Of a DNA stretch of 64,000 nucleotides, positions 1 to 64,000 are shown piece by piece. Under the pieces are notes generated by a model that saw only the letters and a list, made by a program, of their open reading frames with translations, had not been told where the DNA came from and did no database searches. A program made the translations under genes and the position numbers. The DNA is taken from NCBI RefSeq assembly GCF_000203815.1, contig NW_004457737.1:1550001-1614000 (forward strand), read 5' to 3'. The stretch is from Cavenderia fasciculata (Eukaryota; Evosea; Eumycetozoa; Acytosteliales; Cavenderiaceae). Each line of letters begins with the position of its first letter. Within the stretch, counting starts at the first letter, position 1.

Positions 1-219
1 TATATACAATCCTACGACTTCTGGTGATAGGAATAATGGAAAAGTTACAAAATTAAACAAAAGAATAGAAAATGTTGGATAGATAATGATTCTTGAATAA
101 CTATTTCTTAAGAGCGTTATCCAAAAGAAATGGAATATGATAAATATACATCCTATGATCGATAGTATATAGCACACTAATTCGAATATCTTTGCTGTAA
201 GTACATTATCTGATGTCAT
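1..219 (-). CDS. N-terminal fragment of a multi-pass membrane protein (possible 7TM receptor)
   Basis: A 73-codon open frame starts at ATG 219 and runs off the left edge. The visible residues form two hydrophobic segments (about residues 12-33 and 42-62) separated by a short basic loop with the motif LLRNSYSR. This helix-loop-helix layout, with no signal peptide, resembles the first two membrane helices of dictyostelid cAMP-receptor-like or frizzled-like 7TM receptors. That assignment is inference: too little is visible to see a family signature, and a different multi-pass protein is possible. Confidence 0.5.
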   Translation of the reverse strand, partial: MTSDNVLTAKIFELVCYILSIIGCIFIIFHFFWITLLRNSYSRIIIYPTFSILLFNFVTFPLFLSPEVVGLYI

Positions 220-301
220 CTATTATTGATAATGATGTATATATTAGTTGAGGGTTTGAAGTTAAGTTGATAGATTGATTGGTTGAGGTACTAGATAGAT
301 A

Positions 302-339
<38 letters not shown>

Positions 340-786
340 AGTACTTCTATTCTATAGATAGGTATGTAGCCGTAGTAGTAAGTAGTAAATAAATAAATAT
401 GTATGTTTTAAGATTTATTAATAAGAAATGTGTTGTAGGAGATGATGGGGGGTGGTCATAGCAATTACTCTCCTCCTCGTTGATGATTGAAACAAGCAAA
501 GTTCGTCCAACATGTTTTTTCAATTTTTTTAATATTTTTTGGATAATGACACACGATCATTGTGATCAACATGCTAAAGAGTTTGCAACATTCAAAGTAT
601 ACTTACTGCACAGTCGTTTTCTATCATCTTCATCCATCCTCTTATTCAAACAAAGATACACTCCATTTGTATATATATACACGACAATAACAATAGATTG
701 GTTTAGATCATATCATATTTGAACGTACAACAACAACGAAAACGACAACAAATATATAGATAGATAGATAGATTTAGTAGTAAAGA
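220..786. other. Intergenic region between divergent genes
   Basis: This is the shared upstream region of the membrane-protein gene (-) and the Lys/Glu-rich gene (+). It holds the GATT tract and a short GATA run at about 758-773, directly before the downstream gene. An 80-codon open frame at 480-722 looks like chance: its composition is not protein-like and it has no intron or context. No RNA gene was seen. Confidence 0.6.
302..337. repeat. (GATT)9 tetranucleotide tract
   Basis: Nine perfect GATT units lie upstream of the membrane-protein gene. They are preceded by shorter GATA and GATT runs. The same unit recurs inside three introns of this window (near 5933, 38217 and 63302). Confidence 0.9.
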
Positions 787-1413
787 ATGAACTACAATTC
801 ATATTCAGTTATTTTATCAACACTTAAATTACAAGGAGCTCTTACTAGAAAGCAACTATGGGAGTTTTCAAGAGCTAGTAATCTCTTCCCAAGTTCGATG
901 GACTTTAAAAAGAAGATGGATACATTGTTGACGACCGAACGTATCGGTAGAAAGAGCGAATATCAATTCAACCCAAAGAAAAATATGAACATGAAGAACT
1001 TGTTCAAGTTTGAAATGATCGCCGATCACGACAGAAACTCGATACCACAGGAAGTGTTGAGTCGTGTACAAATATCTATAGACAAAACTTTGGAGGAACA
1101 ACGTTTGCAAAAGATTCGTGAAGAACAAGAAAAGGCAGACAGAGTATCCAAGGAAGAGAAGCTCAAGGCTAAGTTATTGGAGAACAAGGAACAAGAAAAG
1201 GTTAAAAAAGAGGAACAACAAAAACAACGTATTCAACAAGCTATGGAAAAGAGTTCAAAAATTATATGCAAAGAAATAATAATAAACAACATGGATATAT
1301 ATTTAATAATAGTAAATAACAGAGATGCGTTGAATTGGAATATATATATATATGGATGGGCACAAAAAAAAACAAAGGGATTGGTTCCAAATCATTCCAG
1401 GTTGCCCAATTAA
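787..1413 (+). CDS. Small Lys/Glu-rich protein, unrecognised
   Basis: An open frame of 208 codons. Residues 1-75 look folded, with the motif LTRKQLWE near residue 19. Residues 95-150 form a strongly charged Lys/Glu/Gln helix, probably a coiled coil. The composition would fit a small mitochondrial-ribosome or RNA-associated protein, but I do not recognise the family. After about residue 155 the composition changes abruptly to Ile/Asn-rich. There, another frame ends naturally in a hydrophilic tail with a stop at about 1310. The true C-terminus may therefore differ through an unseen intron or an indel. The start is the first ATG after an A-rich leader. Confidence 0.65.
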   Translation: MNYNSYSVILSTLKLQGALTRKQLWEFSRASNLFPSSMDFKKKMDTLLTTERIGRKSEYQFNPKKNMNMKNLFKFEMIADHDRNSIPQEVLSRVQISIDKTLEEQRLQKIREEQEKADRVSKEEKLKAKLLENKEQEKVKKEEQQKQRIQQAMEKSSKIICKEIIINNMDIYLIIVNNRDALNWNIYIYGWAQKKTKGLVPNHSRLPN

Positions 1414-1592
1414 ATTTTTTTTTTGTCATTATGCCTCAATCATTTATTCGAATCTAATTTAAATTAAATATATATATACATATACGAGACCCGATGATGT
1501 ATGGGAAGAGGAGGAGGTAGAAGAGGAGTAGAGGAGGGAGGTGAATATAAAAAAAGGTTGATCATTGACCAACCTATTTTGTATGTAAAGTT

Positions 1593-2201
1593 TTAATAGA
1601 AAAACTTTCTGTATAAAAGAATAAGGAATATAACAAATACAATGATAATAAGTCTATCGAGACTAGTTGTGCTTGGTGGGGAATTTACAGCTTGATTGGC
1701 GGCTTGAACTGGTGCCGCTGCTGCTGCTACCACTGGATCTGCTGCAATATTTCTTCTAGTCACCTGACCAGCAGCCACAGCTGTTGTTGCTGCTGGTGGT
1801 TGTAGAGTATTTGATACCAATCTAGGTGAACCATTGTTATTTGGTGTAGAGGTTGCCGCTGGTGGTGTTGTAGATTTTGGTGTCATTGGTTTTGGTGTTG
1901 TAGAAGACTTGGTAGGTGTTGTAGATATGGATTGTTGTTGTGGTGGTGGTGTTGTAGATTTTGGTGCCATTGGCTTTGGTGTTGTAATTTGAGTTTGAAT
2001 GGGAGGAGTAGTGGATGATAATGGTGACGACGTTGATAAATTAGTTGTATTGAAATGTTTTGTATCCACTGTTGATTCATTGGCCTCTATTGGTTTTGGC
2101 TCGGCTCTTATTGAGTTGAGTTGTTCTCCATCATTTATATTATTATTATTATTATTATTTACATTACTAATCTCTTCTTCTTGATTGTTATTAGTATTAT
2201 C

Positions 2202-2245
<44 letters not shown>

Positions 2246-2936
2246 CTTCTTTGGTTGCATCAATAACATCATCTGATGAGCCAGTATCAACAGTAGTAGT
2301 TGATGATGTAGAAGTAGTTGATGTAGTTGAAGTTGTACTTGTAGTACTACTACTATTATCAGTAGTTGGAGCCTTTTCAATCTTTGGTAGTGCTGTTCTA
2401 TTATGTACTCCACACTTTGAACAACTCCAATGTAACGATGCATTTGCCAATAACTTTCTCTCTGCTGGTGGGTATTCGACAGCACCAGCTGCACCATTAG
2501 CTTCTGTTGGCATGAACCCAATCAATGCAATCAAAATTGTAGAAATGCTCCACGATGGCATCCATGTCTCTGGATGATGCGCCGATATCGACAAGCAGAT
2601 CTTTGCACCCTCTTGAAATCTTCCATTTGGTGTCAACAATACGATATTGGGTGGTTTGAAAGGATACTCTGCAGGGAGAATGATACGACCATGATAAATT
2701 CCACCTTGGAAATCAGTTCCACTTGCTCCCCTTATTGTGAAATGCCATTCAAACATATTATCCTATATATTATAATCAATGCATTAATTCATATTATTCT
2801 CTTCTCTTCTCTTCTCTTCTTCTTTTCCTCTCTTCCTTTCTCTTACCTCTAATGGTGCAGCTGTATAATCTGGAGATGGATCCGATTGCATTTCTTGTAT
2901 CTCTCTCATAATTCTCTTGGCTGCTGGGTTTGCCAT
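1593..2936 (-). CDS. Ubiquitin-conjugating enzyme E2 J (UBE2J/Ubc6-like), ER tail-anchored
   Basis: Two exons, 2936-2847 and 2762-1593, give 419 residues. The UBC fold spans about residues 5-150. It has the UBE2J/Ubc6 variant active site, where the usual HPN is replaced by TPNGRF, followed by the catalytic Cys at about residue 86 in KICLSIS and then HHPETW and PSWS motifs. A Pro/Thr/Gln/Asn-rich linker leads to a C-terminal hydrophobic segment (about 396-415) followed by RKFF, a tail anchor. The family transfers ubiquitin in ER-associated degradation from the cytosolic face of the ER. The first exon (MANPAAKR start) is too short to stand out alone, but the splice closes the frame exactly. A poly-Gln run lies in the linker. 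Confidence 0.93.
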
Positions 2937-3382
2937 TATTTATTGTCTCTTTTTCTAGTTCTTCTTGAAAGTAAAACCTAAGTAGTACAAACTATAGTTC
3001 TGTTACTGACTATGACTAACTATTCTCTTTCCTTTTGTTTGTTTGTTTGTAGTAGACCGATCGATCGATTGTGATAATTCCTTTATATTGAATATAATCT
3101 TTTAAGAAGGAATGGAAGTGTAACTGTAATGTATATCTATTGACAATTATACATAAATAAATAAATAAATAAATAAATGAATGAAGTTAAATTGCGTCTT
3201 GTGACTATGCAACATGTTCAGGTGACGCAGCACAAGCTGCAAATATAAAAAACCAAAAAAGAGTGAGATTGGGAATAATAAAATAGGTTTTATTAAAGTT
3301 TATGAATAAATAATGGATTGTGTGATTTGTGTGATTTGTGGTTGGTATTATACTTGATTTGAATGATGGTGACTATGATGAT
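2937..3382. other. Intergenic region
   Basis: Upstream of the UBE2J gene and downstream of the profilin-like gene, both on the minus strand. It holds an AAAT tetranucleotide tract (3153-3178) and A/T runs. No gene was seen. Confidence 0.6.
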
Positions 3383-4041
3383 TTAAAATGATCTGGCACA
3401 TGCTTCAGTGGCAATGAGAGCATTTTGAGAATTAACCTTGTTGCTGTGATAGGCAATGACAATGTGGTTGCCAGACTTGACAATGACAACTCCATCTGGA
3501 CCAAGCTTGGCTGTGATACTTGTCATTGTGTTATGGAGTGATGGGTATTTACTACGATCGTAATCCAAATTGATTTATCCATCCATTTGCCAATAATAAT
3601 AATAATTGGAAAGAGAGAAAAGGAAATGAAAAAGGATGGTGATTAATAAACAATACAATATTAATATTATAGAGAATAGAGAGAATAGAGAGAAAGAGAG
3701 AGACTATTGGCCAAACCAACAATCAATCAATCAATTCTCTATATTAATCATTAAACTCAAACTTACCGGCCAAGGAAAATAACGGCAGATGCCTTTGATG
3801 GATCTATTATAAAGTTAAATAACAAGTAAGAGTTAATAATCATCCATTCATTCATTCATTCATTCAAGAGATAAACTAGTCTAAAATCTATGTTACCTTC
3901 TAAATCATTGACAATAGTTTTGATTTCAGATTGAGGTAAACCTCCGAAACCTTCAGACTTTGTAAGTGATGAACCGTTTTTGTCGACGACTTCAACCTTT
4001 GTAATTCCTTGTGAGAGTAACTTTTCAATTGCTGCTTGCAT
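3383..4041 (-). CDS. Divergent profilin-like protein
   Basis: Three exons (4041-3897, 3803-3767, 3551-3383) join in frame to give 116 residues. The order of elements follows profilin: a KNGSSLTKSEGF strand matching the DGNxWAxSxGF region, a helix, an LGRKY strand, then GPDGVVIVKSGNHIVIAYHS matching the profilin strand that precedes the C-terminal helix. Profilins bind G-actin, poly-proline and phosphoinositides in the cytosol. Two differences stand out. The N-terminal helix with the conserved Trp-Gln-x-Tyr-Val motif is missing, and the product is about 10 residues short. Because those aromatic residues form the poly-proline site, that function may be lost (inference). A Roadblock/LC7 or MP1 relation was considered but fits less well. 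Confidence 0.7.
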
Positions 4042-5195
4042 TCTTCAATTATTGCTGTTATAGTGTATAAATATTGTTATTGTATCTTTGTATATTGTTA
4101 ATTAATATAACTAATGTCTTTTTGCTCATCAACTTTAGATACTTTATTGGTGCCCTTTCCCTTTAAAAAATCAAAAAAAAAAGTGTGGTTTCACTGAAAA
4201 TTTGGCGTCACACTGCTCAAAAATAATGGGAGTGGAGTAGGATGAGCTTGATTTCCAGGACATTTTTATCCCAATATTGGACTACTGGATTATTGTCAGG
4301 CTCTGTTGGTATATATGATAAGGAGATGGCAGCCAGCTTCCCAAACATCATGACATGATAAAAACAATGACACCCATTTTTATTCAGGACGTGTCCACTC
4401 CATGCCAAAGAAAGAGGTATGACCAAGTGCAAAGTGGATTCTTTGGGAAAGTGACATTACTGAGAATTCAATTTTTTTTGTCTTCTCTCTTCCGAAAGTT
4501 GGTTGTCACGAACAAAACTTATCTCTTTCTTTTTTTTTATTATTACTACACGTACAACTATTTTATCTCTTTACATTTTATCTCTTTTGAGATCGAGATA
4601 ATAATAATATTTCTATTACAAAAATTAATATGAGAGATAGAGAGAGAGAAGAAAAGAGATAATAGTAGTTATAAATGAGAGCAAAGACATAGAGAGCAAA
4701 AGTTAACATGTTTAGCTTAATCAAAAGAGAGATCGTAAAATAGGATTATTCACTAACAAACAAAAAAAAAAAAAAGAATATGATACACATGTCATACAGT
4801 CGTGTGAGAGTAGTGTAGTAATAGTAGTGAAGTGTAATCATATATATATATAGATACATATTACCTCCACAAAAATATAATGTTGAGAGATAGAGACAGA
4901 GGTAAATTGATTTCTCTCCTCTCATAAAAAAAAAATGAGACCGTTAAAAAATTCAAACCATTTTTTTTTCCATCCTCCTCTCACTCTCTTTGTTTCTCGC
5001 CCTCACACTAAAGTTATCAATAGTAGAAGACTATTTATTTGATTATATAATATAGTTAGAGTACTATATAATATACATATCATCAGCATCATATTATCGA
5101 TTCAATATAGCAATACTACCCGAAAACAATAATAGTAGTATAATCCCTTCTCCTTCTTCACATATAACAACTATAAATATATATATTTATCAAAG
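4042..5195. other. Divergent intergenic region
   Basis: This 1.15 kb region lies between the starts of the profilin-like gene (-) and the ANP32-like gene (+). It is A/T-rich with poly-A and poly-T runs and purine-rich GAGAGA patches. A CT-rich, then AT-rich stretch sits just before the ANP32 start. Two open frames (4217-4432 and 4355-4633) overlap on opposite strands and look random. No RNA gene was recognised. Confidence 0.55.
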
Positions 5196-6810
5196 ATGGA
5201 TGCAGCTATACAATCAATTATTCGTGATCAAGATCCAAAGGAATTAAAACAATTGGTTCTCGATCAAAGAAGAGTTCAAAAGTTATCAGATCTAAAGCAT
5301 TTCATAAAGTTGGAGAAATTGTCATTAAATAATTGTCATTTACAATCTATCGAAACACTACCACCTTTACCTACACTCAAAAAGGTATGATCTACTATCC
5401 ATATATATATTTATATACATACACACATAGAGTAGTAGTCATCATAAATGATTATTATTACAATGGAAAAAAAAGATCAGGTGACACTGACACATGTGTC
5501 TCTTTTCTTAATACTCTGTTTACTTATTTCTGTTCTTTCTCACTTCTTCTTCTAGCTTGAGTTAAATGATAATAGAATATCAGGAGGTTTGGTTGCATTA
5601 TCGGGCTTTACAAACTTGGGATCATTAAGTCTTAGCGGAAATCAAATTAAAACATTAGAGGATCTTTTGCCTTTAGTAAGTATCCACCCATCAGGATAAC
5701 TCTACACTTATTGCGGTTTACTTATATATACTTTGTTGTTTAGAAACATTTAACTTCACTTCAATATTTGGATTTGTTTGGATGCCCTGTCACCACATTG
5801 AAAGATTATTCACAAAATTTGTTTCAAATGATTGGTTCGTTGGTTGCATTGGATGGTTATTACAAGTAAGACTACTGCTACTACTATAGTTATAGATACA
5901 TTATATTGGACAGATGGATTAACATTATTTGATTGATTGATTGATTGTAATTAGGGATGGAAAGGAATACGATTATTCAGAGAGTGATTCGGATGGAGAT
6001 GATGACTCTGAAGATGACGACGACGATGATGATTATAGTGATGACGATGACGATGAAGATGATCAAGAGGATGAGGAAGCAGCCAACGGTCATAATGGAA
6101 AGACAGTCAAGAAATCATTGCCACAACAACAATACCAACAACAGGTCGGCGGGGATGAGGACGACTCTGAAGACGACGATGAAGAGGAACAGTCCAATTC
6201 AGACGGACTCGATTATCTAAGAAGAAACCCATCATACCAAAAACAAATCGTGCAACAGTACGACGACAGCGATGATGAGGATGACAGTCAAGACTCGGAC
6301 GACTCTGACGACGACGACGATGATGATGCCCAATCATACCAAACTACCACCACTACAACCACAACTACCACTTCAACTAGAGTCTATCATAGCGATGACG
6401 ACGAGGATTCCGATACTGACTCTACAGATGACTCTGACGATGATACCACCCAACAACAACAACAAAGACCATCCGTCGCAGAGTTGTTAAGCAATTATAA
6501 CAAGGCAGAGGAGGATCCAGACTACCAACCATCGAGTGAAAGCGAGGAAGAGATATCAGACGACGACGAAGACGTTCACCAAGATGGAGACGAAGAGGAA
6601 GAGGAAGAAAGTGATTATGATGAAGATAAAATTGTTGAACACTACAAAAAACTTAGAAGTCAAGGTGTTCAACCTGGACAAGAAGAAATCATTAGTGAAG
6701 GAGATGATGATGATGATGACGAGGAGGATGAGGAGGATGATCAAGAATATGAGCAAAAGAGAAAGAGACAAGATAAAGATTTCCCAGCACCAAAGAAACG
6801 TGCAATTTAA
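5196..6810 (+). CDS. ANP32-like acidic leucine-rich nuclear phosphoprotein
   Basis: Four exons (5196-5384, 5556-5675, 5744-5865, 5955-6810) give 428 residues. Residues 1-145 carry leucine-rich repeats (KLEKLSLNNC, LELNDNRISGG, LGSLSLSGNQI, LQYLDLFGCP) and an LRR-cap, in the same order as ANP32/LANP proteins. From about residue 150 the chain is a very long Asp/Glu/Ser tail. It ends in basic clusters (KRKR, PKKR) likely to be a nuclear signal. ANP32 proteins bind histones, act as chaperones and modulate histone acetylation and mRNA export. The acidic tail, about 270 residues and broken by Gln and Thr runs, is longer than in animal members. Intron 3 holds a GATT repeat. Confidence 0.9.
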
Positions 6811-7090
6811 AAATATTTAAATAATAGATAATAGAAAACCAAAAGAATAATATATATTAAAAATCAAACAGATCAACAATAATATCAATGCCTAGGCACA
6901 CAAATAATAATAATAATAATTAGCCAACTTACTAATCCCTCTTTCTCCCCCCAAATCCAACAACAACAACAAACAATCATCTTCCAAAAATAAAGGAATT
7001 AATATGTAATATATTATATATATATATAATAGTGAGAGAGAGAGTTGACACTGTCCTTTTTCCATCTTTCTTTTTTTTATTTTATTTTGA

Positions 7091-9422
7091 TTAAATAAAT
7101 ACATCAACAACATCTTGAGTTTGAATTGTAAACAATACATTTGATATTATTTTGATATCTTCCTTGCCATCAAAGTTTGAAATATGGAATGTTACGGATT
7201 TGGCTGCATTGGGTGGATTGAATTGTTGTTTTATAAATTCAATCATCGCATGATTGTCCTTGTTTGTTCCCTTGTAGTCTGGAAATAGAGTTTTAAAATC
7301 GATAGCATTTTTAATCTTTTCATTAAACCCTTCTCTTTCAGTGAGAACAATGATGGCTGGTACATTTGATTGACTTGATAATAGTTTGAATAGTTGTATT
7401 GATTTAATTAAACTATTTACAGGCGGACTATTAAGACTTGGTGAACTCATTAATTCTTTTCTTGGACTTATTATTGGACTTAGTATTGGACTTGTTACAT
7501 CTAAATAAATAATAAATAAATAATAAAAAATAATTAAAATGTTGTTTGGTTTAAAATAGAGAACAGTTGATTTGTTTAACATACCAGAATTTAAAGATAT
7601 ATTTGACAAGGCAGGTTTTAGGGTAAGTAATTTCTTTCGATTTAGTACAGATGATGGATTAGTTATTTCGACTGGATTGAGGAATGGTGGGAAATCAGAT
7701 GATGTAGTATTGAAACTTGCAAGTGAACAACACCAAATAAATGCCTTGGCATCACTAAAATCTTTAATCCATTTTTCAGTCAATGATGATGGGTGACTAG
7801 TCAACATGGATGATATATCGGTAATCCTTATTTCATTCATTACATAGTATTCTGGTATTGTATTTCTAGAATATATAATTTGATCCAATATATCACTATC
7901 TTCAAATCTTTTAATTTCCATATTATTATTACTATTATTTAAATTATTACTACTATTATTATTATTACTATTATGATTATTATTATTGTTTTGAAGATTA
8001 CCAATAAATACTCTTTCTAAAATCGAATAATTTCTTTTTTAAATAAATAAATAAATAAATAAATTAGAATCATGTGATGATCTATCTCTCCCTTTTTGAC
8101 AGACTGTCTAACTATAGTTACTCTATTGCATGTTGAAGATAAATTGGTAAAGAATGTTTAAATGATGGATTTGAATAAATAGATTGGACAGATGGATCAT
8201 TCCAAAATAATCTCAAATCCAATAGTGATTGTTGTGGTAGAGGTCTGACAGTGTATGCATCGTCTTTAATTTTTGATAGTTTGGCAATGATTTCGTTTCT
8301 CCTAGATTCTGATAACACACCACTTTGTAATTGTAGTGGTGGTGTTGGGTGTGGTAGCTGCTGACTCTGTAGATGGGGAGGGACATGTTGTTGATTTTGT
8401 TTGATGATCATTTGATCGACGACTTGTTTGGCGAGTAGTCTCAACACGGATACTGCACAATCGACCATATAATTATTGTACCAGTGTCTATCAATATCAT
8501 TTACTCCACTGTGTGTCTTTATGCCTCGCAGCACCAGATCCAATTTACAATTTGACATTCCCAATGCAATCATTTCATTGTAGTTTCGAAGTGCCAACAC
8601 ACCATCCACATTGTGTTTGGCGTGTTTGTCAACAGTCACCTTACTCGCCTTTTTAAATGGATTGTTGTGATAATCATTTACAAATGGGTCATCTATTATT
8701 TCCATATATTCTATTATTCTATAAAATCAATCAATCAATGTTAGTAGTCTTAATCTTTAGTATTGTTACACTACTACTAATACATACTCTCTACATGCAG
8801 TTGATATTGATACTCTCATCCTTTCCTTTCGTAGCTGGTTGGCTATGATCGATCTCTTTTTCAACTCTTCTTTGAGTGTTTCAGTTTGGTCTACTGCACC
8901 ATCCATCACAGACAATAGAGAAGAGTGTTGAGGTGATAGTGTAGATGCAGATGATAACACTGGTGTCTGAGATAGTTTGATGTTTTGGACACTACTACTG
9001 CTACTACTTGTACTACCACCATGGTTATTATTACTATTGTTACTATTACCATTACTATGACTACGAACATGATGGTGATGACTGATCAATAACTCTACCT
9101 GTGCCATTTCATCGGCTGTCGTGGTTCCAATGTTAATAGTTGTTGTCGTTGGTGGCGTGGATGTCTGACATCCAGTCGACCCTTGTTGTTGTTGTTGTTG
9201 TTGTTGTTGTTGGTCATACTCTAGTTTAGTCGGTGACACTGTCATTCCATCTCCATTTCCATTTCCATTTCCATCTCCATCCTCTTGTTCTTGTTTGTTG
9301 AGGAATGTTTGCATATCATTATCAATATTACATTTATCAATATTGCTAATACTACTACTACTACTACTATTACTACTATTACTGCTATTACTGCTTGAAT
9401 TGGTTGGAATAGATTTGATCAT
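7091..9422 (-). CDS. G protein alpha-like protein lacking the GTP-binding motifs (pseudo-Galpha)
   Basis: Four exons (9422-8788, 8718-8122, 8033-7585, 7500-7091) close in frame to 696 residues. Residues 1-175 are Ser/Asn/Gln-rich low complexity. A basic helix (NQLRKERMR, near 195) resembles the Galpha N-terminal helix. Residues about 210-450 resemble the helical domain, including LFWNDPSVQSIY, close to the LWxDPxVQ motif of Galpha. Then SLTEKWIKDF matches the switch II RRKWIHFF region. SIQLFKLLSS and FPDYKG, followed by an IKQQF helix, match the C-terminal Ras-like part. The nucleotide contacts are absent. No GxGxSGKST occurs after the basic helix, DxxG is DISS (483-486), and NKxD is LTER (613-616). 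A divergent heterotrimeric alpha subunit that may act as a scaffold is inferred. Confidence 0.8.
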
Positions 9423-10323
9423 ATTGACCCCCTTTTTTCAAAAAGGTGCATTAATTAAATTAAATAGATAGATATATATATATTTCTATAAAGATGATGG
9501 ATGTTGATAAATGATTAGAAATATGGGAACAAGTACTACTAGTAATACTATGTATGTTCTAGTTTTTGTATTGATTCATGTTTTTATGATGTATTGGTTA
9601 GTGTTTGCAAAAGAGAGAGAGGTGGGGGAAGGTCAATAGTAAACAGTGTGGTAATAGAGAGAGAGTGTGTTTGAAACACAAGCTTTTTATGTACATTTAT
9701 ATCGAAATCGCCAACAGATTGATTGTGTTGATGATGACTATCATTTTCGGACTCTGGATACTGACCGACCACTTGACTTCATTCCCATGCATTTCAATCT
9801 TCTAGAAGTGTCTGGACACTAACTAAACTAACTTATACCTGTTTCATCATCATGTTTGAGAATGAGAATGTATATTTGATAATCTAAAAAAATCTATCAA
9901 ACAAATAATAATATAATATTATACGTGTATAAATTTATTTTCAGAAATGAATAGTTTATTCGATAATGAAGAAGGTGGAAAATAGTAATTTGGAAGGATA
10001 AAAATTATTTTTATTTATTTTTTTTTATTAATTTTTTTGGGATTTGTCACCTCAAAATTTGTTTCTCACTCATAATTAGTTTGTATACAAACAACCTCAT
10101 CAACAACTTTTAATAAACAAATAAATAGCATTCATTCATTCACTTTCTCGAGAGGATAATAGATAGATAGAAGATAGATAGATAGATACATTAGATAGAA
10201 GAAGAAAAAGAAAAACAGAAAAGAAAAGAAGAGTAGTAGTGGTCGTTTAAACTACCTACTTATTCGTACTACATATACTATATTATTATTATTATTAAAA
10301 TAACATAAAATAAATCAATAACA
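9423..10323. other. Divergent intergenic region
   Basis: This 0.9 kb region lies between the Galpha-like start (-) and the RBBP6-like start (+). It holds GATA repeats (about 10162-10190), T runs and an A-rich leader before 10324. The small open frame at 9605-9805 has no supporting features. No RNA gene was recognised. Confidence 0.55.
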
Positions 10324-12572
10324 ATGTCTGTTCATTTTAAATTTAAGAGTGCAAAAGACTACGATACTGTTTCTTTTGAAGGATCACATATAGCAGTAGG
10401 AGAGCTAAAAAAGATCATTGTTGTAAAGAAAAAGTTGGGTAAATCAACAGATTTTGATCTTTTAATTACAAATGCTCAATCAAATGAAGGTAGGTCATCC
10501 TCTATAGATATCATGATAAATATGAATCATCTATTTTGTTTTCTATATATTATATTTTTGTTTGTTTAAATACAGATTGAACTGCAGTAATACTTACTTT
10601 TGAATCCCTTCCCTTTAATTTTTTTGTGTCTCCATTCCTATATATATATAGAATACAGAGATGAATCCTTTTTAATACCAAAAAATACTAGTTTGGTAGT
10701 TAGTCGTGTACCCGTATCAACTCATAGCAAGTCATTGACCAATATATCTGCTCAGCTACAACCACAACAACCGGTGAGCAGTGCACCTGCACCTTTGATT
10801 GTCAAAGAAGACTTTGGAAACGATCCACTTGCCTCTCCAAACGACCAAGAGAATGCACGTATCAATGCATTGCTAACAACACAGGCTGGTTTCAATAGTC
10901 AGGCTCGTGCTCCACCTGGACACCATCATCGTCAACACACCTTTCCAACTGACCGTATTGTCATTCCTCCCCCTTCCTATATTTGCCACAGATGCCACCA
11001 ACCAGGCCACTATATCAACCAATGTCCAACCAACAATGACCCCAATTTCAACTATCAAAAGGCTAAAAAGGCGTCTGGTATCCCCAAGATCTTCCTACGT
11101 CAGGTACAAGGACCACCAAGTCAAGTTGGTTCATCAACTGTCCTCATGCCAGGTGGTGGTGGTGTAGCCGTAGTCCTAACTCATGAGTATGTATACTTCT
11201 TCTTCTTCTTTATCTTTATCATCTTTATATTTTTGAAATTTTCAATTTGTAGGAGAAATAATGGTGGCTGTTATGATGATGATGATGATTATGATTATTA
11301 TTATTCCAAAAATAAAATAAATATTTATTATTTATTCTCAATCCAAACTCTATCTCTCCTCCCTTTCCCCAATCAAAATTATCACATAATTCTTATACTT
11401 TACTTTATTTTTTCTAATCAGATCTGATTTTGCAAAGATGGCAAAGGCTGTGATTGCAAACGAGGAAAGAAAGGAACACAAAGATTCACCTGCTGTGGAA
11501 ACTAATAATAAATCACCTTTGCGTGATCAACCAGCTGCTGGTGGAGATTCACCAGTTTCAACCAACTCACCAACTACCACCACAAACTATGATTCCATTT
11601 CACAACAACAACAACAACTTCAACAACTACAACTACAATATCAACAATTACAACAACAACAACAATATCAACAACAATATCAACAACAATACCAACAACA
11701 ACAACAACACCAAGATAAATACAATCAAAATGATTTTAAATTTTGTCATTTATGTAACAAGAATATTGAATATTCATCTTTTACTACACCATGTTGTGGT
11801 GTTTGTTTTGATTTTAAATGTAAGTTTTTGAGGTTTTGGAAATAACTTACTTTTATTTATTATTTATTAATTATCATTATCATTTCCAACTAAATATTTA
11901 GGTTTCAAGGATAGAGTTTATAGTAGACTACCAAGACAATGTCCAAATTGTTTTTCTCCTTTTGAAATTGACCAAGATCAAATAGATCGTTATGAAGTCA
12001 GATTGGAAACCAAACAACTGGATGATGTAAAATCAACAACTAGTAATCCAAACTCTAGAAGATCATCTCAACAAAGGGAAACAAAGTCAAGAGACAATAG
12101 TAGAGAAAGAGACCACGGATCAAGTGGTAGTAGTAGTGGTGGCAATGGTAGACCATCAAAAGATGAAAGAAGATCATACGAATCTTCATCGTCTAGATCA
12201 CATGGTTATCATCCTTATGAATCCAGCAGGGGAGGAGATCGTGAGAGAGATAGAGATTATAGGGATGACTATAAAGAAAGTAGCAGTGGAAGCGGTAGCA
12301 GAGATTACAGAGACCGTAGTGATAAAGAATACAGAGATCGTAGAGATTACAAGGACAGTGGAAGAGATTATTACAAGGATAGAGATTATAAAGAAAGTAG
12401 TAGCAGCAGCAGTAGTAGTAGTGGAAGAGATTATGATCATAGTCATAGAGACAGAGAAAGGGAAAGAGATAGAGATCATAGAGATTATAAAGATAGCCAT
12501 AGTAGCAGCAGTAGTAGCAGCAGTGGTAGTAGTCGAGATAGATATTACGATGATAGAGGTAGACATAGATAA
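10324..12572 (+). CDS. RBBP6/Mpe1-like E3 ligase and mRNA 3'-end processing factor
   Basis: Four exons (10324-10489, 10652-11186, 11422-11819, 11902-12572) give 589 residues. Residues 1-75 are a DWNN ubiquitin-like domain (MSVHFKFKSAKDYD start, typical of RBBP6, Mpe1 and PQT3). A CCHC zinc knuckle (CHRCHQPGHYINQC) lies at 167-180. A RING/U-box-like domain with CHLC, PCCG, CFDFKC and CPNC motifs spans about 342-390. The C-terminal 190 residues are Arg/Asp/Ser-rich with repeated RDR, RDY and poly-Ser blocks. The family joins the cleavage and polyadenylation factor and can ubiquitinate partners. Asn/Gln runs separate the knuckle and RING. The small exon 1 and the CF/KDR junction inside the RING are both supported by exact frame closure. 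Confidence 0.93.
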
Positions 12573-12846
12573 TAATAAATAACAAATAAAAATAAATAAA
12601 AAAACCTTTACTTTATAAAGTTTAATTATATATATATATATATTGATATGATATTATAATAATTACTATAGTATTTATTGTAATATATGTTGGGTAAATT
12701 TATTCTAAAATCTAAAAATATTTACATAATATCAAATTGTGAATGGAAAAAGATTGGAAAAAGGTCATGAGACTTGATCAAGTTGGTAATATTAATATTC
12801 TATTTACAAAATATCAAAGAATTTGATAATAATAAGTAGTATTATC

Positions 12847-14445
12847 CTATGAAGGAGGAGGAGCTGGGAGACCATAGAAAGAAGAGTTTGGTGTATAAAA
12901 TAAATTTGGAACTCCATGAGATGAATGAGGAGGGTATGATGGACGAATTGGAACAACATGATTTTGATGTTGGTGTTGTTGGAATAAGAGATATGATTGT
13001 TGTTGGTGATGGGGATCCAAATATGGAATTTGTTGATTTGGATAAAATACTTGTTCTGGTAATTGACTGAAATAGGCATGTTGAGGATGAACTTGTCTTT
13101 GATAAAATAATGCCAATGCTTGGTCTTGAGCTTTTCTTTCTAGTTTGGTCTTTAAATATTTCATTGCTCTTACTTCAACTAATGTATAATGTCTAAATCT
13201 ATGTGATGGGAGAGGAATTTGTACAGAACTTGATAATGAGAATGGTTGAGATGGAATTGGTTCACTGGGACTTTGGAATGAATCTAGACTGCTACTATTT
13301 GAATTTCTGACAATTATAGTTGAGCATAAACTTGGAGTTGATGAATCCGAATCTGAAGAAGAAGAAGAGGAAGAGGTGGAAGAGGAATTGATTGAACTTT
13401 GATCATCTAACAATAAATGGGTGTTGTCTTGTTCGTCTTCTTGTGTGAAACCACCAAAAACTTGTGAGGATTGATTATTTTCATCAAAATCTTCAAATCC
13501 AGTCTCTGGATCAAATCTACTTTGTAGGTGCTGACTATGGTCTTGGAAAATATCCAATTCATCCATACTTTTAGATTTGGATAGTGATCCTCCTTCTGAG
13601 CTGTGAAATGGACACTTTCCTCTTCTTTTACAAGGTTTCTTGAATTTGTTTAACAATTGGCAAACAGGTGATTTAAAAGTTGCAATAGGTTCTGATGATT
13701 CTTCTTCTATGTGATTTGGATTGATTCTCTTTCTATTCTTCTTTGGGGAAGAAGAAGAAGAAGTATCTTGTAAGGATGGTGGAGAACTAGTGATTGTCGT
13801 ATGGGATGATGGTATGGTGGTTCTACCTTGACCTAGACAGAATTGATTGGCAGTAGTCAAATCCTTTTTGAGTAGATTGCTATTGTCAAGTCCACGTATC
13901 AACGATGGAGGTGAAGAAAAGGAGATAGAAGAAGGTGATGAACAGGGTGATAGCGACGACGACGAAGAAGAAGATAAAGTAGTATCACAAATTTCTAGAT
14001 TTTGTTGTTGTTGATTGTCAAAAAAAGATGAATATGTGGGAATAGTATTATTCGAGTTTGATGATGATGATGATGTTGTGGTGGTGGTTCGATTTAAATT
14101 ATTATTATTTTCATAATACTCTATCTCTTTTAGGTGTTGATTTCCTTTTTCTTTTTCTTTCTCTTGGTCTTCTAATGTTTCAGTGTATAACAACAAATCT
14201 TTAGACTGATGGGTATTTGAGAATTTGTCTGATTGAGTTTTTGCCAATAATAATTGGTCATCAAGATTGTTGTTGTTGATGTCGTTGTCGTTGTTGTTGT
14301 CGTTGTTGTTCAAATCATCTTTGTCTTCCTCACTTAAACTAGAAGTTGGAGGATCTAGTTTGTTAGAAATATAATTCTTGTTTTGATGATGATGATTATT
14401 TAGGTAAAGAATATTATTATTATTATTTCTAATAGTATACTCCAT
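12847..14445 (-). CDS. Ser/Asn-rich orphan protein with a small Cys-His motif
   Basis: A single open frame of 532 residues, rich in Ser, Asn and Gln runs. One short conserved-looking block near residues 258-280 contains CQLLNKFKKPCKRRGKCPFH, a Cys-x9-Cys-x5-Cys-x2-His spacing that could bind one metal ion and is embedded in basic residues. Near residue 420 the segment HYTLVEVRAMKYLKTKLERKA looks like an amphipathic helix, and the C-terminal 90 residues are Gln/Pro/His/Tyr-rich. I do not recognise the protein. A nuclear regulatory role is possible but unproven. It shares a 2 kb upstream region with the divergent cyclin gene. Confidence 0.7.
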   Translation of the reverse strand: MEYTIRNNNNNILYLNNHHHQNKNYISNKLDPPTSSLSEEDKDDLNNNDNNNDNDINNNNLDDQLLLAKTQSDKFSNTHQSKDLLLYTETLEDQEKEKEKGNQHLKEIEYYENNNNLNRTTTTTSSSSSNSNNTIPTYSSFFDNQQQQNLEICDTTLSSSSSSSLSPCSSPSSISFSSPPSLIRGLDNSNLLKKDLTTANQFCLGQGRTTIPSSHTTITSSPPSLQDTSSSSSPKKNRKRINPNHIEEESSEPIATFKSPVCQLLNKFKKPCKRRGKCPFHSSEGGSLSKSKSMDELDIFQDHSQHLQSRFDPETGFEDFDENNQSSQVFGGFTQEDEQDNTHLLLDDQSSINSSSTSSSSSSSDSDSSTPSLCSTIIVRNSNSSSLDSFQSPSEPIPSQPFSLSSSVQIPLPSHRFRHYTLVEVRAMKYLKTKLERKAQDQALALFYQRQVHPQHAYFSQLPEQVFYPNQQIPYLDPHHQQQSYLLFQQHQHQNHVVPIRPSYPPHSSHGVPNLFYTPNSSFYGLPAPPPS

Positions 14446-16415
14446 TTGATCATAGGAGGGGAGAGAGGTTGGGAGATTTAGTTCTCAAAGATTGATTGGT
14501 CGTTGTTTCCTGTGCCTCTCTAGAAAGATGGTTCAAAGGTTAAAGTTAAAAAATATAAAAATTAGTATGTATAAAATATAAAATGACAACTCTTTAAAGA
14601 TTATTCATAGATTGAGACATTTAAAAGTGAACTACAGACAGAGAATTAGCATAGTACTACCAAACTCTCTGTCGAATATAAAAAAAACATATTTTAAAAG
14701 ATGGGGTTGGATCTGTACTAAATTCATAGTCCATCCATCATCCTAACTATACTATGATTGTGGCCACCCATTTTTCACATCATTTTTTAAAATGGTTGAG
14801 AGGAGGGGGTCGTGGTTGAAAATAAAGTTCTTCCACCTCCTCCCTTGGATGATCACACACCCCAATGGTTTGGAGTGTCATTATATGTGTTGTTTTGGGG
14901 GTTCTAAGCATCTAAACTATGTACAAGTACGGGCATCATCATAATATTGGTAGTGATACCAATGAATATGGAAAATGAATGTGTAAAAATGGTTTGTAGT
15001 ACTAGTGATATGAATGAATGTGAGAGTGGATGGTTGGTGGGTGGAATCAGAAAATTAAAGTATTTTATTTAAAAGAGGATGGCTAAAGTACCTTTTGACC
15101 TAGTTTGAATCACTCTATTCCTCCTCCTCATCTTCCTCCTCCACTTCCACTTCCTCATCCCCAACCATCACTCTTGTTCAACTACTACTACCACAATATG
15201 ATTATATAATGATGCTACATCTAGTACCCTCATACACCCCCTTCAGCTGATGAGATGTCAACATGGGATAATATCAAACATTGTCACCAACATATCCAAT
15301 AAATTGATAATATGAATATTGGTTGGTTGGTTGTTGTTTGCCAAACTTTAATATTAATATTTCCTTCTCCTCCTTACTGTCTGTCTGTCTGCTTGGTGTG
15401 TGTGTGAGTGTATTTGTATCTACAGTTCCAATAATAATATGTATGTATGTATGTATCTAGCCTGACAGAATGGTCTCACAGTACTAGTGCCTGCCAACTT
15501 TGAAAAACCATCACGCTATTACTGGTAGTGCAAACCTCAAAAATTGAATGTAATTTGTCAAGAGGGATGGAGAAATTCTCCATCCACAATTTGCTTTTCT
15601 TGGTCATAACATTATAACATTGTTCAACAACATATTTTTAGAGGAGGGAGTGTTGGAACTCCCCAACAGCACCAGTACAAGTATTCATCGTCATCATCAT
15701 TTTTATCCCCTTTCTGGAAAATTCTTCCGATACCTTCTTCTCCTTCCTCTTAAAATACAAATAGTAGTACCCATAAACAACTATTACCATATACACATAT
15801 TCTATATTTTTAAAACAAAGTGCTTCTCATCCATTTTAAAAAATTACTTGTTTTGTTTTTAGAAGGGCTTACTTGACAAAGTGGAATCATCTTTAATTCT
15901 GGACACTCTTTTTTTTATTGTAGAATACTCATCCAACCAATTTTGGATATCAAATCTCCACACTCCAACCCCAAAGACCATTATCATCATCATCAGACAG
16001 AGAGTTGCTAAGCAACATCTATTTTTTTTTGTTTATTTTTTATTTTTTATTTTTTCTTCTGGTCAAACCTACCAACGACAAACAAACCATACAACCACCT
16101 ATTTTACAACTATAGTAATTCTCTTTTACATTATTGGGATACCCCCTTCTCTCATTATCACCCATCATCCATCTCGTTTGCTAGGAATTTAAAGATTAAA
16201 TTTTAATATTTATCTCTCCCATTTCCATCATCATTCTATTTAAATCCCAAAAATTTTAATCAACCAAAAAAACAACAAAACCCCCTCTTCTACTCCTACT
16301 ACTTCTACATCTACCTCTACTACTTCTACTTACTTTGTATAACAGATAATCTGTACCATTATATTTATAATTATAAATTTAATATATTTATTACATCTTT
16401 TTTTTTGTACAAGTG
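14446..16415. other. Long divergent intergenic region
   Basis: At 1.97 kb this is one of the two longest gene-free stretches here. It separates the orphan (-) and cyclin (+) starts. It contains CA-rich elements such as cacacaccccaatgg (near 14853) and catacacccccttc (near 15230), which resemble the CA/GT-rich boxes bound by G-box factors in Dictyostelium. A long pyrimidine tract lies at about 15116-15175, and (TATG) and (TCTG) short repeats near 15440 and 15378. Small open frames at 15620-15862 and 15881-16192 look random. No RNA gene was recognised. Confidence 0.55.
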
Positions 16416-17490
16416 ATGATGATGGACTGCTTTGGATTACCAAATAATTTTGAAACATTTTTGGAAACATTGGATGCACCGGAAAGAGATGCATACATTA
16501 CCAGTTTTATTAGGCCATCGGATGAAATCTATCGATTGAAAAAGGAGCATTCTGAATTTTACGAAACCACCCGAGCCAAGGAAGTAAAACAGATGGAACG
16601 GAATCTCAAACACTCCATATCACAAGCATATAGCACCATGTATGACAAGAGTCGAAGCCGAGTCATTTATTTTATTTGGTATGCTAGCAACCCACTCGAT
16701 CTGTACCGTACGACGTTGGAGACATCGGTCTATATCTATGATACATTTCTTGCCCGAAAGGAACTGCCTCGAGATAAACTCCAACTAGCGGCCATCACTG
16801 CCATCTATTTGGCCATCAAATCTGAAGAAACTTTTATAAACACAACCATTCAATCGTTGTGTGACTATGCTGGCAATGCCTACACCTGCCAGAATGTCCT
16901 CGAGATGCAACAAGATATCCTTGTCACCATCGAATGGAACATACTTCCTATAACATGCTCTCACTTTTTAGATTATTTAATGTTGGGTGCCATGGAAGCA
17001 TCCGACTTTCTAATCAATGCCCATATGGGTCCAAATCTCACTTTATGGATGTCAAAGTTTGAAAAAACTATTGGTCAAATTAGTGATGTAGTATTATTTT
17101 GTATGTATAGTATTCTATATGAAAGAAAAAGAAAAAAGAAAACTAATAAGTTTATTTGTTTGTTTTGGTTTTGTAGGTCCACAAAATTATAAAACTATAA
17201 AACCATCAATTTTGGCAAGTGCATCAATTGCAGCTACCAGAAGAATATTAAACATATTTCCTGTTTGGAAACCCGGTCTCGCTTGGTTATCGGGATACGA
17301 AATGACTGATTTGAAATCAGTCTATGAAAACATTATCATCGATTACCACAAAAAGGTCTATGACATTGACTTGGACGTTGAATCATACTTTAACAACGAT
17401 CCCTATCCAGCCATATTCCTTAAACAAATCTTAAAACAAATGGTTCCACCCTCAATTCACCATCATCAACAATCCATTTTAGATCGTTAA
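16416..17490 (+). CDS. Cyclin-box protein
   Basis: Two exons, 16416-17100 and 17177-17490, give 332 residues. The start is the first of three consecutive ATGs; the codon before them is GTG. The cyclin box lies at about residues 70-200, with LETSVYIYDTFLAR, LPRDKLQLAAITAIYLAIKSEE and ILVTIEWNILPITCSHFLDYL, which follow the A/B/D-type cyclin helices including the conserved Lys and Glu that contact CDK. A C-terminal cyclin fold follows, across the intron (PSILASASIAATRRIL). There is no clear destruction box or LxCxE motif in the N-terminus, so whether it is a G1 or mitotic type cannot be decided. The family activates cyclin-dependent kinases. Confidence 0.85.
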
Positions 17491-17561
17491 CCTAAACCAA
17501 TAATTAATTATTATTATGGTTTAGTATATTCTATTTATTCTATTTATTCTATTTATTCTAT

Positions 17562-17593
<32 letters not shown>

Positions 17594-17808
17594 TTTATCC
17601 CATCAATATTCTTTCTATATTATATTATCAACAAGTCAATTCAATCTTTTCAAAATGGATGAAAATACTACCTACTATTTACAAACTCAAAAAAATATAC
17701 TCACTATTTATAAAAAATATATAATATACCTATAATTTTTAAATTATAAAGTTATTTATTTAAAATTTCTATATTTATATATAAAAGAAAAAAATACAAA
17801 AAAAAATG
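17491..17808. other. Convergent intergenic region with TTTAT/TTTA repeat
   Basis: The cyclin (+) and Nbp35 (-) genes end toward each other here. A tract of ttctattta and then ttta units fills about 17526-17592. The rest is A/T-rich. No gene was seen. Confidence 0.65.
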
Positions 17809-18992
17809 TTAGAAAATAAAAATAAAAAAAACATCTATTTTCTTTTTTTTTTTTTTAGATAACTTACTATCAAAAATCAATTTATATTGTTTGGTTGCTT
17901 CAGAGTCTGGATGAGTGGTTAAATAACTTTTACCCTCATCGCATGATCTGGCAATAAGTGGATCGATTGGTATTTTTCCAAGGAATGGAACTTCCATTTC
18001 CTTTGCCATAGCTTCTGCTCCTCCACTTGTTGGTAAAAATATTTGTGATTCTTTCTGTTGATTTTTAAATAAAGAAAATAAATTTTAAGTATATAATCTA
18101 TATATCACTATGATTTGATTTATAATATACTATTATTTTTAATTATCTATCTTTTATCTACTTACATTACACTTTGGACAAACAAATCCAGACATATTCT
18201 CTACAACTCCAATGATTGGTACACCAACCTTTTTACAAAAATTAATTTCCTTTCTAACATCGATCAAAGCGACATCTTGAGGTGAAGTAATGATTACAGC
18301 TCCATCCAAACTGGAGGTTTTAAGATATTGTACAATTGAAAGATGTTCATCAGATGTTCCTGGTGGTGTATCAACAATTAAATAATCCAATTCTCCCCAA
18401 TTAACATCTTTTAAGAATTGTTTAATTAATCCTAAAAACCAAATAGAATTATGATTAGTTCGTTGTGAGACTCTATTCTTATTCCTATTCTATTCCTATT
18501 CTTATTGTTTCACATACCATTTTTCTTTGGACCTCTCCAAATAACAGCTTCATCTTCATCTTCTAAAAGGAAACCAACAGACATGACAGCAAGGTTGTCT
18601 TCAACGTAGACGGGATCCCAACCTTGACTGCTAGTATGTATTTGTTCGCCCTCTAAGCCCATAATCTTTGGGATTGAAGGTCCGCAGATATCGATATCCA
18701 ACAAACCGACCTGAATGTCTTGACTCTTGTTGGCAATGGCAAAGCTGAGTTGTGATGAAAATGTACTCTTTCCAACACCTCCCTTGCCCGAGAGGATCAA
18801 TATCTTGTGTTTAACCAAAGCCATTCTCTCTTCGATCGTTACAATGTCGGGGTCTGGTCCCTTTGGTGCAGATGCACATATCTGTTGATTGGGACATCCC
18901 TTACAACTATCTGACTTGCCTGCACTCTCTGATTCTGTACCTGGACAATGTTCAGGTGGTGGTTCAACTAGATTCTTTGTTGTTGTTGACAT
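17809..18992 (-). CDS. nubp1: Cytosolic Fe-S cluster assembly ATPase Nbp35/NUBP1
   Basis: Three exons (18992-18518, 18431-18166, 18054-17809) give 328 residues. The N-terminal ferredoxin-like cluster site has Cys at 16, 30, 33 and 39 ([14 protein letters not shown]), which separates Nbp35 from Cfd1. The deviant Walker [10 protein letters not shown] is at 69-77 and DIDICGPS follows. The bridging CxxC is C243PKC246 in [10 protein letters not shown], and SGGAEAMA lies downstream. The family scaffolds 4Fe-4S clusters in the cytosolic assembly pathway as a heterotetramer with Cfd1. The last residues run into a Lys/Phe/Ile-rich tail next to a poly-A run, so the exact C-terminus is less certain. Confidence 0.95.
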
Positions 18993-19363
18993 TTCTATAT
19001 TATATGATCTCTACTAGTTCAACTAACTTTAATTAATAGTTAAATACAAATTCAAGAAGAATGAATCGAACGTTTGTTTGTTCTTTTAAAAAAAAAAATC
19101 AATTTTAATTTAATTACTTTTTATTATTTTAAAATACTATAGTCAACTAGTTAGTTGGTTAGTTGAAATATAATAATGTTTAATGTATAAATAATAATAA
19201 ATATTTTAATTATCTCTGAGTTTAATAATTAGATTGGTAGTTTGTGTGAATAATGAAAATGAAGATGAAAATCGATGATCTGATTCATTCTTTCATGTGA
19301 ACAAACATTATTAATAGTTTTACTACTACGACTTCAAACGATAAAGATAGATAGATAGAGAAA
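18993..19363. other. Divergent intergenic region
   Basis: This 371-base region lies between the Nbp35 (-) and DPM3 (+) starts. It is A/T-rich with a GATA run just before 19364. It contains nothing else recognisable. Confidence 0.55.
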
Positions 19364-19833
19364 ATGAAGAGATATCAAAAAGTAACAATTGTAACTATCG
19401 TTACATTCTTGATTTGGTTTGTTTTATTGGTTGATTATCTCCAATTCAACTTGCCATCAAGTATCAAGTCTATACTACCAGCTGTATGTATATTGATTGA
19501 TAAAGAGCTCTTTCTCTGTCCCACCTAATCAATCAGTAATACTAATAACTATTATCATCATTATCATTGTCACATACATGTATAGTTACCATTATGGGTA
19601 GTCGTTACCTTTGGAGCCTATTCATTAGGTTCAATTTCATATAATTTGTTGATCATGAGCGATTGTAAAGAAGCTTATGAAAGTTTATCTGATGTATTTA
19701 TCTATGATGTTCAAACAAAGTAATCAAAGTATGATAGTAAACAAACACTAATCACATTCTTCATATTATTTAGGAAATCAAAGAGGCAAAGAGAAATTTA
19801 AGATCAAAAGGAATGACCTTAAAGTCTGATTAA
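19364..19833 (+). CDS. dpm3: Dolichol-phosphate mannosyltransferase subunit 3 (DPM3)
   Basis: Three small exons (19364-19483, 19586-19693, 19774-19833) join with frames closing exactly to 95 residues. Each exon is too short to stand out alone. The N-terminus has two membrane helices (about residues 7-25 and 40-62). The conserved family signature follows: [16 protein letters not shown], then the loop [10 protein letters not shown] and the helix [14 protein letters not shown], matching the DCEDAARELQxQIxEARxDLxxxG pattern of DPM3. The protein anchors the catalytic DPM1 subunit in the ER membrane for dolichol-phosphate-mannose synthesis, which supplies N-glycan, O-mannose and GPI precursors. Confidence 0.92.
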
Positions 19834-20272
19834 ATTAATCAACAATGAAATAAATACAACCATAATATATATCACGCTACATACAATATATGTATATTTA
19901 ATTAAATATACATATCCTCTCTCAAAATGAAGACATATATAGCTTATGGATGAATGGAAAAAGAGGAATCATAAACATCATTTGGTTATTATATATATTA
20001 CGCTACAAATATAATCGTTAAACCGATTGCCTCTATTCAATTTTATTCATGGGATAGTATTATATAGATATAAGATAGGATGGATAGATAGATAGATAGA
20101 CTGGTCATATCGAGGAGGGGATGTTTGTTTCTCTCCAACCTTTTTTGGAAAATATATTGATTGGTTGGATGGATCGATCGATCGATAGATAGATACATCA
20201 TGATCACTCCAATATTGGTTGGTGGATAGGTAGGGATTATATTATTATTACTACTAATGTTACATGAATGGT
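19834..20272. other. Convergent intergenic region
   Basis: DPM3 (+) and the Wee1-type kinase (-) end toward each other here. It contains two loosely similar AT-rich copies around the word acgctaca (near 19873 and 20010) and GATA/GATC runs (20086-20100, 20170-20195). No RNA fold or gene was seen. Confidence 0.5.
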
Positions 20273-22277
20273 TTACTTTGAAATTGCCATATCCCTTAAA
20301 CCAATTTGTTGAATTTGGATTTGAAGCAGATGGATTTGATGTTGTTGTTCTTTGACTTGTTCCCTTAATCGATTGATTTCCATGTTTGGATCAATCTCCA
20401 TCTTTACTCCCCCTCCTGCCAATAATGATGTTTCAATGTAATTATATATCTCCTCGCAACTTGGTCTTTGTTGTGGATCTGGATGAATCATTTGCTAAAA
20501 AAAGTAGAGAATAAATGATTAATATTAGTATACTATTATTATTATTATTTGATTTATATTTATAATTATATATTTACTTTAATAAGATTCCAAAATTCTA
20601 GAGTAAAATCAGAATTTTCATAAGATAGAATACCATTACGAATAGAGTTCCACTCTTCACCGCATTTTGGGAGTGGACGACAAGTTGCCAATTCGTAGAG
20701 TGTACAACCCAATGAAAAGATATCACTCTTTTTAAGGGTGCCCATGTCATCGTGGAGTAACTCTCGGGACAAGTACCGACTGTCACCCTCTGAGAATACC
20801 TTGGAGTCAAATGCCTCGTTGAGGAGACCCAAATCACCCAATTTAAAGTGAATATTGTTGCCAATGCCCTCGAGGAGGATTTGGCTCAGTTGATTTTCAT
20901 CGTTAAAGCTGACGCCACCGTCTCCACCTCCTCTAACGCTATTGTCAATGTACATGTATATATTTTCTGGTTTGATGTCTAGATGCACCAAACCAAGTGA
21001 ATGGATATGCATCAAACCTTTGACTACTTGTTTGGTCAATTGGAGCAACGTCGTTTGTGATTGCTTGAATTGCTTTGTGATCCAATTGTATATATTGCCA
21101 CCGTTGCAATACTCCATCTGAATGAATATATGATTGCTCTCTTCCCATGCATTATAATAACGTACAATATTGCTGTGATCCTTGATCACCGACAACCCAA
21201 ATACCTCGCGTAATACAATCTCCCTGTCTTTTTGACCTCTCAACGGTTTTTTGGTTTTCTTTACAGCATATAGACATCCATCTATTCTATGTCTACATTG
21301 ATAAACTAATCCAAAACTTCCCTCTCCTATTAACTAAATCATATATAAATAAAAAAAAAGAATTAATAATCATTATCATTATTATTATTATTATTTCCAG
21401 CCAGCAGCAATATTGTACTTACACATAATTGATGAAATGTTTTTTTATATAATGAATATTCCTCTTTATCTACAGTATCTACAGTGTTGTTGTTGGCAGT
21501 GACACCTCTATTGCTCTTTTTCTTTCCTTCTTCAATGAATGGATTAATATTATTTACAATGGCCAAAGAAGAAGAGCCTGCCAATGGCGAGTTGGTGCTA
21601 GAGGTGGACGACATGGAAGTTGAACGTTGACGTTTGGTGTGAAGTAAAAATGGTGATGATAGGTGTGATATTGGTTGTTGTGGTTGTGGTTGGGTTGGTT
21701 TATCACTACTCTTGTTTAAAAAGTCAGGTGGATCAATTGGATCGTATGGTTTGGCGTTGGACAAGAGCATCCTGGAACGGTCCAGTTGCATCTTGTTGGA
21801 TGATTTTGGCGTGGGTGTAGGTGGAGGTGACGGGGATGGCGAGGCTGACATGTGCTCTCCAAATGCCTTGAGGTCAGGTCTAATCTTTTTACTGTCATTC
21901 AATGATGGAAACGTGTTACCCTTGCTAACCTGGCTGGTCAATGGATTACTACTATTTGGTGAGTTATTATAGAGATGATGATGTGATGCTCCCCATGAAA
22001 CGGGTGATGTAGGTAGTGATGAAGATAACATGGAAAATGAACTGTTACTGGTATTGCCACCGAGACCATTCATTCCGCTTCCACTATGATCGGCAGCTCC
22101 ATTGAGTGGAATTTGAGGGAATGAATTTTGACGATATAAATGGTCAAAGTTGCCGCTACCACCTTGACTACTTTGTCCACTACTACCTTCACTACTTGAT
22201 CCTGAACTACAACTAGATCCAATTTGTAAAGATGGTCTTCTTCCAACTGGTATTTTAAAACTATTTACATTATTTTG

Positions 22278-22316
<39 letters not shown>

Positions 22317-22763
22317 GGTGTTAGTATTATTATTTTGATTATTATTATGATTATTGTTAGTATTATTATTATTTTGATTATTATTATGATTATTTGATTG
22401 TTGTTGGTGTTGAAATAACATCATTCCAATTGGACTTGAATTTGGAGGAGATCCTGTTGTAGGAGATGTTGTAGTGGAAGATTCTTCAAAAAATAAACGA
22501 CGACCTTTACGGATGTGACCGTGTGGTGAAAGAGGCAGGGTAGGACTGCTTGTAATTATTTGGTAAACGTTGAATCCAGTGGTGACTGGGTGATTGTCCA
22601 TGTTGGGAACGGCTGATCCAATAGGCAATGAATCTAAAATATCTTCTTGGGAATCGTCTGAATCATCAAACTCTGTAGACCTCTTTTTCTGATTATAATA
22701 TTGTTTTGTTGTTGACGACGACGACGAATCGCCACTACTTAGTGTATCTATTTGGTCGTGCAT
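20273..22763 (-). CDS. Wee1-type cell-cycle protein kinase
   Basis: Three exons (22763-21423, 21333-20578, 20494-20273) give 772 residues. Residues 1-447 are a Ser/Asn/Pro-rich regulatory region with a long Asn run and several Ser-Pro and Thr-Pro sites. The kinase domain starts at LIGEGSFG (448-455), with AVKK, the HLDIKPENIY catalytic loop, GDLG in place of DFG, SRYLSRELL and SDIFSLGCTLYELA. The HxDIKPxNI and GDLG forms are hallmarks of Wee1/Myt1 kinases, which phosphorylate the Tyr (and Thr) in the CDK1 glycine loop. The C-terminal 55 residues form a likely coiled coil. No Myt1-like membrane segment was seen, so nuclear Wee1 is preferred. Confidence 0.9.
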
Positions 22764-23273
22764 TTTTTAGTGTATATATGGACTTGGGAATAAATAATAT
22801 ATGGTTATATATATAATTTTAATAAATATTATATTTGGAGATTAAGTTTGATTTATATATATATATATATATATGATATATGGAGGATTATATAATAAAT
22901 AAATAAATAAATAAATAAGATAGATTTTTTAATAATTAAATAATAACAAAGACGACGAATGAAATATATATATATTTATATATATAAATAGAAGTATGAA
23001 TATAATGTATTGGTGGTGACGGATGATGGTATTGAGTGGATGTGATGTAATGTATATGAATGGATGATGGATGGGTGTGTAGATTGGGATTTTAAATTGA
23101 AAGAATCAGAATGAATTTTCCTAATCGATCTATAATTAATTGAATGATTGAATAAATGTGTAGGTTAGTATATGTATGTATGTTGTTGTAGACGGGATGG
23201 AATGTGTATTGATCAATAACAATGTCTTGTTGCTGCTGTTGAGGTGTAGGGTGCTTTTCAAACAGCAATATTA

Positions 23274-23285
23274 TTGGCGGGCGAA
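23274..23285. promoter_or_regulatory. Second E2F-like word
   Basis: TTGGCGGGCGAA contains the GGCGGG core of E2F sites, about 510 bases upstream of the Wee1-type start codon and 115 bases from the perfect palindrome. It is weaker alone; the pairing makes it worth noting. Confidence 0.4.
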
Positions 23286-23399
23286 TTGAGGTTCACTCCT
23301 ATTTGTAATATGGTTTTGTCGTCGGTAGGTAGTAGTAGTAGGTATCAATCACTAAACAACACTCTTCGTCTATGTGAATAATAATAATAATAATAATAA

Positions 23400-23411
23400 T
23401 TTGGCGCCAAA
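23400..23411. promoter_or_regulatory. Perfect palindromic E2F-type site
   Basis: The 12-base palindrome TTTGGCGCCAAA fits the classic E2F/DP consensus (TTTSGCGCSAAA). It lies about 640 bases upstream of the Wee1-type start codon, with a related GC-rich word at 23274-23285 between it and the gene. GC-rich palindromes are rare in this AT-rich DNA. Function is inferred from known E2F control of cell-cycle genes. Confidence 0.55.
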
Positions 23412-24950
23412 CTATTCAATCAAATCAAATTGGTGGTGTGGGGGAGGGGTAAAAACACAACCCGATCGAGTGATCACCATCATGATCACCGCGTCTTTTG
23501 AGAGCAATGAGAATGCTATGGATGAGGATGATTGTGATACCACCAGTAATAATAATAATGCGATTTCAAAAACAAAAAACATTCTGCGTTGTTGCCCGTG
23601 GTAAAGACCCACCAAGAAGATATCTTGTAGTGTGGTGATGACATTGTGGTGTGCAGGGTGGGAGGATGAAGATGATCGTCTTGGTGTTAAAAGACCTCTA
23701 CCTACCTTTATATGTCTTTTTTAATAATAAATAGTATATATAGCCGCAATAATAAATAGATAAATAGATAGATAGATAGAGATATATATGGGTTGGGGTT
23801 GTGTATATATAAAGGAACAAGTTCACACACAAAAGAGGTATATCTTGTTACTTGTTCTCTTTCTCTCTCTACTATGATGAGTGAACCAACAATAGAGCCA
23901 ACTGTATTCTAACCGTTAGATCGATGAATTTGAATTGAGGGAAGATATATACGAAAAAAAATGAAAAAACTTTGAACGCTTGACAAAGGCCACATCCGCA
24001 ATGAAAAAAAGGAGGGAAGCTGTTCTGTTTGTCGAGTCGATGAAGCTTGGTTTGGGAAATTTGTTTTGTCAACCCTCATGGTTGGGATTTTTGTCGACTT
24101 TTCCTTATCTTTATCTTGGTCGCGATGAGATTGTTCTATCCGTCACTCTATTAGCTAATATTAGCGTGAGGGGGATCATCCCTTGTTTCTGATTAAGATT
24201 TATAAAGGTGGGTGATGGTTTGAATTGTCTTTTGTCTTCCGCTTTCAGATGACATACACGATTATTAAATGAAATGAGCGATTGATGTGAATGGGAGGGT
24301 GAATGGCTCTTCTATCATCAACGATTGATCTTACGATTCTTTTCTTGTTGATGAGAGGAGAAGAGTGAGTGTTAATATTAATATTTCTAACTATTTGATT
24401 CAAACAAATGATAATATTAATTGAATTTATATTTATATAAATTGGTGTAAGACCATTGCTCTAGTCGAGTCGTGCATGCCTCTCTCGAAAGATAAAGATG
24501 ATCTTGGTTCTTGATCCTCTCGAAAAGGTGTAAATCGATTTTTTTTGAGATTTTATGCACAGTGCGGGATGTGGATGGTTCGTGATGGTGCTGACAATCG
24601 GTATGATCTTACCAACAATTAATTAATTGACTCTTACTTTAATCCTATCTTTTTTTATATGAATATATGATGGTGATTGAGTGTTGGGTTGATTGATCTT
24701 GTACAAGTAAGAGAGAGATATGTACAATAATAATAATTATTACAAGATCAATAAACAACAATGCGAAAAATGGATCTGAGGACCAAAAAATGTGTGTGAA
24801 CAGCAACAGCACAGTACAGTTGAGACGTTAGGACGTGTGCGGGTTAACGTCTCACCGTTGTTCTCAAAGATAGATCATTCAATCAGATGGGCTACCTGCC
24901 GTTCAACTTGAATTTTTTTGGCTTTTAGATATTTTGCAAAAATGGTTCTT

Positions 24951-27856
24951 TTATTCTGGTTTGCTTGCGATTCGGTACTTCTTGCGATAGAAGTAAATAG
25001 AGGCAACAAATAATCTAAGATAAGATAGAAAAAAAAAAGAGGAGATTGGGGGGTTAGTTGACTTGAACAAAACATCATCATTTTTTGTTTGTCATATGCA
25101 AAGATTTGATTGAGGTGGATTCCAAACAGGAACCGATGAATCTTTGCACACAATGGGAAAGGAGATCTTTTTTTTTTGGTTGGGGGGGTTGTCTTGCGAC
25201 TTGATTGACTTCCAATCAAGATGGCTGTTACACACACCCAGGATCTGGTAATGGTCGACCTTTCCCACCTCACATGATTATGATGCAGCAAATAAAAAGA
25301 GGTCAAACAGCAGCAAAGACAGAAAGTTGAAGGGTGTTTTCGTTTGTTTGTTCCCAAATTGGGAAATTATACTTACGCAACTCCTACTAAGGTGCAAATG
25401 ACAATGATGAGTGTTTTTTTCCATGTTGAGACATGTGATACGATGGCGTTGTCGGGATAGTCGATCGCGTTGATGTAGAATCTCGAGATTGTTAAATTAG
25501 CATTACCAGTTACCAAACCTAAAAGAAGAAGAAGATAAGAAAAAAAGGAGGGAACCCGAATTGATAGATAAAAAACAAAAAGAAAGTTAGTTAAATCTTT
25601 AATCTCGACGAATATATATATAGTTGCATTGTACTAAATTAAAAAAAAAAAAAATCTCGAGACAATCTTTTTTTTTTTTAAACATTAGGGCAGGACCTAT
25701 GTTTAGGTCCAAGATTCTTTCATCGATGAAGAAGAAGTGAACCTATTTATACAATCCAATTAAAAACTACTGTCTGTATAACCCAGTACCAGTGAGTGTG
25801 TAACTCATTAAACTTACCAATTTCAAAATAGGATCTTTTTGAAATCCAACGATTGGCTGGGATCGATGAGAGTGTCGTGTTGACCCATAGCATTGACTGA
25901 CCCATCATTTGCTCTTTTGTGATTGGTGTAGTACTGGTATTGTCAAAATCAGTATACAATTGATAAAAGTTGATAATATCTGTTTTTAATTGCCATTGTA
26001 CTGGATTTGAAAGTTTGAACTAAAAATAATAATAATAGTAACAAATTAATAATAAGCCTACTGACTTGACATTTCTCTCTCTCTCTCTTCTTTCAGTTGC
26101 GTACATTTGGTAAATTAATCCAATAGGGAAAGTTATTTGGATTGGATGAATCTACAGATTGAGTAAAATGACAATTCATGAGATATCCAAACGAAGCAGT
26201 ATCAGACAATGAGTATTCGAAACATTTTTGAGTGGTGAGGACCATATCGCCAGTGCAGTTGGGAGTAGGTTGGATAGTTTGCAAGTTACATGTGAATGGG
26301 GTTTGACTGCCACACGTTGGACTGTTGTAATCGGCTGGGCAAGCACATGCACTAGTATTTACACTTCTGACACAATAATCTGCACAAACAGTATCTTGAT
26401 CAATTTGTAATGAACAATCGGTTCCTTGTGATTTACAATCAATCTAAAAAGAGAAGGAGGGTTTTAGTAATCTGTACAATGATCAATTAATTCTCTCTCT
26501 CTCTCTCTCTACATACATCTAATGATAAACATTCATCAGTTGGATTACAAGGAATGGTTTGAACTTTACATTGACCACTTGTAATTTGGTATTGTACAAT
26601 GGTTGTAGTGTATAGACTCTTGGGAATGACAACGCCATTGCATACAAGTTGTTCATTAATACACTTGAACCCAAATACCTGTGAGTTGAATGATGTAGAG
26701 GTATCGCAAATAACGTTTTGGATTTCACATTGCCATAATTGTCCAGTTGTACATGTCATACTCATTGAACAATAATTTAATTTATATTGGTTTTGGAAAT
26801 TAATATTATCATTTGGTTGATTTGAAAGACATTTCATCTATAAGAAAAGAATAAATAAATAAATATTAATATCAATACTATAATAACCAATATATATATA
26901 TATATATTTACCTCTAATAATTGACATTGATTATAATCGATAGAGTTATCAACTGGAGTTGTAATATCAACATTAATAGTTTGATTGTTACAAACCATTG
27001 TAACTGGACGACATGGAATAGATTGTGATGGTTGGCATGTATTTGTTAATTGATTATCATATGTTAATACACCAATATTTGAGCAGAATTCTAAATCAAT
27101 CAAATAATAAATAATTAATTAATAAATGTATTCTTAATAATAATAATAATAATAATAATTATGACGATTATGTTACATACGTGATGGAGTATATTGAAGA
27201 GAATTTTCCTTTGTTTTAACCTGTTGCTCTTTGTTGTTATTATTGTTATTATTATTATTATTATTAAGTTGATATGATTTTGAATATTTTGAAGCAGTAT
27301 CCAAATATGATTGATATTGATGATCGATGCTATTGATATTATTAACGGCATTCAAGATGTTTTGTTGTATCTTCTTTTTATTCTTTATATCGATAGTATG
27401 AGCAAGTGTAAGTTTAGGTTTATCATCTTGTTGTTGTTGTTGTGATTCATCGTTATTGTTATACAAAAGATGTATAAATTGATTAAATTGATTGAATATC
27501 TTATGAACATTGAATTTACTGTTATTCTCTACAGTGTTGACTCTAATGTCATTATTATTATTATTGTCTTTGTTGTTGTTGATATAGTTGTGTTCATTTG
27601 ACAAATCATCGAATGAATGGTGATTGTAGAATGACAAGAGGTTGTGATAGATCTTTTCGTAGAGTGTCGATGGTACTGTTTGGTATTCGATTAGTTCATC
27701 ATCATCTTGATCAGCTCCTCGAGACACTTGTCGATTTGTGTATTTATTATTCTGATTACTCTTTGGTGATGCTCTTCCTCCCAAAACTAGGTTGCTTTGA
27801 CTCACAAACACTAGTATAAAGAGTAGTGATAGAAAGAGTACTAATGATCTATTCAT
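24951..27856 (-). CDS. Cys-rich type I membrane protein with short cytoplasmic tail
   Basis: Seven exons (27856-27181, 27090-26912, 26837-26517, 26443-26105, 26019-25818, 25518-25377, 25014-24951) join with every frame closing, giving 640 residues. A signal peptide (residues 1-26) is followed by a 200-residue Asn/Gln-rich segment. A region of about 290 residues then holds regularly spaced Cys pairs in short repeats such as CxxxxxxPCxxxxxxC, including an EGF-like stretch with CACPADYNSPTCG. A roughly 110-residue domain without Cys follows, then one membrane helix (TLIIVICTLVGVALFVASIY) and a basic 12-residue tail ending RIASKPE. This layout is common in dictyostelid adhesion or receptor-like surface proteins. 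I do not recognise a specific family. Confidence 0.8.
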
Positions 27857-28074
27857 GATTATATCTATCTATCTATTTTATCTAATATACAATGGAATCG
27901 CTAAAGATATATATGCATGTATATCTTATCTGTGTCTGTTGCTACTTATTTGTTTAATTAAATTAATAAGAAAAGATATCTTTGGGTTTAAAGAAAAAAA
28001 AAAGTTTTTGGATTCTTTTTGAGAAAGTGGAAAAAGTGTATGACTTGTCAAAGAGCCTCGTTGTTGGTACTTTA

Positions 28075-28566
28075 TTAAATTCTTTTATAAAACTTTGGTT
28101 GTTGTTGTTGCTGTTGTTGTAATTGTTGTTGTTGTAATGTCCACATGTCATTACTATTTCCATTCATGTTGTTGAAACCAGGCATATAATTTTGTTGTTG
28201 TTGTGGTTGTTGTTGATATTGGAAATCATTTCCAAATGGATTATTACTACTATTATTATTATTATTATTATTGTTGTTGTTGTTATTTTGTTGGTACTGG
28301 AAATCATTTCCAAATGGATTATTATTACTATTATTATTATTATTATTATTGTTGTTGTTGTTATTATTTTGTTGGAATGGTTGTTGTAGGCCCCATGAAT
28401 CATTTGATGCATTTTGATAAACATTTGAATTATTATTATTATTATTTTGTTGTTGGAATGGTTGTTGTTGTTGTTGTAAGAATTGTTGATGTTGTTGAGA
28501 TTGCATAGAGGTAGGAGACATGTGTTGTTGTTGTTGGTTAGCTTGTTGTTGTTGTTGTTGGTTAGC

Positions 28567-28618
<52 letters not shown>

Positions 28619-31600
28619 GATTGAGGAGGAGTAGTTGGTTGTTGATGTTGTTGTTGTGATTGAGGAGGAGTAGTTGATTGTTGAGGTGGGGTAGTGGATT
28701 GTTGAGAGAAAAAGTGACCATAGGGACACTCAGTGTTGGTGCAACCAGATGGACTATTAAAATATTTACAAGCGACCACCTTTGGATCATGTGAGAATGG
28801 ACAATCGGTGCCCTTAAAGCACGACCCACCCTTGAAGAATTTACAGAGTTCCATCTTTTTGTCGTGGACGGGACCCTCATGGATAAAGGTGCACTCGTCA
28901 CCCTTGGTGCATGCACCTTGTTTGTAATAGTTGCACAGTACCGTCTTTTCCTTACTTACTGGTTTCTTCTTCTCGTCAAAATTAATTCCAACATAGAGAT
29001 TGGGGGCAGTACCGGGGGTGGTCTTGCCCTGCTGCTGCTTTTTAGAGGAGGATGGACTTTTCTTTTGATTTAATTTCTGTTGTAGTTGATTTTGATGTTG
29101 TAAACGGTTTTTGAGTTTCTGTAGTTTTGCTTCTTGATGTTTTTGAGACTGTTGTTTATGTTGATGCTGTGGTTGTTGAAGATTGTTTTCATGTTGTTGG
29201 ATTTTTTGTTGTAGTCTCTTTTGTTCCCTTTCAATCTTTTCGGCTTTAGTCACTTTTGCTCCTGAGGGTTTTTGTTGTTCCTTTTGATCGAGTTTTGTTT
29301 GCTTTTTTAATTTCTTGGCCTCCTTTTTATCGCTTTTAAAGTTGACAAAGTCTTGGTAGCGATCTTGGTGCTTCTTGATGTAAAGATTCTTGATCTGTCC
29401 ATCTTCCTTTTGGAGATTGGTCATGATCTCTTTGGAGAGACCCAATTTGGTGTTGTGTCTTCTTCTTTCTCGAAGCTTACCCAACAACTCTCCAAAGTTT
29501 AACCCATCAAAGTTGATTGGCCCAGTTTGTATGGCTGTTCCAGCAGGCAGCTGTTGTGATGGTATTGGTGCAGTTTTCATTTTCTTTTGTTGTTGTTCAA
29601 AATTGAAATCTTGTCCCAAATTTTCGAGCAACGAAGAGTCATCATCATGAGACCGCTTGACCAACAATGTACTGTTATTCTCTCGTTGGTGTTGTTGTTG
29701 TTGTTCAGACGAGTTATCAGTATCTCCCATATCAATTTCCAATTCATTTTCTTCTTCATAGGTTTCATCATCGTCGTCATCTTCATCGTCATCATCGTCA
29801 TCACCCGATGAATCGTCATCTTGAATATCCATAACAAATTCTCCATCATCATTGTCTATCATTGTAGTTGCAGCTGTATTGGTCGTTGATGTTGATGTGG
29901 TAGAGGTACTGTCGTCTTGAAGGAATTGACTATCTTGTGATGAATCAGAGGATGATGATAAAACATTCTCTTTACCAAGATTTGTTGTGGGCATTGTTTC
30001 TTCTTCTTCTTCAGATAATAATTTTGGTAATGCTTGACTAAATATATTTCCGACAATCACATTACTATTTTCTACAACAGGTATTGTAGTAGATGTCTGT
30101 TGTTCGAGTAATTTTGGTAATCCTTGAGAAAATATATTTGATAATGATGATGATGATGATGACTCTTGTTGATGATGAGAGGAAACATCATTTGATGACT
30201 CTGTTTGTTCTGGTAAAAGTTTAGGTAATGCTTGTGCAAATGGATTAACAGATTGTTGTTGTTGTTGTTGTTGTTGTGGTTGAGATGTTATTATATTTGG
30301 TTTAACAACTACAGGTTGTTGTTTGGTTGATCTTGAAAATACAGATTCCTGTCGATTGACATCTTTAACAATCAAATCTATCGTCTTTGGGACGGTTGGA
30401 GGAGTATCGTTTGTTCGTTGAGGATTTGCAATATCAGGTACAATCCAATATGGTCGAGATCGAATTTTACCAGCAACTAATGGTGCCGATGCTGTAGCTG
30501 CCAAACTAGGTGAAGAGGGTGTAGACGTGGTGGTTGGTGTCATTGCAGAGGATGGTGAAGACGATGAGGACGAGTTGTTTGGTGACAATGAGGTGGTTGG
30601 TTGTCCCTGAGCACCACCAACACCTACAACAGGATCTTGTTGTTTTTGTAACAATTCTTGTTGCTTTTGCTTTTGTTTTTGGATGGATGGATGAAGTTTG
30701 AGTGCTGGATTTTTGACTGGAGTTGTTGGCATTGTAATCGATGGTTGTGGAGTTTGTTGTTGTTGTTGCTGTTGTTGCTGTTGTTGTCCTCCTTTGGGTT
30801 GTTTGGGTGCGTCTGCGAGCAGCTCAGGGTTACGTAGTAGAGAGATAAACATTTGACGGATAGATATATGCGAGCTCAGTTCTTTGAGTACACCTTCCCA
30901 CGACTCGTCGCCGTGACGATGGTAACCCTTGGACCGCTGGATAAAGATCTTGTCACGCAACGACTTTTTGAACTGTTGGTTGTCGAGCAGCGTTGGCTTT
31001 TTGATGAGCGCCAGAATGCCCTCGCAAACGGTCGGCGAGAACATCTGCACGAGGTGGACGAGCTGCTGGTAGCTGCTGTCGGCCGTATCGAGCACGTGCA
31101 TGCACTCTCCCAGTCTCACTGGACTAGAATACTTGCGAGGGGTGTCTTGCGACTTGTTTTTGAGCGATGGCAGCACGTCGGCAATATCAGCCGACTGGTC
31201 GTAGAGGTCGGCGTAGAACGGGCTGATGATCGAGCTGCACTGGTTCATAATGGGACGGTACGTGCGACTCACGATTTTAGCCCACGGACGCAGATACTTT
31301 TCGAGGACGTCTTGCTTGGCCTCCTTGATATTCATAATCTTGGACTTGATGATGGCACGCACCTCGGGGTAATTTGACTCGTGCGACAGTCCAAACTTGG
31401 ACAATGCATAGCATGACGGCGACGAGATGGTCGGGTTGTCATCGGCCGACAGCTCAAACAAAAGCACCTTGAGCGGTGTGAAAAACGGCGAGTTTTGGCT
31501 GTTCAAGTAGTAGGTGATCTGTCCGTACGTGTACAGCACCGACGACTTTACAATACCCTGGAATCGAGGGTTTTGCAACACCACCTTGAAGATCTTGGCC

Positions 31601-33238
31601 AGTTTTGGCAACCATTCACTTGCATTTGATCGAACCAACAATCCCAACGCCTTGCACGCTGCCACTTGGACAGTATACACCTCTTCTCTCTTCCATGGAT
31701 CGTTATCTTCATCTCCCTTGTAATCATCAATTTTGTGATATTGTAATAATTCCAATGATTTACTATAACATATTGATTCTATATTTTTATCGTTTACAAT
31801 ATCTAAAAATAAATCAAAATCAATCAAACATTATTAATAATCCATACAATATTGACATAATTCATTCATCCATTCATTCTATCTGACATACTTGCAGTTG
31901 GACAAGATGCAAATCCTAATGCATGAATACCAGCAGCTTTCAAAAGGTAATGAGGATTTTCAACAGCTTCTAACCATCTCTTCATACACATAACACGAAT
32001 TTGAGAATTGGTTTGTGACATTCTACCAAATGCAACCAACACGGAACAAATAATTTCCTTGGATGAAACGGTCAAACTGAAATACTTTTCAAATAATCCA
32101 ACCAATAGATCCTGATAGATGGGGTAACGTCTCCCTATTCTTCCCAATGATTGAACGCATACCTTTTTCAAGTATTGCAGATTCTCTCCTTTAAATTCCA
32201 ATATCTTTGCTAAAAATGTTATCGTTTGATTTACCAATGGTTCCTCATGACATGCTATAGCTCCAATTGATAAAACTGCACATCTAATAACTGTTTTTCT
32301 ATAGAAATCAAAGTTAATAATAATCCTTAAATCTATACCAATGTTGATGGTTGATGATTTACATACCTATATAATAAAAAGTTTTGAACCATGTCTAATA
32401 ATTTTGTAAATATTTTAAATCGTAATTGTTGGGGAGATGGTGCAAATGAACTTATTTGATTGGATAATGAAAGATCGACTAAACTTTGAACGGCCACTTT
32501 TACAACACTATATTGATTCAACAAATTATTAAAAAAAGAATGTTATTATGATCCAATCCAATACAATATTGGAATATTCAGATTTAGTTTAGGGGTTAGT
32601 ATCTATTCTTCTCCTCTGCTTTTTTGGCCTTTTTAATGATACACCCTAACTATAGGTTATCACACTCTCTCTCGCTCCCTCTTTTTTGGAAGGATCTTCA
32701 AAGTTTAGAAGTGGTGACTGATCAGTCAACGATGATTAATTAATTTAACCACAACAATTCTTTTAACCTTCACTTTGAAGATCTGATCCATCAAGTTCGG
32801 GAATCCACAAGTGGATTATTATATTAATCCCCCTTCCAAAATGAGAGAGAGAGAGAGAGAGAGAGAGTTTAGCACTTTACCAAACCACCTGACCGAATAA
32901 AAGTCAATGGGATGTATGTCGTACGAGTATGTATCATATATGAGTTGAATGGATGCTGATAGATAGATGGAGAAGGAAGGAAGGAAGGATATATTATATT
33001 AAATGATTCATGCCTTAGATCTGTATTAGATTGAAAGGAGGACGGGTCAATCAACTTGAAACACAAAGCCAGTACATCTTCAAATTCTTCGGCACTTTTT
33101 GATTGTCCACTGCTAATGTTAAAGTTTTTTGATATAGACTTTGTTGGTTGTTGTGGTTTTGGTTGTTGTTGTTGTTGTTGTTGTTGTTGCTGTGGAGCTA
33201 GGTGAAATGATTGTTGTTGTTGATGATGTTGTTGTGGC

Positions 33239-33270
<32 letters not shown>

Positions 33271-33342
33271 TTGTTGAAAATTGAAATGATGTTGTGGTTG
33301 TTGTTGTTGTTGTTGTTGAAAAGAATAATTATTTAGATTCAT
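28075..33342 (-). CDS. HEAT/ARM-repeat protein with three CCCH zinc fingers
   Basis: Exons at 33342-about 32876, 32507-32367, 32298-31892 and 31802-28075 give about 1580 residues. An N-terminal poly-Gln segment leads to roughly 500 residues of helical repeats. A long low-complexity and acidic linker follows, then a basic Lys/Gln coiled region. Three CCCH fingers come next, spaced C-x7-C-x5-C-x3-H twice and then C-x8-C-x4-C-x3-H. The tail is Gln/Asn-rich. CCCH fingers usually bind RNA, and helical-repeat plus CCCH proteins occur in mRNA processing complexes, but I cannot assign this to a named one. The exon 1-2 junction is uncertain: the only donor that keeps the frame is GTGCTA, while a better donor (GTAAAG) breaks it. 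Confidence 0.75.
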
Positions 33343-33767
33343 TCTCTCGACCTAACTTCAAGTTTCTCTCTTGTCTTCTTCCTTCACACAGTCTCCGAGA
33401 CAGAGGACAGCAATAGCACTACTACTACTAAGTATACTTAAATAATAATCACGTTTCCTTTCCCTCTTTGTCTGTCTTATCGTCGTCGTCTGGTATTAGT
33501 TATCTCGTGTTCAGATAGTAAGGTTCTCAAAAAATAATAAATAAGATTAAAATTATAAACAAAGTATCCTTTGATCTTCTTCTTTTCTTCTTTCTTAATA
33601 ATTGATAGTAGGATAAAGTAATGAAAGTTAAGTATATAAATATAAAACAAGTGAATGAACTAATTAACTCTAAAACATGTTTTGAGCTGCGCTGACTTCA
33701 AAAAAAATATAATAAAAAATATTAAAATTACTTTTTTTCAATAAATAAACCTACTTGTTTGTTTTGT
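33343..33767. other. Intergenic region
   Basis: Between two minus-strand genes, upstream of the HEAT/CCCH gene. It contains an ACT repeat near 33418 and a GTC repeat near 33481, with A/T runs. No gene was seen. Confidence 0.55.
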
Positions 33768-35129
33768 TTATTCTTTATTTTTCATTAATTCAGAAAGCAT
33801 CTCTAATTGTTGTAATTTCATCTGTCGTCTTTTAAAATGAATATCATTATTATTATTATGTTGTTTTTGATTATTGTTGTTGGAATTAGAATTAGAATTG
33901 GATTGTTGTTGAACTTGTTGTTGTTGTTCAACTTTTGATTCAATCTCTAACAACATTGATAATGGAATGGAAACTTTATCATTAATCCATTCAATTGTAT
34001 TATTATTGTCACTATTATTATTATTATTATTGTTATTATTATCATTGATTGGTTGTATTTTTCTAGTCGGTTGTTGTTGAGAAAACTTTGAATAGAATTT
34101 ACAATAATTGAGAGCTCTTGCATAATCAATAGATTGAACATCACCATTTCTAACCTCTCTTTCACACTTTAAAACAAGTGATGATATCCGAGTCTTTGAT
34201 TGAGATGATTGTATCATAATGTTCCATAGAAATACAACTAATTTTCTGGCTCGCATATGTATTATTCCCCATCGTATCAATCTTCTCTCGATAGATATTG
34301 GTTTAAACAAGTCTGTTTGAAGCATAGCAATCAAACTGTTGCCAATCGATTGTAACCATTCATCGGCAACATCCAGTTTCAATAGTGGCTTTAACAGCAG
34401 ATACACTAGAGGTCTCATTCTACTAAAGTTGATGGTTTGTCTTCGATTGAGTATCACTCTTTCATAGAGTATTGGAGGTTTGGCAAGTGCACTCTCAATC
34501 TTTGTTCTTATAGTATAATGATGTCTCTTCATATCCTTTAACAATGATTTGGGAATATTATTATTATTACCATTATTACCAACAATCAATCTTCTTGAAC
34601 GTGATATCATCATTATATTATTCTCTACCATCTTTTTTTCAATTGGTTCAAATGTTTGTTGTACCAATTTATCTAAAGTAAAGTACACACAAATATATAT
34701 ATAAGTATTATATTCCTCGTACACTACTTATAAGAATATAGAAGAATATACAACAAACATACCATCTATACGATACTGATTAAAAGTAAATAAAGATATC
34801 AACTTTTGAACCATATTATTCTTCTTTTCAACTCCTCCATTATTCGTCGTCGTTGTTGTTGTTGATGTAGTAACAGCAATAGCATTATCAGTTGTATTGA
34901 TTAGATGAGATCTATTACACTTATCACCATATCTACACTTTCCAAACTTTCTAAACAAGAAACATATCTCTGTACCATTGATATCATATTCTATTATCTT
35001 TGGTTCAGATGACGAAGAAGAAGTTGTTGTTGCTGTTGTTTGTTCATTATTCTTCTTACTCTTATTCTTATTCTTATTATTATTATTCCTCTTTCGTTTC
35101 TTGTTTGATTCTAATGATGTATTCATCAT
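33768..35129 (-). CDS. CCCH zinc-finger protein, unrecognised
   Basis: Two exons, 35129-34763 and 34672-33768, give 423 residues. The start is the first ATG (35129); the codon before it is GTG. A basic Lys/Arg/Asn-rich N-terminus (KKRKRNNNNKNKNKSKK), likely nuclear, precedes one CCCH finger (C-x8-C-x5-C-x3-H, with CRYGDKC and SH) at about residues 57-76. The second exon holds a helical region of about 200 conserved-looking residues (RHHYTIRTKIESAL, RMRPLVYLLLKPLLKLDVADEW), then Asn/Gln runs and a short C-terminal helix. The function is unknown; RNA binding is inferred from the finger. It is the second CCCH gene in a row. Confidence 0.75.
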
Positions 35130-35306
35130 CACCTTTACATTGTTTGATTTATTTATTTATTTATATATCTATGTACATTCGTTATCAACATCGAAATGAT
35201 TCGTTTCCCTCTCTTTTTTCACATTTTGTCGGTACTTTGAGTAAAATATTTATTGAATCAATATTTTAGTGTACAGAGATAGAATAGAAGATAAAGAGAT
35301 AAAGAT

Positions 35307-36169
35307 ATGTTTACATTCAAAGGAAATAAAGAGTATCAAGATTCTGTGTCATCATCGTTGACAGCGATTAAATACAAAGCATCGGTTGAATTACCATCAT
35401 TGTCAGATGTCGAATCAGAAGATCATAGTCAACTTCACCTACTTCCATGTTCAATCGGTCATAATGGTTATGCAAACGTAGCAACTTACTTTAAAATCAA
35501 ACAATCAGATGGTATGATATAACACATATGAGATGAAAGAGAATGAAAGATTGTTGACACTTTTACCTTTTATAGATAGTATAAATGGAGGCTATTTTGA
35601 AAGTAGTTTAAGAGGTAGAAAGCTATTGGGAAAACAATTAAATATACCAGATGATTATCAAGGTATAATATTAAGATCTGAAAATGTAAAAGATGTCAAT
35701 ATGAAGGCTGACAATAACAATAATGGTGGCCCTGCCAATAAATGGGAGGCAGTATCATTATTTAATAACTTTACATACTGGAATAGAGAAACTAAACCAT
35801 CACAAGAAGATACAACTCAACAAGCTCTTAAATGGATATCAATAGCTCAACATGTATGAATTGAATTAAATTTCCACACATGTAATAATAACCCTAACCA
35901 TTTGAAATTCTATTTCTCAGATACACCAAAAAATAGCATATGATCAAATATTGGATCTTGATAAAATGAATCAAGATACTACTACTACTACTGCGACTAC
36001 CACTACTGATACAACAACAACAACAACGCCAACTGAACCAATTAATAACAATGGAGAAAAGATAAAAGTAAAAGAAGAGATAATAGAACCAGAGTTGGAA
36101 ATTAAAAAGGAAGAAAATATTAGTTCAACAACTACAACTACAACTTCAACGACTACAAATGGAAATGGA

Positions 36170-36222
<53 letters not shown>

Positions 36223-36436
36223 AACAGTTGTGGATGAAAAGGAAAAATTAGAAAAATTAAAGGAAACTATTATCGAACAAGAAAGCAAGGAAGAACAAGA
36301 AGAACAAAAACTAAAAAAAGAAGAGGAACAAGATGGTAAAGGAGATGATCTGGAAGAACAAGAAGATGACCAAGATAGAGGTAGAGGAGAAAATGCAGAA
36401 GAAGCTAAAAGAGCTATTAAAAGAAGAAAGAATTAA
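35307..36436 (+). CDS. Ribonuclease H2 subunit C
   Basis: Three exons (35307-35511, 35576-35853, 35921-36436) give 332 residues. Residues 45-170 carry the RNase H2C signature: HLLPCSIGHNGYANV near the start, SLRGRKLLGKQLNIPDDYQG (matching FRGRxLxGxxVxxPxGxxG), then NFTYWNRETKP and LKWISIAQH. RNASEH2C pairs with RNASEH2B to support the catalytic A subunit, which removes ribonucleotides from DNA and resolves RNA:DNA hybrids in the nucleus. Residues beyond about 170 form an extension of Thr and Asn runs and Lys/Glu charged blocks ending RRKN. That extension roughly doubles the usual length of the subunit. Confidence 0.88.
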
Positions 36437-36594
36437 ATAATATTTTAATTAAAACTTATTTGGTTTGATGTGTACAAAAGTAATAATGGAAACAAGTATT
36501 GATATTGATGGCGGGTATTATTATTTAAAGATATACCCATTTTCGAACCAACATTTTTACTACTATGCATTTATTGTTGTTGTTGTATTCCTAT

Positions 36595-36623
<29 letters not shown>

Positions 36624-36625
<2 letters not shown>

Positions 36626-39292
36626 AGAGAGTTTCTAAAATATCCAATAATACTCTTTTTTGTTGGAATACTTTTAAATGGGGCATGATTGCAGAATGAA
36701 AGAAATCATCGTCACCAATGGTACATGCAACAATACTTCTACTATTTCGATGTGTTTGTAAAAAACTATATAAAATATATAATTAATAATTATTTAGACA
36801 ATCTCTTGAAACCTAACCTTTTATAAAGGATACATACTTTTTAAAGAATAAAGGTGATTTAAGGAATGAAGATACAAGTATTTTAATTTGTTGTAAAATT
36901 TCACTTGATTGACCTTCTCGAATTCCTGCCAATACCTTTAATAGTGTATTAAACTCTTCGTTGGCAGCTGGTTGGACAATAGTTGGATGAAGATTATCCT
37001 TACTTGGTCTCAAAAATTGAAAATATTTCTCTAGTATTGGTACAGCCAAAAGGAAATCCTCTATAAACAACAACAAAAATAGATTGATTAGTATATGATA
37101 ATAATATCATTTGTGATACTTCTCTTTAATAATTTAGTTACATACTTTCATATTGAGATGGAGGTTGAATACCATGTCTAATCCATATTTTAGCTGTTTG
37201 AACATTTGGTGATGCAAGTATTGGTGATAATCCATAGAAATTATTAATTTCACTATTTGCACCAGCCTCTAATAATAAACTAACTATATAGATTTTAGAA
37301 TCTTCTGATGCTTTCTATAAATATATAAATATATTAAAAAGTAAGTAAACATCCAACATATTGGTTTGAGGGAAACACTTACAAACAATGCTGTATTACC
37401 ATTTAAATATCTTTTGTTTAATGATTTTAATCTTGATTGAAAAAAGAAAAGAGAATTATGATAAATATGATATGTATAATAAAGGTTACTAATATACGAT
37501 CGATAGTACATACGATATTGATTTTAATTTATCTCTAAGAGAAACTATATCATTTGTTTTTACAATGGTCCAAAGATTTAAAGCTTTAACTCGAAGTATT
37601 GAATTGGGAGGGATTTGGACATTATTTAAATATTGGTGTACTATCAACTTTTCCAATGTATTACAATTTGTTTCTACCAAGTCTTGGATGGCTGTTTGGT
37701 AGTTTTCTTGATGTATGATATTCTTGCAATAACAGTCAATGTTTAGATGTTTTAAAGATGGTTTGATCTTTTTGTAGATACTCAATCCGAGTAGTCCGTA
37801 TATAAGTTGGTGTGAACATGCCACAGAGACACGCTCTAAATTACGACTGAGGATGTCTACCATTAGGTTGGGACCAAGATTATTGTTTTGAGCTATATTT
37901 AGATGTTTGAGACTCGGTGCAGACAGTGCCAACTTTATATCCCTCTCTTCCAACGAACACTTTTCCAATGACAATGATGTCAAAGTTGTACAATGGGCTG
38001 CAAGTTTTCGAATGACATCTCGATTCACAACCCAACTAAAATTAAAATTCAATGTTGTTACTTGTGATCCGTGTGATGTTAGAATCCTACCAACTTGAAA
38101 CTCTGAAAAATTATTTACAAATTCAAATGACATATCTTTCCAAAATGGACAATAAACAATAAACCTATTTAAAAATCTGAAAAAGAAATAGAATATTAAT
38201 ATCAAAAGGTTGTATGATTGATTGATTGATTGATTGATTCCCCTATCTTGTTACCTTGAAACATATGAAGTTCGAATTAAATCTGGAATACCAAGATTTG
38301 ATATAATATTAAATAATAATTCATTTGGTAGATCGAGTAATGATACCTTTGGAAGCATAGCAATATTAAAAGAAAACATCTTTTTCTTTTTATCTATATG
38401 CATACCATCATCTTCATCACTACTACTATTTCTTTTTGTAGTAGTATATCCATTACCAATATTATTTACAAAATCACTATCTATATCCATTAATATTCCC
38501 ATTGCATCGTCTAACAAATCATGTTTTCTTTTTGATAATAGTTTATCATTTGATGATGTTGATGATGTCGAGGTAGTTGTTATAATACTCGATGTTGATT
38601 GTTTGTCATCATCCATCATTGCCATTGCCATTTCTCTTTTCATTCTATTTAACCATTGTCTTATTAATGTTTGATCATAATATTCTTTATTTGACCATAT
38701 CTCTAATAATTTAATGAATTTTGGCTATATAAATCCATTATTCACAAACAAACAATCCAAGTTTTAATAAATCATCAAATCATCATCCAAATAACAATCA
38801 TAATAATAATAATAATAATAATACATACACATTGTTCCTCTGGAATCATAGTCATTATCTTTTTCTCGTGTAGTTCCAAAAACTCTGTTACCTTGTCTTT
38901 AAACTTGTCAATAGTATCACTATAACCAAAAAGTAAAAAGATTAATATTAGTTCTGACAAGACTTTAAGAGTAGATAGATAGATATATTGTACATACCCA
39001 TTCTTACTATGAGATAAATCCTTCATAAACAAATCAACAGCATACAATGCATTTAATATATGTTCATTTTGACAATACCTAATCGTTGACTCTATCGATT
39101 TGATATAGTAATCTATAAACTATTACGTAAATGAACGTGTCAATAGCTGCTATTGTGTGTAGTGATAATAACATAGGTTACCTTTTCATTTTGTTTACAA
39201 TGATCAACCAGTGATGTAGACAATGATTTCAATCTGTGTACCGATAGTTTACTATCTTTTACAATCGATTGTAATTCTTCTCTCCAACCCAT
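36624..39292 (-). CDS. CID / F-box / LRR / ankyrin multidomain protein
   Basis: Nine exons (39292-39182, 39119-38998, 38919-38829, 38724-38255, 38176-37514, 37431-37383, 37314-37146, 37060-36838, 36765-36624) join without a frame break to 679 residues. Residues 1-135 resemble the CTD-interacting (CID/RPR) fold of mRNA-processing factors (LNALYAVDLFMKDLSH, CPKFIKLLEIWSNKEYYD). An acidic/Ser linker follows. An F-box begins near residue 225 (VSLLDLPNELLFNIISNLGI, then SRFLNRF). Leucine-rich repeats run to about 470 (LTSLSLEKCSLEE, LKHLNIAQNN). Ankyrin-like helices follow (LNGNTALFKAS, IVSLLLEAGANSE, YGLSPI), and a final helical region completes the chain. An SCF substrate adaptor that reads RNA polymerase II CTD is inferred only from the domain names. 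Confidence 0.8.
38217..38239. repeat. GATT tract in intron 4 of the CID/F-box gene
   Basis: About six GATT units lie inside the intron between exons 4 and 5, close to the donor site. It is the same unit as at 302-337. Confidence 0.85.
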
Positions 39293-40041
39293 TGTTATTG
39301 TTGTTGTGTTTACAACTATTGTTGTGACTGTTGCTGTACAGTAGTAGTAGTAGTAGTATCACTCTCTTTCTATTCCTATTCTTCTTCTTCTCTTGTTATC
39401 GGGTTGTATCGTCGTCGTCGGTAATAACTTCATTCAGTTGTCGCGCTCTTTCTCTCCCGCCCGATCTTTCTTTTAAATTATGAGTATCAATAATAAGACA
39501 TTTGTAGTCAACTACTTTTTTGTCTCTCAAGTGCATTTCTTTTAAAAACTCATCATTCACATCCATTCATACATCCATTCATACGAGCAAATAACAAGGA
39601 AATAATTATCAATGCCCTAACCTAAAAGTTGTTTACTGCATTGATCACAATATACAAAAAAAAAAGAATAATGGATGACCGACGAACAGTCGTATCGTAG
39701 TAATCATCATATCATACATATATTATATTATTATTATTATTATTACTCAATGTAGATCTACTGAAGTTATACATTTTATCAATTATGTAATATAGAAAGA
39801 AAAGTGGTTGTTAGTTAGAGGTTTCAATACTTTGTCACTCTTTCTTCATTTTGATTAGTTGGGCTTTGTATCGGGTGATGATTTGAGCAGCAGGCGTTTA
39901 TTTCATATATATTTTCACCAATTTTGCACGATTTTTTTAGTTTTTTCGGCACACTGCTCACAGAGACAGACTCGACAGACCTATCACCTGAAGAGCGTTC
40001 ATCGTAACTTTACCTGTCACGACCCTCGCTCAGATACAAAA
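39293..40041. other. Divergent intergenic region
   Basis: Shared upstream region of the CID/F-box gene (-) and eL43 (+). It holds CAG/GTA trinucleotide runs (near 39340), a GTC repeat (39410-39420) and a GC-rich patch ctcccgcccgatc (near 39455). A G/C-richer leader with short inverted words lies just upstream of the eL43 start. No RNA gene was recognised. Confidence 0.5.
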
Positions 40042-40441
40042 ATGGTACATTTTTAATTTATCCATATAACTATCAGCATACCATCTGTGTTTAATACTTA
40101 CTCTTTCATCTAATCATCATGATACAATAACCTATTACTCCCTACTATTATTATTACTATGCTTACAGGCCAAGAGAACCAAAAAAGTTGGAATTGTTGG
40201 AAAGTACGGTACCAGATATGGTGCTTCTTTAAGAAAGCAAATCAAGAAGATTGAAATCACCCAACACGCTACCTACACCTGTTCATTCTGTGGTAAGGAC
40301 TCCGTCAAGAGAACCTGCGTTGGTATCTGGAGCTGTTCTGGTTGCAGACGTACCCTCGCTGGTGGTGCTTGGACTGTCAGCACTGCTGCTGGTGCCACCG
40401 TCAGATCTACCATCCGTCGTCTTCGTGAACTCAACCAATAA
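40042..40441 (+). CDS. rpl37A: 60S ribosomal protein eL43 (L37a)
   Basis: The ATG (40042-40044) is alone on exon 1; the intron starts immediately (GTACAT), and exon 2 runs 40169-40441, giving 91 residues. The sequence starts [20 protein letters not shown] and contains the zinc ribbon C-x2-C-x14-C-x2-C (CSFC to CSGC) with TVGIW-like CVGIWSC, then the conserved GGAW and TIRRLREL end. Length and motifs match eL43, a small subunit of the large ribosomal subunit. Codon use is GC-richer and more uniform than its neighbours, as expected for a highly expressed gene. A start codon split from the rest is common for dictyostelid ribosomal genes. Confidence 0.97.
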
Positions 40442-40878
40442 GCGCGATAGAAGGAAATAAATCTGTGCAACACATTATAGAAATCATCATCATCCCATCA
40501 ATCGATTACTTTTTTGTTTAGAGGTTGATGTAATAATGCAATGCATTCTACTTTTGTATCTTAAATACTTTTTAGATTATAATCACTTCCCTACTACTAC
40601 TACTACTACTATTACCAACTATTACACCTATCAAACGCGCCAAAAAGGGTCAATGTTTCATCTATCCGATCGATTATACGTATTCCCTAATATTATTCCC
40701 GAATTAACAAATAGGATCATCTCGGTATAATTATTTAAATCAATATTAATGATTTTATTTCTTATTTAATTTATAAATTATTATTATTATTATTTTTGAA
40801 TCAATCTTATTGAATCCTCTATATATACCAAAAAATATTTGTTAGTTAGTTTTAAAAACTATAAATATGTATACTAGT
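40442..40878. other. Convergent intergenic region
   Basis: eL43 (+) and NECAP (-) end toward each other here. It contains a CTA run (about 40594-40610) and one GC-rich word aacgcgccaaaaagg (near 40633), similar to an E2F half-site but placed at 3' ends. No gene was seen. Confidence 0.5.
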
Positions 40879-42044
40879 TTAAAAGAAAGAAGTGGATGAT
40901 CCGAAATCGTTAGTGCCAAATGGATTATTATTGTTGTTATTAGATTGTTGTTGTTGTGGTTGTTGTTGTTGTTGGGCTGGTGGTCTTGATTTAGTTCCAC
41001 TTGGAGGTGGTGGAGAAAGAAGGAAACCACCGCCACTAGAAGCTCCAGCTGCTGGTTGTCCAAATGATGGTTTGCCAGCAGGTGGAGTATTGGTGGTTGG
41101 CGATGCTTTGTTGAATGGGATATGAATGGTTTGACCAGACTTTAGAGAATAATCAATCTTTGGTTGGTTATCATGTTGTTGTCTTGCCAATTCTGATTGT
41201 TTCTTATTTTTAACATAACTATAGTAATAATTTACAAATTAATATTAATATTAATATTAATATTTCATCATCCAAATCATTACTATATCATATGATTCAT
41301 ATTTCAGTCATACTTTTGTTGATCTTGTAAAGTAGCATTAAAATCAAAGGCATCACTACGATCTGTGAAACCCATACCAACTAATGCATGACGATCTGTG
41401 TTGTTTATAAATAATGATTTGGTTTGTTAGAACACCACTATTGATTGATTCTATGTTCTGTGTCAAGTCAACTGATTGTCTTTCTGATTGATACAAACCT
41501 CCATTTTTAATCTTGATTACAAAATAACGACTGCTATCGATGACAGGTTCGACGGCATTTGGTTCTACAGGACATTGAGCAAATATTTCACCATTTGGCT
41601 CTTCAAATTTGATAGTACACTTGTCTCCCTTGCCTATGATAACTAATCTACCTGACCATATATATGACTCTGGATCCCAATCTTGTGCTCTATTCACAAA
41701 CAGATAGTAGTATTGATTAGTCATTCATTCATTCATTCAAATCATCAATCATACTGCACAAAAATGAATCATTAACATACTTGTAACCAGCAGCATTTGG
41801 TCTTGGAGGAATTCTATATATAAAACAATTCCTTTTTGTATTAATAAAGTTTGTTCGTGATCTTCTTCATCCATCTCTCTCTCTCTCTCTCTCTCTCTTT
41901 ATCTATCTCTTTTTCTATCTATCTTTATCTTTAGTTCAATTTTAGAATGAAAATGATGACTTCAAACTTGAAATTAATTTTAAAATAAAATTTTACCTTA
42001 AAATCGCAAGAGGTTGACCACCTGACAGACATCATCATCAGCAT
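40879..42044 (-). CDS. NECAP (adaptin-ear-binding coat-associated protein)
   Basis: Five exons (42044-42022, 41813-41781, 41689-41499, 41395-41314, 41218-40879) give 222 residues. The NECAP PH-like domain is clear: SVRIPPRPNAAGYK, WDPESYIWSGRLVIIGKG, FAQCPVEPNAVEPV, SSRYFVIKIKNG, GMGFTDRSDAFDFN and DYSLKSGQTIHI all follow the family order. The C-terminal tail is Pro/Gln/Asn-rich with NPFG and ends SSTSFF, suited to adaptin-ear or coat binding. The family works with AP-2 in clathrin-mediated endocytosis. The N-terminus is odd: only seven residues (mostly Met) precede SVRIPPR, while other NECAPs have about 20. A neighbouring frame encodes a more family-like stretch (VLHADDDV), so an indel or missed exon is possible. 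Confidence 0.88.
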
Positions 42045-42503
42045 GCAGAACAGCAAACGTTGATGTATAATGTTGAACTATTCAATCAATCAAACAAACA
42101 ACCAAATCAAATCAAATCAATAAATGATTGATATAGAATATATATTTGCAAATCGGTCATTGTTGAGTAATGGATGAATCATTGTTGTTCACCACTTGTA
42201 TTCTATAATACTCGTCTAATCAAAATTAAAAGTATTTTGGTTAAAGGGTAAAGTGCGCAGGCAATATCGATTCATTTCATCGTAGATTGTCTCAAAGTCC
42301 AAAAACATTTCCACACTTTGGGATTTTTAAAGAGGAAGAAAAAGTTGTTTGCAACCTTTTGACGCAAAGCCCAAATTATCTTCCCATTTTTATTATAATC
42401 TAATTCATTCATAATTTATATATATATATATTTGTAAATATTTGTATTTGTATTTATATATTTGTTATATATATTATATTAGTTTAGTTTAGTAATAGTA
42501 ATA
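42045..42503. other. Divergent intergenic region
   Basis: Shared upstream region of NECAP (-) and the aegerolysin-like/SH3 gene (+). It contains a CAAT/CAAA repeat patch (42081-42122) and AT runs near 42419-42480. No gene was seen. Confidence 0.5.
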
Positions 42504-44854
42504 ATGGATCCATTAGAGGAATTAAGTAAATCATCAAGAAGTGTTAGAGTGTCAATTCACAACTCAACATCAAAGAGATTGATTTTAAAGTCACATCCTC
42601 TTATTTCGGGTCAATGGAAGGTTACTCCACCTGAAACTATACTCCCTTTGAGGTATGTATATATATAACTAGATATTTGTATACTCAGTATTTTAACACA
42701 AATCACATGTCTTGTTATTATCTATCTACTTTTTACTTTACTTTTTTCAATAGTACAATTGAATTTGGTACAGAATCAAGTAATTTACTTGGAAGTACAG
42801 AAGCAGGATCAATCTATCAGATTGAGGGATCATTGGAAGGACAAGGACAATTTGAATTCTATTGGAACAACCCATACTTTGGAAAGAGAGGATTCCGTCG
42901 TTTAGCATCACCAGGTTTTGAATGTGACTACAAGGTGATTGACACCAATACATGTGTACTTCGTTTTACCGTCAAAGAGATAGACTCTGGATTCCTCAAA
43001 GAGGTGGAGGACTTGGAGGGTGAAATCAAGACATTGTCGGGATTGATTGTCGAGAGTGACACCGCCTTGAAGGGCATGACCAAGATGATGCAAGTGTATC
43101 AATCGCAAAACGACACCAAGCAGGTCAAGTTGGTCGAAAACACCGTGCGTGAAAAGACCAAGCATCTTGAAGACCTGCGTCTCAAGAAGGAGTCGCTGGC
43201 CAAGGAGATAGAGACAATCAAGCGTCTCGAGAGCGACCCCAAGTTTATGGAGCAGAACCTCACCAAGATCCGTGAGGCTATCGACGGTGCCGTCAAGGCT
43301 CGTAAGGGTATGGAGCATATGCGCGAGGTCTATGACAAGCAAAAGGACATAAAGTCAATCGAAGGTCTCGACAAGCAGATCGAGGTCAAGAAGCGCGAGA
43401 CTGACGCACTGCGTAAACGCGAGCAAAAGGTCATCCAAAAGGTGATCGAGTTGAAAAAGGCATTGGGTATTGGTGCGACTGTCATCCCCAAGATCCGTCG
43501 TGTGCAAGCACTCTACGACTACACCAAAAACAGCGACGATGAGATTTCAATGGCAATTGGCGACATGATCGACGTCATCAACGACGAGAATCCCGAGTGG
43601 TTGGGTGGACAGCTCAACGGCCAAGTCGGATTCTTCCCTCGTTCATTTGTCAAGTTTTTGGAGGACACTACACCCGCACCAACCAACGCTGCTACAGGTG
43701 TTGCTGCTGCTGCATCAGATTCACAAGCTGCTGCTTCTGCTGCCGGTGCACCCGATCAAGAAGATTATACCAGTCTCTACCCCAAGGCACGTGTCGTATA
43801 TCCACATAATGCAACTGACGAGGGTGAGATTACACTCGTCGTCGGTGACACGATCACTGTCTACTCGTGGGAAGACGACTACTGGTGGGAGGGTGTATTG
43901 GGAGACAAGTCGGGATACTTCCCCTCGTCATGTGTCGACTGGATTGAACCAGAAGGTGAAATCACCGTTCAAGACAACTCTTACTCTTATTATGAAGAGA
44001 CTACATCTTCTGCTGAAGCAAATCCAGTTCCACCAACTCCAACCACTCCTCAACAACAACAAACATTACAACCAACAACAACAACAACCACTCCACAACT
44101 CAACAAGACTCCATCTGGAAATAAATTGACAACTCATCTCAATACCAATAATAGTAATAGCAATAACAATTCACAAAACAATTCACCATTGTCTAGTTCT
44201 CCAAATACTCCATCTCCACTTGTCAAGAAACAAGATGAACCAGTCAAGACTGCAACCCTCCACACTACACCAAAGAGAGAGTTACCAACTACTCCAGCAG
44301 TTGTCAAACCAACTCCAACTCCAGTCGTTCATACTCCAACTCCAACCCCAGTTGTTCATACCCCAGCACCAGTTGTACCTACCCCAACCCCAGTTGTTCA
44401 TACTCCAACACCAACTCCAGTTGTTCATACCCCAGCACCAGTTGTTCAAACTCCACCTGCTCTACCAATCAAGAACTCTCATTTACATACATCTACACCA
44501 ATCAATAACAACAACAACAACAACAACAATATTTCATTGGTTGGAGGATCATTTGATAAGATTCTTAAACCACTTTTAGAAGAACTTTCAAAACAATTGG
44601 TTGAAGCTCATCAAAAGGAAACTGCACAATTACATTCAAGAATTGCAGAACTTGAAAAAGAAGTACAATCTTTGAAAAATAATTCAACTTCCTCATCCTC
44701 TACATCATCAAATACTACAACTACTGCTACGACCACATCTATTCCATTCTCACATGTAAAACCACCATCCGCTTCACCAGGTACTATTAAACCAGCACCA
44801 ACTGTTACCTCTGTTGCATCTGTGGTTTCAAAAGCAACCATTATTAGAAAGTAA
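42504..44854 (+). CDS. Aegerolysin-like / coiled-coil / double SH3 protein
   Basis: Two exons, 42504-42652 and 42754-44854, give 749 residues. Residues 10-125 look like an aegerolysin-type beta-sandwich (SVRVSIHNSTSKRLILKS, ISGQW, FGTESSNLLGSTEAG, FYWNNPYFGKR). Two coiled-coil stretches (about 130-270) follow. Two SH3 domains come next: ALYDYTKNSDDEISMAIGD with GFFPRSFV at about 280-335, and VVYPHNATDEGEITLVVGD with GYFPSSCV at about 375-430. A Pro/Thr linker with repeated TPTPVVHTP units and a short C-terminal coiled coil end the chain. SH3 domains bind Pro-rich partners and the sandwich fold often binds lipids, so a membrane-cytoskeleton adaptor is likely (inference). Codon use in the middle is GC-rich, suggesting high expression. 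Confidence 0.8.
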
Positions 44855-45053
44855 AAGAGAGAAAAACAAAAAGCATTCCATCAGTCAACAACACAACATT
44901 TAACATATATTATAATTATATTATAATATCATATCAATCAATCAATCAATATATATATATATAAATTAATAGAAGAATATAAATAGATAGTATTTTGTAT
45001 TTTAGGATTTATACGCCGCCATAATCAATGATCATATGATTAATATTTCTTTA

Positions 45054-46557
45054 TTATTGATTATTTAATTTATTAAATTGTTGATCCAAGGTGTTGATTG
45101 GAATTTGATCAGATTGTGAATGATTCAACATATCTTTAATGCTGACAGTTTGGTTTTGTAGACTTTCTGAATTGACGACAATGACATATCTTGATTGATA
45201 ACGTCCAGATACACGTTTCAATTGTTTAGATATGTTTCCACCAGATAGTAGTTGATACTCGCTCGTCATGACATATTGATCGGCCTTTCTCAACGATCTG
45301 ACAATATCCAATGACTGTTGAGTGAGAGCTTCTTTTTGTTGATCATCAACAAGACCACTGTTGTTGGTGACTAGGAACAATGGTAATCGTTCCTTTGGAA
45401 CTACATTTTCACCAAGATTCAAAATCAATCTCTCCATTCCACATGCCCATCCAATCGATGGTAAAGCACCACCCTTGTAACCAAGTTGTTTTGCCAAACT
45501 ATCATATCTACCACCACCCAACAATGCCAATGGTGGTGATGCTGCTGCTGCTGCTGCTGAATCACCATTACTCTTTGTAACTACTTCAAATATAGTATGA
45601 CTATAATAATCTAATCCACGTACCAATCCTTGATCAATTTCATAATTTATATTTCCTTTTTCCAAATTTAAAAGTATATTTTTAAATCTAACATACAAAC
45701 AAATAATTAATATATAATATATATGATATATATATATATGATTACATTACTTACCTTTGATTACTATTTACATTTAAGAAATCTAAAATATTTGGTGCTT
45801 GTTGATTGATCAATCTATCATTTTCATCCTTTGAGTCTAGTATTCTTAAGAAATTACCACGTTCAAAACGTGTCTTGGAGTCTGCTGACAATTGATCCAA
45901 TCGACTTGCATAATATTCTTTAAGTGATTTGAGATAGTTTGATCTTGATTCTTCATCTCCCAATGAATTGATTTTTAACTATAGTAACCAAAAGGTTTTG
46001 TTAGTCACATAGGTAGGGTAGTTTTAGTTTATCTATCTATCTATCTATCGATGTATGTTTTGTTTTTTACATACTTGAATTTTAGATTGATCAATACCAA
46101 TTGAATCAAGAAATTGTAATGAAGTTTCAATTGATTCTACATCGGCAAGATAATGATCTTCACCTATGAGTTCACAACCCAATTGTTCAAATTGACGTTG
46201 ACGACCTCTTTGTGGTCGTTCATAACGAAACATTGGTCCAGCGTAAAAGAATCTTTGTGGTAGTTGAACAGTGTGATTGAAATCGTTGATAAAGGCACGC
46301 ATCAGTCCTGCAGTACCCTCGGGACGCAGACATGTCATTGAACCACCTTGATCTTTAAAGTTGTACATTTCCTTCATCACTATATCACTCTCTGTGCCAA
46401 CCGATCGTGTAAACAGTTCCAATGGTTCAATGATCGGTGTAGACATGTCTCTATAGCCATACTTGCCACACACCTTTCTACCAGTCTCTGTTATAAAGTT
46501 GTACAGTCTCTTTTGATCTGGGAATAGATCTACTGTTCCTCTAATTGATTTAATCAT
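45054..46557 (-). CDS. Histidyl-tRNA synthetase
   Basis: Three exons (46557-46075, 45978-45755, 45687-45054) give 446 residues. The class II catalytic core shows motif 1 around TPIIEPLELF, motif 2 FRYERPQRGRQRQFEQ, the histidine-specific GLVRGLDYYS loop and motif 3 around GWACGMERL. An anticodon-binding domain follows (about 350-440). The start MIKSIRGTVDLFP resembles bacterial HisS and lacks the WHEP or long N-terminal extensions of many cytosolic enzymes. An organellar enzyme of bacterial ancestry is possible, although no clear targeting peptide is seen. It charges tRNA-His. An Ala run is inserted before PPLALLGGGRYD. Confidence 0.93.
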
Positions 46558-46976
46558 CTTTGAAAAGAAAAGTATAGGTAATAATACTAATACTTTGTAA
46601 CAAAGTATATTATATTATCACGCACGATGTTTCAAAGATTTCGGAACATGCATTTTAATTTAAAAAATTGAGTTGCATTATCTGATTTGATCAAAAAAAA
46701 AGAGGATTATTGGATAAAAAAGTTTAATAATAGATTCTTGCAAAAAGATCAACTTTAAAACCTCTCTCTCTTCTTTGTTTGCGACCAAACACTGGTTGTG
46801 TGTTGATTGATTGATTGGTGATTTTTTTTAAAACAATGGGTAGGTGTGTGAGAGTTGTTGTTGTTCACTTCAATTGGTTTAGATCATCACTACCTACATC
46901 ATACATAGATATATATATAGAGATAAAGATAAAGATATTTTAGTGGTGTATATCTAGAAAGAAGATAGGTAGATAG
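46558..46976. other. Divergent intergenic region
   Basis: Shared upstream region of HisRS (-) and the desaturase (+). A/T runs, a GATT patch (46802-46820) and a GATA/AAAGAT run before 46977. No gene was seen. Confidence 0.5.
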
Positions 46977-48448
46977 ATGTCAGTAGCAGGTAAAATATAT
47001 AGTTGGGCAGAATTGTCCAAACATAATACAGATACTGATTGTTGGGTAGCTGTCAATGGAAAAGTTTATGATATCACAAAGTATGTATATTGTACTTATT
47101 ATTAGTATTAGTTGGTTGTTATAGTCAATATACATTCTTATTGAATTCTTATTCTTATTTTGATTTTTTTAAAATTAGTTGGATAAATAAACATCCAGGT
47201 GGAAGAGATGTATTATTGTATGCAGCAGGTAGAGATGTAACCAATCTATTTGAATCATATCATCCATTTACAGAAAAGCCAGCACAGATTATTGAAAAGT
47301 ATCAGGTTGGTGTGCTATCGAGCACCGAGTTTCCAAAATATGTTAGCAAGAGCAAGTTTTATGATACGTTGCGAGAACGCGTTGGAAGCTATTTCAAGCA
47401 GACTGGACAAGATCCACAGGGTTCAATTGGATTGTACACTAGAATGTTTTCGGTCAATGTGGCATTTATCATTTGTTATCTAGTGTCGTTGTACACTACC
47501 ACCAACTTTATGTTGTGTGTTGTGATGGCATTGATCACAGGGTTTAGTCAGGCTTTGATGGCTATGCATACATTGCACGACGCATCTCATTCGGCTGTCG
47601 GACACAACCCGTTGATGTGGAAGATCTATCTAGGATGGTTTGAGTTTTTGACAGGGTCAAGTTACTATGCCTGGATTCACCAACATGTCCTCGGTCACCA
47701 CCTCTACACCAATGTGCGTGGTGCCGATCCAGACGTTGGCGATGGTGAGATTGATTTCCGTATCATTACACCCTACCAGACACGTATGTGGTATCACAAG
47801 TACCAACACATCTACGCACCCATCCTCTACGGTCTCTACGCCATCAAGGTGCGTCTACAAGATTGGGAAACCATGTTTAAACGTATTAATGGCAATATCC
47901 GTGTGTCGGCGCCACAAAGATTCGACTTTGCCGCGTGGGGACTCGGTAAATTCTCGTACCTCTTTTTCCGTATCTATCTCCCCCTCCACTACCACAGTGT
48001 CGCCAGTCTGGCCGTTTACATTGTGTTGTGCGAGTTGGTCACTGGATGGTACCTCACGTTCAACTTCCAAGTCAGCCATATTGCCGAAGACCTCAAGTTC
48101 AAGGCCACCCCGTCCAAGAATGAGGAGCAAATCGTTGTCGATGAGGATTGGGCCGTCTGGCAGGTACTCACCACCCAAGACTATTCTCACGGGTCGCTGT
48201 TGGCCACCTTTTTATCGGGTGCCCTCAATTACCAGGTAGTTCACCATCTCTTCCCCTCTGTCTCACAAGACCATCTTGCTCAACTTGTTCCCATCGTCAA
48301 ACAAGTCTGTCAAGAGTACAACATCAAATACACTATCCTTCCCAGTTTCTACGATGCCTTTGTATCTCACATCTCTTACATTTATCGTATGGGTAATGAT
48401 CCAGATTATGTTAAACAACCAATTCATAATAATAAGAAATCAAATTAA
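46977..48448 (+). CDS. Front-end fatty acid desaturase with N-terminal cytochrome b5
   Basis: Two exons, 46977-47080 and 47179-48448, give 457 residues. Residues 1-80 are a cytochrome b5 domain with the heme motif HPGG at 40-43. Four to six membrane helices follow. The three His boxes are present: HDASH (168-172), HVLGHH (about 204-209) and Q387VVHH391, where the Gln replacing the first His is diagnostic of front-end (delta-5/6) desaturases. It closely resembles the Dictyostelium delta-5 desaturases FadA/FadB, which introduce double bases of the polyunsaturated series at C5 of acyl chains in the ER, using cytochrome b5 electrons. Here the exact position of the double bond is inferred. Codon use is GC-rich, suggesting strong expression. 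Confidence 0.93.
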
Positions 48449-48823
48449 CAACAACAATAACATATAGATAGAAATGTTAGTTTGTTGTAATCAATATAAA
48501 TAAATAAATAAATAATATATATAATATAATATAAATCAATGTTCTTGCTCCTTTGATGAAAAATTCCAATTTTTTATTTAATGGTGATGGTGAAGTCCTT
48601 CGATGATGGTGTTTGTAAAGATTAAGGATAGATAGATAGCATACAAAGAAAGATGATAACTAAGATCTTTTTTTAGGTTGATAGATATTTGACTGATTCT
48701 TGTGCAAATCGGTATGTATTAAAGATATTCGGATCGTATCACACTTTTCTAATAAGTACCAACATTCATATATATTACACCTGTTACGTAGTATTTAGTA
48801 TACTACCTATACTACTATTCTAA
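48449..48823. other. Intergenic region between tandem genes
   Basis: Between the desaturase and an orphan gene, both plus strand. AAAT repeats near 48500, a (GATA) patch near 48633, and little else. No RNA gene was recognised. Confidence 0.5.
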
Positions 48824-49438
48824 ATGTCAACGATAACAACAATAGAAATATATCGGATTAGTCCAGAGGTAGACTTCTTGGGTCTTCTTGCCATGTACCT
48901 GGTTGTCTCTTTCGAGGATTTACGAGCGTGGCGAGAGAAAGCTGCTGCAAGGGGAGAAACAACATCGATTGCGATGGGCTCAGGTGGATTTGTGGTACCA
49001 ACGACACCTTATTACAACCTAAAGCCAATACTCAATCACCAACATCTAGAACACCGAGGTGTCAAGACCAAACTGTTGGTCTTTCATTTGGCTGACACCA
49101 CCGCTCCCCCAAAGCAGTACCATCAATACGATTTGAAAAGTAGAGAATTTCAGCTCCCTCAAGAAGATGAGTTCCAGATTGGTCGACATGAACACCTCAA
49201 CAAAATAATAGGTCACCTAAGAGGCTTATTGGAAAAAACCAAAGCCTCTGGAATGAGAGCCAATCAACTTAAAGTCACTCGAAACCAATCTGGAGACATA
49301 ATACAATTCCTTCTCTTGGGTGTCGATCATCCATTTGATACTTCTATAGAATATAATAATAATATTGATACTACACAAAATAAAAATTTGAAGATGGGAA
49401 GAGATGGAGAAATATTCGAGACAAACAATTTAGAGATC

Positions 49439-49492
<54 letters not shown>

Positions 49493-49528
49493 TATTATAA
49501 AAAGAAAAAAAATAAAAAAAGGAAATAA
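48824..49528 (+). CDS. Orphan protein with poly-Asn and Lys-rich tail
   Basis: An intronless open frame of 234 residues, ATG 48824. The first 175 residues have normal, non-repetitive composition and look folded: a hydrophobic helix (LLAMYLVVSFEDLRAW), a beta-like LLVFHLADT strand, and an amphipathic HLNKIIGHLRGLLEKTKASGM helix followed by IIQFLLLGVDHPFD. A 20-residue Asn run and a Lys/Arg tail (KKKKNKKRK) end the chain, the latter possibly nuclear or nucleolar. I do not recognise the family. It may be specific to dictyostelids. Confidence 0.65.
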
Positions 49529-49786
49529 CAATTGCAAAATACAATAGCCGAACAAACTCTGATGAACTACAGAAGAGATATTGGAAACATCAGCTCTGAT
49601 GATACACAATCACTAGTAGGATGACAAGGTCACATTCATTGAGAGTACCAAGAAATAAATATTTAATTAAATAAATACCAAACCAAAATATATATATTGA
49701 CTACCACTCCTTAAAGTTGATTTCCTATATTGTTGCAATTTATTTTATTATATTGTAATGTGTTGATAATTAATTAATCCACCAGT

Positions 49787-50956
49787 TTATTTATATCCAA
49801 AATAAAATGACATTATTTTGTTTGTCATATTGATGTTTAGTACAATCAATAAAATATAAATGATTAAAACCACCACAATTGGGAACAAGAATACTCTTGC
49901 ATTTTGAATGAATGGTAGTGCTAAATGAAATAAATAAAATAAACATTAATCAATCAATCAAAAATAAATAATCTATTAGATTTCCAGCAGGAGGAGATGC
50001 ATCTCCTTGACATCTTCTACTTACCATTGTATCCGAGAAAAGTTATATAATAATAATATACAATAGCCACTAAAAATAATGTATTTGATAATATGGTCGA
50101 TAACAATGAAGTTCTTGATAATAAAATTGGTAATAAAAAGTACTAAAATAAAACAAATATATGGTTTTGGTTTTAGTTGAGTTGATCGCATTCATCATGT
50201 CGTCGAATGACTATACATATAGATAATCATCATCTTTTTCTTTTTCTTTTTCTTTTTCTTTTTCTTTTTCTTTTTCTTTTTCTTTTTCTTTTTCTTTTTC
50301 TTTTTCTTTTTCTTTTTCATACCTGAATAACATAAAGTATAATGAAAAGTGGGAAAAATGAATTGCAATGTATGTCAAAGGCGTATAACCATTCAACCTT
50401 TTGATCGACACTATGATGATGAGCCGATTCTCTGAGGAATTTGTTTGATAGCCACCATCCAATCGTAGCCACCGCCAAACCAATTGCTATGAAATCGAAA
50501 AATACAGCCCAAAACATAGTTATTAATATACGATCGATCCAGAGAGAATGGAATGCAATAGAATATGCCATAGATGCAATCGACATGAAGAATATAAGTA
50601 TAGCTACAAATGCAGGATCATCTCTTGCCCATTGATTTTTTGTCTCTAATTATAATAAAAATATGTGTCCAATAGTTAAACAGACAGAGATAGATAGATT
50701 GTTAATGATTATTGTCTCATACATTCATTATCTTGATGTTATAATAATAGAGAGATAGATAGTTACGTTTATGCCAAGAAGTAGTCCTATAGACTCTTGA
50801 TGGATTAAAGCATAGATAAAACATTATCCAAAAGGTATATTCCATGTCCATCTGTGGATAGTGTGCTATCCTACGAAAATATTCTGGTACTAGTCTCTTG
50901 TAACTTGTTGAATCATGTTTCAAAGAGGTTGTCGTTCTTGTAACTCCTCCTAACAT
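49787..50956 (-). CDS. unc50: UNC-50 homologue (Golgi membrane protein)
   Basis: Four exons (50956-50767, 50645-50323, 50142-50025, 49920-49787) close in frame to 254 residues. Family motifs are clear: YFRRIAHYPQMDMEYTFW, NPSRVYRTTSWHKQTKNQWA, RDDPAF, FDFIAIGLAVATIGWWLSNKFL, VEWLYAFDIHCNSFFPL and YITFLGYNALPF match UNC50. Five to six membrane helices fit the family. UNC-50 (Gmh1 in yeast) is a Golgi and ER membrane protein that supports trafficking of receptors and recruitment of Arf exchange factors. Intron 2 contains a long CTTTTT repeat that happens to read through as a Lys-Glu frame but is spliced out. Confidence 0.94.
50234..50318. repeat. (CTTTTT)14 hexanucleotide tract in UNC-50 intron 2
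   Basis: About 14 near-perfect copies of ctttttt-type hexamers, giving a one-strand purine (GAAAAA) tract inside the intron, just downstream of the donor site on the minus strand. Confidence 0.9.
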
Positions 50957-51397
50957 ATTTGTTAATCCTATATATATATATATCTATCTGCGCAACCTTG
51001 AAGTTGTTGTTATTATTGTTGTTTAATCTTTCTTTATGTTGATTGTTGTTGTTGTTGTTGGTTGTTGTTGATTACTATTCAGATTGTATGATATGATAAT
51101 TATGATATTGTACAAAGCATAGTAAGTAATTGATATAAATATATATATATACACAAGTGATAATTGATTAAAGATATAAATAATGAGTGTTGTGAAATGA
51201 ATGACTAAATTCAGAGACTGAAGATTGAAAGGAATTTTAGAGCGAACTTTATTTCAAGTTTCAGGTGACTCATTTTAATAACTATCACCTTTGAAAGATC
51301 TTTCACTAGTACTATTCGATTGTGTGATATATATATATATAATATACCGAGTATATATATATATCTCATACAAATCACCGTATATCAATATCATATT
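50957..51397. other. Divergent intergenic region
   Basis: Shared upstream region of UNC-50 (-) and MED28 (+). It contains a GTT trinucleotide run (51000-51070) and AT-dinucleotide runs near 51140 and 51330. No gene was seen. Confidence 0.5.
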
Positions 51398-52211
51398 ATG
51401 AATGGAGCAAATACTGAAGCGGATCACGATGATTTCAATAATAATAATACAAGTATTAGCAATACCAACGACGAGTTGATAAATGTTGATGATATTCTAG
51501 TCGATGATGATAGTGACAGAGATGATGGTGATGATGATGTGGATGAAAAGGAGAAGATGGAAATAGAAGAAACAGCATTGGAGATTAAAGCAAAGCCTGT
51601 AGAGTTGTTAATGTCACTAACTAAAGAATTCGAGAAATATGTTGTACTCTTGACTAAAGTAGATGTAGATCTTAAAGAAAGAGTACCATCAGAGAGTATG
51701 TATCATACCATCAAATGAATGACCTATCACCTATATAAAATATATATATTTATATATACAATATATACACACACAAGATGATTAATCAGTAATATTTATT
51801 TATTGTTGTTGTCTAGACATTGAAACATCGATAGATACATTATTGGGATCAATCGATAATATGAAAGATTACTTGAAATCGATGCAACATAAATACGATC
51901 AACACAAGAATGCATTGGAAACCAAACAAGAACTAACAAAGGTTAAAAAGGATATAGAGACCAAAGACTTTTTGATTGAGAAGTATAGACAACGACTCAG
52001 AGGATGGAGAGATCAATTCGAATTGATATATAGAGAACAAAATGAAACACTCAAAGCATCTGGGCAGGTACTGCCTCCTAGTATCGGTGGCAGTGGTATG
52101 GTGTCAGACGGTGGCATACCATTTTCACCCATGCCCAATACACCCATACCAAATACTCCTGCCATTCTATCATCACTCTCCTCACGTACTCCTCCTTCCT
52201 TTTCAATGTAG
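51398..52211 (+). CDS. med28: Mediator complex subunit 28
   Basis: Two exons, 51398-51695 and 51817-52211, give 230 residues. The start is ATG 51398; the frame is open upstream, but without a better ATG. An acidic Asn/Asp N-terminus (residues 1-60) leads to a helical core. The stretch LLTKVDVDLKERVP and the later helix KDFLIEKYRQRLRGWRDQF, followed by ELIYREQN, match the [22 protein letters not shown] helix of MED28. MED28 belongs to the Mediator head and links activators to RNA polymerase II. The Pro/Ser-rich C-terminus is poorly conserved. Homology rests mainly on the last 60-residue coiled coil, so the call is probable rather than certain. Confidence 0.75.
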
Positions 52212-52993
52212 GTACTTGAGGTGGTGGTGATACCTCTAATCATAATAATAATCGATAAAATATGAACATACGACAAATCATTCACCTAATCAATCAATCA
52301 ATCCTTGTAAATAAAGTAAAATATATTTAACTTAATAATAATAATAATAATGATAATATGTTAAATGTAATGAATGATACTTCGAATCTTGAAAATGAAC
52401 ATTCACATTCATATTAATATCTTTGGGTTTTCATTGAATGCAAGAGGAATCGTTGTCAAGGTGCGTATCGTGTCAGTAGCCGCTGCTGGTCTGCGTTCAT
52501 TGAACAAAAAATCGGACGAGCAATAAGTAGCAAGTAGAGTGAGGGAATTAAAAAACACAAACATTTTTTACTTTTTATCACAAAATAATACAATAGGTAG
52601 GGTGGTTATTATATTATATTTTATTTTATTGTTTATCATCATCGTTTTGCTCAAAAACAACTTGTATATAGTTAGAGAGTTTATTTTATTGTTGTATATA
52701 TATATTTGTATATTTAAAATTATATATTTGTAGTAATTATTCATATTCATTCATTCATTCCCTTCCTTTTAAAATACAATCAGTCAATCAATCAATCAAA
52801 CAAACAATAGTAGTAGTTAGTTAGTTCGTTAAGTTGCAAACAAAAGTGTAAAACATAAAGAGAGTGACAAAGGATAGATATAGTTTAAGGCAAACAAAAA
52901 AAAAAGAGAGAAGAATACAAGAATTAGGTAGAGCTGAAAAGACGAGTATTAGTTTTGTCATAGACGAATAGTTAGTTTTGCTTTGCAACAAAA
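52212..52993. other. Intergenic region between tandem genes
   Basis: Between MED28 and ATG2, both plus strand. AT-rich, with an AAT repeat near 52337 and a TAG/TTAG run before ATG2. Two overlapping open frames at 52539-52750 have no support. No RNA gene was recognised. Confidence 0.5.
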
Positions 52994-53721
52994 ATGTTGC
53001 CATATAGGGGTGCAAAGTTTCTGTTCAAAAAATTGTTTGGGCAGTACTTTCAGTATGATTTGGAAAAGGATCAGTTTGATATTGGTTTCAAAAAGGGTAC
53101 TATCAACTTGTCCAACCTCGAACTCAATATTCGTCGAATCAACCAAGATTTGGGACATTTGCCACTGTCGTTGGCATCGGGATTCATAGGCAACATTTTC
53201 ACAAAGGTCCCTTACACTTCACTATGGGAGAGCAACAGTGAATTCACAATCAAAGATTTAGAATTAACTTTTGTTTCATCAATCAGTATGTAATTTAAAT
53301 TATTTATTATTAGGAGGTATATTTTAATCAATCAATTAATCATTCCATTTTATTTATATTTATAGATTATGAAAAGATTATATTACCAAAGATTAATGAA
53401 TTACATGATGGAGCTAATCATTCAATGAATCATTCGGGTGAAGATGGAGATTCATTTATACCGCAGTATTATTCCGATGAAGATGAGGATGTGGACAATA
53501 ACACGGATCAAAACAATCATTTTGGAATGGAGGGGTTAGAGGCATTGCTAGAAATGATCAAAAAGATTGTGGACAAGGTATCGGCAAAGATTTCAAATTG
53601 TACCATTTCCATTAATCACTATTCCAAAGATTTAAACAAATCTATCATCCTTTTGTTTACAATCGATCAAATTGAATATTGTGATGATGAAGTTGCAAAT
53701 AATACTTTGGGAAAGAATAGC

Positions 53722-53766
<45 letters not shown>

Positions 53767-53965
53767 ACTACTGGAGATTATTTTTATAAAAAGATTAAAT
53801 TAAATAATCTAGTTATACGAATAGCTCAGGTCGAAGGAAATATATTAAATCATAATGGGTTCATAACATCTTCAATATTTACAATAGTCAAACCAAATCA
53901 ATTTCAAACAATATTCACCAATCGACCAATTTCACCAAATATTAATAGTAACAACAATAATAACA

Positions 53966-53999
<34 letters not shown>

Positions 54000-56900
54000 G
54001 CCTATCGATCAAAATGATTATGTACAGTTAAAAATCAAAAGAAACGAAAGAAACAATAATATCCCATTTTTAAGTACCGAATTTAACTTTAAGGATTGGA
54101 TAGTATTATTATCACCGACTCAACTTTATATGATTAAACATTTTATTGAAATCCTTAATATCGACAATAACCATTCCAACAGTAATAATCAATCATCCAC
54201 TACGACGACGACGACGACGACAACAACAAAACAAACAGCAGTATCTTTTGATGAAAAGATAAATAATGTATTAAAGAATAGTAGTAGTAATAATAGTAAT
54301 AGTTTAAACAAATCAACATCGTCAATTTCACAACAACAGGCCAAATCACCTCCAACTTTGGCACAAGAATCATCTTCATCATCGTTAAAAGGATCGTCAT
54401 CATCATCGTCACAACAATCTCAGATGAAATGTAGTTTCCATTGGAGTCAATTAAAGATATTCCTTTTTAGTCAGGATTACGAAAATAATCTATACAATGA
54501 ATTCTTAAAGCAACATCATTATGGATCGGCAAACTTCTTTTTACTCTATTTACAGGATCTTCACATTGGTTATTCTCGATTTAATCAGTCCAAACAATAT
54601 ACCTTCAATATTGGAAAGTTTAACTTTTCTCAAAATATTGAATCGAATCCAAAGAATTCAAATTTAGAATCATCATTGGAAAATGATTTAAATAATATGA
54701 TTCATCCAAAGTAAGAGATCAAATATATATATATAAAGAAGAGAACCTTTTATATTTAACATTCTTTTTTTATCTAGTTTATATACAATTATACAATTTC
54801 ATGATAATATCAATTATTTAGAAAAGAATGATATATCATCAAAAATTATTTTTCATTATCAAAGTATGTACTTTGTTTCAATCAATATTATATTATTATC
54901 ATCAGAACTAATATTCTTTTTTTGTTGTTTGATTTAGATGAAAAATGCTATGATAAAGAAATTAATATACAATTAAAGGATATATCTATTTATTTTTACC
55001 CATTTTTATTACAATCAATGAATTCATTTTGGAAACAAATAGAAGGACTATTTGAGAATCACCCAAACAAACTAATGGAGATGAAGAAAACAGATAGTTC
55101 AAGCCCAATCATTGCCTCCTCTTCTTCCTATCATGAAATATTGACAGAGATTAAAAATACTGGATTTTTATTAAACGATCACAGTCTTTCTACTCCATTC
55201 AATACACCTCATGACCATACCAATACACTAATCGATGATATGGAATCAACATCAACAAGATTACAAATTTCAACTCCACACATTAAATTTCATATCAAAT
55301 TCCCTGATATCGATCAATTATTACCAAATAATTTTATTAATGTGTATGTAAATAGTAGATAAATAATAATAATAATAAGAATATAGAAAGAAAAACTTAT
55401 ATTTCTATTTATTTTTTCAAGACAACAATTAAGAAAAGAAATAGTTACTATAAATATTTCAAATGTAAAGATTGTTTCCAATATGATAAAAGATATCAAG
55501 GATTTGAAATGGTTGATTGATTTTGATGAAATCAATAGTAATTTAATCAATGAAATGAATGATACTGTTAGATTTTTGGATATTGTTGTACGTGATCAAA
55601 CCGATGCCAACTTTGGGTGTGGAGGAATCACTCCTTTAGAAATAACGATAAAAGGAGACGTAGGTGGAGCATTCTCCAACTATGACATTGATCTCAATTC
55701 ACCTCAATTGCATTCTCGCAAGTCACCTAATATCCATTCCTCCTCTTCCAATCATATCAATACACCTCCATCTCCCAATCAACATTTCAACCCATTCGAA
55801 TCGATCAACACCCAAAGAGAAACAAAAAGAAAAGGTCCATTTTCACATTTTGTTTCAATGTCTGAAGGAAATATATTTAATAATGATTGGTTAGATGAAG
55901 CTGAACAAGATGAATTAACAATGTTTAGACATTCTTCTATAGAATCTTCTGTATGTATAAAAAAGTAGAAAATATATATATCAATATTCTATTTATACTA
56001 ATTATTATTTTAATTTAGAAAAATATGATTAATATTATAATACCAAGATTTAAAATTGAAATGAAAAAGGATGATTTAATATTATTACATCAATTATTTG
56101 ATTCTTTATCAAAATTTTTAAAGGATTTTAATAATGGACAACAAGAAGATCAAGGGAAACAGAAAATAGAAGAGGAGGAACAAAAACAAGAAGAAGAAGA
56201 ACCATTATCAGAAGTGAAAAAGAGTAGTAAATCATTCTTGTCGTTATTATTAATTGTCAATCAAGGAACAATTAGTTTGGTTGAAAGTGAAGATACAAAA
56301 TCAAGCTATTACAATTATGTCATTGACTTTAGTCAACTCGACCTTTATACAGTTTCAAATTATTTTGGTCGTGATATTCATTTTGTAAATGGCAGTATCA
56401 ATCAATTTTCACTTAAAGAATCTGATCTATCAAAAGATCATCTAAAACCTAGAACTTTAATTACTAGAACTTTAAATACTCAAAAGGTACGACTATATAT
56501 ATTATATTTAATTTTATTTCTATCATAGTTTCTAATCAAATTTAATTTAGTTTATTGTTAAACCTTCATTTGTAATTAATTTATCAATGAATAATGAAGG
56601 AAATACTGGATTTTTGGATGATATTTTAGAAGAACCATTATTATATATTGGATTGAGAGGAATTACACTCGAACATCGATTACAATCAGTATGGTATTCA
56701 AGATTGGTCAATTTCTTTAGTCTCGATGAAAAGGATGAAAAGGAATCATCTTTGTCAGATGTTCAAGAGACTACTAAACCACAAGTTGGTTTGGAAAAGA
56801 AACGACCATTGAAAAAATTATTCAATTTAATGGATTGTTCCATAACCTATGTTCCTTCATCAAACTTAACGTCGGCTGGTGTTTTATTGTTTACAGACAC

Positions 56901-59792
56901 CAAGTTTATCACTCGTGGTAGTGATGATATATCTTGTAATGGAAAGAATACTCATCTCTATGTAGTTGGGGATGTCCAACAGTTAAAAGAACATACCCTA
57001 ATGTCACATTCATCCATTTCCACTTTTTGGAAAAATATTGGTTTTGAACAATCAATCTATTTGGATTATTATGAAATGCAAATTTTAATGGATCCTAATC
57101 TTTTCCCTTCATTTTCAGTAAGTCAAACAATATATTAAGAATCAATAATGATACATTTAAGTTTCAAACTAATCAATCTTTTTTTTTATCATTAGTTAAA
57201 CTTTAATCAAAGTAATGTATCAATTACAGTTTGTAGTGATTCATTTTTTACATTGAATGAATTGATTAGTAATTTGTTTGGATTGGATATTCCATATCAA
57301 GAGGTGGCAGATTTAATTATATCTCAAGGTATTGCAATGGATCTCAAAGATAATATCGATATATTGGTCAATGAGGATATGCTCAAAAACTCGCCATACA
57401 CAACCGGTCTCAACTCTTATGCAACCACCAACAATAATTACAACTTTACCAACTCTTCTTCAACTATTTCTCCCAGTCCTTCGCCCTTGGTCAACTCGTT
57501 TTCCAACACTCCCTCTCTTGAATTTGAGGATTTTGAAGAGGACCCTTCCATCTATTACAATGAAGGGTTTTCAGAGGATGAAGAGGAGGAAACTTTTCAC
57601 GAATACCATTCACCACCTCTTTCACAAAACGAAGCATCTAGTAGACTATCAGATAGTACCAGTAGTCTTTTAGATTTTGGTTCAAATGACATTACACATG
57701 AAACTTCATCTCAAACGAGTTTACCATTTATTGGTAGTGTTGTCATTGAAGATTATGATCATCAACAACAACCAATTATCTCTACTACTTCTACTACTAC
57801 TACCACAAACAACAACAATAATAATAATAATAATAGTCAAGAATATATGGATCAACAACCAAATAATGATAATCAAGAATTAAGTTTCTATGTAGACTTG
57901 GATCAAATGTCTGAAAAGGAGTCATCTGATAATTATCCTCCATCTCCTACTCCCCCGTTCACATCTATTCACAAAACAGAAGGAAGTACTATTTGGTTTG
58001 ACCCTCGTTTAAAAACAATTGAACCAATTGAAAATTATATTACAACTCCTGCCGAGGATCCAGAAGATTGTGATTTACCTTCAAATTATCCAAAATCAGT
58101 TGATAGATTTTTAATTCGAAAGATTAATATATCTTTGATGATTTATAAAGGAAGTGATTGGGAAATTAAAGAAACTATCCCATCATCAAGTAAAACAAAT
58201 AACACTAATAGCGGTAATAGTAAATGTAGAGAAACGAATTCATTTGTTGAATTTATCATTTCAGATTTTAATCTTAGAATTGATAAATTTGAAGAATCTG
58301 AAATGTTTAGTAAACGTTTATCAATTCAAATTTTAGATTTTACTGTATGTATCTCAAATTATATAATCAACATAATATTGATTGGTAAATTAATTAAATT
58401 TTCTTTTTATTTTTTTAGATTATTGACCATATACCAACATCAGTATGGAATAAATTCTTGTGCTCTGATACAAATATTACAAGATATCAAAAAACTCCAA
58501 TGATCAAGATTCTAATGGAAACGATTAGACCAGATTTAAATCGACCACTTTTACAAGAAAATCGATTAAAAGTTTTAATATTGCCATTGTGCTTTAATAT
58601 TGATCAGGATACGATTATGTTTATTGCCAACTTTTTCACTTTCAAACCACCAGGTGCTCCAAACAAACAAACATCGTCATCGGGTAGTTCACCCGGTAGC
58701 CTCGAGTCATCACCTTTGAATGCCAAGTCACATCGTGGCAAAAAGGTTGGTGCCTCTACCAGATCAATTCCAGAAGACAAGGCACAGACCACTGAAAAGG
58801 AGGCACAGGAAATGACTTACTTTCAGTCGTGTGAAATTGCACCTATTCGACTCAAGGTTGACTACAAGCCCAAAAAGATTGATTACCACAGCCTGACCAG
58901 TGGTAATTATGTCGAGTTGCTCAATCTATTGCCTTTGGAAGGCGCCACATTTAACCTGAATCGATTAAAGTTGGTTGGTGTTGCCGGATGGAGTAGTCTT
59001 TTGAACCAGATTGGCAAGAATTGGGCACTTCACATATTCCACACACAGTTGATGGGATATGTCAGTGGTGTTCGTGGTATCAACTCTTTGGTTCATGTTG
59101 GAGAGAGTTTGGCCAACCTCGTCGTACTTCCTCTCGAACAATACAAAAAAGATGGCAAGGTATTAAAAGGTCTTAAAAAGGGAACAACCAACTTTTTAAA
59201 GAATCTTACTCTTGAATCATTGGCATTGGGTGCTAAATTTGCAATTGGAACTCAAAGTTTATTAGAGACTGCCGATACTGTACTTTCATCTAAAAAGAAA
59301 GATCAAAATGCATCTGATAGTCAACAACAGCAGCAACAACAACAAGCTCAAAACACTCCACCTCTTCAACAAACACCACCACAACCAAGATTAAAATCTT
59401 CCTCTTCCTCTTCTTCATTGAATAATTATTATATTGGTGGTGGTAGTGGTAGTGGTATTGGTACCAACAACATGGGTGGTTCTGGTGGTAGTAGTAAATT
59501 ATCAGATCAACCAGTTGACACTAAAGAAGGTATTCAACATGCCTATGAAAGTGTATCAAGAGAGATTAAATCTGCTGCTCACACCATCATTGCCATTCCA
59601 ATGCAAGAGTATACCCAAAAAGGACCAAAGGGTTATGTAAAGTCAATGGTTAAAGCAGTTCCAATTGCTATCATTCGTCCTATGATTGGTATCACTGAAG
59701 GTACTGTCAAAACACTCCTCGGCATTAGAAATCAAATTGAACCACTCAAAAAAGCAGAGACTGATGCAAAATATAAAAAAGTAAACAAATAA
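52994..59792 (+). CDS. atg2: Autophagy-related protein 2 (ATG2), lipid transfer protein
   Basis: Nine exons (52994-53285, 53366-54710, 54778-54863, 54938-55343, 55422-55950, 56019-56486, 56551-57117, 57196-58344, 58419-59792) close in frame to 2071 residues. The N-terminal 100 residues are a Chorein_N domain (FLFKKLFGQYFQYDL, GTINLSNLELN, WESNSEFTIKDLEL). The C-terminal 350 residues match the ATG2 C-terminal region (LLPLEGATFNLNRLKLVGVAGW, LHIFHTQLMGYVSGVRGINS, then amphipathic helices around GLKKGTTNFLKNLTLESLA). The middle holds beta-rich segments broken by Asn and Ser runs. The length is typical for ATG2 and much shorter than VPS13. It moves lipids from the ER to the growing phagophore together with WIPI/Atg18. 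Confidence 0.92.
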
Positions 59793-59959
59793 CAAATTTA
59801 TATATTATTAAATATATATATATATATTTATTATTATTATTATTACTATTCTTTTTTGTTTTTACCAGTAAGTATATTTGTACATTCCATTATTTTTAAA
59901 AAATAAATTAATTTATTATTATTTTAAAATTGTAAATTATATGTCCATTATTTTGTAGT

Positions 59960-61504
59960 TTATTCAATAACCAAAATATCTTGGTTAAATTGTACCTTTG
60001 GAATTGGACCTTTATAAAGATTAAACATATTTATAAAAGAATTTTCTGCACCAAAATATTTTACTTTTGGATCGTTGTTTATAGGATACGAGTTGATATT
60101 GGGAATTGTTGTTTGATTGATTACATTATTGTCTTGAAGATATTGAATAATTTCCTTTCTATCAGATATGATCTTTTGCTTTTTCTTTTCATCGATTTGA
60201 TGTTTTATATATCCATCTCGAAGCATATCCCTCCACAAGCCCACAAAAGCCTCTTTTTGTAGGTAGTGTTCAAAAACTGTTGAATTGGTGCTTCCAAAAT
60301 TAAAAATATTATCAAAAGATTGAGCATAATAGAGGTAGGCAAAATAATCACCTTTATACAAATAATAATTTCCCCATATACTATTCTTTTGGTTGTATTC
60401 AAGATAGTTGGAATAATCGATACGGTGATTTGAGAAATGACTAAATCTAGTCTTTTTATCCAACTTTTTCATATCCTCTTCCAATTTTGATCGTTGGAGG
60501 ATATATGGAACAACCGATGACAATGATCCACAATCACTTCTATTTGTGTGTAGAAATTTAATTAATTCTGGATTATTTGATACTGCAGCAAGTGCCAAAC
60601 ACTTGTTTGTTCCTAGTTCACTTCTATTATAGTGTAAAAACTTGACCACATCTAAACGTCCAAATAGACATGCAACCTCCATTGTCTTAGGTGATATTCC
60701 ACCACAATTCATTGAGTGATGGTCTTGCAAAGAAGGTATTTTCATTCTCCTATCCAACATTTCAAGAGCTGCCACATTACCAATGGCAACAGTTTTGAAA
60801 AAGTTTATATTTCTATATGATAGATATCTTTTATCGCTGCAGTCCAATATGTATCGGAGAATGAGTTGATTGTCTGGTGATGGTGGAAGAATGGATGCCA
60901 CTTCAAGCAAGTCTCTAAGGTGCGCATTCTTGGGACCCAACGACTCTAAAACATATTGAAATATTTCATAGTTTGATGAAATCACGACGGTTTTAATGAT
61001 TCTATTTGTGTATAGCAAGTTGGCTGCCAATATGTCTTTTGACTGTTCACGCAAATAATGGCATGCTCTAATGAATCTTGAAGGACTATTTGGAGGATTA
61101 TAATAGAAACGATTGCCAGCTAGATACTCCAACACGATTGAAATGTAAGGAGAAAGGGTTTTCTCTTTGACACATAGATCGACTATCTTGAAAAAGTCTG
61201 GTTCTGTCAACTCTGGATTGGTGAGTAGAGCTGACAGGTCAGTATAGGGATTCTGAGTGTTAATGATGGTTTGGGGACAGTAACGTAAAATGTCATTCAA
61301 TAATCGGTAGAATCGATTATATGATACCCATGTAATAGTTGCATCTTGAAATGAGTACCGATTGGTGTACAAACTAGAAACGGGTTCTATCAATTCATGA
61401 ACTTCTTTGACTGCATTGAATAATTGATAAAATAAATACTTGTTTTTGAATACTTTAAAGAATGTTGATGTTAATAATAATTGAACTTCATCGTTGTTAA
61501 TCAT
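59960..61504 (-). CDS. Ankyrin-type dictyostelid protein, unrecognised
   Basis: A single exon of 514 residues. A helical N-terminus (FKVFKNKYLFYQLFNAVKEV) is followed by degenerate ankyrin-like repeats such as MEVACLFGRLDVVKFLHYNR and CLALAAVSNNPELIKFLHTNR (about residues 255-330). Large dictyostelid families share this layout of a short N-terminal domain plus VVKFLHxNR repeats. The function of those families is mostly unknown. The C-terminal 150 residues are Tyr/Phe/Asn-rich and less repeat-like. Composition is uniform with no long homopolymer, unlike most neighbours. It points toward the ATG2 3' end. Confidence 0.8.
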   Translation of the reverse strand: MINNDEVQLLLTSTFFKVFKNKYLFYQLFNAVKEVHELIEPVSSLYTNRYSFQDATITWVSYNRFYRLLNDILRYCPQTIINTQNPYTDLSALLTNPELTEPDFFKIVDLCVKEKTLSPYISIVLEYLAGNRFYYNPPNSPSRFIRACHYLREQSKDILAANLLYTNRIIKTVVISSNYEIFQYVLESLGPKNAHLRDLLEVASILPPSPDNQLILRYILDCSDKRYLSYRNINFFKTVAIGNVAALEMLDRRMKIPSLQDHHSMNCGGISPKTMEVACLFGRLDVVKFLHYNRSELGTNKCLALAAVSNNPELIKFLHTNRSDCGSLSSVVPYILQRSKLEEDMKKLDKKTRFSHFSNHRIDYSNYLEYNQKNSIWGNYYLYKGDYFAYLYYAQSFDNIFNFGSTNSTVFEHYLQKEAFVGLWRDMLRDGYIKHQIDEKKKQKIISDRKEIIQYLQDNNVINQTTIPNINSYPINNDPKVKYFGAENSFINMFNLYKGPIPKVQFNQDILVIE

Positions 61505-61781
61505 ATCTTATCTATCTATAGATATACGTGTTTGGAGTATAAGTATAGTTAAAGGGTTATAATAATAATAATTGATCTTCAAAAAATATTTTTTGATTAT
61601 TATGATTATTTTTTGCTTTGAACAAGTTTCTGTGAAATTTAAAAGTAGTAATTAAATTTAAATCGGATGACTTCTGTATTTCTATAACCCACAAGAACGA
61701 TAGATATTCTTCACAAAGATAATAATAATAAAAGATAATAATAATAATAGTTTAGTTATAAAGAAAGAAAGATCTAGCTAG

Positions 61782-62666
61782 ATGTTTAACATGTTTAAAT
61801 CAAAACAAAAAAGAGTACTTAGATATGCATCAGACATTCATTTAGAGATGAATGCAACTGTCAAAGAGAATCAGGAGTTGATTGATTTGTACACATTTGA
61901 AGAGAAAAAGGATACTACCTATTATCTGGCACTGTTGGGTGATATTGGAACAGGTGGTAAACCATCACAACAAGACGTGTTGAAAGAGTTCTTGGGCAAG
62001 GTTTCAAACAAGTACAAGACTGTATTCTACATACTGGGTAATCATGAATATTACAGCCACTCTGATAGATTGTCAATGACAGAGATACAGAAAACACTCA
62101 GATCGATATGCTCGTCATTTCCAAATGTCATCTTTATGGATAATGATTCATATATGTTGGATGAATACAAGATATTGGGTACTACTCTATGGTCAAATGT
62201 ATCAAATGATAAATCTAAAATGATTGAATCTTCTATTAATGATTATAGATGTATTTATAAAGATGATGAAACATCAACATCGACAGATCAAAAAGTGGGT
62301 GGTACCACCACCAAAAGAGTAAATGTACAAGACACGAATAATCTTCATAATCAAGCAGTTCAATGGATTGAAAATGAAATAGAATCAGCTGGAGAATCAC
62401 CTGTCATTGTTCTCACACATCATGCTCCATTGTACTCTGACAACAAACGACTACTTTGTGATCCAAAATTTATAGGTGGTGATATTAATTGTGCTTTTCA
62501 TACGGACCTCTCCCGATTGATGAAATCACCTGTCCAATATTGGCTCTATGGCCACACTCATTGGGTATCATCATTTAAATACAATGGTGTTACTGTAGCA
62601 ACCAATCAAAGAGGTTATTTCTTTGAACATGTGGGTTTTAATCCCTCTACTTGTATAGAATTGTAG
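61782..62666 (+). CDS. Calcineurin-like metallophosphoesterase
   Basis: A single-exon gene of 294 residues with all the metal-binding blocks of the family in order: SDIH (17-20), GDIG (53-56), GNHEYY (86-91), the THHAP motif near residue 212 and GHTH near 258. Family members hydrolyse phosphoesters with a two-metal centre, but the substrate varies widely (nucleotides, phosphoproteins, sugars). The small size and lack of a signal peptide suggest a cytosolic enzyme. A Thr/Ser/Lys-rich insert sits between the GNHE and THHAP blocks. The substrate cannot be told from the sequence. Confidence 0.9.
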   Translation: MFNMFKSKQKRVLRYASDIHLEMNATVKENQELIDLYTFEEKKDTTYYLALLGDIGTGGKPSQQDVLKEFLGKVSNKYKTVFYILGNHEYYSHSDRLSMTEIQKTLRSICSSFPNVIFMDNDSYMLDEYKILGTTLWSNVSNDKSKMIESSINDYRCIYKDDETSTSTDQKVGGTTTKRVNVQDTNNLHNQAVQWIENEIESAGESPVIVLTHHAPLYSDNKRLLCDPKFIGGDINCAFHTDLSRLMKSPVQYWLYGHTHWVSSFKYNGVTVATNQRGYFFEHVGFNPSTCIEL

Positions 62667-63069
62667 AATAAAATACACCAAACTTTTTAAATAATCTTGG
62701 CATATCTATATACATATATACAGTAGTTTGGTTTAAATTTAATTTATATTATTTATAAAGTCATTCAAACAAATTTGATTGTCAAGAACCCAACGAATTT
62801 CATCTAGTCTTCTCTTTACTAGTTTTTTTTTTCTTCCCACCCTCCTCTTTGGAAATAGAAAACAGTATCTTGTTCTGCAGCACACTCACACACACGATGC
62901 ATATGATGTGATCAGATAGCATAGATCAATCACTTTCACTTGATTAGATTTATGAAAAGTGTAGCAAAGGAATGGTTTAAAATCATTCAGATTCATTAGT
63001 TTGGTTTGGTATCAATACTATCAGATAGTCTAGTAGACAGAAAGAAATTTATCGATATATTAAGAAAAA
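62667..63069. other. Intergenic region upstream of the psi-like gene
   Basis: A/T-rich with a CA/CT-rich patch near 62880-62900 and several T runs. A small frame starting MKSVAKEWF at about 62950 ends at a stop after 15 codons and could not be joined to the next gene. No RNA gene was recognised. Confidence 0.5.
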
Positions 63070-63300
63070 ATGTATAATCATTATTATTTTTATTAGGAGT
63101 TGTATTAGTATTTGGTCAATGTATGTATTAATAAAATATTAAAATCTAAAATGTCTGTTACAATCATTTAATTTATTATCTTTAATTTTTTTTTAACATT
63201 TTTTATAGCAATGACTCCAATTGGTGAAATTCAATTCTATGATACTACTCCAGATAGAAATAGTAAGATTGATTTGACACTATCTCTATCATTCCAATCA

Positions 63301-63331
<31 letters not shown>

Positions 63332-64000
63332 AATTAATTCTTTGAATTTTAATTGATCTTTTTCTTTCTAAATGTTTAGGTGATTTTGAAAGTGCTTATT
63401 GGATTGCAAATGAATATGGAGAATTAGGAATGGTAGAGTCTACTTTAGGGCCTGATGGAAAACCAGTTTATGCTCACACTGGTGCAAGCCCTCTTGGGTC
63501 TATTCAAAGTCCACAAACTTTTGCAGCCTACTTTAATGCTGTTCCCGATGTTACCATCCAACTTACAACGGGCAGGTCATTGACATTCCTAGAGAATTTT
63601 CCTTGGGAGTTTATTACACAAGACCTCATGTTTTTCCCTATCAATGGTCTTGGATTTAATGACAATTAACCATATTTTTATGTTCAATATCAAAATAAAT
63701 TATAGGTGATGATTCCAATCCATGTACTATTGATACATGTACAAATGGAACTTGTAGTCATGATGATTTATGTACAACCACCAGTCTATGTGAAAAAGCA
63801 AGATGTAGAGTAAATGGAGATATTGGAGAATGTTATTTTGAAAATCTTTGTTATTCATTTGATGGTTGTGTTGTGGATCTTGTAAATCCGATAGTGAAGG
63901 TTGTGAATTTAATGCAATGGATTGTAAGCTACCTTCCTAAAAAATCATAAATACTCTATTTGATAAATTTTAATTCATTTTTCGAATCTTCTTATAGGTG
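63070..64000 (+). pseudogene. psi-like fibro-slime surface protein gene, apparently damaged, running off the window
   Basis: Exons are visible at about 63070-63120, 63209-63262, 63380-63669, 63706-63923 and from 63998. The second and third hold the fibro-slime motif of PsiA-type dictyostelid proteins (FYDTTPDRNSDFE, LGPDGKPVYAHTG, then FFPINGLGF). The fourth holds the Cys-rich repeat start (DDSNPCTIDTC). Three problems appear. The start ATG (63070) is out of frame with the signal-peptide-like segment before 63120. The third exon runs into a stop at 63669 without a donor, so the rest of the PA14-like domain is missing. And the fourth exon switches frame near 63866 for its Cys-rich end to match the final splice. 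A decaying family member, or assembly errors, is inferred. Confidence 0.7.

Follow-up and report, generated by a model that had tools for sequence, protein, structure and literature searches.

The CTD-interaction domain (CID) is an eight-helix right-handed superhelix, and known members of this family carry RNA-binding or coiled-coil parts. F-box receptors normally find their targets through leucine-rich repeats (LRR), WD40 or similar parts. KDM2 has an F-box as well, and we know of no CID in either FBXL19 or KDM2. FBXL19 is linked to CDK-Mediator at CpG islands, according to the excerpted text of PMC5997449. For the CID of Rtt103, the excerpted text of PMC5452035 describes a CTD pocket of Ile22, Tyr62, His66, Val109 and Ile112, to which Asn65 adds a hydrogen bond, and a phosphate contact by Arg108, a residue with an equivalent arginine in SCAF4/8, RPRD1A/1B/2 and CHERP. 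Our search of the open-licence PubMed Central literature, also made under the RPR domain naming, found no report of a protein that combines a CID with an F-box, in line with a sequence-only reading of the present locus that had taken the combination to be unreported. In the same literature, no mention of the gene name under which the locus is deposited, DFA_03334, was found.

The gene described here lies on the minus strand (39292-36624) of the window, a 64,000-nucleotide stretch of Cavenderia fasciculata contig NW_004457737.1 (positions 1,550,001 to 1,614,000). Nine exons had been joined in the sequence-only reading without a frame break; rebuilding them reproduced the join, the borders 38829/38724 and 38255/38176 and the 679-residue chain, as a single open frame of 679 codons followed by a stop. 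Each of the 8 introns is of the GT..AG type, with 62-104 bases and 19-34% GC. The model behind the codon scores drew its training data from 200 kb of the C. fasciculata genome plus the window outside 36001-40000, using 78 of 98 long open frames (the other 20 were removed by a codon-position-1 purine filter); the intron contrast set of 73 sequences is biased towards low GC, since it was chosen by motif and low GC. In this model, the stated frame beats both other frames in all nine exons, and seven of them stand at least 8 bits above the intron model, exons 2 and 6 being neutral. Exon 1 (39182-39292, ATG at 39292) encodes residues 1-37, the N-terminal part of the CID (+15.0 bits in frame), followed by exon 2 (38998-39119) with residues 38-78, the CID core with its LYAVD motif (+0.2 bits, with stops in both other frames), and exon 3 (38829-38919) with CID residues 78-108 (+8.3 bits). 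Exon 4 (38255-38724; +37.4 bits) runs from residue 109 into the F-box, which is completed in exon 5 (37514-38176; residues about 265-485; +96.1 bits) ahead of the LRR-like region. The ankyrin-like stretch begins in exon 6 (37383-37431; residues about 486-502; -1.5 bits) and continues in exon 7 (37146-37314; +28.6 bits) with an ankyrin repeat, where residues 496-525 match PF00023 below its cut-off. Exon 8 (36838-37060; +32.1 bits) holds residues about 559-632, and exon 9 with the stop codon (36624-36765; +11.5 bits) residues about 633-679; from about residue 560 to the end, no domain was assigned.

On the plus strand lie the two nearest genes that were recognised, one for an L37ae ribosomal protein beyond 40070 and one for RNase H2 subunit C near 35518-35856. 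Minus-strand open frames are present between 39396 and 40009, and the one that was scanned gave no Pfam match. Directly after the stop codon lies a GA-rich simple repeat (36595-36623, minus strand), and further on, a minus-strand open frame at 34731-35156 carries a CCCH zinc finger at 24.7 bits, above the cut-off of 20.5.

Among proteins, the rebuilt chain best matches a 708-aa entry titled "hypothetical protein DFA_03334 [Cavenderia fasciculata]", with 96% identity along the full length, and judged by this match the gene is C. fasciculata DFA_03334. Its UniRef label is F-box domain-containing protein, and its precomputed Pfam list holds F-box families only. The public model also joins exons 1-9 into one protein, with intron 2 retained, and treats introns 1 and 2 differently from the nine-exon reading; of its 29 extra residues, intron 2 supplies 26 and the start of intron 1 the other 3. 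Intron 2 (38920-38997, minus strand, 78 bases) has a length divisible by three with no stop in that frame, and in the public protein it interrupts the CID. On the public 708-residue chain the CID reaches 17.6 bits, under the Pfam cut-off of 23.9, and the N-terminal piece scores 34.2 bits when spliced (residues 1-145) against 21.6 with intron 2 kept. As a control, 10 other excisions of 26 residues were made in the unspliced N-terminal piece, the best of which gave 28.4 bits against 34.2 at intron 2. Four of them passed the cut-off (25.6-28.4 bits), five stayed at 17.7-21.6 bits and one left no CID; thus the score gains from shortening that stretch generally, and most at intron 2. Read as 25 codons, intron 2 scores -8.4 bits, a value as low or lower being found in 2.6% of 1267 coding windows of 26 codons. 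By GC alone it does not stand out, with 9.6% of coding windows equally low, and in the reverse test none of 6 open intron windows scored as high, a number that says little. Together, the codon statistics and the excision control favour removal of intron 2; judged from sequence, splicing of this intron is most likely, as is the masking of the CID by the public model. Intron 1 (39120-39181, minus strand) has two possible donors, GTAACC or that of the public model three codons later. With the public border, which adds three residues, the CID scores 35.3 bits in place of 34.2; both borders fit the CID about equally. DFA_03334 illustrates how a domain may escape notice when a public gene model retains an intron that stays in frame, and domains in other gene models of the C. 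fasciculata genome might be hidden likewise.

An N-terminal CID and a mid-protein F-box had both been proposed from the letters alone, and each passes its Pfam curated cut-off. The CID (PF04818) is matched at residues 17-131 over profile positions 13-119 of 120, with 31.1 bits (E 3e-7) on the whole 679-residue chain and the 34.2 bits given above on residues 1-145. Since residues 1-108 alone, with exon 4 removed, drop to 16.8 bits, the match needs exon 4. VHS and ENTH domains were considered in place of the CID and rejected, as no other Pfam family was matched up to E 10 on residues 1-145, in a search where HMMER filters drop most weak matches. A profile of an Rv2179c-like exoribonuclease at residues 111-183 (E 0.015; 15.4 bits on the whole chain, cut-off 27) was taken as chance. 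Among solved structures, the closest to the CID are SCAF8/RBM16 (3d9i, E 2.8e-4) and SCAF4 (6xkb, E 2.2e-3), followed by Pcf11 and Nrd1 (E 0.02-0.13). In a structure predicted for the public 708-residue protein, insert included and from a single sequence without alignment, the CID region is predicted as helical, but at a mean pLDDT of 39.3, with none of the 708 residues at 70 or above, a confidence too low for the model to bear on the fold.

Aligned through SCAF8, on which we place the Rtt103 residue numbers as we take them to correspond, the places of the CTD pocket and of the phosphate contact hold Tyr63, Asp66, Leu67, Lys113, Leu114 and Ile117. The YxxD found in SCAF8 and in L003, another CID locus of this genome, is matched by Tyr63 and Asp66, and the last CID helix of SCAF8 by Leu114, Ile117 and Trp118. 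Leu67 sits where SCAF8 has Ser, in place of the Ser/His of this pocket position, and Lys113 aligns with the phosphate-contacting arginine of Rtt103/SCAF4/8-type CIDs. From these residues the CTD pocket looks mostly kept, with Lys rather than Arg at the phosphate contact. The 31.0 Mb assembly (21 contigs) gave 5 other CID matches in unspliced frames, a set that does not include the CID of the study gene, which spans four exons. The three of these loci that were aligned (L004 and L005 being left out) score 14.6 (L001, the best), 4.6 and 1.7 bits against the study CID, and SCAF8 scores 22.8 bits, so the aligned CIDs of the same genome are more distant than SCAF8. Read by eye, an RRM-like stretch can be made out in the open frames of L002, and those of L003 resemble Pcf11.

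The link between CID and F-box lies in exon 4, which is one open frame. It starts with PKFIKLLEIW, containing the last CID helix (FIKLLEIW) according to the SCAF8 alignment; a low-complexity linker follows, and then residues 237-264 of the F-box (237-278), roughly two thirds of that domain. Thus, the fusion needs no splice junction between the two domains; splicing is still required to bring in the remainder of the CID from exons 1-3. A two-gene run-on is ruled out by the presence of the CID end and two thirds of the F-box in this single frame. The F-box (PF00646) at residues 237-278 scores 36.4 bits (E 4e-9, profile positions 1-42 of 43, cut-off 20.5), and 37.0 bits on residues 109-284, that is exon 4 with about 20 residues of exon 5.

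The LRRs and ankyrin helices of the sequence-only reading fared less evenly; solved structures point to a Skp2-like LRR region and to one or two ankyrin repeats, and both parts stay below their Pfam cut-offs. For the F-box piece and what follows it, the best solved match is Skp2 (1fqv, E 4e-4, added up from weak F-box and LRR pieces), and FBXL2 matches at E 0.2. The LRR profiles remain under cut-off (LRR_6 at 11.9-12.8 against 23.4 bits, LRR_4 at 14.0 against 27, LRR_At5g56370 at up to 17.0 against 27), and for that reason the protein is not filed as an FBXL proper. Ankyrin profiles likewise stay below, with Ank (PF00023) at 14.5 bits on the whole protein and 18.7 at best against 21.1, and Ank_2 at 19.5 against 27.3. 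Residues 481-679 have 197 matches up to E 1 among solved structures. Within the best 60 of these 197, solved ankyrin repeats are matched; 4qfv passes with one stretch on its own (E 2e-9), many target repeats add up to the values of 4rlv (E 9.1e-17) and 1n0r (E 6.7e-9), and the matches span about 45-65 residues, which corresponds to one to two repeats and no long array. The domain reading is thereby supported, as a CID and an F-box with a weak LRR part and a short ankyrin stretch. We consider it highly probable that the locus is a single genuine gene with this CID, F-box, LRR-like and short ankyrin architecture.

Few relatives came to light. The search with the whole protein returned the gene itself as sole match among 7990 scored candidates, those sharing most words, and so did residues 1-145 up to E 10 among 131 candidates. 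With residues 226-679, the gene itself and two ankyrin-rich proteins were found (7998 scored, again those sharing most words), and neither of the two has a CID or F-box in Pfam up to E 1. The search required shared 5-residue words and a candidate length of 0.55 to 1.75 times the query, and diverged dictyostelid orthologues may therefore be missed. Consequently the empty CID search speaks only against close relatives, and judged from these sequences a single species is known to hold the combination. P0003, an ankyrin-rich database protein from outside the window (906 aa, ENA contig), carries C-terminal Skp1 domains (PF03931, PF01466) and, if real, is an unusual ankyrin-Skp1 fusion. Within its own genome, the whole protein gave at least 11 matches from 10 scored candidates, 8 of which are the gene itself. 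The best non-self match among the scored candidates is L014 (G000:C10:20369-20806), which matches residues 224-374 at E 2.6e-4 with 29% identity; judged by eye, it looks F-box/LRR-like and another locus, L015, LRR-like. A further one, L016, shows 33% identity over residues 493-537 (E 0.26).

What could such a protein do? The sequence-only reading had placed an SCF adaptor on transcribing polymerase, which we keep as a hypothesis. The most likely role would be that of substrate receptor in an SCF (Skp1-cullin-F-box) ubiquitin ligase, in which the F-box binds Skp1 and the CID attaches to the heptad repeats of the RNA polymerase II tail; the LRR/ankyrin part would pick a substrate among proteins near the polymerase, or perhaps the CID itself would present Rpb1. 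We give about even chances to such an SCF receptor with a CTD-docking CID; its expression, its binding to Skp1 and to the CTD, its ligase activity and its substrate we infer from the sequence. Counted against the SCF-docking reading are the single species, Lys113, Leu67, the neutral exons 2 and 6 and the sub-cut-off LRR and ankyrin parts. More tentatively, a dictyostelid receptor might ride the elongating RNA polymerase II through its built-in CID and bring about a CTD-code-dependent ubiquitination of the polymerase or its companions. If this is true, the phosphorylation state of the CTD would be coupled to ubiquitination without a separate adaptor, an arrangement that we did not find for any eukaryote in the open-licence literature searched.

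Chief among the alternatives is a CID fold that has lost CTD recognition, in an otherwise ordinary F-box receptor whose N-terminal bundle would serve as a scaffold or bind another peptide. We regard this as less likely, yet it has the Lys at the phosphate contact and the Leu at the pocket position in its favour, together with the weak likeness to those three CID loci, out of five others in the genome, that were aligned (14.6 bits at best, L001). On the other hand, the retained Tyr63 and Asp66 speak against such a loss, as do Leu114, Ile117 and Trp118 in their alignment with the last helix of SCAF8. Moreover, Pcf11 binds the CTD. The excerpted text of PMC5452035 has both yeast Nrd1 and Pcf11 without an equivalent of the Rtt103 arginine.

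Perhaps the F-box protein would instead act as a tether at the transcribing polymerase, with or without Skp1, so that recruitment takes place without ubiquitination and degradation. FBXL19 provides a precedent for this, being an F-box protein that recruits transcription machinery in the excerpted text of PMC5997449, but Skp1 binding would be expected in our case because the F-box scores well above its cut-off, and we hold such a tether to be improbable. Very improbable, finally, is a gene-model artefact in which exons 1-3 lie outside the mRNA of the F-box gene and the CID is spurious, for which the neutral exon 2 and the different public reading of introns 1 and 2 could be invoked, but the public model likewise runs exons 1-4 into the F-box, two thirds of the F-box sit in the same exon as the last CID helix, and excision of intron 2 gave the top CID score of the 11 tried (34.2 against at most 28.4 bits).

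Returning to the preferred reading of a CTD-docking SCF receptor, the closest likeness on the CID side is to SCAF4/SCAF8 (PF04818). The LYxxD motif and the FIKLLEIW helix of the study protein align with SCAF8, whereas the phosphate-contacting Arg of these proteins is Lys in the study protein. With respect to CID proteins at large, what sets it apart is the F-box as fusion partner. Like FBXL receptors and Skp2, its best solved match, it has an F-box followed by LRR-like sequence; unlike them, it has a CID before the F-box, an ankyrin stretch after it and LRRs that stay below cut-off. L014 of the same genome shares the F-box/LRR-like region, but no CID or ankyrin was recognised by eye in its open frames. 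FBXL19 and KDM2 are likewise F-box proteins tied to the transcription machinery, as far as the excerpted texts of PMC5997449 and PMC6753492 go. FBXL19 and KDM2, in which no CID is known, reach genes through CpG islands.
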